A DNA stretch of 37,362 nucleotides, taken from a virus. The number at the start of each line of letters is the position of its first letter. Position 1 is the first letter of the stretch. The position numbers were made by a program, and so were the translations under genes. The DNA lies in IMG/VR virus record IMGVR_UViG_3300045131_000420, positions 1 to 37,362 of that record, one strand, 5' to 3'. Positions 1 to 37,362 of the stretch are shown in pieces. The notes beneath the pieces were generated by a model that saw nothing but the letters and a program-made list of their open reading frames with translations, ran no database searches and was not told where the DNA came from.

Positions 1-127
1 GAGATACACCATTAAGTATAATTACTGGATTATTAGCTACATTGGTATTATCAAAAGTTACTTGATATGTATATAAATTACCTACAACCAAACTATTTGT
101 AGGTGTATTCCATGAGCCTATTGTTGT
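1..127. repeat. Terminal direct repeat, left copy
   Basis: These 127 bases are identical, base for base, to 37236-37362. The LamG reading frame continues without a break when the two copies are merged, so the repeat marks a circular or circularly permuted molecule. A length of 127 is a common largest assembler k-mer, so this is most simply an assembly overlap and not a biological terminal repeat. The unique genome length is then 37,235 bp. Confidence 0.93.
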
Positions 128-865
128 TGAAAAGCCATGATTGAATTGCAACCGATTGTTTGTGCTATCAATAAACAATTCTTTGTTAGCACCTTTTGAA
201 AACAATCTACCCGCGTTACTTCCACCTGTACCAATGTATTCAAACTGTCCTCTTATTGTAAATGCTGTCAAATCGTTTATACTTGCATTTTTAGCAATAG
301 TGCATATTGATGTTGCAGATGTAAAGTCAAGCATGTATGGTAAGCCTGATGGCTTTATCCATGTTGCACCACCTGAGAGAGTACCGTTGTTATTATTGCG
401 TGAAACATCAGCAAGAGTTGTACTATCTGATATGTATGGATATTTTGCCATTAATGGTGCTAGTCCAAGAGCATATTCGGCAGATGTGATTTCTTGGATG
501 AAGAATTGGGAAAATTCCGCATAACCAGAACCATAGTGATAACAATATAACAACGGTGTTGTTCCAGTTAATTCGCTGGGTTGAACAATCAAGCCGACTC
601 TTGCAGATTGTGTTTTTGTTAAATCAGAGCTGTCTTTTATAATGGCTACTCCATTATTATAAAGCCTAATCTTTGCACCGTCAGTATCGCTATTATTAGT
701 CCCATAAACGGTAATTAAATAATATTTTGTTAAATCTAATAAATTGAATACATCTCTTCTCCCATATGCGTTAGTCGCTGATGTTAATCTGTATTTATTA
801 GACACTATACTATCATAAGATGAATTCCACCCAGTAAGCGAAGAAGCCCATGTGTCAAGCGCAAT
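1..865 (-). CDS. LamG / concanavalin-A-like lectin protein, 5' part (spans the circular join)
   Basis: This is the N-terminal part of a protein that continues at 37235 and stops at 37030; the join gives about 356 residues with no internal stop. A segment with SRNNNNGTLSGG, a tryptophan-containing strand and FTIRGQF-, GRLFSKG- and LNGVSQTL-type strands is typical of LamG / laminin-G jelly-roll domains, which bind glycans. A related segment occurs in the neighbouring gene at 36309-36986, so the two are probably paralogues. No ATG, GTG or TTG fits the ribosome binding site: AGGAG at 873-877 lies 7 nt before an in-frame ATT at 865, so an ATT start is proposed; an in-frame TTG at 910 is the alternative. 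It is probably a virion surface (head-fibre or decoration) protein, inferred from its place among head genes. Confidence 0.75.
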   Translation of the reverse strand, partial: MALDTWASSLTGWNSSYDSIVSNKYRLTSATNAYGRRDVFNLLDLTKYYLITVYGTNNSDTDGAKIRLYNNGVAIIKDSSDLTKTQSARVGLIVQPSELTGTTPLLYCYHYGSGYAEFSQFFIQEITSAEYALGLAPLMAKYPYISDSTTLADVSRNNNNGTLSGGATWIKPSGLPYMLDFTSATSICTIAKNASINDLTAFTIRGQFEYIGTGGSNAGRLFSKGANKELFIDSTNNRLQFNHGFSTTIGSWNTPTNSLVVGNLYTYQVTFDNTNVANNPVIILNGVS

Positions 866-899
866 GTTGTTGCTCCTTTTACCCTTGATTAAATTTCTG

Positions 900-1121
900 C
901 TATTTTGCAAGTTCTTCACCTTCCATCTTTACTGCTTGTGCAGCTTCGATTGACGATTTAAAGCCTGTTTGCATTGCTGCTATATTGGCTTGCATTTCTG
1001 TTATCTCTGCTTCGCATTTTGCCAAGTCAGCTATTAATGCGTTTCGTCTATTCTGCAAGCTCTCTAATTCTGCATTTTTAATTCCGTACATTTCTACTTT
1101 AATGTTATCTATTCTTGCCAT
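900..1121 (-). CDS. Small coiled-coil protein
   Basis: A 73-residue protein dominated by a predicted long helix with heptad-like spacing (ELESLQNRRNALIADL, then EAEITEMQANIAAM), so it is probably a coiled coil. The ATG at 1121 has GGAGGTG seven bases upstream and is preferred to the in-frame GTG at 1130. It lies between structural genes of the presumed capsid-fibre group and overlaps the possible upstream extension of the LamG gene. It could be a trimerising segment or chaperone for a neighbouring fibre, but nothing in the sequence proves this. Confidence 0.65.
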   Translation of the reverse strand: MARIDNIKVEMYGIKNAELESLQNRRNALIADLAKCEAEITEMQANIAAMQTGFKSSIEAAQAVKMEGEELAK

Positions 1122-1139
1122 TGATTTCACCTCCGTATT

Positions 1140-1637
1140 TTAGAATGAGTATTCGTGCAAGCCAAATATAAAATCTACTGTGCCTGTATCGCCAATAACT
1201 TTTGCGTTGACCCACAGTTTAGTTCCTGAATTTGCTCGTTTCATAATAAATTCAACTGCCGATTGCCTTAATGGAGAAGGGATTATCATTGCTACAACTG
1301 TTGAATTGCCATCGGTTATACCTTGTGCTTCGCTTGTGCCAAAGGTAAACCTTAAATAGGTTAACACCGTTCGCTCTGTTGTTGTAACCAATACCTTGTG
1401 GCAATCATATTTAGTCATGCCTGTTTGTACTGGTGTGTCACCTGTGCCGAGTACATTTATAGCAGTACCCCAATCATTATTACCTGCATCAACTCTGAAT
1501 GATACAAGAGATTCTCTATCAGCTTCATGCACTCCTGCGTTTGGACTTGCGGCATCGCCAAACCATATCTCGTTATTGTGAACATGGTGTTCTGTTTCGT
1601 AGGCTTCTTTAAATGCTCTTTCAATTAAGTTTTTCAT
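1140..1637 (-). CDS. Putative virion structural protein
   Basis: A 165-residue protein with no catalytic motif that I recognise. The middle and C-terminal parts are rich in alternating hydrophobic beta strands, and the end (VDFIFGLHEYSF) resembles the terminal strand of small beta-sandwich phage proteins that I have seen next to capsid genes. It sits in a tightly spaced run with 1652-2128 and 2139-2645, downstream of the major capsid gene. A head decoration or fibre component is the most likely role; the function is otherwise unknown. Confidence 0.6.
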   Translation of the reverse strand: MKNLIERAFKEAYETEHHVHNNEIWFGDAASPNAGVHEADRESLVSFRVDAGNNDWGTAINVLGTGDTPVQTGMTKYDCHKVLVTTTERTVLTYLRFTFGTSEAQGITDGNSTVVAMIIPSPLRQSAVEFIMKRANSGTKLWVNAKVIGDTGTVDFIFGLHEYSF

Positions 1638-1651
1638 TATTCATACCTCCA

Positions 1652-2128
1652 CTAAATCCCAGCGGCAGCGTCTATGCACTCCGCAACAAATGCTCGTGCT
1701 GTTCCTGTGCTTTGTACGATTACGAATTTTAATCCGTATGTGTTATATACATTCTCAAACAACTCAACCATCTTAACTGTCTGCACATTAGCAAAGGTAA
1801 ACGCTGCATCAGCAGAAGCTAGTGTATAAGCACCGCCTGATATATTTATTAAATATTTTCTGATGATTAAAGTATCACCTGCTTGCATGTTGGTTAAGTC
1901 AATCCTTAAGCTTAAAGCTACTTCAACTTTTCCTGGGTCTGGAACTTTAGCATATACTACTGTTTCGCCTGCGCCTACTGTCGGTGTATAGCTTGCGCTT
2001 AGTCCGCTTCGTGCTGCGTCAAGTGTTTGTTCTAATTGTGTGGTTATGCTTTCAAGCGTGGCCGTGCCGCCTTGTATTGCATTTATCTTTGTTATTACTG
2101 GTGCTAAACTGGTTATATGTCCGCCCAT
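1652..2128 (-). CDS. Putative virion structural protein
   Basis: A 158-residue protein. The first 45 residues look helical (LAPVITKINAIQGG, ESITTQLEQTLDAA) and the rest is beta-rich, with conserved-looking strands around DTLIIRKYLIN and GLKFVIVQSTGTARAF. The helix-plus-sandwich layout fits an oligomeric capsid-fibre or decoration protein. It starts at an ATG 10 bases after the stop of the upstream gene and shares its operon. I do not recognise a named family. Confidence 0.6.
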   Translation of the reverse strand: MGGHITSLAPVITKINAIQGGTATLESITTQLEQTLDAARSGLSASYTPTVGAGETVVYAKVPDPGKVEVALSLRIDLTNMQAGDTLIIRKYLINISGGAYTLASADAAFTFANVQTVKMVELFENVYNTYGLKFVIVQSTGTARAFVAECIDAAAGI

Positions 2129-2138
2129 TTTATACCTC

Positions 2139-2645
2139 CTAAGCCCACGCTGTAATTTGCATTACTAACCCTGAGGTTGTACTTGCAAAGTATAGCGTAC
2201 ATGTTGCATAATTTAATCCTTCTTCGGTGTATTCAGCATCATCATTGTACTGTATATATGGTGCTACTGGTGTAGCTACTTTACCTGTAACATAAGCTAC
2301 TCTAAATTTATAATCACCTGTGCCAAGTTGAGGTTTCATAGAAAACTTCTTAGTATTTGCAGGTAATGCTTGCGAGTATTCAGTATTAAGCGTAGTCATA
2401 GTCACATTATACACTGTTGGTGTAGTTGGAATTGATACATCTTTCGTGTTTAACGGATTAGATGCTGTTACCGCTGCCCCTGCCACATTAACGTGTGCTT
2501 GGACTTTGTTGGTTGTCCCGTCTGTTGTTTGGTCTATTCCAACCTTGCCTATTACGTCTGAATCCGAACCTAATTCTACCTTTATTTTATCGGTAGAGGA
2601 ATTAAATATCTTTTCGAATATCTCTGTGATTCTTGGTATACTCAT
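2139..2645 (-). CDS. Putative virion structural protein
   Basis: A 168-residue protein that begins with an amphipathic helix (ITEIFEKIFNSS) and continues with Thr/Val-rich beta strands, as in many phage fibre or decoration proteins. Its ATG overlaps the stop of the preceding 71-residue gene (ATGA), which indicates translational coupling in the late operon. No enzyme motif is visible. A role on the capsid surface is inferred from its position only. Confidence 0.6.
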   Translation of the reverse strand: MSIPRITEIFEKIFNSSTDKIKVELGSDSDVIGKVGIDQTTDGTTNKVQAHVNVAGAAVTASNPLNTKDVSIPTTPTVYNVTMTTLNTEYSQALPANTKKFSMKPQLGTGDYKFRVAYVTGKVATPVAPYIQYNDDAEYTEEGLNYATCTLYFASTTSGLVMQITAWA

Positions 2646-2857
2646 TTTGTCACCGCTTTCTTTGGTAATGGTTTAGGTCTTACCACTACTTCTTTTACTT
2701 CTTCTTTTATCTCAACCACTTCATCGTGTTTGTAGCCTAATTTAATCAGCGCATTTATAACGCCTTCGTCGTCAGTTACAAACACCCCGTCCTCAAACTT
2801 ACATAACTTACAATTTCTTGCACTATTCCATACGATTCCGTTACCGTAAAATTTCAT
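2642..2857 (-). CDS. Small head-associated protein
   Basis: A 71-residue protein beginning MKFYGNGIVWN, followed by LCKFEDGVFVTDDEGVINAL and a lysine/valine/proline-rich tail. I remember small proteins of this pattern next to capsid and head-fibre genes in Firmicutes phages, without an assigned function. It overlaps the next gene by ATGA and follows a strong hairpin after the 398-residue repeat protein. It may be a small head accessory or connector-proximal protein. Confidence 0.6.
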   Translation of the reverse strand: MKFYGNGIVWNSARNCKLCKFEDGVFVTDDEGVINALIKLGYKHDEVVEIKEEVKEVVVRPKPLPKKAVTK

Positions 2858-2877
2858 ACTTTCCTCCCAAGATTAGA

Positions 2878-2898
2878 GGGAGCGGATTAACCGCCCCC
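2878..2898 (-). other. Intergenic GC-rich hairpin
   Basis: On the transcribed strand GGGGGCGG (2898-2891) can pair with CCGCTCCC (2885-2878) around a TTAAT loop, giving an 8-bp stem with one G-U pair. It lies exactly in the gap between the 398-residue repeat protein and the 71-residue protein. There is no following T-run, so it is more likely an mRNA-stabilising or processing structure than a terminator. Confidence 0.6.
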
Positions 2899-2903
2899 AA
2901 CTA

Positions 2904-4100
2904 TTATGATAATGTAACTCCGTCCGATGCCAATATGCGCCATGCAAACGACGCGCCCAACTTAAATCCATACAACACAATAAAATCACCTGCTGTATTT
3001 AGCGTAATTTTAGTGTTTCCTGCTGCATTGATTGCTGTTGCTACTGTTATCTCACGCGTTCCGCCACCCGCCAATGTGTCAACCGATATTGCAATCATTT
3101 GTCCCGCAAAGGTAGGCACCGCAAGAGTATTTGTTTCTGCTGCGTCTGCTATTGTTAATGCAAGGTTACCGTTGCCTGTAACTGGTATCGCCGCTGCATG
3201 TGCTGCTGTGATTGCCCTTGCCATTGGGGTGGTAATTGCCGCAAAGTGAGAGGTATCAACCGACCCCGCTGTGATGTGTTCACTATCAACTGCGTTGTCT
3301 GCCAATTTAGTTCCATCAATCGCATCTGCGCCAATCATCGCTTTTAATACTTTAACTGCGCCTATTGCTGTTACCCCTGTTGCGCTAATGGTTATGTCAC
3401 CAGACACGGTTGCGCTTGTAATATCTGTACCATCACCGATTAATATTTTACCACTACCTTTTGCATCTAAATCTGTCGGTGCATCTGCTGCGCCACCGAC
3501 TTTGATTGTACCGCGCGTCATGTTAGCCAGTTTGGCGTTAGTGACGTTATCGTCTAATATCTTCGCTGTGATAACTGCATCTGCTCCGATTGCTGTTGCG
3601 TCTACCGCGCCTGCTGCAAAATGTGCTGTGTCAATCGACCCGTCTACATAGTGTTCACTATCTACTGCGTTGTCGGCCAGCTGTGCGCCTGTTATCGCAT
3701 CTGCTGCGATTACCGCTGTTGTGACCTGTAACAACCCGATGTGTGCCGTGTCGATTGCCCCTGCAACTATATGTTCGCTATCAACTGCATTGTCGGCTAT
3801 CTTTGTGCCATCAATCGCATCTGCGCCGATTTTAGCTGTGGTTACCGCACCATTAATTATTTTTAATGTGGTTACCGCATCATTTACTATCTTTGGCGAG
3901 GTTACTGCGTTGTCAAGTATTTTAACTGTGGTTATTGAATCATTGGCAATAACTGCCGCTGGATTCAATGTTTTTGAATTTACACCGTCATGGTCATGTC
4001 CGTCTGCTGTTGCAAACAAAACGTCGTGAAATTCATGCTCCGCCCAATCTTTTAACTGTGGGTTTCTTAACTTGTTGTAATTTACGTCTATTGCTCCCAT
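2904..4100 (-). CDS. Repeat-rich head-fibre-like structural protein
   Basis: A 398-residue protein directly after the major capsid gene. Residues about 30-200 consist of imperfect repeats of about 20 residues built on ADNAVDSEHI-(V/T)AGAIDTAHI and DAIDGTKIADNAV, and the unit recurs near residues 255-285; such regular hydrophobic spacing suggests a beta-helical or triple-stranded fibre. The N-terminus (YNKLRNPQLKDWAEHEFH) may attach to the virion, and the C-terminus (AGDFIVLYGFKLGASFAWRIL) looks like a globular beta domain. The position next to the capsid gene, not in the tail module, argues for a head fibre. A displaced tail-fibre gene is the alternative. Confidence 0.7.
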   Translation of the reverse strand: MGAIDVNYNKLRNPQLKDWAEHEFHDVLFATADGHDHDGVNSKTLNPAAVIANDSITTVKILDNAVTSPKIVNDAVTTLKIINGAVTTAKIGADAIDGTKIADNAVDSEHIVAGAIDTAHIGLLQVTTAVIAADAITGAQLADNAVDSEHYVDGSIDTAHFAAGAVDATAIGADAVITAKILDDNVTNAKLANMTRGTIKVGGAADAPTDLDAKGSGKILIGDGTDITSATVSGDITISATGVTAIGAVKVLKAMIGADAIDGTKLADNAVDSEHITAGSVDTSHFAAITTPMARAITAAHAAAIPVTGNGNLALTIADAAETNTLAVPTFAGQMIAISVDTLAGGGTREITVATAINAAGNTKITLNTAGDFIVLYGFKLGASFAWRILASDGVTLS

Positions 4101-4122
4101 GCTTGTTCCTCCTTTTAAAGTA

Positions 4123-4144
4123 GACGGGTATATTTCAACCCGTC
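4123..4144 (-). other. Intergenic hairpin after major capsid gene
   Basis: GACGGG (4144-4139) can pair with CCCGTC (4128-4123) around a 10-base AT-rich loop on the transcribed strand. It fills the gap between the capsid gene stop and the next gene's ribosome binding site. No strong T-run follows, so partial termination or 3'-end protection of the abundant capsid mRNA is possible. Confidence 0.55.
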
Positions 4145-4154
4145 ATTTGTTCCT

Positions 4155-5096
4155 TTATGCTATTGCTAGCCCTGTCAATGTACCATGTGCAAATTTTGGC
4201 CCGTGGTCTAAACCAATCTGCCCGAATATCTGACCGTTTTGTGCTGCGCCTGTTCTTGCCAATTCCTCATAGAATAGGTTACCCTTGTTAGGTACTGGCT
4301 GGAACACTGGTGCAATAACGCTCATGTCGTATATACCGAGTATTGCTGCGGGTTGCATTCTGTGCGCTGGTGCTACGCCGATGTTACCAAAATCAGTTTC
4401 TAACTGCTTGATGTTTACGCCGCCGACATTTCTGTCCTCTGGTGCATAACCATAAATATTAGATAACTGTTGTTTTTGGAAACCGCCGCAGAATATAACC
4501 ATGTTTTTGAACATCGCGCCGTTGGTGAACATTTCAAGCAACAGCTCGTCCATGAGTGCTTTACTCAATTTCGCGCCTGCTGCTGCTACTGTGTTAACGG
4601 AACACGCTTCAATCATTCCTCTTGTTTGGTTTGATTGGTTTGCTGCTGCCGCTAGCGAATAAGTCCCTTGCAGAAAATGCCATTCAACTCTGCGTGCAAT
4701 TCCTTCAAGTGCTTTAGCTATCTGCCAATCCAACTCGCTCATAACGTTGTTAGATGCGCCTGCGGTGTTTATACCGAGTAGCCTGCCTTGATTCGATTGC
4801 TTAACGTAAGATAGCAACACTTCCGCTTGGAATATCTGTGTTACGTTCTTGATTTGGTCTCGGACGTAATTGATTGGTGATACGCCAGCAATTGACTCGT
4901 CCTCTGTGATGTTTTCCTGTGCAAGCGCTTCATGGTCGTACTCGCTCGATGTAGGAAATTCGAAATTGTTTGTTTGTCTGCCACCTGTTAATCCACCAAT
5001 CATTGATAGAAATGGTGTGTTAATCATGTCGGCTGTGAAGAGTTCCCCCGTATAATTGGGAAGCGCCCACAATGTTCCAGTCGCCTCGTTTGCCAT
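4155..5096 (-). CDS. Major capsid protein (SU10 / DUF5309-like)
   Basis: A 313-residue protein with the size, position (after scaffold, before fibre and connector genes) and sequence style of the DUF5309 / SU10 major capsid family, an HK97-fold shell protein: an N-terminal TADMINTPFLSMIGG, a TSSEYDHEALAQEN stretch, and a C-terminal domain with a FCGGFQKQQLSNIYG turn. It forms the capsid shell. A good GGAGG site precedes the ATG at 5096, and a GIY-YIG gene with its own terminator separates it from the scaffold gene, so capsid expression must pass or bypass that terminator. Confidence 0.85.
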   Translation of the reverse strand: MANEATGTLWALPNYTGELFTADMINTPFLSMIGGLTGGRQTNNFEFPTSSEYDHEALAQENITEDESIAGVSPINYVRDQIKNVTQIFQAEVLLSYVKQSNQGRLLGINTAGASNNVMSELDWQIAKALEGIARRVEWHFLQGTYSLAAAANQSNQTRGMIEACSVNTVAAAGAKLSKALMDELLLEMFTNGAMFKNMVIFCGGFQKQQLSNIYGYAPEDRNVGGVNIKQLETDFGNIGVAPAHRMQPAAILGIYDMSVIAPVFQPVPNKGNLFYEELARTGAAQNGQIFGQIGLDHGPKFAHGTLTGLAIA

Positions 5097-5118
5097 AATT
5101 TATTCCTCCTGTTTTTCA

Positions 5119-5149
5119 TTAAAAAAACACCCTTTATATTTGAGTGTTT
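5119..5149 (-). terminator. Rho-independent terminator after GIY-YIG gene
   Basis: On the transcribed strand AAACACTC (5149-5142) pairs with GGGTGTTT (5132-5125), an 8-bp stem with one G-U pair and a 9-nt loop, followed by a T-run (5127-5121). It is downstream of the GIY-YIG stop and just upstream of the capsid gene's ribosome binding site. Confidence 0.75.
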
Positions 5150-5176
5150 CGTTTGTTTGTAGCTTTTTTAAAATTT

Positions 5177-5821
5177 CTACTTTTGCCTCTTTGGTACCCC
5201 TTTTTGAGCTAAGGATATTTTTTGCTTTGTTTCGTCAGAAACATGAAATCCAACCATGTTTTTATTGCCAATCTTTGCTTCACTTAGTTTTTTTCTCGTT
5301 TCTTCTGACGCTTTCTTCCCTAAGTTAGCTAATCTAAGTTTTTCTTTCTTTTCTTCTGAACATGGCGGCAACTTTCTTCCTGTCATCATTTCAGACATGT
5401 GTGCTTTATGTTCTTCTGACCATTTTACCCCTTTTCTACTCGGAGGCGTAATGTTTTTTTGTTTGAGAACTTCGCGAATTTTATCTTTTGTTTCTTGTGA
5501 ATGATTTTTGTTTTGACAGCCTCCAAACAATCTGTTATATCCACAACTTCTGTCTGTGGCATTATAAAACCCAATCCAATATAACTCGCGTTGATCGCGC
5601 TGATCTTCAATACAGGCTTCAAGGATAGAATATTCAAAAGCCTCTAACCCATACTTGTTATAAGATGCCTGTAAATAACTATTGCCATGATACCCGCCTT
5701 TTAATTCGCTTTTATGTCCGCGCCATCGCGTGGTACAAGACTTGGATTGTCCGATATACACCTTGTTTGTTATTGTGTTTCTAATGCAATATATACCGGA
5801 TATATGGTTTTTAATTGGCAT
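5177..5821 (-). CDS. GIY-YIG homing endonuclease with NUMOD3 repeats
   Basis: A 214-residue protein. Residues 9-11 (GIY) and 22-24 (YIG in KVYIGQS), with arginines at 32 and 34, form an intact GIY-YIG nuclease core. From about residue 107 there are five NUMOD3-type DNA-binding repeats of the pattern S-(E/D)-E-x-K-x-K-(I/L)-x-x-(A/M). This is the layout of free-standing phage homing endonucleases, which cut phage DNA lacking the gene and spread by repair. It interrupts the scaffold-capsid gene pair, and unlike its neighbours it has its own consensus promoter (5842-5870) and terminator (5119-5149), so it is probably expressed independently of late control. Confidence 0.9.
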   Translation of the reverse strand: MPIKNHISGIYCIRNTITNKVYIGQSKSCTTRWRGHKSELKGGYHGNSYLQASYNKYGLEAFEYSILEACIEDQRDQRELYWIGFYNATDRSCGYNRLFGGCQNKNHSQETKDKIREVLKQKNITPPSRKGVKWSEEHKAHMSEMMTGRKLPPCSEEKKEKLRLANLGKKASEETRKKLSEAKIGNKNMVGFHVSDETKQKISLAQKGVPKRQK

Positions 5822-5841
5822 ACCATCAACTCCTTTTTAAC

Positions 5842-5870
5842 ATTATATCATAAAAAGGTGTGGGTGTCAA
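5842..5870 (-). promoter_or_regulatory. Consensus sigma-70/SigA promoter of GIY-YIG gene
   Basis: TTGACA at 5870-5865 and TATAAT at 5847-5842 are separated by 17 bases, with TGA just before the -10 box (extended -10). AAAAAGGAG and the ATG of the GIY-YIG gene follow within 25 bases. It matches the consensus at all twelve hexamer positions. Confidence 0.85.
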
Positions 5871-5893
5871 TTTATAACTCCAAACTGTACCGT

Positions 5894-6487
5894 TTATTTT
5901 TTATGTTCCTCTCGGAATATTGCGTTTTTCAACGCTATTGCTTCCGCGGTATTTCCTTTTTTTACCGCTTCCGCGTATTGTGTTTTCATAGTTTCGATTT
6001 CCGATAACGCTTGACTCGGTGGCGGATTCACCCCTGTTGACGTACTCGCAATTTTGATTTGCGGGAATTCTTTTGCCAACTCTTCGGCGAGTTCTTTCAA
6101 ACCTACCGCGTTTCCGTTCTCGTCAATCTTTATCTTGCTACGGTCAATCAATCTTGCTACCAGTTTCGCGTCGAAGCCTTCGAGGCTTTTGATTTCTGCT
6201 AATAGCAATCTCTCATTTGCTTTACTCATTGCTGCATTCACGTTGTCGTCAATCATTTTCTTGTACAACGGTGCTTTTGTGACGTCCACCACGTCCTCTG
6301 CCGACAATCCTAAAATTGTCTTTACCATTGTTTTTACTGACTCCGCTGCTTCCTCCGCTGCTTTTCTTGCTAACCGATTCTCTTTCGCTTCCTCGCGTAT
6401 AGTCCGAACGTAATCCTCCGAAAACGTTTTTCCTATTGGCGGTATTGCGGTTGTTTCTGTTGTTGTTATTACGTCTGTTTCTGCCAT
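5894..6487 (-). CDS. Capsid scaffolding protein
   Basis: A 197-residue, strongly charged, helical protein (EDYVRTIREEAKENRLARKAAEEAAESVK) with a central hydrophilic domain and a proline-containing hinge (TGVNPPPS) before a C-terminal helix ending in KK. Composition, length and the place immediately before the capsid gene match phage scaffolds of the DUF4355 / gp20-like type, which direct shell assembly and then leave the capsid. The original scaffold-capsid adjacency is split by the GIY-YIG gene. Confidence 0.8.
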   Translation of the reverse strand: MAETDVITTTETTAIPPIGKTFSEDYVRTIREEAKENRLARKAAEEAAESVKTMVKTILGLSAEDVVDVTKAPLYKKMIDDNVNAAMSKANERLLLAEIKSLEGFDAKLVARLIDRSKIKIDENGNAVGLKELAEELAKEFPQIKIASTSTGVNPPPSQALSEIETMKTQYAEAVKKGNTAEAIALKNAIFREEHKK

Positions 6488-6545
6488 ATCAATGACTCCC
6501 TCCGCGCATCTGCGCTTAATGTAACAGTTTTATGACTTGTTTAGG

Positions 6546-6752
6546 TCACTTTTTTCTGTATACCATACCATCTTTTGACTTTGTGTGTATTGCCTTGTCG
6601 TTCCATATATCACTTGGTATCCCGTCGCCATCGTCATACGCAAAACAATAATGCTTTGTTTCCCTTTCGTCTTCGTATATTACGTCAGATTGCGACCACT
6701 CGTCTATTTGTTCGTCGTAATGTATACACGTTTTGCATCTGCTACCGTTCAT
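6546..6752 (-). CDS. Small cysteine-containing protein after minor capsid protein
   Basis: A 68-residue protein starting MNGSRCKTCIHYDEQ and continuing HYCFAYDDGDGIPSDIWNDKAIH. The CxxC and the second cysteine near HYC could bind a metal. I remember small proteins with the F/Y-x-DGIP-x-(E/D)-I-W pattern after minor capsid / MuF genes in Firmicutes phages, with no known role. Its ATG overlaps the stop of the MuF gene (ATGA), so it is coupled to it. An immunity or chaperone role for the MuF C-terminal domain is possible but speculative. Confidence 0.6.
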   Translation of the reverse strand: MNGSRCKTCIHYDEQIDEWSQSDVIYEDERETKHYCFAYDDGDGIPSDIWNDKAIHTKSKDGMVYRKK

Positions 6753-8530
6753 TTGCCAAACACCCTCTCTAACATATTTGTGATATATGCTGGTAACGCT
6801 TGCCCAGTTTCTCGCATCGCGAATACCTCTGATAAAAACTCATGGTCGTCTGTTTTTGCATACGACGATATGTTATAAATATCGCCATCTCTTCTTGCCT
6901 TGCTGTTTGTTACCATTACGTCCATTATTTTTGCGTTGTCGTCCGCCGTTCTTGCATACGCACCATTTATCATTTTAAACTTTTGGTCTGCCAACACATG
7001 CCCGTATTCGTGTGTTATAACGTCCTCAATCTCGTGCCCCGTACGTATTACATTCCCGCGTGAAAACTTTGCCATTTCCTCGTATTTCTTTAATACTTTC
7101 TCGTAATATTTTATGTCGCTTTGTCTTGCCTGTTCGCTATAATATGCTTTCGTTTTCGCTTTTTCTAACCACAATTTTGTGTTGTCCACCGCTTCATTGA
7201 CCTTTTTAGGGAATTCAACATTCGAAGCGTACGACGCAATACTTGGCTTGTTAATAAACGCCTCCCCAAATTTAATCATTTGACGGTTTGCGCTTGCATA
7301 CGCTTTCGTTCTGCCCGTCTCTATCGATTGCAACACGTCTATTGGATACTTGCGCGTTAAATTAAACAATGTTTCGTTTATTTTGTTTATGTCGTCAAGG
7401 TTTTTAAATATATTCTTGTTAACTGTTATGTTAACCGCATATTTATCCATTGCCTTAAACGCCTCGTCTATTGTCTTTGCTGGTACAAACTTAACAACAA
7501 CGGCTTTAGGTTTTGCAACGACCTTCGGTGCTACTCCCAACGTTCCCGCCCTCTTTTTCGCCCTGTACGCGCTGAACGTTTTTGGCACGCTCTGTGGGTC
7601 TTTTGCTTTTTCCTTTTCCCACTCCGCCCTGTCGCTTCTGCGCCGTGCTTTAACCGCTTGCTCTTTGTTGTAATTGTCAACGCTTCTCTTGTCCGATGCC
7701 GTTAACTCAAACGGTCTGTTTGACTCCGCCTTCGTCTGTGCTGGGTTATCGTCAAATTTAATTATGTATGGCACCGCGCTGTGTGTGCAATTAGGGTGTA
7801 TTGTTGAATGTCCACCGCTAAATACGTCGTCTAACTTTGGATACCCCGCCGTGTTGCCCGAAATGCTGTATACCCTGCCCTCATACACCGCGCATATCTC
7901 ACACGTCGAGAAATGTGACGGTATCTTTACTAAGTCATACCCCGCATCTTGCACCGCTTGCATTGATGCTTTATTTGCAGCTTCTCTTGTTGTTGTTCGT
8001 GCGACCATCGACGCATACGCATCTGCTTTTATTAATCTACCATTTTTATCCTTAATTGCGGGTATCCCGTTGTCTTTTAACTTCTCGAGTAAAACGTTTT
8101 TTATTTCCTTTACGCCACCGCCTACGCCCGACGCCACCGCTTCTAACCCCGCCTGCCTTATGTTGTCTTCGATTGACCTACCTATAAATTGATTTGCGTC
8201 TTGTAAACTTCCAACGGTGTTGTTAATTAACGTTTTCATTACCCGATTGTTTGCGGCTATGTCCGACACGTTTATGTTTGCTGCTCGGTATGTTTCTAAC
8301 ACTTTGTCTATGCCTTGATTGTACGCGTCGGTTATTTCGCCATTCGCCCACTTCCCCGCAAATTCGTCCAGCACCTCTATCTCTTGGTTAATGCTCGTCA
8401 TTAACTTCCTTCTGTATGACGTCGCGTTGCCCCGTGCTTCTTGCGCCTCGACTATCTTTAACATTCTATCCATCGACGCTCTATATTCGTCTCTCAACCG
8501 CTGAATGTTTTCTGGTATTGGCTTTGGCAT
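6749..8530 (-). CDS. Minor capsid protein 2 / MuF protein with C-terminal zincin-like domain
   Basis: About 593 residues from the ATG at 8530. The first about 330 residues match phage minor capsid protein 2 / Mu gpF: a helical N-terminus, the STCEICAVYEGRVYSI segment, and GHSTIHPNCTHSAVPY, whose cysteines and histidines are characteristic of the family; such proteins sit at the portal and may be injected with DNA. After a charged linker, the last about 200 residues hold ITHEYGHVLADQ, a HEXXH zinc-metallopeptidase motif at residues 507-511, with DDHEFLSEVFAM about 50 residues later supplying a possible third ligand. MuF proteins with variable C-terminal enzymatic domains are known as polymorphic toxins or injected effectors. 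The ribosome binding site is weak (GGTG); translation is probably coupled to 8533-8661. Confidence 0.8.
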   Translation of the reverse strand: MPKPIPENIQRLRDEYRASMDRMLKIVEAQEARGNATSYRRKLMTSINQEIEVLDEFAGKWANGEITDAYNQGIDKVLETYRAANINVSDIAANNRVMKTLINNTVGSLQDANQFIGRSIEDNIRQAGLEAVASGVGGGVKEIKNVLLEKLKDNGIPAIKDKNGRLIKADAYASMVARTTTREAANKASMQAVQDAGYDLVKIPSHFSTCEICAVYEGRVYSISGNTAGYPKLDDVFSGGHSTIHPNCTHSAVPYIIKFDDNPAQTKAESNRPFELTASDKRSVDNYNKEQAVKARRRSDRAEWEKEKAKDPQSVPKTFSAYRAKKRAGTLGVAPKVVAKPKAVVVKFVPAKTIDEAFKAMDKYAVNITVNKNIFKNLDDINKINETLFNLTRKYPIDVLQSIETGRTKAYASANRQMIKFGEAFINKPSIASYASNVEFPKKVNEAVDNTKLWLEKAKTKAYYSEQARQSDIKYYEKVLKKYEEMAKFSRGNVIRTGHEIEDVITHEYGHVLADQKFKMINGAYARTADDNAKIMDVMVTNSKARRDGDIYNISSYAKTDDHEFLSEVFAMRETGQALPAYITNMLERVFGK

Positions 8531-8532
8531 AT

Positions 8533-8661
8533 TTACACCAAAAACAACGTATATATTGCCCCTTCTTTCCCAAACCAAAACAACCCCGTCTTCTTTTTCG
8601 CTACCCATTCGTTGTTAACAAACTTTTCAGATATGACCCGTCTAAACCTCAATCTGCTCAT
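8533..8661 (-). CDS. Small basic protein overlapping portal gene end
   Basis: A 42-residue protein (MSRLRFRRVISEKF... ending GAIYTLFLV) that begins inside the last 20 bases of the portal gene in another frame. AGGAGG lies 7 bases before the ATG at 8661, an optimal site, and its stop is 3 bases before the MuF ATG, so it looks translated and may couple portal to MuF translation. It is basic at the N-terminus and hydrophobic at the C-terminus. The function is unknown. Confidence 0.55.
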   Translation of the reverse strand: MSRLRFRRVISEKFVNNEWVAKKKTGLFWFGKEGAIYTLFLV

Positions 8662-10030
8662 CTTGCGCCTCCTGTTCTTCGCTTTCCTCGCCCTGCGCAA
8701 TTTCTGGTATGCTGACGGGTGTTGATTCCTCGTCGCTGATACGCGCCATTTCTTCATCGGCTTCTTCGTCTGTCATACCATCATATACTTTCAACGCCCT
8801 GTACTGCGACATTGTTGCTTTGTCCGCTGTTCTGGACTTCATAATTGCAGCCTCTTCAACTGGGTCGCTCGGTAATCCGTCCGCCCACTTAATCGCTACG
8901 TCAGTTATTTTCTTTATGCCTATACCGCCTAATTCACTGCATAACTGTATCGCCTGCTTTAACGCTGGGTCGAATCTCATGCGTACGCGATTAACCTTTG
9001 CCAACGGCGAAATCATTAACCTCTTTAACGCGCTACCCGACGGCACCTGTCCTGTTGATGTGCTTAAATCGCCAAACACCGCACTACCCATTTCACTTAT
9101 TGTATATAACATTTGTGTTAACTTGTCGATTTGCTTGAAATTCGCTTCCAATTGCCCGTCCCATGTGATGTACTTAACTTCTGGGTCGTCGTTTGTGTCT
9201 CTCGCGAAATACCCGCCCATCTTCAACCTGTACTCGCCTGTAATAGGGTCGCGCTCTAACGCTGACGCTGCACCTTGTACGCTTGGATTTGCGTGTTTGT
9301 CTAATATTCTGTCTATCTGTCCCACGCGCACCATTATATCCGCTACTATGCTGTCGATATCTGTATAATCGTCCATACCTGTTATTCTGTCTGATACCAA
9401 TATGTTAGGTATCTGTATAATTGCGAAATCCGATAACCCCGTCCGAACAACCGTACGCGCCTCTGTTTCTTTCGCTATGGTTTCGCCGTCTAATTTATAT
9501 GTCCTCGTTTCGTACGAACCCCGATAATGTATTCTAACGTTTAATGTGTCCCCGTCCGCCCATGCGATAACGTGATTCACAATCTTATGTATGTTCTTGA
9601 TATCCACTACTGGATACCATATACACGGCTGTGTAATATCAATGCCCTCTTTGCTAATTTCTAAAAGCCCGTCGCCATACCTCGACACGTCAATCGCTGC
9701 TTGGTATGCCGTGTTGATTAAATCGCTCGTCTTTATTATCTCGTCAATCGTTTCCTGCGACGTCTTTGACGTGATGCTTGGTACCTCGCCTAATAATAAA
9801 TCTGCTACCTTCAAGCTCATTAATTTTTGATAATTAAAAATAACTGGATACGATACGATGTCTTGAAAATTAGATATAACACGCTCAATGCGCTTCAATT
9901 CTTCCTTATACACTTCCGCGTGATTACATTCAAATAACGCTCTATGCTCGTTGTATGTCTTAATCCTGTCTCGCTCACACTCGGGCGGGAACACCTCGCC
10001 AATGTCTAAAAAACTCAAACTTGTTAACAC
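8642..10030 (-). CDS. Portal protein (SPP1 gp6 / minor capsid 1-like)
   Basis: About 462 residues of the SPP1-type portal family: an FNYQKLMSLKVADLLLGEVP segment, a central beta-rich part with VADIMVRVGQIDRILDKHA, GDLSTSTGQVPSGSALKRL near the crown helix, and an acidic tail (EESEEQEAQDEQIEV). It forms the dodecameric ring through which DNA is packaged and the tail attached. I chose the GTG at 10030, preceded by AGGGGAGGG, because family similarity begins right after it. That start lies inside the last codons of the upstream GIY-YIG gene, so the endonuclease insertion overlaps the portal's translation start. Confidence 0.85.
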   Translation of the reverse strand: MLTSLSFLDIGEVFPPECERDRIKTYNEHRALFECNHAEVYKEELKRIERVISNFQDIVSYPVIFNYQKLMSLKVADLLLGEVPSITSKTSQETIDEIIKTSDLINTAYQAAIDVSRYGDGLLEISKEGIDITQPCIWYPVVDIKNIHKIVNHVIAWADGDTLNVRIHYRGSYETRTYKLDGETIAKETEARTVVRTGLSDFAIIQIPNILVSDRITGMDDYTDIDSIVADIMVRVGQIDRILDKHANPSVQGAASALERDPITGEYRLKMGGYFARDTNDDPEVKYITWDGQLEANFKQIDKLTQMLYTISEMGSAVFGDLSTSTGQVPSGSALKRLMISPLAKVNRVRMRFDPALKQAIQLCSELGGIGIKKITDVAIKWADGLPSDPVEEAAIMKSRTADKATMSQYRALKVYDGMTDEEADEEMARISDEESTPVSIPEIAQGEESEEQEAQDEQIEV

Positions 10031-10668
10031 GTTGTACCCTCCCCTTGTATAATATATTCCCACGCATACCCACCTGTGTGTTTTCTTTTTCCAACACATA
10101 CCCGTGTTATGTGCGTGCTTTTTAGATTATAATGCTCTGCTGCTTCTTTAATTGATTCAAACTTTATGCCTGTGTCAATGTTTAATACCGCCCTTTTAAT
10201 TTTTTCAATAGACGCCAACCTTGCTTTGTCCATGCTTTTATAATTGCCTTTTCTGTCTTCTGACCATTTTTGTTTTTGTTCGTCGGAATGCGTCTTTCCA
10301 AAAAACGGGTTATTTTTACCTAAATAAACCCCATCTTTTTTTCTTCTTTGCTTTTCTTTTGTTTCTAGCGTGTGTCCGTATCCTAACGTGTTTCCTGCTA
10401 TTCTACATATGTTTAATTCTGGATTCACCTTATCAATATGCGCTTGTTCGTATGCAAGCATCTTTTCTTTGTCCTCTACTTCTTCAATTATAGTAAAAAT
10501 CAACGACTCCGCCCCATATTTATTAAACATATTTTGTAGATACTTATTTGAATGCTTCCCACTTTTTAATTTCCTCAAGTGCTCCGCCCATCGCTTTTTA
10601 AATCCTACCGTTGTGCTCCATATATATTTCTTTTCGTTTATTTGTATTTGGTATACGCCTATTCTCAT
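10024..10668 (-). CDS. GIY-YIG endonuclease with altered YIG motif and NUMOD1-like end
   Basis: A 214-residue protein between the large terminase and portal genes. Residues 4-6 (GVY) and 15-17 (YIW) align with the GIY-YIG core, with R26 and a downstream glutamate region (EEVEDKEKMLAYEQ) as in the family, but the glycine of YIG is tryptophan here. The C-terminus (KFESIKEAAEHYNLKSTHI, then GYAWEYI) resembles a NUMOD1 DNA-binding helix-turn-helix. Lysine-rich middle repeats (KTHSDEQKQKWSEDRKG) resemble NUMOD3. It has no visible promoter and overlaps the portal start by 7 bases. It is either a weakened homing enzyme or one that tolerates this residue. Confidence 0.8.
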   Translation of the reverse strand: MRIGVYQIQINEKKYIWSTTVGFKKRWAEHLRKLKSGKHSNKYLQNMFNKYGAESLIFTIIEEVEDKEKMLAYEQAHIDKVNPELNICRIAGNTLGYGHTLETKEKQRRKKDGVYLGKNNPFFGKTHSDEQKQKWSEDRKGNYKSMDKARLASIEKIKRAVLNIDTGIKFESIKEAAEHYNLKSTHITRVCVGKRKHTGGYAWEYIIQGEGTTC

Positions 10669-10682
10669 TGTTTGCCCTATCC

Positions 10683-11912
10683 TTATATGTTTATGTTTAC
10701 GAACCCAATTGATGTCTTTGCTTCCCTCTCTAACGCATATCTCAACGCTGAAATTAAATGGTCACGCTTTCCAACCGGTATTGGTATTACATTCCCTTGT
10801 TTGTCCTCTTGCCATTTATACTGCGCTATCTCATTTTTAAAATTCTGACAACGCATATCAACAAATATTTTGTGCTGTTGTAACCATTGTAACCCGTGTT
10901 GCACGCTGTCCTTGCCCTTCTTTGCGCCTAACGCAGAAATACCCTCGTTTTTTAATTCCTGTATGGACTTCGGCTCTGCTGAATCACAAGTTACGTATTC
11001 GTATCCAATTATGTTTTTTATTTCGCGTGCCAATACATCATTGGTTAATCCTTTTTCATACAATTCGTCTAACACATATATGCTTTTATGTTTGCGGTCA
11101 TAATGCACCCTAATTAATGCTGCTTCATCTTCTGCAAAGCCAAAATCCAAACCATTGCAATAATTATCAGCCGTTTTCCTCATTTCTGATAAATCCTCAA
11201 CCGACCAATTCTTGAATATTACCGCGCCCAACACGCCCCAATTGCCTAACGTGTAAACGTTGTAATAATATTCGTCCGTTTCGTTCTCTAATAATTTTTT
11301 ATCGTCCTCTGTTAAAAACGCGTTGTCCTTGTACGTTGTTTTTAATATTGCGACCCCGTTGCCTTTAAATTCGCGCTTACTATCTTCCCAACCATTAAAA
11401 AACTCTGTATATATCCACGACGTTTTTAATATCGGATTAAATGTTATTATCACCTGCTTCTTCCCCGACGTTTCGCCACGCAACCGCTTCGTTAATTCTT
11501 TGTAACTCTGATAGCTGACTTCTGTGCCTTCCTCTATCCATATCTTTTCTATTACTCCCTTTATTGGTGTAATAGACTTTAGCTTCTGTGCGTCGTCTAA
11601 CCCCGCAAACAATATTTGATTCCTGTTTTTCTTATATGTTATTACCATGTCCGTCTTGTTGACACTGAACGCGCCTTCTAAATCGTACATCGTAATACAT
11701 TTCTGTATTTCGTTGAATACGCTCGCCCGAATTGTCTTCGCAACGTTACGCACAACCAAATAACTCCCTATACCCGACGTAATGTCCGCAATAACCTTCT
11801 GCGCCATAAATACTGACTTTCCCGACGACGAGCCCCCATATAATATAATAACGTCTACGTCCTCACATTGCTTTATGTACGGCAAATATATTTTATTTAC
11901 CCTCATTTCCAT
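10683..11912 (-). CDS. terL: Terminase large subunit
   Basis: A 409-residue ATPase-nuclease that packages DNA into proheads. Walker A is GGSSSGKS at residues 26-33, Walker B is IWIEEG near 124-129, and a GETSGKKQVIITFNP coupling segment follows. The RNase-H-like nuclease domain starts at CNGLDFGFAEDEAAL, with DFGF carrying the first acidic residue, and a further CDSAEP near residue 313. The length is typical for PBSX/SPP1-type large subunits. The start is ATG 11912, two bases after the small-subunit stop; an in-frame ATG lies two codons later. Confidence 0.93.
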   Translation of the reverse strand: MEMRVNKIYLPYIKQCEDVDVIILYGGSSSGKSVFMAQKVIADITSGIGSYLVVRNVAKTIRASVFNEIQKCITMYDLEGAFSVNKTDMVITYKKNRNQILFAGLDDAQKLKSITPIKGVIEKIWIEEGTEVSYQSYKELTKRLRGETSGKKQVIITFNPILKTSWIYTEFFNGWEDSKREFKGNGVAILKTTYKDNAFLTEDDKKLLENETDEYYYNVYTLGNWGVLGAVIFKNWSVEDLSEMRKTADNYCNGLDFGFAEDEAALIRVHYDRKHKSIYVLDELYEKGLTNDVLAREIKNIIGYEYVTCDSAEPKSIQELKNEGISALGAKKGKDSVQHGLQWLQQHKIFVDMRCQNFKNEIAQYKWQEDKQGNVIPIPVGKRDHLISALRYALEREAKTSIGFVNINI

Positions 11913-11913
11913 G

Positions 11914-12240
11914 TTATACGCCTACTATCTTGATTGATATTTCCCCGCCGTCCTTGCCCGTGACCTCGTTCTTGTCTACTTGCGATAAATACTGCTTTCC
12001 TAACCATATTAACATTGTAGAATTGCCCTTCTCTGCCGCTTTCCATTGCATACGTCTTAATGATGCGTGCCCCTCTTGTCTTTTTGAATGATATACGCGA
12101 CAAAACTCTTTGTCCCGTTGCATCGTCCGCACGTCTACGCCTAATATGCCCTCTAATTCTAACTCCGTGCACTGTATTGCGGCTAACTTACCGACCAGTT
12201 CATAATCGATTGTTTTCTTCGGCCTTCCCCCTGCGTGCAT
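11914..12240 (-). CDS. terS: Terminase small subunit
   Basis: A 108-residue DNA-recognition subunit. It opens GGRPKKTIDYELVGKLAAI, followed by a helix-turn-helix (TELELEGILGVDVRTMQR) and a helical oligomerisation region with GNSTMLIWLGKQYL, a common small-terminase pattern. It works with the adjacent large subunit to select phage DNA for packaging. It begins with ATG 12240 after a modest AAAGAAAGGG site. Confidence 0.9.
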   Translation of the reverse strand: MHAGGRPKKTIDYELVGKLAAIQCTELELEGILGVDVRTMQRDKEFCRVYHSKRQEGHASLRRMQWKAAEKGNSTMLIWLGKQYLSQVDKNEVTGKDGGEISIKIVGV

Positions 12241-12264
12241 TGCTTGCCAACCCTTTCTTTGTGT

Positions 12265-12426
12265 TTATATGCCTGCTATTGGTACGTGCAATATAGGGTT
12301 ATAATCTACGTTTGCCCGTGTTTTTAATGTGTTGCTGTTCTTACCCTTGTCCCTTTGTATTATCTCGCTTCCCCATTTTTGCTGTAACAAATCAAATTGC
12401 TCGCGCTCTCTGTTGTGATTCCTTAT
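12265..12426 (-). CDS. Possible small ORF overlapping ParB-like gene end
   Basis: A 53-codon open frame in the +1 frame relative to the ParB-like gene. It reads NREREQFDLLQQKWGSEIIQRDKG and ends NPILHVPIAGI. GGGAGG lies about 10 bases upstream of an ATA codon at 12426, and no ATG, GTG or TTG start is in frame before the preceding stop. It is either a small gene with a non-standard start or the displaced C-terminus of the ParB-like gene after a frameshift. Confidence 0.3.
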   Translation of the reverse strand: MRNHNREREQFDLLQQKWGSEIIQRDKGKNSNTLKTRANVDYNPILHVPIAGI

Positions 12427-12727
12427 CGTTGCACAACCTCCCGCTTGTTTTGTTTAACGCTGCGTTCGCGGCTTTTTCTTTCGCGTCGTCAAAATCAACC
12501 ACAACGCACTCTACTTCTTTGTCACCCTGTGCTTTTAATATTTTAAATCGTTGGTGCCCTCCAACTATGTTTCCTGTTCTTTTGTTCCACACAATAGGCT
12601 CTATATATCCAAACGTTTCTATGCTGTTTTTTATATGTTGATATTGTTTATCCGCTGGCTTTAAATCCTTTCTAGGATTATACTTGGCTGGCTTCATTTC
12701 TTTAACGTCAACCATTTGTATTGTCAT
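12392..12727 (-). CDS. ParB/sulfiredoxin-fold nuclease-like domain protein (short)
   Basis: About 111 residues from ATG 12727, with AGGGGG just upstream. It has the ParB N-terminal domain signature: KPAKYNPRKDLK, an IKNSIETFGYIEPIVW helix, GGHQRFKILKAQG, and DDAKEKAANAALNKTSG. In phages this domain is often fused to a DNA methyltransferase or adenylase, but here the frame ends 13 residues after ALNKTSG. It is the first gene of the late operon, ahead of terminase. It could act on DNA in packaging or modification. The abrupt end and the open +1 frame after it (12265-12426) suggest truncation. Confidence 0.7.
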   Translation of the reverse strand: MTIQMVDVKEMKPAKYNPRKDLKPADKQYQHIKNSIETFGYIEPIVWNKRTGNIVGGHQRFKILKAQGDKEVECVVVDFDDAKEKAANAALNKTSGRLCNDKESQQRARAI

Positions 12728-12797
12728 ATTTCCCCCTGTTCTAATCCATTGACTCCCGCCCCTGCCCGCTTTTACGCTTATGGATTTCATACCCAAC

Positions 12798-12830
12798 AAA
12801 AAAGACGCCATATCAGTTACGGCATCTTTT
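12798..12830 (-). terminator. Terminator / attenuator in the late leader
   Basis: AAAAGATGCC (12830-12821) pairs with GGCGTCTTTT (12809-12800), a 10-bp stem with one mismatch-like G-T position and an 11-nt loop, followed by six T residues (12803-12798). It lies only about 40 bases after the -10 box of the late promoter and before the first late gene, so it can stop transcription unless antitermination occurs. Confidence 0.85.
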
Positions 12831-12861
12831 GCTCTCGCTTATTTAGCTATCTTCACTAACT
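12798..12861 (-). ncRNA. Predicted short leader RNA of the late promoter
   Basis: From the promoter geometry, transcription should start near 12861 and, if the terminator works, end near 12798, producing an RNA of about 64 nt with no plausible open frame. It would accumulate early and be extended into the late operon after antitermination. This is inference from promoter and terminator positions only. Confidence 0.5.
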
Positions 12862-12867
12862 ATTAAC

Positions 12868-12897
12868 ATTATAGCAAATACCCCTCTTAACTGTCAA
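12868..12897 (-). promoter_or_regulatory. Late promoter (sigma-70/SigA type)
   Basis: TTGACA at 12897-12892 and TATAAT at 12873-12868 are separated by 18 bases, with TGC forming an extended -10. It lies directly after the stop of the probable late regulator gene and upstream of ParB-like, terminase and head genes. Confidence 0.85.
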
Positions 12898-12916
12898 CAC
12901 TTTTTCCGAAATTTTC

Positions 12917-13336
12917 TTACAATCTCAGTTTTCTTTCTACTGCGAATAAATCTCTCGCCATTTTCAACGCCCTGTATATGTCTCTTTCCGTTGCCCCAAC
13001 CTTTTCGCAAACCTCGCTTACTTTAATTTTTATTTCACCCCGTTCCTTGCACTCCGCACAATATACCGTTTCTACCGCTGTTTTTGCCTTCGTGTGTCCG
13101 TTTGCGTCTAATATCTTTATTACATTGTCTACCGCTATTAAGTCCTCTATTTCCGCGTGTTTTTCGTCGTATACGCGTTCTCGATGTATCAACGCCGCCT
13201 CTGTTGGGTTGCTAACTCCCGCTCCCCCCTTGTCCATGTCGCACAACTTGTTGTTTATGTACTTTTCCACGCCCCCGCTTTGATAATAAAATCTAAATGC
13301 GTCGCTTGCATAATCCCTAATGTGGTCAAACTTCAT
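12917..13336 (-). CDS. Putative late-gene regulator (RinA/ArpU-like or antiterminator)
   Basis: A 139-residue protein from ATG 13336, which overlaps the HNH gene's stop (ATGA). It contains YASDAFRFYYQSGGVEKYI near the start, a single YCAEC cysteine pair about residue 98, and a C-terminal helix-turn-helix-like region (VSEVCEKVGATERDIYRALKMARDLF). Position (last early gene, immediately before the late promoter-terminator and terminase genes) and size match phage late activators of the RinA/ArpU group. The promoter-terminator arrangement makes a Q-like antiterminator equally plausible. The family is not certain. Confidence 0.55.
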   Translation of the reverse strand: MKFDHIRDYASDAFRFYYQSGGVEKYINNKLCDMDKGGAGVSNPTEAALIHRERVYDEKHAEIEDLIAVDNVIKILDANGHTKAKTAVETVYCAECKERGEIKIKVSEVCEKVGATERDIYRALKMARDLFAVERKLRL

Positions 13337-13779
13337 AACATCACCTCGCCTATTTTCTGCAATTCTGCTATGTACGCCCGTCTTGCGTCTTCTTCGATAC
13401 AATACGCCCCTATCCGTATTTTCTTCCCCTCTATGCGTATATGTGCCATCCACTTATCTCTTTCCTTTGCCACGCCTACGTATTTTGACACCTTGCTCTC
13501 GTGCCTGTTCTGCGCGTTTTGCCTCACCGTTACACTCCTAATGTTTTCCCTTACATTATTCAACCCGTCCCCGTCGATGTGGTCGGTGCATCTGCCTCCG
13601 CCTAATATTTCACGGTGCATATATACCGCCTCGCACTTCCCGTTTGTTACCACCGTTCTAACCGCATACGTTAAATTTTTTGCAACTGTGTTTTTCCGCC
13701 ACTTGTTTACATTAATTCTTTCGTAATCTTCGTCGCTTACGCGCGCCACCCCTCCGTTTGTTAATTGTATTTCTCTCAC
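13333..13779 (-). CDS. HNH endonuclease with AP2 DNA-binding domain
   Basis: A 148-residue protein. Residues about 50-91 carry the HNH_3 core (CEAVYMHREILG, CTDHIDGDGLNN, NIRSVTVRQNAQNR), with the catalytic His-Asn-His framework. Residues about 98-140 are an AP2-like DNA-binding domain (SKYVGVAKERDKWMAHIR, IGAYCIEEDARRAY). This is a common free-standing homing endonuclease design. It starts at GTG 13779 behind GGAAGGAG and is inserted just before the late regulator, overlapping it by ATGA. Confidence 0.9.
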   Translation of the reverse strand: MREIQLTNGGVARVSDEDYERINVNKWRKNTVAKNLTYAVRTVVTNGKCEAVYMHREILGGGRCTDHIDGDGLNNVRENIRSVTVRQNAQNRHESKVSKYVGVAKERDKWMAHIRIEGKKIRIGAYCIEEDARRAYIAELQKIGEVML

Positions 13780-13907
13780 CTTTTACACTCCTTCCCGCAC
13801 TTTGAACAAATATGCGTCAATCTCTTATACAACGGTTTTTTGTTTAGAATTAATATTCTTAACTTGTAATTGTGAAAGCAGGTTATTTGCTTCCAAAACT
13901 TATTCAT
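13776..13907 (-). CDS. Small zinc-ribbon-like protein
   Basis: A 43-residue basic protein with HICSKCGKECKR at the C-terminus and CFH near the start, so a CxxC-type zinc site is possible. Its ATG at 13907 overlaps the stop of 13904-14455, and its TGA overlaps the GTG of the HNH gene, so it is tightly coupled on both sides. The tight packing and the metal-binding-like tail support a real gene; its function is unknown. Confidence 0.6.
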   Translation of the reverse strand: MNKFWKQITCFHNYKLRILILNKKPLYKRLTHICSKCGKECKR

Positions 13908-14455
13908 CTGTTTTGCTCCTCTATATCGACAAATCTGCTTTTATAATACCAATGCTCTTCTCCTCTATCGTCTTTAATGTAATAGGTTTTGGTTGCTGGT
14001 GCTTCTTTTTTTGCTTCGTACTCTTTGCCTATCGTTAGTTCACTCTCGCATGTGTTGCCCACGCAAACCACAATCTTTTTCTTTGGTTCTGCTGTCTTTG
14101 TTTCAACTTTCCACTTATCCATTTCCTCTCTAACCATTTTCCCACCATATGCCTTTTTAGCCATACATATAAGCAAGCCTTTCTCTGCATTATATGTATC
14201 GTGTTCATCGCACTTGGCTATGGTTTTTGTGCCATCGTCCCATATAATAATGGTTGCAGGTGGGTTGTAGATGACTTTTTGAATAAGTGGAGTTGTTACC
14301 TCTTTAAACCTTGATGCTGATGCGTACATATAGGTACCATTGTCGCATTCGTGTATCTTATATGTTCTCCCATCGTTTTCTACGCTTACTAAGTATTTTC
14401 TCCCTACTGTCAAAAATTCTTCTGCTCTATCGTTGTTAATACATTTTACTGTCAT
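13904..14455 (-). CDS. Small protein with two SH3-like repeats around a phage-type central domain
   Basis: 183 residues from ATG 14455, which overlaps the upstream stop and has GGAGGA upstream. Residues 1-52 (MTVKCINNDRAEEFLTVGRKY ... SRFKEV) and about 125-180 (VVCVGNTCESELTIGKEY ... WYYKSRFVDIEE) are two copies of one SH3-like/KOW-like unit. A further stand-alone copy is encoded at 15394-15573. Between them is PPATIIIWDDGTKTIAKCDEHDTYNAEKG, a domain I remember from many gut-phage hypothetical proteins. The function is unknown; nucleic-acid or protein binding is a guess. Confidence 0.65.
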   Translation of the reverse strand: MTVKCINNDRAEEFLTVGRKYLVSVENDGRTYKIHECDNGTYMYASASRFKEVTTPLIQKVIYNPPATIIIWDDGTKTIAKCDEHDTYNAEKGLLICMAKKAYGGKMVREEMDKWKVETKTAEPKKKIVVCVGNTCESELTIGKEYEAKKEAPATKTYYIKDDRGEEHWYYKSRFVDIEEQNR

Positions 14456-14895
14456 TTTTCTTCCTCCTTTTTCCACTCGCTTTTCAGCTCTGCCCAATTC
14501 AATATTTTCAACTTTGCAATGTTGTACCCTATTACCCCAGTAGATATTCCGTAGAATATTACAAAAGGTATATTGCCTATTGAGTAATTATCTCGCAAGG
14601 CTATAAGGGTTGTTGTTGCTGATATTGCTATGACTAAGCTAATTATTCTTTTCATCGTTTTTCCTCCTCTACTTTTTATGGGTAATTTATCCTCTCTTCT
14701 AAGAGCTTGCTCTGTGCCCATCTCTCCATTGTTTGCAATTATGACTTCCCACTGCGTTGACGGAGAGCTACAAGTAAACTCCACAAGATCATCTTCTGGT
14801 GCCGTTATTCCAGAAGGAGTGTCGTGCAAAGTTTTTTGTTTTGCTTGTAATTTATTAATGTCTTGAAGCATTTTCTCATAGAATATTTTGTTCAT
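14452..14895 (-). CDS. Membrane protein, probable in-frame fusion with internal start
   Basis: 147 residues in one frame. Residues 1-80 are soluble (a helix MLQDINKLQAKQKTLHD, then a mixed region). Residue 81 is a methionine (ATG 14655) preceded by a perfect GAGGAGG site, and from there a 67-residue protein has two hydrophobic segments (IISLVIAISATTTLIAL; FVIFYGISTGVIGYNIA) and a charged tail. The internal ribosome binding site suggests two originally separate genes, or two products, the shorter being a small two-span membrane protein. A TAG lies one base out of frame just before the internal site, so a lost stop or frameshift could have created the fusion. Confidence 0.6.
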   Translation of the reverse strand: MNKIFYEKMLQDINKLQAKQKTLHDTPSGITAPEDDLVEFTCSSPSTQWEVIIANNGEMGTEQALRREDKLPIKSRGGKTMKRIISLVIAISATTTLIALRDNYSIGNIPFVIFYGISTGVIGYNIAKLKILNWAELKSEWKKEEEK

Positions 14896-15152
14896 TGCTT
14901 TTCCTCCTTAAATAATTTATATGCTAATTTGAGATGCTCACCAATTTTGTCTATGTCTTTACCATTGAACTTGAAATGGCTTAGTCCAATTGGGCAAAAC
15001 TGTGTATCAAATTTATGATTACTGCACTCTTTAGGTCTGCTCTCGTATATAGTACAAAAACAATATTTGTCTTTCCATATAAGGTGAGGACACTCTCCGC
15101 CATTAATCGGGCTCATTCTTGAACAACAATCTCCACAGTGTAAACAATACAT
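14892..15152 (-). CDS. YkgJ-like zinc/iron-chelating cysteine-cluster protein
   Basis: 86 residues with LHCGDCCSRMSP at the start, GECPHLI, YCFCTIYESRPKECSNH and FCPIG, matching the CxxCxxCC / YkgJ family (PF03692), predicted to hold zinc or iron. These proteins are common in phages and bacteria with no firm function. The stop overlaps the next ATG. The cysteine spacing is convincing. Confidence 0.75.
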   Translation of the reverse strand: MYCLHCGDCCSRMSPINGGECPHLIWKDKYCFCTIYESRPKECSNHKFDTQFCPIGLSHFKFNGKDIDKIGEHLKLAYKLFKEEKQ

Positions 15153-15157
15153 CTGAT

Positions 15158-15397
15158 TTATTCCCCCTTAAACAATCTTGCTGTTTTACGCTTAACGCTC
15201 ATGCGATTCCACCATGTTTCAAGCCTGCACACTTTTAACACTCTAAACAAACTCGGTCTTTGCTGCTCTACCTTTACAATGTCGCCCTCCTTGAGTTTTT
15301 GGTTTGAATACACTATATTGTACCCTGTTTGTGTCCTCCATCTTGCCATTAATTCTATGTAGTATTGGTCTTCTATTTCGTCAATTTGTATTTTCAT
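15158..15397 (-). CDS. Small hypothetical protein, beta-barrel-like
   Basis: 79 residues. The middle part (KLKEGDIVKVEQQRPSLFRVLKVCRLE) resembles a KOW/SH3-type small barrel; the C-terminus is basic. Its ATG overlaps the stop of the preceding SH3-like gene, and a GGAGGAG site is present. I do not recognise the family. Confidence 0.55.
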   Translation of the reverse strand: MKIQIDEIEDQYYIELMARWRTQTGYNIVYSNQKLKEGDIVKVEQQRPSLFRVLKVCRLETWWNRMSVKRKTARLFKGE

Positions 15398-15573
15398 ATG
15401 TTTTGCTCCTCCTCTATAACTTCAAATCTATCCTTGTTAAACCATGATTCTTTATTGTCATCTGTTGTAATAACATAAAATGTTTTTATGCCGGAAATGT
15501 CTTGCGGTTCATATACCTTTCCAATGGTTAAATATTTTTCAAATCCAACATTGTTAATGCATTTGACTTTCAT
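15394..15573 (-). CDS. Stand-alone SH3-like domain protein
   Basis: 59 residues, MKVKCINNVGFEKYLTIGKVY ... WFNKDRFEVIEE, clearly similar to both repeats in the protein at 13904-14455 (shared V-K-C-I-N-N, L-T-(I/V)-G-(K/R), and D/S-R-F at the end). It begins inside the last codons of 15554-15820 and ends on the next gene's ATG. A small nucleic-acid- or protein-binding fold is likely; the role is unknown. Confidence 0.6.
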   Translation of the reverse strand: MKVKCINNVGFEKYLTIGKVYEPQDISGIKTFYVITTDDNKESWFNKDRFEVIEEEQNI

Positions 15574-15820
15574 TTTTGCTCCTCTCCAAATCTTTTTTAG
15601 TAGTCTTAACTATCTCCCTACTGTTGTTGCTGTTCAATATGTCTACTAATTCCTCAATAAACTTACCTAAACTTTGTATTCTTACTGATAATCTCCCTGC
15701 TTCGTTAGCATCAATGTATAAATTTTCCTCGTGAACGAAGTAGGTTACACCTATAAATTGTTCGGAGTCCCATGGTAGATAGCCTAATTCGGATAGTTTC
15801 ATTTTTTGTATTGGTTTCAT
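15554..15820 (-). CDS. Small hypothetical protein
   Basis: 88 residues: a beta-rich first half (GYLPWDSEQFIGVTYFVHEENLY) and a helical second half (SLGKFIEELVDILNS) with a charged tail. Its ATG overlaps the stop of the VRR-NUC gene (ATGA). It has no motif that I recognise. Confidence 0.55.
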   Translation of the reverse strand: MKPIQKMKLSELGYLPWDSEQFIGVTYFVHEENLYIDANEAGRLSVRIQSLGKFIEELVDILNSNNSREIVKTTKKDLERSKNESQMH

Positions 15821-16329
15821 GTAGCTTCACCATAATAATCCTTTATAACCCTGATAGCTTCATCTGCACCTTTGCATATATCTACCCTGTAAAATTGCTG
15901 TTTTAGCTTGATTATGTACTCGTCTTGCTTGTCTGATAACACACCTCCTTTTATGCGCTTCATCTCGATAAATAGTCCATGATATACTCCGTTTGCTACT
16001 GGCAGAAATACATCCGGCACCCCCGGTTTTACTCCTTGCTGTTGTAGGTGTACCGCTTCGATTATGTTTCTTGAGCCGCCATTTGGAATTGAAAACATTA
16101 ATTCAATAAACGGATATTTATTCTTGTTCAATTCCGCCCATCGGAATAGCACAACTTGTTCTTCGCACTCCTTTGGTATTAATTCTTTAATATTTGATAC
16201 ATGGCTTGTCTTGTTTTTGCGTTTTTGTGACTTTACCTTAACTTGTGTGTCCTCGCATTTAAAAGGCAATTTTGGCTCATTCTGTGCCTGTATGATTTTG
16301 TTGAAGTGTTCTTGTGTTATTCGTGTCAT
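15817..16329 (-). CDS. VRR-NUC family nuclease
   Basis: 170 residues. The C-terminal about 110 residues match the VRR-NUC domain: ECEEQVVLFRWAEL, SIPNGGSRN, GVKPGVPDVFLPV with the catalytic Asp, and GLFIEMKRIKGGVLSDKQ with the catalytic Glu and Lys. Phage proteins of this type are structure-specific or Holliday-junction-related nucleases used in replication and recombination. AAAGGAGG precedes the ATG. The N-terminal about 50 residues are basic and not recognisable. Confidence 0.88.
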   Translation of the reverse strand: MTRITQEHFNKIIQAQNEPKLPFKCEDTQVKVKSQKRKNKTSHVSNIKELIPKECEEQVVLFRWAELNKNKYPFIELMFSIPNGGSRNIIEAVHLQQQGVKPGVPDVFLPVANGVYHGLFIEMKRIKGGVLSDKQDEYIIKLKQQFYRVDICKGADEAIRVIKDYYGEAT

Positions 16330-16342
16330 GTTGGTCCTCCTT

Positions 16343-17308
16343 TTAATATTTAACTCCGATATAATCTAATACTTTACCTAACCCTAAGCCGTTTTCTTCT
16401 GTCGGTCTAATGCAATAATCGTACATTTTTGGGTGTGTTATTTTCATGCGCTGAAATCTGTTGGGTTCCTTTTCTAAATGACAACCAAACATACAGAACA
16501 TGCACCCTGTTCGTTGCTCCCCTGTTGTATGTAACGGTCTGCCTGTGTCGTCCCCGAACAAACTTATCTGCCCTTCTAAGTCATCTTCAATTTCTCCATA
16601 AATAGTCGAATATGGAATGTTAAATTTTTTTATGTATTGTAATATATCTTGCTCTTTCCAAAACGATAAAGGTTTCGATATTGGCGGTTTTGTGTCGAAC
16701 GCGTTGCATCCAGTTTTTAACCATGCTTGTTTTCTTTGTCCCGATTCATCTGCTGTTGTGCCAACAAAGGCTCTTGTTCTTTTTTGATATACTTTTAATG
16801 GCTTTTTTTTTATTTCTTCGCAGCACTTGCTTGATATGCAAAACGGCGCGTTAATTAAATATTTATATTTTTTATATCTTTGCTTAAACTCGTCCCTGTT
16901 GCCTTTTGGGTCTTCCCCGTTAAATCGGTTGGTTGCCCACACTTTGCTTTTTTTTGCATAGTATACCATCTTTGCCACCTCTTTGCTTATAACTGGATAC
17001 CCATACTTTTTTATAACCTCAACGAATGTCGTTGCAGGCTTTACCCATGTTACATTATCTATTGTTTTTACAAATTCTCTTATCTCTGGATATTCTAATC
17101 CTGTATCAGCAAAGACCGCTTCGACATCTGGATACATTTCTCTGACTATGTGTAACAAAACTGTGCTATCTTTACCGCCACTAAATGACACATTTACATC
17201 GCCCTCCCAATGCTCGTACCATTCTCTTATGCGTTGTTTTGTTTTTTCTATTTTGACTTCTAGTGGTAAAGATTGCAGTTGTTTTAATTGCCACATCTCA
17301 TGTGTCAT
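16343..17308 (-). CDS. PAPS reductase / DndC-like PP-loop protein
   Basis: 321 residues. The PP-loop SGGKDST is at residues 43-49, followed by VEAVFADTGLEYPEI typical of PAPS reductase / sulfotransferase-like enzymes that bind adenylated substrates. Cysteines at 157, 162, 163, 201 and in GCMFCMFGC (269-276) could hold an iron-sulfur cluster or zinc, as in DndC/IbrA-like relatives. Phage homologues are widespread; suggested roles are sulfur-based nucleic-acid modification or altered host sulfur metabolism, none proven. It lies between a helicase-loader-like gene and a VRR-NUC gene and so belongs to the DNA metabolism block. Confidence 0.85.
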   Translation of the reverse strand: MTHEMWQLKQLQSLPLEVKIEKTKQRIREWYEHWEGDVNVSFSGGKDSTVLLHIVREMYPDVEAVFADTGLEYPEIREFVKTIDNVTWVKPATTFVEVIKKYGYPVISKEVAKMVYYAKKSKVWATNRFNGEDPKGNRDEFKQRYKKYKYLINAPFCISSKCCEEIKKKPLKVYQKRTRAFVGTTADESGQRKQAWLKTGCNAFDTKPPISKPLSFWKEQDILQYIKKFNIPYSTIYGEIEDDLEGQISLFGDDTGRPLHTTGEQRTGCMFCMFGCHLEKEPNRFQRMKITHPKMYDYCIRPTEENGLGLGKVLDYIGVKY

Positions 17309-17397
17309 TTATCTGCTCCCCCTTTGTAAATTAAAATTGCCAAGACGATTAAAAAAATAAGTGATAGTATTGCAAGGTTTAATAATATTTCACTCAT
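17305..17397 (-). CDS. Very small single-span membrane protein
   Basis: 30 residues: MSEILLNLAILSLIFLIVLA followed by a short hydrophilic end, so one transmembrane helix. Its ATG overlaps the stop of 17390-17926, and its TGA overlaps the PAPS-reductase-like ATG, with AGGTGAT upstream. This tight coupling supports translation; the function is unknown. Confidence 0.5.
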   Translation of the reverse strand: MSEILLNLAILSLIFLIVLAILIYKGGADK

Positions 17398-17926
17398 TGC
17401 CATCACCTATTTTCTTTACGCTGTTAGTTAACATCTGCTTAACTGATTCAGGTAGCTTGTCCAGTGCTTTTTCTCGCTTTGATATTTCTTCGTATGACTT
17501 ACGAAACCCACTTGCAATTACCGATGCAACTATGTTGGCGTCCATTTGTGAATACTCTCGCATGAGATTAGCTGAACCAATCGCTTTTTGAATTGCCACT
17601 GGTAACTTGTTAAACTCTAAGTCAGCATGATAACCACTATTACAGATGCCTGCATAAGCTAAATCCCATGCTTGACTTGTGGTAATTTCGTTTGTTTGAG
17701 TGAATAGTCGGAGCTTGTCCTTTATGTCAGCTATTGTTGGAGGGAATTTGCATGTGTTTATAACTGACTTTACTGCTTGAAGCGTTTCTATGTAGCTATC
17801 ATCTTCAAACATCATGTGCCACACTTCGATTGTTTCTAATCCTTCTTTAACTGTCATGTCTTTAAATGATGATGGATATGATGTTTTAATTAACCCAAGT
17901 ATTACGGTTATCTGTTCTTTTGTCAT
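17390..17926 (-). CDS. Putative helicase loader / replisome protein
   Basis: 178 residues, helical: EQITVILGLIKTSYPSSF, then EVWHMMFEDDSYIETLQAV, then FPPTIADIKDKLRL. This is the pattern of the G39P-type helicase loader/inhibitor family (PF11417) and related phage proteins that load the host or phage replicative helicase. It overlaps the initiator gene by 41 bases, the usual order for such replication modules. No phage-coded DnaB-type helicase is visible, so the host helicase is probably recruited. Confidence 0.7.
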   Translation of the reverse strand: MTKEQITVILGLIKTSYPSSFKDMTVKEGLETIEVWHMMFEDDSYIETLQAVKSVINTCKFPPTIADIKDKLRLFTQTNEITTSQAWDLAYAGICNSGYHADLEFNKLPVAIQKAIGSANLMREYSQMDANIVASVIASGFRKSYEEISKREKALDKLPESVKQMLTNSVKKIGDGNE

Positions 17927-18788
17927 CGTTTTCTCCTCTCAGTATTTTTGCAAACACATTGCCTGTTTCTTCTTCTTTCCGCTTTGACACCTTTTGGTTT
18001 AGATAGCCCTCAAACTTATTACTAAATAATGTTTCAGGTCTTAAATACATCTCCATGTCAGTTCCAATCCATTCAACACATTTTTTATCAATCACATCAT
18101 AGAAGTTTTGAATAGTATATTTATCCTCACCCTCTCTTTCATTAAGGCGTGCGTTAATTAAATCTTTTGTTTTTTGTGAGGCGTGCTTATAGTTTGTCCC
18201 TGCTCTTAAATTTAAGTAGTTGGTAATTTCCTTGTATGGCTCATTGCTTGTCAGTAAAACACCCTCACCATCTTTTGCTTTATTAGGTGGTCTTGTTTTT
18301 TTAATTGTTTCTTTTTTTGCCACGCCTATTACTATCTCCCTATTACCTATTTCTTTTATCCCTATTACTGTTTCCCTATTACCTATTACTGTGTTCTGGT
18401 GCTTGTCTTGTTCTTGCACCGTGCTAACACTGTGCTTGTATGGTGCTAATACTCCACTTTCTAATGTTGGTATGATACTTTCCGATTCTTTTATATGTGG
18501 GTTTTGATGTACTGCAAACTTGTTAATCTGTATGTATTGTGTATTGTCTACCACATATCTTAATATAAAGTGTTCTTGTGAAAAGTATAGCAACTCAAGT
18601 AAGTTGTCAACATCAACATTATCATAGGGCATTAATGACGCTTTGATTTTTAATGGTCTATCCTCAAGTCTACCCTCTCTGTCAGCTATGCACCATAAAC
18701 CAATAAATAATAATCGTGCTTCAAATGGCAGCGCAGATAAGTATTCATTCATAAAAAAGCCAGGTTTTATTGTTCTTGCTCTTGCCAT
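17886..18788 (-). CDS. Phage replication initiator with Phg_2220_C domain
   Basis: 300 residues. The N-terminal about 110 residues (RARTIKPGFFMNEYLSALPFEARLLFIGLWCIADREGR...) form the winged-helix initiator domain of Firmicutes phages. The C-terminal part (YLNLRAGTNYKHASQKTKDL, DVIDKKC, RPETLFSNKFEGYL) matches the conserved Phg_2220_C domain, found in DnaD-like phage replication proteins. The linker encoded at 18325-18389 is made of repeated VIGN/VIGI/EIGN units, because the DNA there is an iteron array, a probable origin. Its start abuts the ribbon-helix-helix gene. Confidence 0.85.
   Translation of the reverse strand: MARARTIKPGFFMNEYLSALPFEARLLFIGLWCIADREGRLEDRPLKIKASLMPYDNVDVDNLLELLYFSQEHFILRYVVDNTQYIQINKFAVHQNPHIKESESIIPTLESGVLAPYKHSVSTVQEQDKHQNTVIGNRETVIGIKEIGNREIVIGVAKKETIKKTRPPNKAKDGEGVLLTSNEPYKEITNYLNLRAGTNYKHASQKTKDLINARLNEREGEDKYTIQNFYDVIDKKCVEWIGTDMEMYLRPETLFSNKFEGYLNQKVSKRKEEETGNVFAKILRGENDDKRTDNRNTWVN
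18325..18389. other. Iteron array, candidate replication origin
   Basis: CCTATTAC occurs five times (18325, 18339, 18361, 18375, 18382) plus a variant CCTATTTC at 18346. Starts are spaced 14, 7, 15, 14 and 7 bases, i.e. two 36-bp blocks in tandem. The array sits in the initiator gene between its two domains, the usual place of origins bound by initiators of Gram-positive phages. The surrounding DNA is AT-rich. Confidence 0.65.
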
Positions 18789-18941
18789 TTACTTTCCCTC
18801 ACTCTCTAAATATTCATTTAGAATCATTCTGACTAAACTCACAAAACTCAATCCTTTTTTTGTAGCCATAGCCTGTAATATTTCGTATGGCTCGCGCTTA
18901 ATTGTAATATTCCTATTTACATTTAAACTTTTTCCTCTCAT
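18789..18941 (-). CDS. Ribbon-helix-helix (Arc/CopG-like) regulator
   Basis: 50 residues: a basic N-terminal strand (LNVNRNITIKREPYEILQ) and two helices (ILQAMATKKG; SFVSLVRMILNEYLESE), the ribbon-helix-helix layout. AAAGGTGGTGAT precedes the ATG at 18941, and a good promoter lies at 18963-18991, so it is the first gene of the replication unit and may regulate it. Confidence 0.7.
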   Translation of the reverse strand: MRGKSLNVNRNITIKREPYEILQAMATKKGLSFVSLVRMILNEYLESEGK

Positions 18942-18962
18942 TTTATCACCACCTTTTACTAT

Positions 18963-18991
18963 ATTATACCATTATTATTATACATAATCAA
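18963..18991 (-). promoter_or_regulatory. Promoter upstream of RHH-replication genes
   Basis: TTGATT (18991-18986), 17-base spacer, TATAAT (18968-18963), with TGG before the -10 (extended -10). A TGGTAT motif overlaps the -10 box, as in the other early promoters. It stands in the gap between SSB and the ribbon-helix-helix gene. Confidence 0.75.
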
Positions 18992-19028
18992 GAGTTATCT
19001 CGGCAGGAGAGGGATTATCTCCCCCTCG

Positions 19029-19406
19029 CTAAAATGGTAGACTTTCGTCTGCATCTGATTGCTTTGAAGTAGGTTGATTGCTTTGTTGTGTTGGCGTAGC
19101 TTTATCGCCGCAAAAATAACATTCCTCAACGATGACATTAGTTGAATATTTCTTTACATTATCTTTATCAACCCATGAATCAATTTTTAAATTGCCTGTG
19201 ATAGCTATCATTTTTCCTTTCTCAAAATATGAAGATATAAAAATTGCTGTTTTGCCAAAAGCTACGCAATTAATAAAATCTGCTGTTTTTTCTCCTTTTG
19301 AATGTCTATCTACTGCAATAGTGATTTTAGTAATTTCCATTCCTGTTTGCGATTGTGTAAATTCAGGATCCTTTACGAGTCTTCCAAGTAAAATTACTTT
19401 GTTCAT
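19029..19406 (-). CDS. ssb: Single-stranded DNA-binding protein
   Basis: 125 residues with the SSB OB-fold (MNKVILLGRLVKDPEFT, DFINCVAFGKTAIFISSYFEKGKMIAITGNL) and the acidic C-terminal tail ending DADESLPF that binds partner proteins. It coats single-stranded DNA in replication and recombination. Its ATG overlaps the methyltransferase stop. Confidence 0.95.
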   Translation of the reverse strand: MNKVILLGRLVKDPEFTQSQTGMEITKITIAVDRHSKGEKTADFINCVAFGKTAIFISSYFEKGKMIAITGNLKIDSWVDKDNVKKYSTNVIVEECYFCGDKATPTQQSNQPTSKQSDADESLPF

Positions 19407-20260
19407 TTTGTTACCTCCGTAAATAAATTGTTTTGTGCCGTTTCTTCTTCTCCTGGTATTAATTCTTCAATTCTTGGTTGTGATTTGTGTATGCTTATTC
19501 TTTTGTTAGCCATTATGCAATATTCTTCTGCTATTTCAAAACCTATATAATTTCTGTTATTTAATATTGCCATTTTTGCGGTAGTACCACTTCCCATAAA
19601 AGGATCAAGAACAATATCACCTTCATTACTCCAAGATAGAATATGTCTCTCACATAATTCATCTGGGAAAATTGCTGGATGTTTATAAGCTATATTATCT
19701 TTTGTTGTACGCATGAATCCTGTATTTATAATCCAAACATTATCCATTTTTCTCTCATCTTTACCTTTTTCATACTTCATAGCTTTTGTTGTTCCGTCTT
19801 TTTGTCTGGTAGTGCTAATTTCTTTTGTATTTTTTTTCCATATTGTTTTTTGTGTTTGAATATTAGTCGTCAAGGGTTTACCTTTAGACAAAACAAACAT
19901 ATATTCAAATTGTTGATAATATCTATTTGTCGGTGGAAAGGGATAACTGTTTTTCTGATAAATCATAGTATCGTGAATATTAAATCCAATATCTTTGAAA
20001 TATAAAGCGTGATTAAAAGAAGTCAATGTTTCGCTTCCATTCTTATCATGTCCGTCACCTATTATCCAAACTACTACTCCACCTTGTTTTGTAACTCTAT
20101 ATAATTCTTTGGCAACACCCTCAAAATCCCATGAAAAACCATTGTATTTTCTTAAATTGTCATATGGAGGTGAAGTTACAGTTAAATCTATGCTATTATC
20201 TGGAAGTAATTTAATTCCCTCTAAACAATCCATATTATGTATAACATTCATTTCTAACAC
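19403..20260 (-). CDS. DNA methyltransferase (N4-cytosine/N6-adenine class)
   Basis: 285 residues. The catalytic motif is SPPY (30-33), with NMDCLEG just before it, and the SAM-binding motif DPFMGSGTT is at 219-227, a beta-class order; SPPY favours N4-cytosine. A 50-residue variable insert (about 130-180) may be the target-recognition region. The start is GTG 20260, six bases after GGAGGGG. No partner restriction enzyme is nearby, so it probably protects phage DNA. Confidence 0.9.
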   Translation of the reverse strand: MLEMNVIHNMDCLEGIKLLPDNSIDLTVTSPPYDNLRKYNGFSWDFEGVAKELYRVTKQGGVVVWIIGDGHDKNGSETLTSFNHALYFKDIGFNIHDTMIYQKNSYPFPPTNRYYQQFEYMFVLSKGKPLTTNIQTQKTIWKKNTKEISTTRQKDGTTKAMKYEKGKDERKMDNVWIINTGFMRTTKDNIAYKHPAIFPDELCERHILSWSNEGDIVLDPFMGSGTTAKMAILNNRNYIGFEIAEEYCIMANKRISIHKSQPRIEELIPGEEETAQNNLFTEVTK

Positions 20261-20262
20261 AT

Positions 20263-20811
20263 TTACCCCTCCAATTTTTTAATTAAATTATTTATTTCAT
20301 CATCTAATATTGTTTGTATGCCTAACTCTTTAGCTTCACTCACCACCCCATCTATAAATATTCCCATTGATTTACTGTCATATCGGCTACTGCCTATCAG
20401 TATAGCCAGATGCTTGAATGTTTTACCGTTCAATTCACTTTCGCCTACTTCGCAGCAATGATTATTTGTTGCTCGGTACACCATATCAACTGCATCTGCT
20501 ATTACTGATAATAACTGTGGCTCACGCTGACCATATCGCTTTAACATTTCAATATATAATTCATCTTTGCTCGTACGCAGAACATCAGCTATTTTAGAAA
20601 TTAAAAGCCAAGCATACGAATTTGCATCTAAACTCCTTGCCTTTTTTCTCTTTTCAATTTTTAAATCTACAATCTCCCCTTTCTGCAACAATTCTCTTAT
20701 CTGCCTTGCTTGTTCCTCTGCAACAGAACGGTCAGCATCAATCTGTATAAACACTGTTACCACACCCATTACATCTGACATGACGCTTATACCTTTGACT
20801 TTGCTATTCAA
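20263..20811 (-). CDS. NinB-like recombination protein
   Basis: 182 residues. KKARSLDANSYAWLLISKIADVL and the following helices plus LAILIGSSRYDSKSMGIFIDGVVSEAKELGI match a widespread phage family annotated as NinB/Orf-like recombination mediators, which help annealing proteins handle SSB-coated DNA. The start is TTG 20811 behind AGGGAGG. The neighbours (SSB, annealing protein, HNH-like) agree with a recombination role. Confidence 0.65.
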   Translation of the reverse strand: MNSKVKGISVMSDVMGVVTVFIQIDADRSVAEEQARQIRELLQKGEIVDLKIEKRKKARSLDANSYAWLLISKIADVLRTSKDELYIEMLKRYGQREPQLLSVIADAVDMVYRATNNHCCEVGESELNGKTFKHLAILIGSSRYDSKSMGIFIDGVVSEAKELGIQTILDDEINNLIKKLEG

Positions 20812-21103
20812 TGTAATTCCTCCCTATGATCTTCATAAATTCTTCCCTCGTGTGTGTCAGCTCGTATCGCATTTGTGTTGCCATTTTTAATGCGTTATCC
20901 AGGCTGTGTCCGTTTATACCATGCACTCCGTTTGTGCCTGTGTGATGATTGGCACATAGCCTTACTTGAAAGCCATGCTGCTTTGATAACTGACTATTCT
21001 TTCCAAAGTACACCTCATGCAAATGTGCATAAGGCATACCGCAGAATAAGCAGAAGTCTGTATCTGTTGGTTTAGGATTTCTTATTTTTGACATTTGAAG
21101 CAC
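20804..21103 (-). CDS. HNH-like treble-clef protein
   Basis: Up to 99 residues. FCLFCGMPYAHLHEVYFG ... LCANHHTGTNGVHG is a treble-clef/HNH arrangement with a CxxC and a C-x-x-H-H end, seen in small phage proteins next to recombination genes; structural or endonucleolytic activity is possible. GTG 21103 has a well-placed AGGAAAGG, and ATG 21094 is the alternative. It overlaps the end of the annealing-protein gene. Confidence 0.7.
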   Translation of the reverse strand: MLQMSKIRNPKPTDTDFCLFCGMPYAHLHEVYFGKNSQLSKQHGFQVRLCANHHTGTNGVHGINGHSLDNALKMATQMRYELTHTREEFMKIIGRNYIE

Positions 21104-21654
21104 AGAGCCTTTCCTAATTTTTCGGTTGAATATTTATGTATGTTCTCGGTTATTGATACACCGCATGAGGAACAGACAAACTCGCCTGATGTTGGTGACT
21201 TTGTGGTCGGTGTTGGTGGAATATCTTTGTCGTACTTTGTTTGTGCTTGCCAATATATGTCCGAACCTACGCCCAACGCTTTACACGCAACCGACAACGC
21301 GTCCGTTAATGCCATCTTAAAACACTCGTCCGATGTGTGCAATCCTTCCTTTTCCTTTTCAACGAGCATGCTCCCACCCGTTCCATAAATTGCGTGACTC
21401 CACTCGCCATCAACCATAATAAATAATTTGATGGTTACAAACGCCGCAATCTCACCGTTTGCCCCGTCTAATGTTTGCATGTTGTCTATCTCATACTTCC
21501 AACCCACCCCACACATTCCAAAATGCTCGGTTAACGTCTTTATGCGCCACATAGGGTTAATATCTGTTTTGCCTTTTAATCTGCCCCCCATGATTGTTTT
21601 TTGCGCTTCTACGGGCACCGCTTTGACCTTGTTATATAAATCTAAATTTCCCAT
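21082..21654 (-). CDS. Rad52-like single-strand annealing protein
   Basis: 190 residues. KTIMGGRLKGKTDINPMWRI, KTLTEHFGMCGVGWKYEI, a GTGGSM turn, and HTSDECFKMALTDALSVACKALGVG are typical of the Rad52/22-like Sak-type annealing proteins of Firmicutes phages. The C-terminus carries CSSC and CFKC, a zinc ribbon. It pairs complementary strands in phage recombination, together with SSB and the NinB-like protein. Confidence 0.75.
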   Translation of the reverse strand: MGNLDLYNKVKAVPVEAQKTIMGGRLKGKTDINPMWRIKTLTEHFGMCGVGWKYEIDNMQTLDGANGEIAAFVTIKLFIMVDGEWSHAIYGTGGSMLVEKEKEGLHTSDECFKMALTDALSVACKALGVGSDIYWQAQTKYDKDIPPTPTTKSPTSGEFVCSSCGVSITENIHKYSTEKLGKALCFKCQK

Positions 21655-21671
21655 CGTGCTTCACCGCTCCC

Positions 21672-22136
21672 TCATTTGATTTGTATGTTGTTGTGTTCTA
21701 CCAACATCGCACCGTTGACTTCTTCCCCACGTTTTATTGCGCGCTTGATTTCGTCCTTGTCGATTCTTGGTTCGCTGTATACTAAATAATCCTTGCTTAT
21801 GTCGCGCTCGTTCAATATTTCTACCATCTCGCTTTTTCGATATGATATTTGCACCCTTGCCGTCTCAAACTTTACGCCCAAATACCTCTCTAAAAACATC
21901 TTAATGTTCTCAGCTTTGCTCTCTTTCGCCCTGCGTCGCGTTGCTAATGCTTTTTCTTCTTCGCGTATTGTTGACGCGTCCGCAACTAAATTTTTATAAT
22001 ACAACGCTAACCCCTCAACCTTTTCGTTCTTCTTATCAACAAACTCCGCCAACGCATCATAATCTAACAACTCGCCGTTCTCGTCAATGTTTCCGCAAAC
22101 TTCTATTATCTTTTCGTCTATCTCATACAATGTCAT
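21672..22136 (-). CDS. Siphovirus Gp157-like protein
   Basis: About 154 residues from ATG 22136 (GAGGGGGG upstream). MTLYEIDEKIIEVC, ENGELLDYDALAEFVDKKNEKVEGLALYYKNL, a long helix, and a C-terminal PRIDKDEIKRAIKRGEEV fit the Gp157 family (PF05565), found with phage recombination genes and linked to DNA transactions or phage resistance. Its ATG overlaps the stop of 22133-22327. Confidence 0.85.
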   Translation of the reverse strand: MTLYEIDEKIIEVCGNIDENGELLDYDALAEFVDKKNEKVEGLALYYKNLVADASTIREEEKALATRRRAKESKAENIKMFLERYLGVKFETARVQISYRKSEMVEILNERDISKDYLVYSEPRIDKDEIKRAIKRGEEVNGAMLVEHNNIQIK

Positions 22137-22327
22137 TTTGTCCAATTCCCCCCTCGCCAACTATATTTTTTAATGTCCGAACTTAACTTAAATATCTTCT
22201 TCATGTCGCCCTTGTGAATATACGCCTTGCATTCACCGTGGCACCAAAAACTACTCTTCCTGTCGATTGTCTCAAACACTGCGCATGAAACGTCACTGTT
22301 TTTGTACGCGTAACAATTTTCACACAT
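22133..22327 (-). CDS. Small cysteine-rich protein
   Basis: About 64 residues from ATG 22327 with CGGGGG upstream. CENCYAY, SCAVFE and FWCHGECKAYIHKGD supply a possible metal site. It overlaps the preceding membrane gene's end and the next ATG. No family is recognised. Confidence 0.6.
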   Translation of the reverse strand: MCENCYAYKNSDVSCAVFETIDRKSSFWCHGECKAYIHKGDMKKIFKLSSDIKKYSWRGGNWTK

Positions 22328-22502
22328 TCTTGTTACCCCCGATTGCGCCACAACCGACCAACGCCAACGCCCACAATATAAACAACATTGCTATTACCAC
22401 CATGCCCTGCACGATTCCGATTGCGTCCGTCTCTATTCCCCCCGCTACACCTAAAATCAAAATCAATCCTACCGCACTCCCGATTCCGCATGCTATCCTC
22501 AT
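22320..22502 (-). CDS. Small two-span membrane protein
   Basis: 60 residues with two hydrophobic segments (CGIGSAVGLILILGVAGG; VVIAMLFILWALALVGCG). Its ATG overlaps the stop of the ribbon-helix-helix gene, behind AAAGGGG. The function is unknown. Confidence 0.55.
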   Translation of the reverse strand: MRIACGIGSAVGLILILGVAGGIETDAIGIVQGMVVIAMLFILWALALVGCGAIGGNKNV

Positions 22503-22630
22503 TTGTTTTCCCCTTTCATCTTATCCTCTACGATTTTAACTATTGCCGCGTTCATGCTAATCCTACTCTTCCACGCATATTCTTTAACCACTGCGTGTAA
22601 TTCCTTGCTCATTCTCAAATTAAATCCCAT
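22499..22630 (-). CDS. Ribbon-helix-helix-like small regulator
   Basis: 43 residues: FNLRMSKELHAVVKEYAWKS then ISMNAAIVKIVEDKMKG, the strand-helix-helix pattern of Arc/CopG proteins. GAGGGGGTG precedes ATG 22630, and the promoter at 22662-22690 lies directly upstream, so it is promoter-proximal and may act there. Confidence 0.65.
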   Translation of the reverse strand: MGFNLRMSKELHAVVKEYAWKSRISMNAAIVKIVEDKMKGENK

Positions 22631-22661
22631 GTATTCACCCCCTCGCGCCGTTGATACCTAT

Positions 22662-22690
22662 AATGTATCACATACCATTAGTGTTGTCAA
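22662..22690 (-). promoter_or_regulatory. Early promoter upstream of RHH gene
   Basis: TTGACA (22690-22685), 17-base spacer, TACATT (22667-22662), with TGA before the -10. GGTAT motifs lie on both sides (22695-22691, 22676-22672, 22658-22654), a possible operator. It overlaps the 3' end of 22668-22922. Confidence 0.7.
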
Positions 22691-22922
22691 TACCAATTAA
22701 TCTGTCCGTGCATGTAACATATCTTACCCCTTCTACTATTCCCTCGTACGTATATCTGTACGCCATGCCATTTCCCCCGTCGTTCACTGTATACGTTTTT
22801 ATGTTATCAAAAAATACCTTTTCTCTTAACAAAACGTAATCGGCGTCCATGCTAATAACCCCGTTCTTCTTTTGTACCTTTATTGCGTCCTGCAATTCTT
22901 TTATTTCTGTAAAATCTAACAT
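22668..22922 (-). CDS. Small hypothetical early protein
   Basis: 84 residues: MLDFTEIKELQDAIKVQKK, then a beta-rich part with YTVNDGGNGMAYRYTYEG. AAGGGGGG precedes the ATG. Its last codons contain an early promoter's -35 region. No family is recognised. Confidence 0.55.
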   Translation of the reverse strand: MLDFTEIKELQDAIKVQKKNGVISMDADYVLLREKVFFDNIKTYTVNDGGNGMAYRYTYEGIVEGVRYVTCTDRLIGIDNTNGM

Positions 22923-23125
22923 TATCGTTCCCCCCTTAAATAAATATCTTTGTCGTTAAATGCCTTAACCGTTCCAGACGCCTCGCGCCTTCCCAATGTC
23001 TTTCCCATCTTGAACCCGCACAACCTGTACTTGTTGCTCATAAACTCAAATTCCTTGCCATAATCGCCCTCGTTATACCCCCGCCCCCACGCTTTTCGTC
23101 TGAATTCTTTTTCTTCCCTTAACAT
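22922..23125 (-). CDS. Small basic hypothetical early protein
   Basis: 67 residues, basic and aromatic (RRKAWGRGYNEGDYGKEF; NKYRLCGFKMGKTLGRRE). GGGGGG precedes the ATG. It shares one base with the next gene. No family is recognised. Confidence 0.55.
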   Translation of the reverse strand: MLREEKEFRRKAWGRGYNEGDYGKEFEFMSNKYRLCGFKMGKTLGRREASGTVKAFNDKDIYLRGER

Positions 23126-23134
23126 TTTGCCCCC

Positions 23135-23359
23135 CTATAATCCGTTATCTATTATCATTGCATTCTCTACGCTGTACGCTTCCCGCTTGCTGTATACGTG
23201 CCGACATTCAATTTGATTGCCGTACACGTCCATTAACTGTACGACCCAACTTTTAACCTTGTTGTCGTACCACTTGTCTACGTGATGCGGAACGTATTGC
23301 GCATCTGGTATACACCTTGTCCACTCCGATTCCGTTAATCCGTTAATTAATATACTCAT
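23135..23359 (-). CDS. Small hypothetical early protein
   Basis: 74 residues with two tryptophan-rich strands (VDKWYDNKVKSWVVQLMDVYG) and a helix at the end. GAGGGGGAG precedes the ATG. It has no recognised motif. Confidence 0.55.
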   Translation of the reverse strand: MSILINGLTESEWTRCIPDAQYVPHHVDKWYDNKVKSWVVQLMDVYGNQIECRHVYSKREAYSVENAMIIDNGL

Positions 23360-23371
23360 AATCGCTCCCCC

Positions 23372-24487
23372 TCACAATACTTTGCATCGTGTTATCGCTG
23401 TTTGCTTAACGCCGTTATACTCTGAATGCTCTTTTATGCTACCCTTTAACGATATTTTGTCGCCTTCGCGTGCGTTTATGCCGTTGCTACTGTTCCACTT
23501 GAATACGTTTTTGTTTTCGTCTTCAAATATATAAATATACGAAACGCCACCGTAATAAGTAAAATGATTTTCATATGTTATTATCGCCTTCACCGTGACA
23601 TTAACCGTTATCTTGTCCCCAACGTTCCCGACGTGCTTTGATTCTGATACCGTTTCAACCTTTTCCGTTTTTGCAATTTCCTTCTTATACGCTTCGTATG
23701 CGTATGCGATAAATCCACTTGCTTTTGTATACTCTGCGCGCAATGCGTTTTTAATGTTGTTCATAAAAACGTCCGACGCTTCGTATTCTTTTGCCTTGAA
23801 ATATTCCATAATTTCCGTCGCCTTTGCCATGTTGAGATTGTTGCCGTGTTGCCACGCTTCGTCCGCTGTCGAATTTACAAACTCGGTTTTTTTGTATCCG
23901 TGTGCGTCAATTTGCCACACGCACGCCGCGAGATATTCTAGCGTTGGCATGTACCTATCCGAACCGCCTAAATGCGACCTGTCGCCTTTTGGCTCTTCGT
24001 TTATTATGTCATTTATGCTCGCATACGCCCCGATTACCTCGATTGCGTCGATGCCAGTATACTCATGTACGCACGTCGTGCCGACTTGCTTTACGACGTC
24101 GTTTTGCTTCAATAGAACGGTCTTGTTGCGCGAACGATTAACGTTGCAATGTTCGCACTTGGATTTTGCCGTCCACCACTCTGCGCCTATTTCCATGTCC
24201 CCGAACACATGGATAACGTTTCCGTCTGTACCGTGCTCAATTAACGCCTCTACTGTGTGTGTCCCAACCTTTAACTGTTGCATCGTGAATTCGTACGAAA
24301 CAACGTCAAGAACAACGCTACCAATTTTGATTTTTTCGTTATCTATAATGTCGAACACGTCTACCTTTTCTGCGCCTTCGCCGATAACGCGAAAGTTCCA
24401 TTCCATGCCGTACTTGTCCAACTTTTTTGTCGTTGCTCTTATGCGCTTCTGTAACTCTGTAAAATTCTGTTTCAAACATTTATACAT
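23372..24487 (-). CDS. Early protein with zinc-ribbon-like and OB-like parts
   Basis: About 371 residues from ATG 24487 (AAGGGGG upstream). CEHCNVNRSRNKTVLL ... GTTCVHEYTG forms a possible Cys4/His zinc ribbon near residues 125-160, followed by a helical middle. The last about 100 residues (VGDKITVNVTVKAIITYEN, YIFEDENKNVFKWNSSNG, GDKISLKGSIKEHSEYNGVKQT) look like an OB fold, as in SSB-like proteins. I remember similar proteins on phages and plasmids of Firmicutes, where DNA binding is presumed. It is the largest early gene and is preceded by a pseudoknot-like RNA element. Confidence 0.65.
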   Translation of the reverse strand: MYKCLKQNFTELQKRIRATTKKLDKYGMEWNFRVIGEGAEKVDVFDIIDNEKIKIGSVVLDVVSYEFTMQQLKVGTHTVEALIEHGTDGNVIHVFGDMEIGAEWWTAKSKCEHCNVNRSRNKTVLLKQNDVVKQVGTTCVHEYTGIDAIEVIGAYASINDIINEEPKGDRSHLGGSDRYMPTLEYLAACVWQIDAHGYKKTEFVNSTADEAWQHGNNLNMAKATEIMEYFKAKEYEASDVFMNNIKNALRAEYTKASGFIAYAYEAYKKEIAKTEKVETVSESKHVGNVGDKITVNVTVKAIITYENHFTYYGGVSYIYIFEDENKNVFKWNSSNGINAREGDKISLKGSIKEHSEYNGVKQTAITRCKVL

Positions 24488-24502
24488 TTTCGTTCCCCCT
24501 TC

Positions 24503-24550
24503 GGTGGACTTGTGACCACCCCTGTGCATTACCCGCCTTTCGGCGGTCAC
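24503..24550 (-). promoter_or_regulatory. Pseudoknot-like RNA element, copy 1
   Basis: Transcript order: GTGA (24550-24547); a 5-bp hairpin CCGCC-GAAA-GGCGG (24546-24533); GTAATGC (24532-24526); hairpin GGTGG (24520-24516) / CCACC (24507-24503) whose 8-nt loop begins TCAC (24515-24512) and can pair with the initial GTGA. The ribosome binding site of the 371-residue gene follows at once. Copy 2 (25877-25925) keeps the fold with different stem bases. Confidence 0.7.
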
Positions 24551-24554
24551 TCTG

Positions 24555-24719
24555 CTATCTGCTTAACTCGTCCCTGTGATAAAACACCGTATACTGCCCT
24601 TCCCCTTGATATTCTTCCAAAACCCTAAACCCTTTTTCATGCATTACCGCTTTGTCTTTGTCGGCTTCCTTCTTGCTTGTGTAATCGTACCCCTTTTCCG
24701 TGTATATTGACTTTTTCAT
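24555..24719 (-). CDS. Small hypothetical early protein
   Basis: 54 residues, charged, with YTSKKEADKDKAVMHEKGF and YTVFYHRDEL, a small alpha/beta pattern. Its ATG overlaps the upstream stop (ATGA) behind AAAGGGG, and it ends 5 bases before the RNA element. Confidence 0.6.
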   Translation of the reverse strand: MKKSIYTEKGYDYTSKKEADKDKAVMHEKGFRVLEEYQGEGQYTVFYHRDELSR

Positions 24720-24910
24720 TTTACCAGTCCCCTTTCTGTTCCTACGTATATTTCTTCGTTGTCGCTATTTACTACTACTGCTACTATACCACCGCCCGTC
24801 ATAATGTCTGCTGCGTCTTTCGCGACGGATAACCTGCACGTCCTTGTAAATACTAACCTTGATATTCCCTTACCGCCTGTCAATACCACCGTATAACCTT
24901 GCTTTTTCAT
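24716..24910 (-). CDS. Small hypothetical early protein
   Basis: 64 residues: beta strands TVVLTGGKGISRLVFTRTC and IVAVVVNSDNEEIYVGTE around a short helix. It is the first gene after the early promoter at 24956-24984. The family is unknown. Confidence 0.6.
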   Translation of the reverse strand: MKKQGYTVVLTGGKGISRLVFTRTCRLSVAKDAADIMTGGGIVAVVVNSDNEEIYVGTERGLVK

Positions 24911-24955
24911 GTTCTGCTCCGTTTCTGCACCTGTGTGCGCCTTTGTTATACGTCA

Positions 24956-24984
24956 ATAATACCACTGATACCATACCACGTCAA
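24956..24984 (-). promoter_or_regulatory. Early promoter A
   Basis: TTGACG (24984-24979), 17-base spacer, TATTAT (24961-24956), extended -10 TGG. Three GGTAT motifs lie within and around the spacer. Confidence 0.8.
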
Positions 24985-25010
24985 GCGTTTTGTAAAATAT
25001 TTTTTTGTAC

Positions 25011-25040
25011 AAAAAAGGAGCCCGCATCTCTGCGAGCCCC
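25011..25040 (-). terminator. Rho-independent terminator
   Basis: GGGGCTCGC (25040-25032) pairs with GCGGGCTCC (25025-25017) over nine positions (two G-U) around AGAGAT, followed by TTTTTT (25016-25011). It ends the unit of 25047-26275. Confidence 0.85.
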
Positions 25041-25046
25041 CGACTA

Positions 25047-25472
25047 TTATACTTCTTCTACCTTCTTATCAAAATGCTTTTCGTACTGCTTTTTCATTGA
25101 CCAATAATACTCGCTCTCGATTTCTTGCCCGGCCGCTTCCAACTCCGCCCGCATCTGATTAACTAATCGCACAACCTTTTCGTTATATTCCTTTTCCCTC
25201 TTTTGTATATCGTTTAACTTGTCCTGTTCCTCTCGCGTGACGATTGGTGCTAAACTCATAAACTTGTATACACCATACATGCACACATATGCGTTGTTGC
25301 TCTCGTCCCAATACCTTCCGCCAACGACTATGCTATGTGGCATGTGTGCGTCCTCGCAATAAATCGCGACCTTTGCCCCGTCTATTTCTATGTGCTCCGT
25401 CTCGCATTTATGCGCCTCGCCGTAACTGCCGTGTAATTTGTTGCATAACTCGCATTGATAAACTGTTTTCAT
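25047..25472 (-). CDS. Early protein with N-terminal zinc-finger-like motif
   Basis: 141 residues. CELCNKLHGSYGEAHKCETEH at the start is a C-x2-C-x11-H/C arrangement, a possible zinc finger. The second half is a long charged coiled coil (TREEQDKLNDIQKREKEYNE). AAAAGGGG precedes the ATG. Last gene of its unit; the role is unknown. Confidence 0.6.
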   Translation of the reverse strand: MKTVYQCELCNKLHGSYGEAHKCETEHIEIDGAKVAIYCEDAHMPHSIVVGGRYWDESNNAYVCMYGVYKFMSLAPIVTREEQDKLNDIQKREKEYNEKVVRLVNQMRAELEAAGQEIESEYYWSMKKQYEKHFDKKVEEV

Positions 25473-25654
25473 TTTCTTGTCCCCTTTTCCGTTTTTTTGA
25501 TTTTATTTGTGCGCACGCTTGTAAATTCTACAAACCTGTCGTGCAAATAATACTTCTCGTTCATTATTTTTGTCAACTTGCTTCTTGCCTCGTCCATGTT
25601 CTTTGCCATAATTTCGTATGTTTCGAAATTTATTACGCCAATGTAATTTCTCAT
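25469..25654 (-). CDS. Small hypothetical early protein
   Basis: 61 residues from ATG 25654, which overlaps the upstream stop and has GGGGGG before it. YIGVINFETYEIMAKNMDEA with a basic C-terminus. No family is recognised. Confidence 0.55.
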   Translation of the reverse strand: MRNYIGVINFETYEIMAKNMDEARSKLTKIMNEKYYLHDRFVEFTSVRTNKIKKTEKGTRK

Positions 25655-25851
25655 TTCGTTCCCCCCGTTGATGCTGCAACCACTTCTATTTGCCATAACC
25701 CAGAAAAATACTCCCGCGTACACGTTCCGTGTTCCAAACATTCCTCGACCATTTCGTTCACGTCTTCGTCGTTTTCGTTCATCGCCGTCCACCACTCGCT
25801 GTTTCCTTCAAACACGACTTCCCCATCGTTTTTTACTACTATTTTTGCCAT
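25651..25851 (-). CDS. Small acidic early protein
   Basis: 66 residues: MAKIVVKNDGEVVFEGNSEW, then an acidic helix (NENDEDVNEMVEECLEHG) and a beta-rich end. Acidity raises the possibility of a DNA mimic or inhibitor, but this is a guess. It follows the second RNA element and has AAGGGGG upstream. Confidence 0.55.
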   Translation of the reverse strand: MAKIVVKNDGEVVFEGNSEWWTAMNENDEDVNEMVEECLEHGTCTREYFSGLWQIEVVAASTGGTK

Positions 25852-25876
25852 TTTGCTATCCCCCTTAATTTTACGT

Positions 25877-25925
25877 GGTCGGGATTGTGACCGACCTTCC
25901 GCATTACCGCGCTTACGCGCGTCAC
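25877..25925 (-). promoter_or_regulatory. Pseudoknot-like RNA element, copy 2
   Basis: GTGA (25925-25922) includes the stop codon of the gene before. Hairpin CGCGC-GTAA-GCGCG (25921-25908); GTAATGC (25907-25901); hairpin GGTCGG (25896-25891) / CCGACC (25882-25877) with loop starting TCAC (25890-25887). Compared with copy 1 both stems change on both sides while GTGA/TCAC, the GNRA loop, GTAATGC and loop TCACAA stay the same. Confidence 0.7.
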
Positions 25926-26275
25926 TCTGCTGTCTTGAAATTTCCGTTGGAATCCAACTCGAATTTTGTGTCTCTAGCTTGCGCTTTCAACCAAATGTAA
26001 TCTCTCTTGCCCTTGTAATGAATTGGATATTCTCTAAAACTGTTCATGTAATTTACCATTCTCTCGTCCTCTGTGAAAACGCCCTTAACGTTGAACGTTC
26101 CGATAAACTTGTGGTCATCAGCGTAGACGCTCTTAATCGCAATCCCCGCCGATGTGTGATACTCGCCGTATTCAAATACCACGCTTGCCTCATTGTAAAC
26201 GCGAAGCCATTTTTTTACTTCTTCCTGTACTGATGCTGGTAACTTGTTCAATTCCTTTAATGTGTTTGTTTTCAC
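25922..26275 (-). CDS. First early protein (unknown)
   Basis: 117 residues from GTG 26275 (AGAGGGAG upstream). A basic N-terminal helix (TLKELNKLPASVQEEVKKWL) precedes an alpha/beta part with GTFNVKGVFTEDERMVNYM. It is the first gene of the early region, after promoter B, so it may redirect or inhibit a host function; no family is recognised. Confidence 0.6.
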   Translation of the reverse strand: MKTNTLKELNKLPASVQEEVKKWLRVYNEASVVFEYGEYHTSAGIAIKSVYADDHKFIGTFNVKGVFTEDERMVNYMNSFREYPIHYKGKRDYIWLKAQARDTKFELDSNGNFKTAE

Positions 26276-26319
26276 GTGTTTGCTCCCTCTGCGCCTGTGT
26301 GCGCCTTTGTTATATGTCA

Positions 26320-26348
26320 ATAATACCACTGATACCATATAGTGTCAA
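26320..26348 (-). promoter_or_regulatory. Early promoter B
   Basis: TTGACA (26348-26343), 17-base spacer, TATTAT (26325-26320), extended -10 TGG. The downstream leader is nearly the same as that of promoter A. It starts the early region. Confidence 0.85.
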
Positions 26349-26371
26349 GCGTTTTGTAAAATATATTTTTA

Positions 26372-26414
26372 CATAAAAAAAGAAGGTACACAAGCATCTC
26401 TGCCCATGTACCTT
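26372..26414 (-). terminator. Terminator of the late/lysis operon
   Basis: AAGGTACA (26414-26407) pairs with TGTACCTT (26390-26383) around a 16-nt loop, followed by CTTTTTTT (26382-26375). It lies after the endolysin stop and before promoter B. Confidence 0.85.
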
Positions 26415-26431
26415 TTATGCTGTTATCACGG

Positions 26432-27097
26432 TTATACCACGTACCCGTTTTCTAACATTTTTTTCACTTTGTCCGCTTCCGCCTTCGTGCTATACGCACC
26501 TATCTGAACCCGCCATACCTTCGCTGGCGTTTCCTCTTTTTTCTTCATTGTATCTGCGTACCGCTTGCCCTCTATGCCACATAATTCAACAAAACTATCC
26601 CAACGCCCTTCCCGCATCATACGTGACGGGCACTGTTTGCCACTAAAATCGTAATGGCGTTTTATGCCGTCTACTCCAATGTTGTTCGCGAACATTAACA
26701 TGCCTACCAACTCAACCGTGTTCATTATTGTATTGTTGTAATTGTTTCCGATGCAATCGCACATTTCTATGCCAATACCCCGATAATTACCGCCGTTCTC
26801 GTCTGACCCGTCACCTGCATGCCATGCGATTTCGTCGTCGGGTATGTGGTGATATATGCTATGGTCGTCTACCGTGTAATGCCACGACACCCAATCCGAC
26901 ACCACAATTGGCTCGTTCTTGCTGAATTTGCGTTTAATGCTGTCATTCGAATTCTTAAGATATTGCGCGTGTTGTTTAGCGTTCGCCCCTTCCGCCGCGT
27001 TGCCTGTTTCATGTATCACGATAAACTTCTTTGCCCGTTTTGTTCCCGTGCGCATTACGCCGTCTACATCAATTATTGCGTCGTTTATTGGATACAT
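26432..27097 (-). CDS. N-acetylmuramoyl-L-alanine amidase endolysin with short SPOR-like end
   Basis: About 221 residues from ATG 27097. Amidase_2 domain: FIVIHETGN (H29 ligand), HYTVDD, IGIEMCD, and KRHYDFSGKQCPSRM with H148 and C156 as further zinc ligands. It cleaves the amide between MurNAc and the peptide stem for host lysis. The last about 29 residues (KVWRVQIGAYSTKAEADKVK...) match only the first half of a SPOR peptidoglycan-binding domain, which usually is about 70 residues, so the C-terminus seems cut short. Preceded by the holin gene. Confidence 0.9.
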   Translation of the reverse strand: MYPINDAIIDVDGVMRTGTKRAKKFIVIHETGNAAEGANAKQHAQYLKNSNDSIKRKFSKNEPIVVSDWVSWHYTVDDHSIYHHIPDDEIAWHAGDGSDENGGNYRGIGIEMCDCIGNNYNNTIMNTVELVGMLMFANNIGVDGIKRHYDFSGKQCPSRMMREGRWDSFVELCGIEGKRYADTMKKKEETPAKVWRVQIGAYSTKAEADKVKKMLENGYVV

Positions 27098-27099
27098 AA

Positions 27100-27303
27100 T
27101 CAATACCCATTAGGATTAGTTGGGTTGTTACCGATTGCATAAACATTAAACGCTTCTATTACCGTTACTATCGTAGTCAATAACACGCTTATTGCTGTCA
27201 CTTGCTCTTGGTTCAACGCGAATATAATCGCTATTGTTGGTATCAAGCTGGTCAATACCCCTATCCAAAATATCGGACTTTTTAATCTGTTTTGCTGTTT
27301 CAT
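27100..27303 (-). CDS. Holin (phi-LC3 type)
   Basis: 67 residues: a short N-terminal segment RLKSPIFWIGVLTSLI, two hydrophobic helices, and FNVYAIGNNPTNPNGY at the end, the pattern of PF04531 holins. It permeabilises the membrane so the endolysin can reach the wall. It overlaps 27300-27698 at its start. Confidence 0.85.
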   Translation of the reverse strand: MKQQNRLKSPIFWIGVLTSLIPTIAIIFALNQEQVTAISVLLTTIVTVIEAFNVYAIGNNPTNPNGY

Positions 27304-27698
27304 TTTACATTACTCCTCTCAAGTAGTTTTTCTATACCTATCCTTATTCCGTCTACGTCTCTGCAATGGATTTTCAAGTCGCTGCTCACTCCGTCCAAGC
27401 CCTTTTCAACATTGCCCATAACCCTGTTAACCGAATTATCGACTTTGCTTACGACCGCTTCTATAGAATCAAACGCTTTTGTGTTTTTTCCCATTGCTGC
27501 CGTATTGTTTGCTATTATTGCGTTCCCTTGTTGAGTAACAGTTACAACTACCGCCAAAAGTTCTTCAAATTTTCTTTGCCGCTCCTCTGATTTTTTCATA
27601 AACTTTGGCGAATATATCCACAACCAAGCAAACGCCAAAATAACCGCAACTGTCGGTAACCCATAATTAATGTATTCCTTTATTATTTCTATTGCCAT
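27300..27698 (-). CDS. Membrane-anchored coiled-coil protein, lysis accessory
   Basis: 132 residues: an N-terminal transmembrane helix (GLPTVAVILAFAWLWIY) and then a long helix with heptads (AVVSKVDNSVNRVMGNVEKG), similar in design to XhlA-like or holin-associated proteins. It lies directly before the holin gene, so an accessory lysis role is likely. Confidence 0.65.
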   Translation of the reverse strand: MAIEIIKEYINYGLPTVAVILAFAWLWIYSPKFMKKSEERQRKFEELLAVVVTVTQQGNAIIANNTAAMGKNTKAFDSIEAVVSKVDNSVNRVMGNVEKGLDGVSSDLKIHCRDVDGIRIGIEKLLERSNVK

Positions 27699-27721
27699 AC
27701 CCCACCCGCTTTCGCTTAATT

Positions 27722-28390
27722 TTATTTAAACATCTCGTATATCGGAGCGTTGCCCCAAGTATATTGATGATTGAATGTAAACCATACATCGCCATATAAT
27801 CCTCCGTCTTTCGCAAGCGGCTTTTTTTCGCAAATTGTATATTCATCTGGATAATAGCACCAATCTAATACTACCCATTCTTTACCTCTTACTGATTCTT
27901 TCCTGTCTGCCAAATACAAGCAATAAGCATGGCCTACTGTATAGCTTTCCGCTGCTCTATTTGGTTTTACCCAACCAGCCGCAACTTTCACCCTATACGG
28001 CTCAACTCCGCAACTTAGCATTAATTGAGCCATCAATATTGCCCCGTCCTCACAATCAAACTCCTTTTCTACGATTGACTCATAAGGGAATCGCCAAAAC
28101 TCGCTGACCTTTAACGTGGCGTCGTCTGTTTTGTATCTCTTGTTTGCTATAACCCATCTCTGACAATTTAATGCAATCTCATTGCTGGTTAAATCCAATA
28201 GCGTGTTTGCTATTGGTTCGATTATATAATCCTCCTCTGCTAAAAATTTTCTTACATCAATTTTTAACCTTTGACCGTTCAACCACCTCCCGTTGTAGAT
28301 TATCGGCGACTTTGGGTATTTGTCATTCCAAAAGTCTTTATTAAACGTTATCGCGGGGTCGGATAATTTCTTGCCGAATAAACCCATCAT
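27722..28390 (-). CDS. Transglutaminase-like cysteine protease fold protein
   Basis: 222 residues with a Cys-His-Asp triad in the transglutaminase order: C113 in FDCEDGA, H154 in VGHAYCLY, D176 in WVVLDWCYY. Such proteins are peptidases or transferases; in phages they may modify the tail tip or cell wall. It lies between the tail-fibre-like gene and the lysis genes and starts at overlapping ATGs (28390/28387). Confidence 0.7.
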   Translation of the reverse strand: MMGLFGKKLSDPAITFNKDFWNDKYPKSPIIYNGRWLNGQRLKIDVRKFLAEEDYIIEPIANTLLDLTSNEIALNCQRWVIANKRYKTDDATLKVSEFWRFPYESIVEKEFDCEDGAILMAQLMLSCGVEPYRVKVAAGWVKPNRAAESYTVGHAYCLYLADRKESVRGKEWVVLDWCYYPDEYTICEKKPLAKDGGLYGDVWFTFNHQYTWGNAPIYEMFK

Positions 28391-29406
28391 AATAACACCG
28401 CATAATAATAAACTGTTACGTTCGGCGTGCCTGCCGACATGAAATTCTGACCTACTCTAAACCCACCTGCAATCAGTGCAATGCTTAATGTCCCATCAAC
28501 TCCGATTGCTTCTGACTCTCTGTCTGGGTTGATATACGCGGTATACTCGTTGCCCGTGTAATTACACGACACCATAACTGTTGTTGGGTTGAACCCTAAG
28601 TCTGCCTTGTCGGTTGTCGCATTTGCGTAATTCATTGTGAAACTTCCAGATGCGACCTTGCCGTATGTGCCAAGTTGACCAAGCACTGTGACTCCGTCTT
28701 TGATATTGGTCGCCGCCAAGTCCGCGTCTACTGTGGTCAAATCAATCGTACTCGCGTCGTCTGAACCATCGGTGTAACCTGTCGCGGGTACTACGTGTAT
28801 TGTTGTTCCCGACATGTGCGCTGAAACTGCTGCAACATCACCCGCGTTGTCAGGCATTGTACCCGTGATTTTTGTTGCTGCATCGTTGCTATAACCCGTC
28901 TTGCCCGATAACAAATTCTCCGCAATCATGTCGCCTGTTAATACCGCGCCACCAACATATGTTCCCAATTTGCCAAACAGATTAACCCCGTCTTTGATGT
29001 TTGAATCGACAAAGTCCGCATCGGTAATAGTTACGTTGTCATTTACGCCGTCGCGATACCCCTCTGTCGCTCTTAATTTTAGGGTGGTGCCACTGACCGT
29101 ACTAGATGCCGCAGCAGTATCGCCCGTCCTGTCTACCATCGTTCCTGTTATCTTGACGCCACCAACATACGCTGTTTCTGGCGCTAATATATGCGCGACT
29201 ACCGCGTCTGCATCTGTTGATATGTCCTCTATTTTGCCCGCCATAACCGCGAAGCTATCAGCGACGGTAGATGCTTGACCCATTGTTGTAATCGATGCTG
29301 CGACGAGCGTTTTGCCGTCCGTGACCGCTGTGGCTGCGTTACTTATTCGCGTTTCTAAATCGTTAAGATTTGTTTCACTTAGTGCCGTTAACTCTGTCCA
29401 TGTCAT
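28387..29406 (-). CDS. Tail fibre-like protein with repeated segments
   Basis: 339 residues. The unit D-x-x-(D/L)-x-x-NIKDGV-x-(L/I)-x-G-(K/Q)-LGTY occurs twice (near residues 135-152 and 235-252), with ITGTM(V/P)D(R/N) and ATGY/ATEGY turns between, as in many phage tail-tip fibres. The C-terminus is a beta domain. It follows the hub gene. The host receptor is unknown. Confidence 0.75.
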   Translation of the reverse strand: MTWTELTALSETNLNDLETRISNAATAVTDGKTLVAASITTMGQASTVADSFAVMAGKIEDISTDADAVVAHILAPETAYVGGVKITGTMVDRTGDTAAASSTVSGTTLKLRATEGYRDGVNDNVTITDADFVDSNIKDGVNLFGKLGTYVGGAVLTGDMIAENLLSGKTGYSNDAATKITGTMPDNAGDVAAVSAHMSGTTIHVVPATGYTDGSDDASTIDLTTVDADLAATNIKDGVTVLGQLGTYGKVASGSFTMNYANATTDKADLGFNPTTVMVSCNYTGNEYTAYINPDRESEAIGVDGTLSIALIAGGFRVGQNFMSAGTPNVTVYYYAVLL

Positions 29407-29416
29407 ACGCTACCCC

Positions 29417-31189
29417 CTATGCTGATAATTGTTCTAATACCGTTATATCGTCGTCTATTCCTTGCCAATAACTAACGTACAATGCGAGTGTTCCCGTCGC
29501 GGGTACAAAATTGCGTGTGTCGGTTTTATCGACCTGCACCGCTTCCAACTGTGTCTTTACTTTTGACCATGCTTGGGTATCAACTGCAACACCACTACCA
29601 TTAACTATTGTTGCATATACTCCGCCATACCAAACAATCCACTCAATATTGCCTATTGCCTCAAACGGTGCAATGTATGTTATACTATCAATCAATCCTG
29701 TTTGCTGTGATACCTGTTTGCGTAATAAAACGTTTAGCCCTGCGTCTAATACTTCGATGTATTTTACGCGGTCTGCAGGCAGAAACATCGGGAACAAATC
29801 GTCTGCTGGGAATAAATCGTCCGCCGCGTAAACTTCCGTGAATATATTAGGACTATCCACCGCTTCCCACGTGCGGGTAAACGTTTCGAGTGTTGTCAAC
29901 ACTTCGTCCTCGCTCAAATTCTCACGAACTACAAACGCCTTACCCATGTTCGCCATATCCCCGAACATTTTCGTCCAGCTTTGCTGTTCTGCGCCGTCGG
30001 AACAAACAACGTCGTATGCGATTATGTCGTCCTCGATAATTGATATAGTGACCGAATTAATTAAATATGCTGAATTTATGTTGTGTTCTGCCAATACTAC
30101 TGTTAACAATTGTCCCGACGACAACCCGTCCCGAAATGTTCTAAATTTTATCTTCTTGCCAATCACGCCATATTTTGCGAGTTTAGCATTACCTATTTCA
30201 AACGCTGCATCGCGCTTGGTGGAATTCATTTCATCTGCGACGTCCTCAATTATTCCTGTGGTGTCGCCCTCTGCTGCTATGCGGCTTAATATCTCGGCTT
30301 GATTGCTCGTTTTAATTATTACATCAAATTCACCTTGATATAAAACCGTTAACGTGTCTGACGACGTGAGGAGTGTTTCTGCTTCGTCTTGGTTAATCGT
30401 GTTACTGCCCTTGCTCCAATAATACTTCTTGCCCGAATCCAATCCGCGAATACCAATGTCGCCTGCATCAACTGGTGTCGCGTTTAATGATAACGTTGGC
30501 TTTAACGCAATGGGGAACCCGACTATCCACGACCTTGTTGCTCCATCACCTATTTTGTCCTCTGTTAACGGGTCGGTTATGTCCTTCCCGCCTTTGACGT
30601 ACTGTATGTTGCGATACGCATTGTTGTTTATCTCAACGCTGACACTGTTTACTTGTATGTCCGTCCAAGTTGCTGACCACGACGCTGCATATGTTGTTTT
30701 AGGTATAAAATATAACTTCTTGTCATAATCGATATACCATATATAACCCATTTTTTCTGCTAACGATTCGATTGCTTTCGTAACTGAAACATAATTGAAT
30801 ACTGCTTCAATTACATTACTCCCCGCGTCAATATTACCTATCGTCACGCCCTCGTCGTCTAATACTTCGGTAATTAAATCCTCGACTATGGTACCCGCGT
30901 CCATATCCTCGTACGCCTTTGCAATTACGCGTTTATCCGATAAATAGTGCATGTCCTTACAATTTATCGTGTGAAATATTCGCGCCCCTAACAATTTTTC
31001 TGTCGACGTGTCAATGTACCCTGCAAACAACGTGGTCGCGCCAACTGTTACAATAACGGGTTGACCCTGTTGATAATGCAAATTGTCTACGACAACAAAT
31101 CTACACGTCGACCTCTCACCTATTGCATCATCTATTGATAAACTTTTTTGTAATACTAAAACTTCGGTTCCGTTAATCGTTACTGTCAT
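29417..31189 (-). CDS. Tail hub / baseplate protein
   Basis: 590 residues directly after the tape measure gene. The first about 330 residues (a LEKS-like strand start, IDDAIGERSTCRFVV, TLFAGYIDT, IFHTINCKDMHYL, MGYIWYIDYDKKLYF) have the layout of gp27/hub-like tail proteins; the C-terminal part is helical and beta-mixed (SYWQGIDDDITVLEQL). It probably closes the tail tube and carries the fibre. It overlaps the tape measure stop (ATGA). Confidence 0.75.
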   Translation of the reverse strand: MTVTINGTEVLVLQKSLSIDDAIGERSTCRFVVVDNLHYQQGQPVIVTVGATTLFAGYIDTSTEKLLGARIFHTINCKDMHYLSDKRVIAKAYEDMDAGTIVEDLITEVLDDEGVTIGNIDAGSNVIEAVFNYVSVTKAIESLAEKMGYIWYIDYDKKLYFIPKTTYAASWSATWTDIQVNSVSVEINNNAYRNIQYVKGGKDITDPLTEDKIGDGATRSWIVGFPIALKPTLSLNATPVDAGDIGIRGLDSGKKYYWSKGSNTINQDEAETLLTSSDTLTVLYQGEFDVIIKTSNQAEILSRIAAEGDTTGIIEDVADEMNSTKRDAAFEIGNAKLAKYGVIGKKIKFRTFRDGLSSGQLLTVVLAEHNINSAYLINSVTISIIEDDIIAYDVVCSDGAEQQSWTKMFGDMANMGKAFVVRENLSEDEVLTTLETFTRTWEAVDSPNIFTEVYAADDLFPADDLFPMFLPADRVKYIEVLDAGLNVLLRKQVSQQTGLIDSITYIAPFEAIGNIEWIVWYGGVYATIVNGSGVAVDTQAWSKVKTQLEAVQVDKTDTRNFVPATGTLALYVSYWQGIDDDITVLEQLSA

Positions 31190-33177
31190 ATGCGTATACC
31201 CTGTTTAATCCTAATCATATCGACCAACGGCTGTCCCAATGCCTTAATTATGCTGTATCCGTCTAATTCAACGATTATATTTGCTACTCCACCACCACCA
31301 CTTCTGTTCTCTGCTGCTGGTGTGATTTTCTCGCCCTTGTGGACGTACGCCAACATGTCCTGTGGTACGTAATCTGTGCCCACTGCGTATTGTGCGAGTC
31401 CGCTGCCCGTTGTTACAGGCGACCAGAACGTTGACCCGTTGCTTGCCCCTTTTTTGTCCCCGCCGATTAAATCTGCAATATCTGTGATTAACTTGGATAT
31501 TCCACCTGTTAACCACGCCCATAAATCAACAATACCTTGCCATAATCCGTGTATGATTGCCTTGCCTAATGTTGCCCAATCGTATGTGATAAATTTTTGT
31601 ACTATTTTGCCAATCAACTCACCAACAGCACCCATCATTATCGGTGTTGCTTTTATTAATCCACCCATAACAGCTTTTATTATATCTGCTGCTGCGGTTA
31701 CTAATATAATGAGATTATTTGGCTCGGTTAAAAAGTCAACTAATGCCATGATTATTGCTATTGCACCGTCAATCAAAAACGGCAACGCCTTAATCAATCC
31801 ATCTACCAATGCTATGATGATTTTTGGTGCCTCTGTGATTATTTCTGGTAACGCGGCTAATAATCCATCTACTAACTGCAAAATCACGTCTACGGCTATA
31901 TTTAAGAGCAAAGGTAACATATCCACTATGCCCTTAACTATCGCGAGCATAATCTGCACGCCTGTTTGAATTATCTGCGGTAATGCGTCCATGATTGTCA
32001 ACCCCACGTCCGCTATAACGTCCCACATTGTCGCCATTAACGTCGGCACCTCTGACAGTATGCCGTCTAGTAATCTCAACAGCAAATTAACTCCTGCTAC
32101 AACAATGGCGGGTATGCTTCCTAATATACCCTTGATAACCGCCATAACCAAATCAAAACCCATCATAACCATATCTGGTAAACTTTGCTCCATGAAATCA
32201 ATCAACGAATTTATTAGACTTGATATTGCGTTTATCAACGCGTCTTTGTTCTTCTTTATTCCCTCGACCAAATTCGTTAATATTGAAATTCCAACGGTCT
32301 GCAACGTAGGCAATATCTTTGTAAATCCGTCCATGAGTATTTTAATGGCGTCCCCTACCGCTTTACCCAACGAGAATCCAATTTTTGAGAAGTCGTTTGT
32401 TGCTACCGCTTTGTTTATTTCTTTGAACGTGTCGAGGAATATCGGCAAAAACTTCTGCCCCATCGACGTTGCCATTGTTTCCATCGACATTTGCGCGACA
32501 CGCAATTGGTTGGGGAACGACGTTTCGAGCGTTCTACCAAAATCACCCTGTGCATCTGCAGTTACTTTCATCAAATAATTGTATCTCAATGTGGTCTGCT
32601 CGGTCTGACTCATTTTCTGATATGCTGTTGATATGCCCTCTGCCATCGCGTATGCTTCCAAATTCGCAACCGACATGTTAATACCTAACTGCTTCAATGG
32701 TTCTGTCTCGCCCGCGATACCTGCGCGTATTTTCTGCCATGACTCGTCATGTGATAGATTATAAAATGACGACATGTCGCCTGTTAGCTGAACAAGCCCC
32801 TCCGACATCGTTTTCGCGCTTTCTTCCGCGAACCCCGATGACTTCAACATTGCACCCATTGCACCAACATATTTAACCGCGTTAGTTTCGCTCATTCCTG
32901 CCGCGAGTCCCATTGTTTTAGTCCACGCGAGTACTTCATCGTGCGATTCCTTGAACGTCTCTGACACGACGTTTTGAGCCTCTGCGAGGTTAGATGCTTT
33001 TGTCGTGAATCCGTAAATAGCTACGCTTGCAGCTCCAACAGCAGCTGCTCCAACTGCCATGCCTGCCGCAAGAGTGCGACCTGCTCCGCTAATTATATCG
33101 CCTGCAGCAGATACACCCTTTTTCAATCCTTCGGTATCAGCGCCAATCTTGACCATTAATTCCGCTATAGTTGCCAT
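31186..33177 (-). CDS. Tape measure protein
   Basis: 663 residues, starting MATIAELMVKIGADTEGLKK, the usual N-terminus of tape measure proteins, with GAAAVGAASVAIYG and many long hydrophobic helices (ILTNLVEGIKKNKDAL, GIVDMLPLLLNIAVDVIL) repeated about every 35-40 residues. It sets tail length; about 663 residues suggests a tail of roughly 100 nm using 1.5 angstrom per residue. The C-terminus has GLAQYAVGTDYVPQDMLAYVHKGE-type ends. Confidence 0.9.
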   Translation of the reverse strand: MATIAELMVKIGADTEGLKKGVSAAGDIISGAGRTLAAGMAVGAAAVGAASVAIYGFTTKASNLAEAQNVVSETFKESHDEVLAWTKTMGLAAGMSETNAVKYVGAMGAMLKSSGFAEESAKTMSEGLVQLTGDMSSFYNLSHDESWQKIRAGIAGETEPLKQLGINMSVANLEAYAMAEGISTAYQKMSQTEQTTLRYNYLMKVTADAQGDFGRTLETSFPNQLRVAQMSMETMATSMGQKFLPIFLDTFKEINKAVATNDFSKIGFSLGKAVGDAIKILMDGFTKILPTLQTVGISILTNLVEGIKKNKDALINAISSLINSLIDFMEQSLPDMVMMGFDLVMAVIKGILGSIPAIVVAGVNLLLRLLDGILSEVPTLMATMWDVIADVGLTIMDALPQIIQTGVQIMLAIVKGIVDMLPLLLNIAVDVILQLVDGLLAALPEIITEAPKIIIALVDGLIKALPFLIDGAIAIIMALVDFLTEPNNLIILVTAAADIIKAVMGGLIKATPIMMGAVGELIGKIVQKFITYDWATLGKAIIHGLWQGIVDLWAWLTGGISKLITDIADLIGGDKKGASNGSTFWSPVTTGSGLAQYAVGTDYVPQDMLAYVHKGEKITPAAENRSGGGGVANIIVELDGYSIIKALGQPLVDMIRIKQGIRI

Positions 33178-33181
33178 ATCA

Positions 33182-33810
33182 TCACTCCGTTTCTTCCCCG
33201 CCGTATGCAGCGTTCAATATTCTCGCAATCGCTACCATTTCTTCTGGTGTTTGCTCTTTCTTTGGTGTTGACTCACCTAACAATTTTTCTAACTCTGGTA
33301 TTTCTTTTGCTCGACTCAATACTGCAATGTACCAAGCTAATCCTTTTAGGTCGTTATATTTATTTTTCTGCTTGTTGGTGTGTCCTTCTATCATTGTTTG
33401 AAATTCGTACGGTGTTAACTTCCAGAATTCCTCTGGTCGCATTCCCATTTCGCCAACAGCAATCTTAAATTCATTTTCAAAATTCAAATAGCCCACTACC
33501 GCAGGCTCGGTTAGTTTGGGTTTTGTGTTTTTGCACTTCCCGCAACTACCGCTTGATTGATTTTTCCAATTATATCCTCTAAATTATCTGCATATTCATC
33601 AATTATCTCTAACATTTTCTTAAATGTTAATGTTTCGTCTTCTTGTTTTAACATTACCCACAACAACTTCATATAGGTAGTTATGCTTATGTCATTACCT
33701 ATGTCTTGTATTTTTATTCCTGTTGTTTCCTCAAATTCAACCATCGCGCCATATCCTAATCTTACTTTGCGCGGTCTATCTAAATTAATAATTGTAAATG
33801 GTATTCCCAT
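33182..33810 (-). CDS. Tail assembly chaperone GT, -1 frameshift product
   Basis: If ribosomes slip back one base at CCCAAAC (33520-33514), the G protein is extended by 110 residues: LTEPAVVGYLNFENEF, then VGEMGMRPEEFWKLTPYEFQTMIEG, to about 209 residues in total. The frame has no stop between the slip site and the GTG at 33496, from which the T part could also start by itself. G and GT pairs guide tail-tube assembly on the tape measure. The WKLTPYEF segment is typical of tail chaperones. Confidence 0.75.
33511..33810 (-). CDS. Tail assembly chaperone G
   Basis: 99 residues, IINLDRPRKVRLGYGAMVEFEETTGIKI then MKLLWVMLKQEDETLTFKKM, the pattern of phage tail assembly chaperones between the major tail protein and the tape measure. 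The stop codon TAA follows directly after the slippery heptamer. Confidence 0.8.
   Translation of the reverse strand: MGIPFTIINLDRPRKVRLGYGAMVEFEETTGIKIQDIGNDISITTYMKLLWVMLKQEDETLTFKKMLEIIDEYADNLEDIIGKINQAVVAGSAKTQNPN
33514..33520 (-). promoter_or_regulatory. Programmed -1 frameshift slippery site
   Basis: CCCAAAC is a perfect X-XXY-YYZ heptamer in the G frame (AAC CCA AAC TAA) and is followed by the G stop. Downstream ACCG and CGGT can form a stem with AGCC in its loop that can pair with a later GGCT, a small H-type pseudoknot. Confidence 0.75.
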
Positions 33811-33830
33811 AATAATCCTCCCTTAAATTT

Positions 33831-33852
33831 GAGGGTGACCGAAGCCACCCCC
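33831..33852 (-). other. Hairpin with UUCG loop after major tail protein gene
   Basis: On the transcribed strand GGGTGGC and GTCACCC (33850-33833) pair around TTCG, extended by G-U and G-C to nine pairs. No T-run follows. It lies in the 50-base gap between major tail protein and chaperone G; it may protect or partly end the tail-protein mRNA. Confidence 0.6.
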
Positions 33853-33859
33853 TCGTGAT

Positions 33860-34564
33860 TTATAACCTTGCCATATAAATTGTGTAAGTCTTTGGTGCTT
33901 TGTTTGTTTCTGTAACTACTACGGTGATTGTGGTTACGCTTCCTGCTACTCCCAAAGGAATGCTTGACGATGCCACGCCTGATGTTACCACGTTTCCATT
34001 TACTGTGATTACGCCTGCCACTGCTGTCGGCGTAACTTTTACCGATGTTACTGCCGTTAAAACTGATGCAGTATAAGTATAAACGCCTGCTGCCGCTGCT
34101 GGTGTTAAAACTGCGCTCTCGTCTATCGAGAAGAACGGAGTAGTTAACCCTGCTGATGTTGCAACCGCAAAGGTAGGTTTGCCTGTCGGCTTGATTGTTG
34201 CCGAGAATGGTATTCTACCATCAATCAATGCATCGCCAACTTTAAATCCTGTTACAAACCCTGTGAATGTCCATGTTGCGCCCGTTGCCGCTGGGAATGT
34301 GATTACAACTGTTCGTGATGTCTTGCTGTTCATGTCGGTAAGCATCGCGTGCTGTCCTGTTGTATCAGTATAATCAAAATTACCCTCGATTGCTAAATCT
34401 GCTGCGGTTAACAATGTAGGTAAAAACTGTCTATACGAATCCGCTGATGCGTGTGTCGTTACATCAACCGTTTCTGCAGTTACCTTTATTCCGCCAATAT
34501 TAGACAACTCACCAACTGTAACATTGTTCCATTTTAGTGTGGTGCCAAATGCAATATTATTCAT
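33860..34564 (-). CDS. Major tail protein with C-terminal Ig-like domain
   Basis: 234 residues. The first about 140 (ALDEIAFGTTLKW-like start, KVTAETVDVTTHASADSYRQ, PTLLTAADLAIEGNFDYTD, TWTFTGFVTGFKVG) match phage major tail tube proteins. Residues about 145-234 (FFSIDESAVLTPAAA, SVKVTPTAVAGVITVNG, VTTITVVVTETNKAPKTYTI) form a bacterial Ig/cadherin-like decoration domain on the tail surface. Confidence 0.85.
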   Translation of the reverse strand: MNNIAFGTTLKWNNVTVGELSNIGGIKVTAETVDVTTHASADSYRQFLPTLLTAADLAIEGNFDYTDTTGQHAMLTDMNSKTSRTVVITFPAATGATWTFTGFVTGFKVGDALIDGRIPFSATIKPTGKPTFAVATSAGLTTPFFSIDESAVLTPAAAAGVYTYTASVLTAVTSVKVTPTAVAGVITVNGNVVTSGVASSSIPLGVAGSVTTITVVVTETNKAPKTYTIYMARL

Positions 34565-34576
34565 GTATTTCCTCCT

Positions 34577-34927
34577 TTATCTTTTATAAACTGTTCTAAA
34601 ATTAATCGTCCATTCCTGCCTGCCATTTTCGTCGCGTCCAATGTCTAATATATCGCCCTGCTGATAAATACACTGTATTCGCGTCGATTTAGCCCCGTGT
34701 AACAAATCCTTAATCGTTTCGCACAATGTTACACCAGTGGAATATGTAACATGCCTTACGCGGACTTGAAATGTCGGTTCCTCGATTTTACTCTCGGTTA
34801 GGCTTCTGGGGTAACCCCCTGTATTATATAATACAACGATATTGTCGGGAGCTGGTGGAGCGTTCCCAATATATACGTTGGTTATACCTACCATTAATGC
34901 TTTCACGTCTGTCAATAAATTACTCAT
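34577..34927 (-). CDS. Minor capsid/tail terminator protein
   Basis: 116 residues: VYIGNAPPAPDNIVVLYNTGGYPR, FQVRVRHVTYSTGV, EWTINFRTVYKR. It resembles PF12691-type minor capsid proteins and tail terminators, in the expected place between HK97-gp10-like and major tail protein. It overlaps the gp10-like gene's stop. Confidence 0.7.
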   Translation of the reverse strand: MSNLLTDVKALMVGITNVYIGNAPPAPDNIVVLYNTGGYPRSLTESKIEEPTFQVRVRHVTYSTGVTLCETIKDLLHGAKSTRIQCIYQQGDILDIGRDENGRQEWTINFRTVYKR

Positions 34928-35294
34928 GCGCTACCGCCTTCTTCGCTGCATCAATCAGCGCTTTTTCATATTTGCCTTTGTTCGCCTTGTATGGCTCTTC
35001 AAGGTATTTTGCTTGCCCGCCGTGTGGGTGCCTGTACCCGACTTCTTCATGGATGCGCAACGCGTATGGTGCCGTGTACCCAACTGTACCCTCTAAATTT
35101 ACCACTTCCGCAAACGCTGCCGCTTGCAAGAAACCTGTGTCGACGGGCGCTAACGCTTGCGACTTGCCCTGCAAATCCAACACTATGTCTTGCATTTCTT
35201 TCGCTACCGCGTTGTGCGTTTTGCTTGGCATGCCTTTTAATATCGCCATCAACTTATCTACTCCGTCAATCTCAATATGCACATTATTGTTCAT
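34920..35294 (-). CDS. HK97 gp10-like head-tail/neck protein
   Basis: 124 residues: VDKLMAILKGMPSKTHNAVAKEM, SQALAPVDTGFLQAA, GTVGYTAPYALRIHEEVGYRHPHGGQAKYLEEPY, the APVDTG...Y-x-x-(Y/H)-E signature of the HK97 gp10 / minor-tail family. It takes part in head-tail joining. It overlaps both neighbours. Confidence 0.88.
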   Translation of the reverse strand: MNNNVHIEIDGVDKLMAILKGMPSKTHNAVAKEMQDIVLDLQGKSQALAPVDTGFLQAAAFAEVVNLEGTVGYTAPYALRIHEEVGYRHPHGGQAKYLEEPYKANKGKYEKALIDAAKKAVAHE

Positions 35295-35575
35295 ATTAGG
35301 TAAACCTCATACCACTGCGTTGCACCGTCTAATCCAATCATGGACTCCGACGATATTACCCTGCGCCCATCAATCAAATCATTGTTTGATACTGGCGACT
35401 TGGTAAACACTACCGCGCTTGATGTGATTTCTTGTCCTTGTGCATCTCGGACTAACTTAAACCCTGTTTCTTTCCTGCCCTTAATCGTTGATGTGGTGTA
35501 GGTTGACTCGTTATACTCGTTTGGCGTGCCTGCGTACGACCATATTAAATTTTGGTTTGCATAATTATCTAACAT
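35291..35575 (-). CDS. Head closure protein
   Basis: 94 residues, beta-rich (YANQNLIWSYAGTPNEYNE, VVFTKSPVSNNDLIDGRRV, WYEVYLI). Length, position between the connector and gp10-like genes, and the DLIDGR turn fit head-closure/stopper proteins. It overlaps the connector stop. Confidence 0.65.
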   Translation of the reverse strand: MLDNYANQNLIWSYAGTPNEYNESTYTTSTIKGRKETGFKLVRDAQGQEITSSAVVFTKSPVSNNDLIDGRRVISSESMIGLDGATQWYEVYLI

Positions 35576-36081
35576 ACCCTAAACCCCCCTGCCATATACG
35601 GTGCGAGAAGTTCTTTCGCTTCTTGGCTTACAATTCTGTTCTGCGACCCTGTGTATGTTTCCGACAATTTACCTAAACTAAACGACTTCACCCCTTGCCT
35701 TTGCAATTCTATTCTGCTTGATGTACCGTTTGCCAACTGCAACGCCAACTCGACTTGCGCGTTTTTAACTTCGGTGGGCACGCTCGGCTGAACATACCAA
35801 TTATCATTGCTAATTGCGCCCCCTGTATTAATGTACTCTTGGTCGTACTCGGTATAAATCACTCGTGGGAACGCCAAAACCTGTGTTGTAACCGCTTTGT
35901 AACCTATCAACGGCTGACGGTCTATTATCTGCGTCGCTTTGCGCAAATGTATGTCCTTGTCGTCACTACTCAACACGTCCCATGCGACGTGTTTTGCGTC
36001 CGTTGTGGCGTAATGTGCCACCATGTATGCTGTTGCATCGGCTTGCGAAATATAACTATCTGTTCCTACCGTCAACGCCAC
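35569..36081 (-). CDS. Head-tail connector (DnaT-like/adaptor)
   Basis: 170 residues from GTG 36081 behind AAAAGGAG. SYISQADATAYMVAHY, DIHLRKATQIIDRQPLIGYK, FPRVIY, EVKNAQVELALQLANG and QRQGVKSFSLGKLSETY match the adaptor family often annotated DnaT-like. It binds under the portal. It overlaps the preceding membrane gene by 26 bases. Confidence 0.8.
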   Translation of the reverse strand: MALTVGTDSYISQADATAYMVAHYATTDAKHVAWDVLSSDDKDIHLRKATQIIDRQPLIGYKAVTTQVLAFPRVIYTEYDQEYINTGGAISNDNWYVQPSVPTEVKNAQVELALQLANGTSSRIELQRQGVKSFSLGKLSETYTGSQNRIVSQEAKELLAPYMAGGFRVC

Positions 36082-36319
36082 TTAAACCACTCCTTTTCTT
36101 TGTCATAATCCCCAATCCAATCCCTACCCCATTCAACGCAATATCACCCCACGAAAATATCGTGTCAATCCGCATTTCCTTTATCAACCCCACACACATT
36201 AATATAATAGCTACTTGCCACCACTTCATACAACTTGATAATGTATGTGCTAAAATATAAGCTAAAAATAAATGTGCAATGTTGTCGTTGATGAATTTAG
36301 CTAATACTCTAAACTCCAT
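36056..36319 (-). CDS. Small membrane protein
   Basis: 87 residues with two or three hydrophobic helices (AHLFLAYILAHTLSS; WWQVAIILMCVGLIKE; GDIALNGVGIGLGIMTKK). The (K)E-M-R-x-D...F-S-W-G-D-x-x-x-N-x-x-G pattern resembles small YfiM/DUF2279-like membrane proteins. Its presence amid head genes is unusual; a second holin-like function is possible. Confidence 0.6.
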   Translation of the reverse strand: MEFRVLAKFINDNIAHLFLAYILAHTLSSCMKWWQVAIILMCVGLIKEMRIDTIFSWGDIALNGVGIGLGIMTKKRSGLSGVDGRNR

Positions 36320-36986
36320 ATAGTGGCCTTTCTGCCGTGAAAATGCGAGTTACATCTGCTTGAGTGAAAATCTTACCCAACATTCTTAACGGGGACATTT
36401 GACCATTAAAAGTAAAGTCTATTGCCCCTGCACGATTGCCTATCCTAACCGCACCTGCAATATCTGGTGGTAAAGCTGTTTCGCTTCCACCACTTGCGGT
36501 TACATCAACTGCGTTTACATATATCTTTCTGCTTGTCCCCATTGTAATTATGACCATTTTCCATATAGCAAAAGGTAGGGCATTAACAGATGTTGTTGTT
36601 AATGTAGCACCGTTTACAAGTAACCCTATTTGATTTGTTCCTCTAATATAAATGTCATAGCCATTAATGCCTAAGTCACCCGAACTTTTATCTATTATCC
36701 TACCTGCATTATTTTCCCCAATACTATTCGCCTTAACCCACGCTATAATAGTCCCACCCTGTGTCATTCTCATACTCGGACTATCAGCTATTTCTATGTA
36801 TGATGTAGTACCATTGAATGAATTTACCCATACACCACTTGGTAGTTGTGTCCATGTTACATTGGAGAATGTGCCATTGTTGCGATTTCTGCTACCATCA
36901 ACCAATGATAATGTAGGTGATGTACCCCATTGATACTGTGTGCTATTTAATACATGCGAAGTATTTACTATCCTTATAGGTAACAT
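36309..36986 (-). CDS. LamG-fold protein, paralogue of the neighbouring gene
   Basis: 225 residues: VDGSRNRNNGTFSNVTW, FNGTTSYIEIADSPSM, GTIIAWVKANSIGENNAGRI, GLLVNGATLTT, KIYVNAVDVTASG, and the end DFTFNGQMSPLRMLGKIFTQADV. It is a LamG / concanavalin-like jelly roll. The D-x-S-R-N-(R/N)-N-N-G-T segment and the order of strands are shared with the gene at 37030/865. It is probably a glycan-binding virion surface protein. The ATG has GAGGTGG upstream. Confidence 0.8.
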   Translation of the reverse strand: MLPIRIVNTSHVLNSTQYQWGTSPTLSLVDGSRNRNNGTFSNVTWTQLPSGVWVNSFNGTTSYIEIADSPSMRMTQGGTIIAWVKANSIGENNAGRIIDKSSGDLGINGYDIYIRGTNQIGLLVNGATLTTTSVNALPFAIWKMVIITMGTSRKIYVNAVDVTASGGSETALPPDIAGAVRIGNRAGAIDFTFNGQMSPLRMLGKIFTQADVTRIFTAERPLYGV

Positions 36987-37029
36987 TTTACCACCTCTAT
37001 TCTTAATGAAATGCTTGTTTTATTCATAG

Positions 37030-37362
37030 TCATACCTTAGCCAATCCATACTGTAACGCAACTGAATTATGAAATCTTATACCACTTGCAACAGTTTCAA
37101 TGCCTGACATGTATGATACTTCGGACATGTAACCGTTGAGGTGTCTATTAGCTGATACCATGTTGCCTATTATTAAATCAGCTGCATTATCAACACTTGC
37201 TGTACCTACTGGCGTTGAACTTTCAGTTAATGTTTGAGATACACCATTAAGTATAATTACTGGATTATTAGCTACATTGGTATTATCAAAAGTTACTTGA
37301 TATGTATATAAATTACCTACAACCAAACTATTTGTAGGTGTATTCCATGAGCCTATTGTTGT
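37030..37362 (-). CDS. LamG protein, 3' part (continues at position 128 of the window)
   Basis: C-terminal strands of the LamG-fold protein that begins near 865, read through the circular join: YTYQVTFDNTNVANN, LNGVSQTLTESST, LIIGNMVSANRHLNGYMSEVSY. The stop is at 37030. The first 127 bases of this part are the duplicate of 1-127. Confidence 0.85.
   Translation of the reverse strand, partial: TTIGSWNTPTNSLVVGNLYTYQVTFDNTNVANNPVIILNGVSQTLTESSTPVGTASVDNAADLIIGNMVSANRHLNGYMSEVSYMSGIETVASGIRFHNSVALQYGLAKV
37236..37362. repeat. Terminal direct repeat, right copy
   Basis: Exact copy of 1-127; see the left copy. One of the two should be removed to get the true circle. Confidence 0.93.

Follow-up and report, generated by a model that had tools for sequence, protein, structure and literature searches.

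Type-P5 twister ribozymes between the genes of two early operons in a phage genome

A structured RNA element was described as occurring twice in the early region of a phage genome (IMG/VR record IMGVR_UViG_3300045131_000420; the whole stretch of 37,362 nucleotides is called the window here), each copy just before a ribosome-binding site in a different early operon, which raises the question of what this element is and what it does between the genes. The map of genes and promoters agrees with this placement. The main genes are all located on the minus strand. Late genes (terminase, portal, capsid, connectors, tail, endolysin) enclose an early block of replication-initiation, SSB, methyltransferase, recombination and exonuclease genes, and each copy has lysis genes on one side and replication genes on the other, in the early region as stated. 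Operon A follows the endolysin gene and its terminator and runs through promoter A, A1, the first copy, A2-A4 and a second terminator; directly after it, operon B consists of promoter B, B1, B2, the second copy and B3. Both operons share the order promoter, first gene(s), ribozyme, next gene(s), with all genes co-directional. The features are as follows.

26414-26383, minus strand: terminator after the endolysin gene
26320..26348, minus strand: promoter of operon A, sigma-70-like, TTGACA-17-TATTAT with TG before the -10 (11/12 consensus positions)
25922..26275, minus strand: gene A1, 117 aa, starting at GTG; precedes ribozyme A
25879..25931, minus strand: Twister-P5 ribozyme copy A (RF02684, 52.5 bits); P4 extends to 25877
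25905..25906, minus strand: predicted cleavage site of copy A, U25906^A25905, UA step at the J1-2 junction by the twister model (PMC5408937)
25651..25851, minus strand: gene A2, 66 aa, first after ribozyme A; ribosome-binding site AAGGGGG
25047..25472, minus strand: gene A4, 141 aa, last of operon A
25016..25041, minus strand: intrinsic terminator closing operon A, 11-pair stem and T run
24956..24984, minus strand: promoter of operon B, sigma-70-like, TTGACG-17-TATTAT; repeat of promoter region A, 89% identical
24716..24910, minus strand: gene B1, 64 aa
24555..24719, minus strand: gene B2, 54 aa, ending in a TAG stop (24557-24555) that adjoins P2 of ribozyme B
24504..24556, minus strand: Twister-P5 ribozyme copy B (RF02684, 53.0 bits); P4 reaches about 1-2 nt past 24504
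24530..24531, minus strand: predicted cleavage site of copy B, U24531^A24530, UA step by alignment to the twister model
23372..24487, minus strand: gene B3, 371 aa, first after ribozyme B; phrog_2319 (function unknown), E 1e-52

In a comparison with Rfam, the family Twister-P5 (RF02684) covered both elements with 53.0 bits for copy B and 52.5 bits for copy A at a gathering score of 37.6, corresponding to E-values of 2.1e-8 and 2.7e-8 against the whole window. Both copies were aligned over the full model (positions 1-58 of 58), and they were exactly the two above-threshold Rfam matches in the whole window. A permissive search of the whole window up to E = 5 yielded, apart from these, just two chance matches, both sub-threshold; with E-values of about 2e-8, a chance origin of the two elements is therefore excluded. 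Twister ribozymes are defined by the stems P1, P2 and P4, two pseudoknots and a U-A scissile step, and occur as the permutation types P1, P3 and P5 (PMC5408937). In both copies the alignment contains the conserved core of L1/L4 (GCAGAG, UAAUGC and GUCNCAA) and the conserved UA cleavage step, P1, P2 and P4 form by alignment and by folding, and both pseudoknots, T1 and T2, are present. As in the circular permutation with termini at P5, P1 is closed by a hairpin loop, and the element is colinear with the P5 model over its whole length. Given that the scores lie well above the curated cut-off and that the core nucleotides are present, both elements are established, at the level of sequence, as type-P5 twisters, a known class of self-cleaving ribozymes. 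The earlier view that no known ribozyme matches was thus mistaken: the element itself is not new, and these are new copies of an ordinary known class.

Compared with the family as a whole (RF02684, clan CL00120), the phage copies have the same core, stems, pseudoknots, UA step and termini at P5, but they lack an evident optional P3 or P5 stem and their P1 is short. Twister sister, pistol (described as often near phage genes, PMC6154101) and hammerhead are likewise small self-cleaving ribozymes, and Rfam matched none of them anywhere in the window, up to E 5. HDV-like theta ribozymes of gut phages, which lie mostly beside tRNA genes and were proposed to trim tRNA 3' ends, are likewise self-cleaving and located in non-coding stretches of tailed-phage genomes (PMC10879173). 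Their fold is different, however; the HDV family had no Rfam match in the window, which speaks against membership, and, unlike the theta-ribozyme setting, no tRNA was found in the window.

On the minus strand, 5' to 3', copy A reads AGCAGAGUGA-CGCGC-GUAA-GCGCG-GUAAUGC-GGAA-GGUCG-GUCACAAUCC-CGACC and copy B reads AGCAGAGUGA-CCGCC-GAAA-GGCGG-GUAAUGC-ACAGGG-GUGG-UCACAAGU-CCAC, the P4 of copy B having a further C on its 3' side. The segments are those of the preliminary description, and the same fold was indeed found at 25931-25879 and 24556-24504. GTGA, GTAATGC and TCACAA are identical in both copies, as it had reported, and both stems vary and still pair: P1, in both copies a 5-bp hairpin with a GNRA loop, is CGCGC/GCGCG in copy A and CCGCC/GGCGG in copy B, both partners differing in three of the pairs, and P4 pairing is kept through at least two two-sided changes. 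Its GNRA hairpin corresponds to P1, its GTAATGC holds the U^A site, and its pairing of GTGA with TCAC is the pseudoknot T1, which can be written as 5 bp (GUGAC/GUCAC) in both copies. The conserved block starts further 5' than had been noticed, with AGCAGAGTGA (AGCAGAG), whose GCA forms P2 together with the UGC of UAAUGC, and T2 had been missed; it consists of GG or GA with UC in copy A and of AC with GU in copy B.

Folding with Vienna, in which energies count nested pairs without the pseudoknot energy, returned the native P1/P2/P4 fold as the MFE of copy A with complete P4. A 9-bp hairpin (GUGACCGCC/GGUGGUCAC), the MFE structure of copy B, was considered as a switch and rejected, since four more 3' bases, which complete P4, bring the native nested fold of copy B within 0.4 kcal/mol of the MFE; the hairpin reappears in a longer fold and is still a competitor when the pseudoknot energy is uncounted. 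The folding z-score of copy A was -0.6, a measure that is uninformative on its own.

Homologues were collected with a pattern scan that fixed the core letters only. In IMG/VR it matched at least 119 stretches, and bacterial and archaeal genomes contributed at least 117 more. Filtering for at least four P1 pairs and at least three P4 pairs left 171 distinct homologues among the matches listed, a count that ignores relatedness. As selection was solely on P1 and P4, T1 and T2 could be assessed independently of the filter. The free (unspecified) T1 pair was complementary in 98.8% of the 171 homologues (shuffled mean 55%, sd 3%), and T2 likewise in 98.8% (shuffled mean 59%, sd 2.5%); for neither pseudoknot did any of 2000 shuffles reach the observed value. 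The further homologues with covariation that had been named as a check on the element are abundant, and the covariation extends to T1 and T2. Nine loci among the matches listed have arrays, with three to five copies each. At L192 (1308-3493) and L089 (842-2460), three to five copies within a few kb separate successive small genes; the other such loci are L028, L052, L054, L061, L084, L103 and L225. A common function of the genes after the ribozyme was looked for and rejected, as 74 downstream proteins fell into scattered, mostly unknown families.

Subsequently, the position of the ribozymes relative to neighboring genes was analyzed. Of the 160 homologues with enough flank among the matches listed, 150 have a co-directional ORF stop upstream; relative to the ribozyme start, this stop ends at a median of -1 nt (interquartile -5 to +1). 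A next start with a ribosome-binding-like motif was found in 147/160, at a median of +23 nt. Just 12 homologues lie inside a long same-strand ORF, compared with 44% of random positions. The 30 cases with over 40 nt to the next start were chosen to tell compaction apart from anchoring: 25 of these ribozymes are placed at -12 to +9 relative to the stop, where random placement in the gap gives 7.7 (sd 2.3) and none of 20,000 simulations reached 25, with ORFs called by a simple ORF finder, relatedness ignored and small uncalled genes possible in the long gaps. In these homologues the ribozyme position tracks the upstream stop, not the downstream start, although compaction of the genome, or small ORFs miscalled in the gaps, could account for part of the anchoring. 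At fifteen stop positions (+9), the TGA is one that the motif itself contains when it reads GAGTGA. A literature search, to whose scope two probable original discovery reports did not belong, returned no report of stop-codon anchoring of type-P5 twisters, and it may be known already.

In the phage studied here, the predicted cut falls 16 nt past the A1 stop and 24 nt past the B2 stop; the 5' leader would then be 54 nt for A2 and 43 nt for B3. We consider it probable (about 0.85) that the type-P5 twisters cut the early polycistronic transcripts at the U^A step just past the stop of the upstream gene, so that their function would be intercistronic mRNA 3'-end formation by self-cleavage. Cleavage would occur on nascent or finished early mRNA. 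The upstream message would have the P1 hairpin at its end and carry a 2',3'-cyclic phosphate, and the downstream message would begin with 5'-OH AAUGC, followed by the P4 hairpin and then the A2 or B3 ribosome-binding site. The likely purpose would be independent mRNA ends and lifetimes for neighboring early genes while transcription is not stopped. Whereas class membership was read from the sequence, we infer cleavage in vivo and an effect on mRNA stability and expression from knowledge of the ribozyme class. The processing site that the preliminary description had offered as one option fits a twister. More tentatively, and at less than even odds, type-P5 twisters may form a general phage system of stop-tied mRNA 3' ends that divides operons into messages with one gene or a few genes each and is possibly ribosome-gated; the ribozyme would then mark the end of the gene before it, regardless of where the following gene begins, and up to five successive cuts could be made.

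Because the A1 stop codon (TGA, 25924-25922) belongs to the T1 strand of ribozyme A, gating by a terminating ribosome is possible: the ribozymes would be active but controlled by translation, a ribosome at the overlapping stop covering the P2/T1/P1 strand and blocking folding, so that cleavage would report how heavily the upstream gene is translated. The B2 stop, which adjoins P2, is in line with this, as are the stops of the homologues, which cluster at -6 to +9 even where the next gene is distant. However, the stops are not in one fixed register, and the same position also suits simple formation of a 3' end that leaves the coding sequence intact; we regard gating as rather unlikely, at about one chance in four. 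Far less probable is a new RNA regulator acting in cis, for instance a translational operator or riboswitch, the other options raised at first, since the location directly before a ribosome-binding site that speaks for it is outweighed by the twister catalytic core with scores far above the cut-off, by the absence of an attached aptamer domain, by ribosome-binding sites outside the fold and by homologue positions that follow the upstream stop.

The promoter regions of both operons form a two-copy 96-nt repeat (24924-25019 and 26288-26383, minus strand, 89% identical). Its spacing of 1364 nt is close to the 1375 nt between the ribozymes, which suggests an old duplication of a promoter-gene-ribozyme unit; the intervening proteins of operons A and B have no similarity, and A1 matched no family above cut-off. 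Inactive relics of one ribozyme that was copied with its promoter by segmental duplication and kept by drift would account for the near-equal spacing, yet are highly improbable, as the copies are only 75% identical and yet have kept all their stems and both pseudoknots by compensatory changes with an unchanged core. The repeat, which contains TTGAC-N18-TATTAT and a common downstream block (TTGACNTATAACAAAGGCGCACACAGG), is likely a common early operator, and a scan of IMG/VR viral contigs for its core returned no other contig.

A blastn search of the ribozyme region against phages gave no match, and protein searches with B3, A1 and the terminase returned only contigs 99-100% identical or short fragments without the ribozyme region; the sole relatives found that hold this region belong to the same phage species. 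The closest named phages by the terminase gene (10683-11912, minus strand) are Marinitoga camini viruses (53% identical) and Thermoanaerobacterium phage THSA-485A (46%), a kinship hinting at a thermophilic host among the Thermotogota or Bacillota. No twister match was obtained in the first 49,999 of the 53,412 bases of Marinitoga camini virus 1 or in THSA-485A. Two homing endonuclease genes (GIY-YIG-like by PHROG; 5177-5821 and 10024-10668, minus strand) are located among the head genes, one beside the major head protein gene and the other between terminase and portal, and the early block includes a phosphoadenosine phosphosulfate reductase-like gene (16343-17308, minus strand).

The biological function of twister ribozymes was described as largely speculative in a 2016 review (PMC5408937). 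The element itself is of modest interest, with the exception of its stop-codon anchoring: the regular placement at upstream stops, seen at about 140 phage and bacterial loci, provides a concrete and testable proposal for the role of twisters, and this compact phage with its two parallel operons would be a convenient test case for it.
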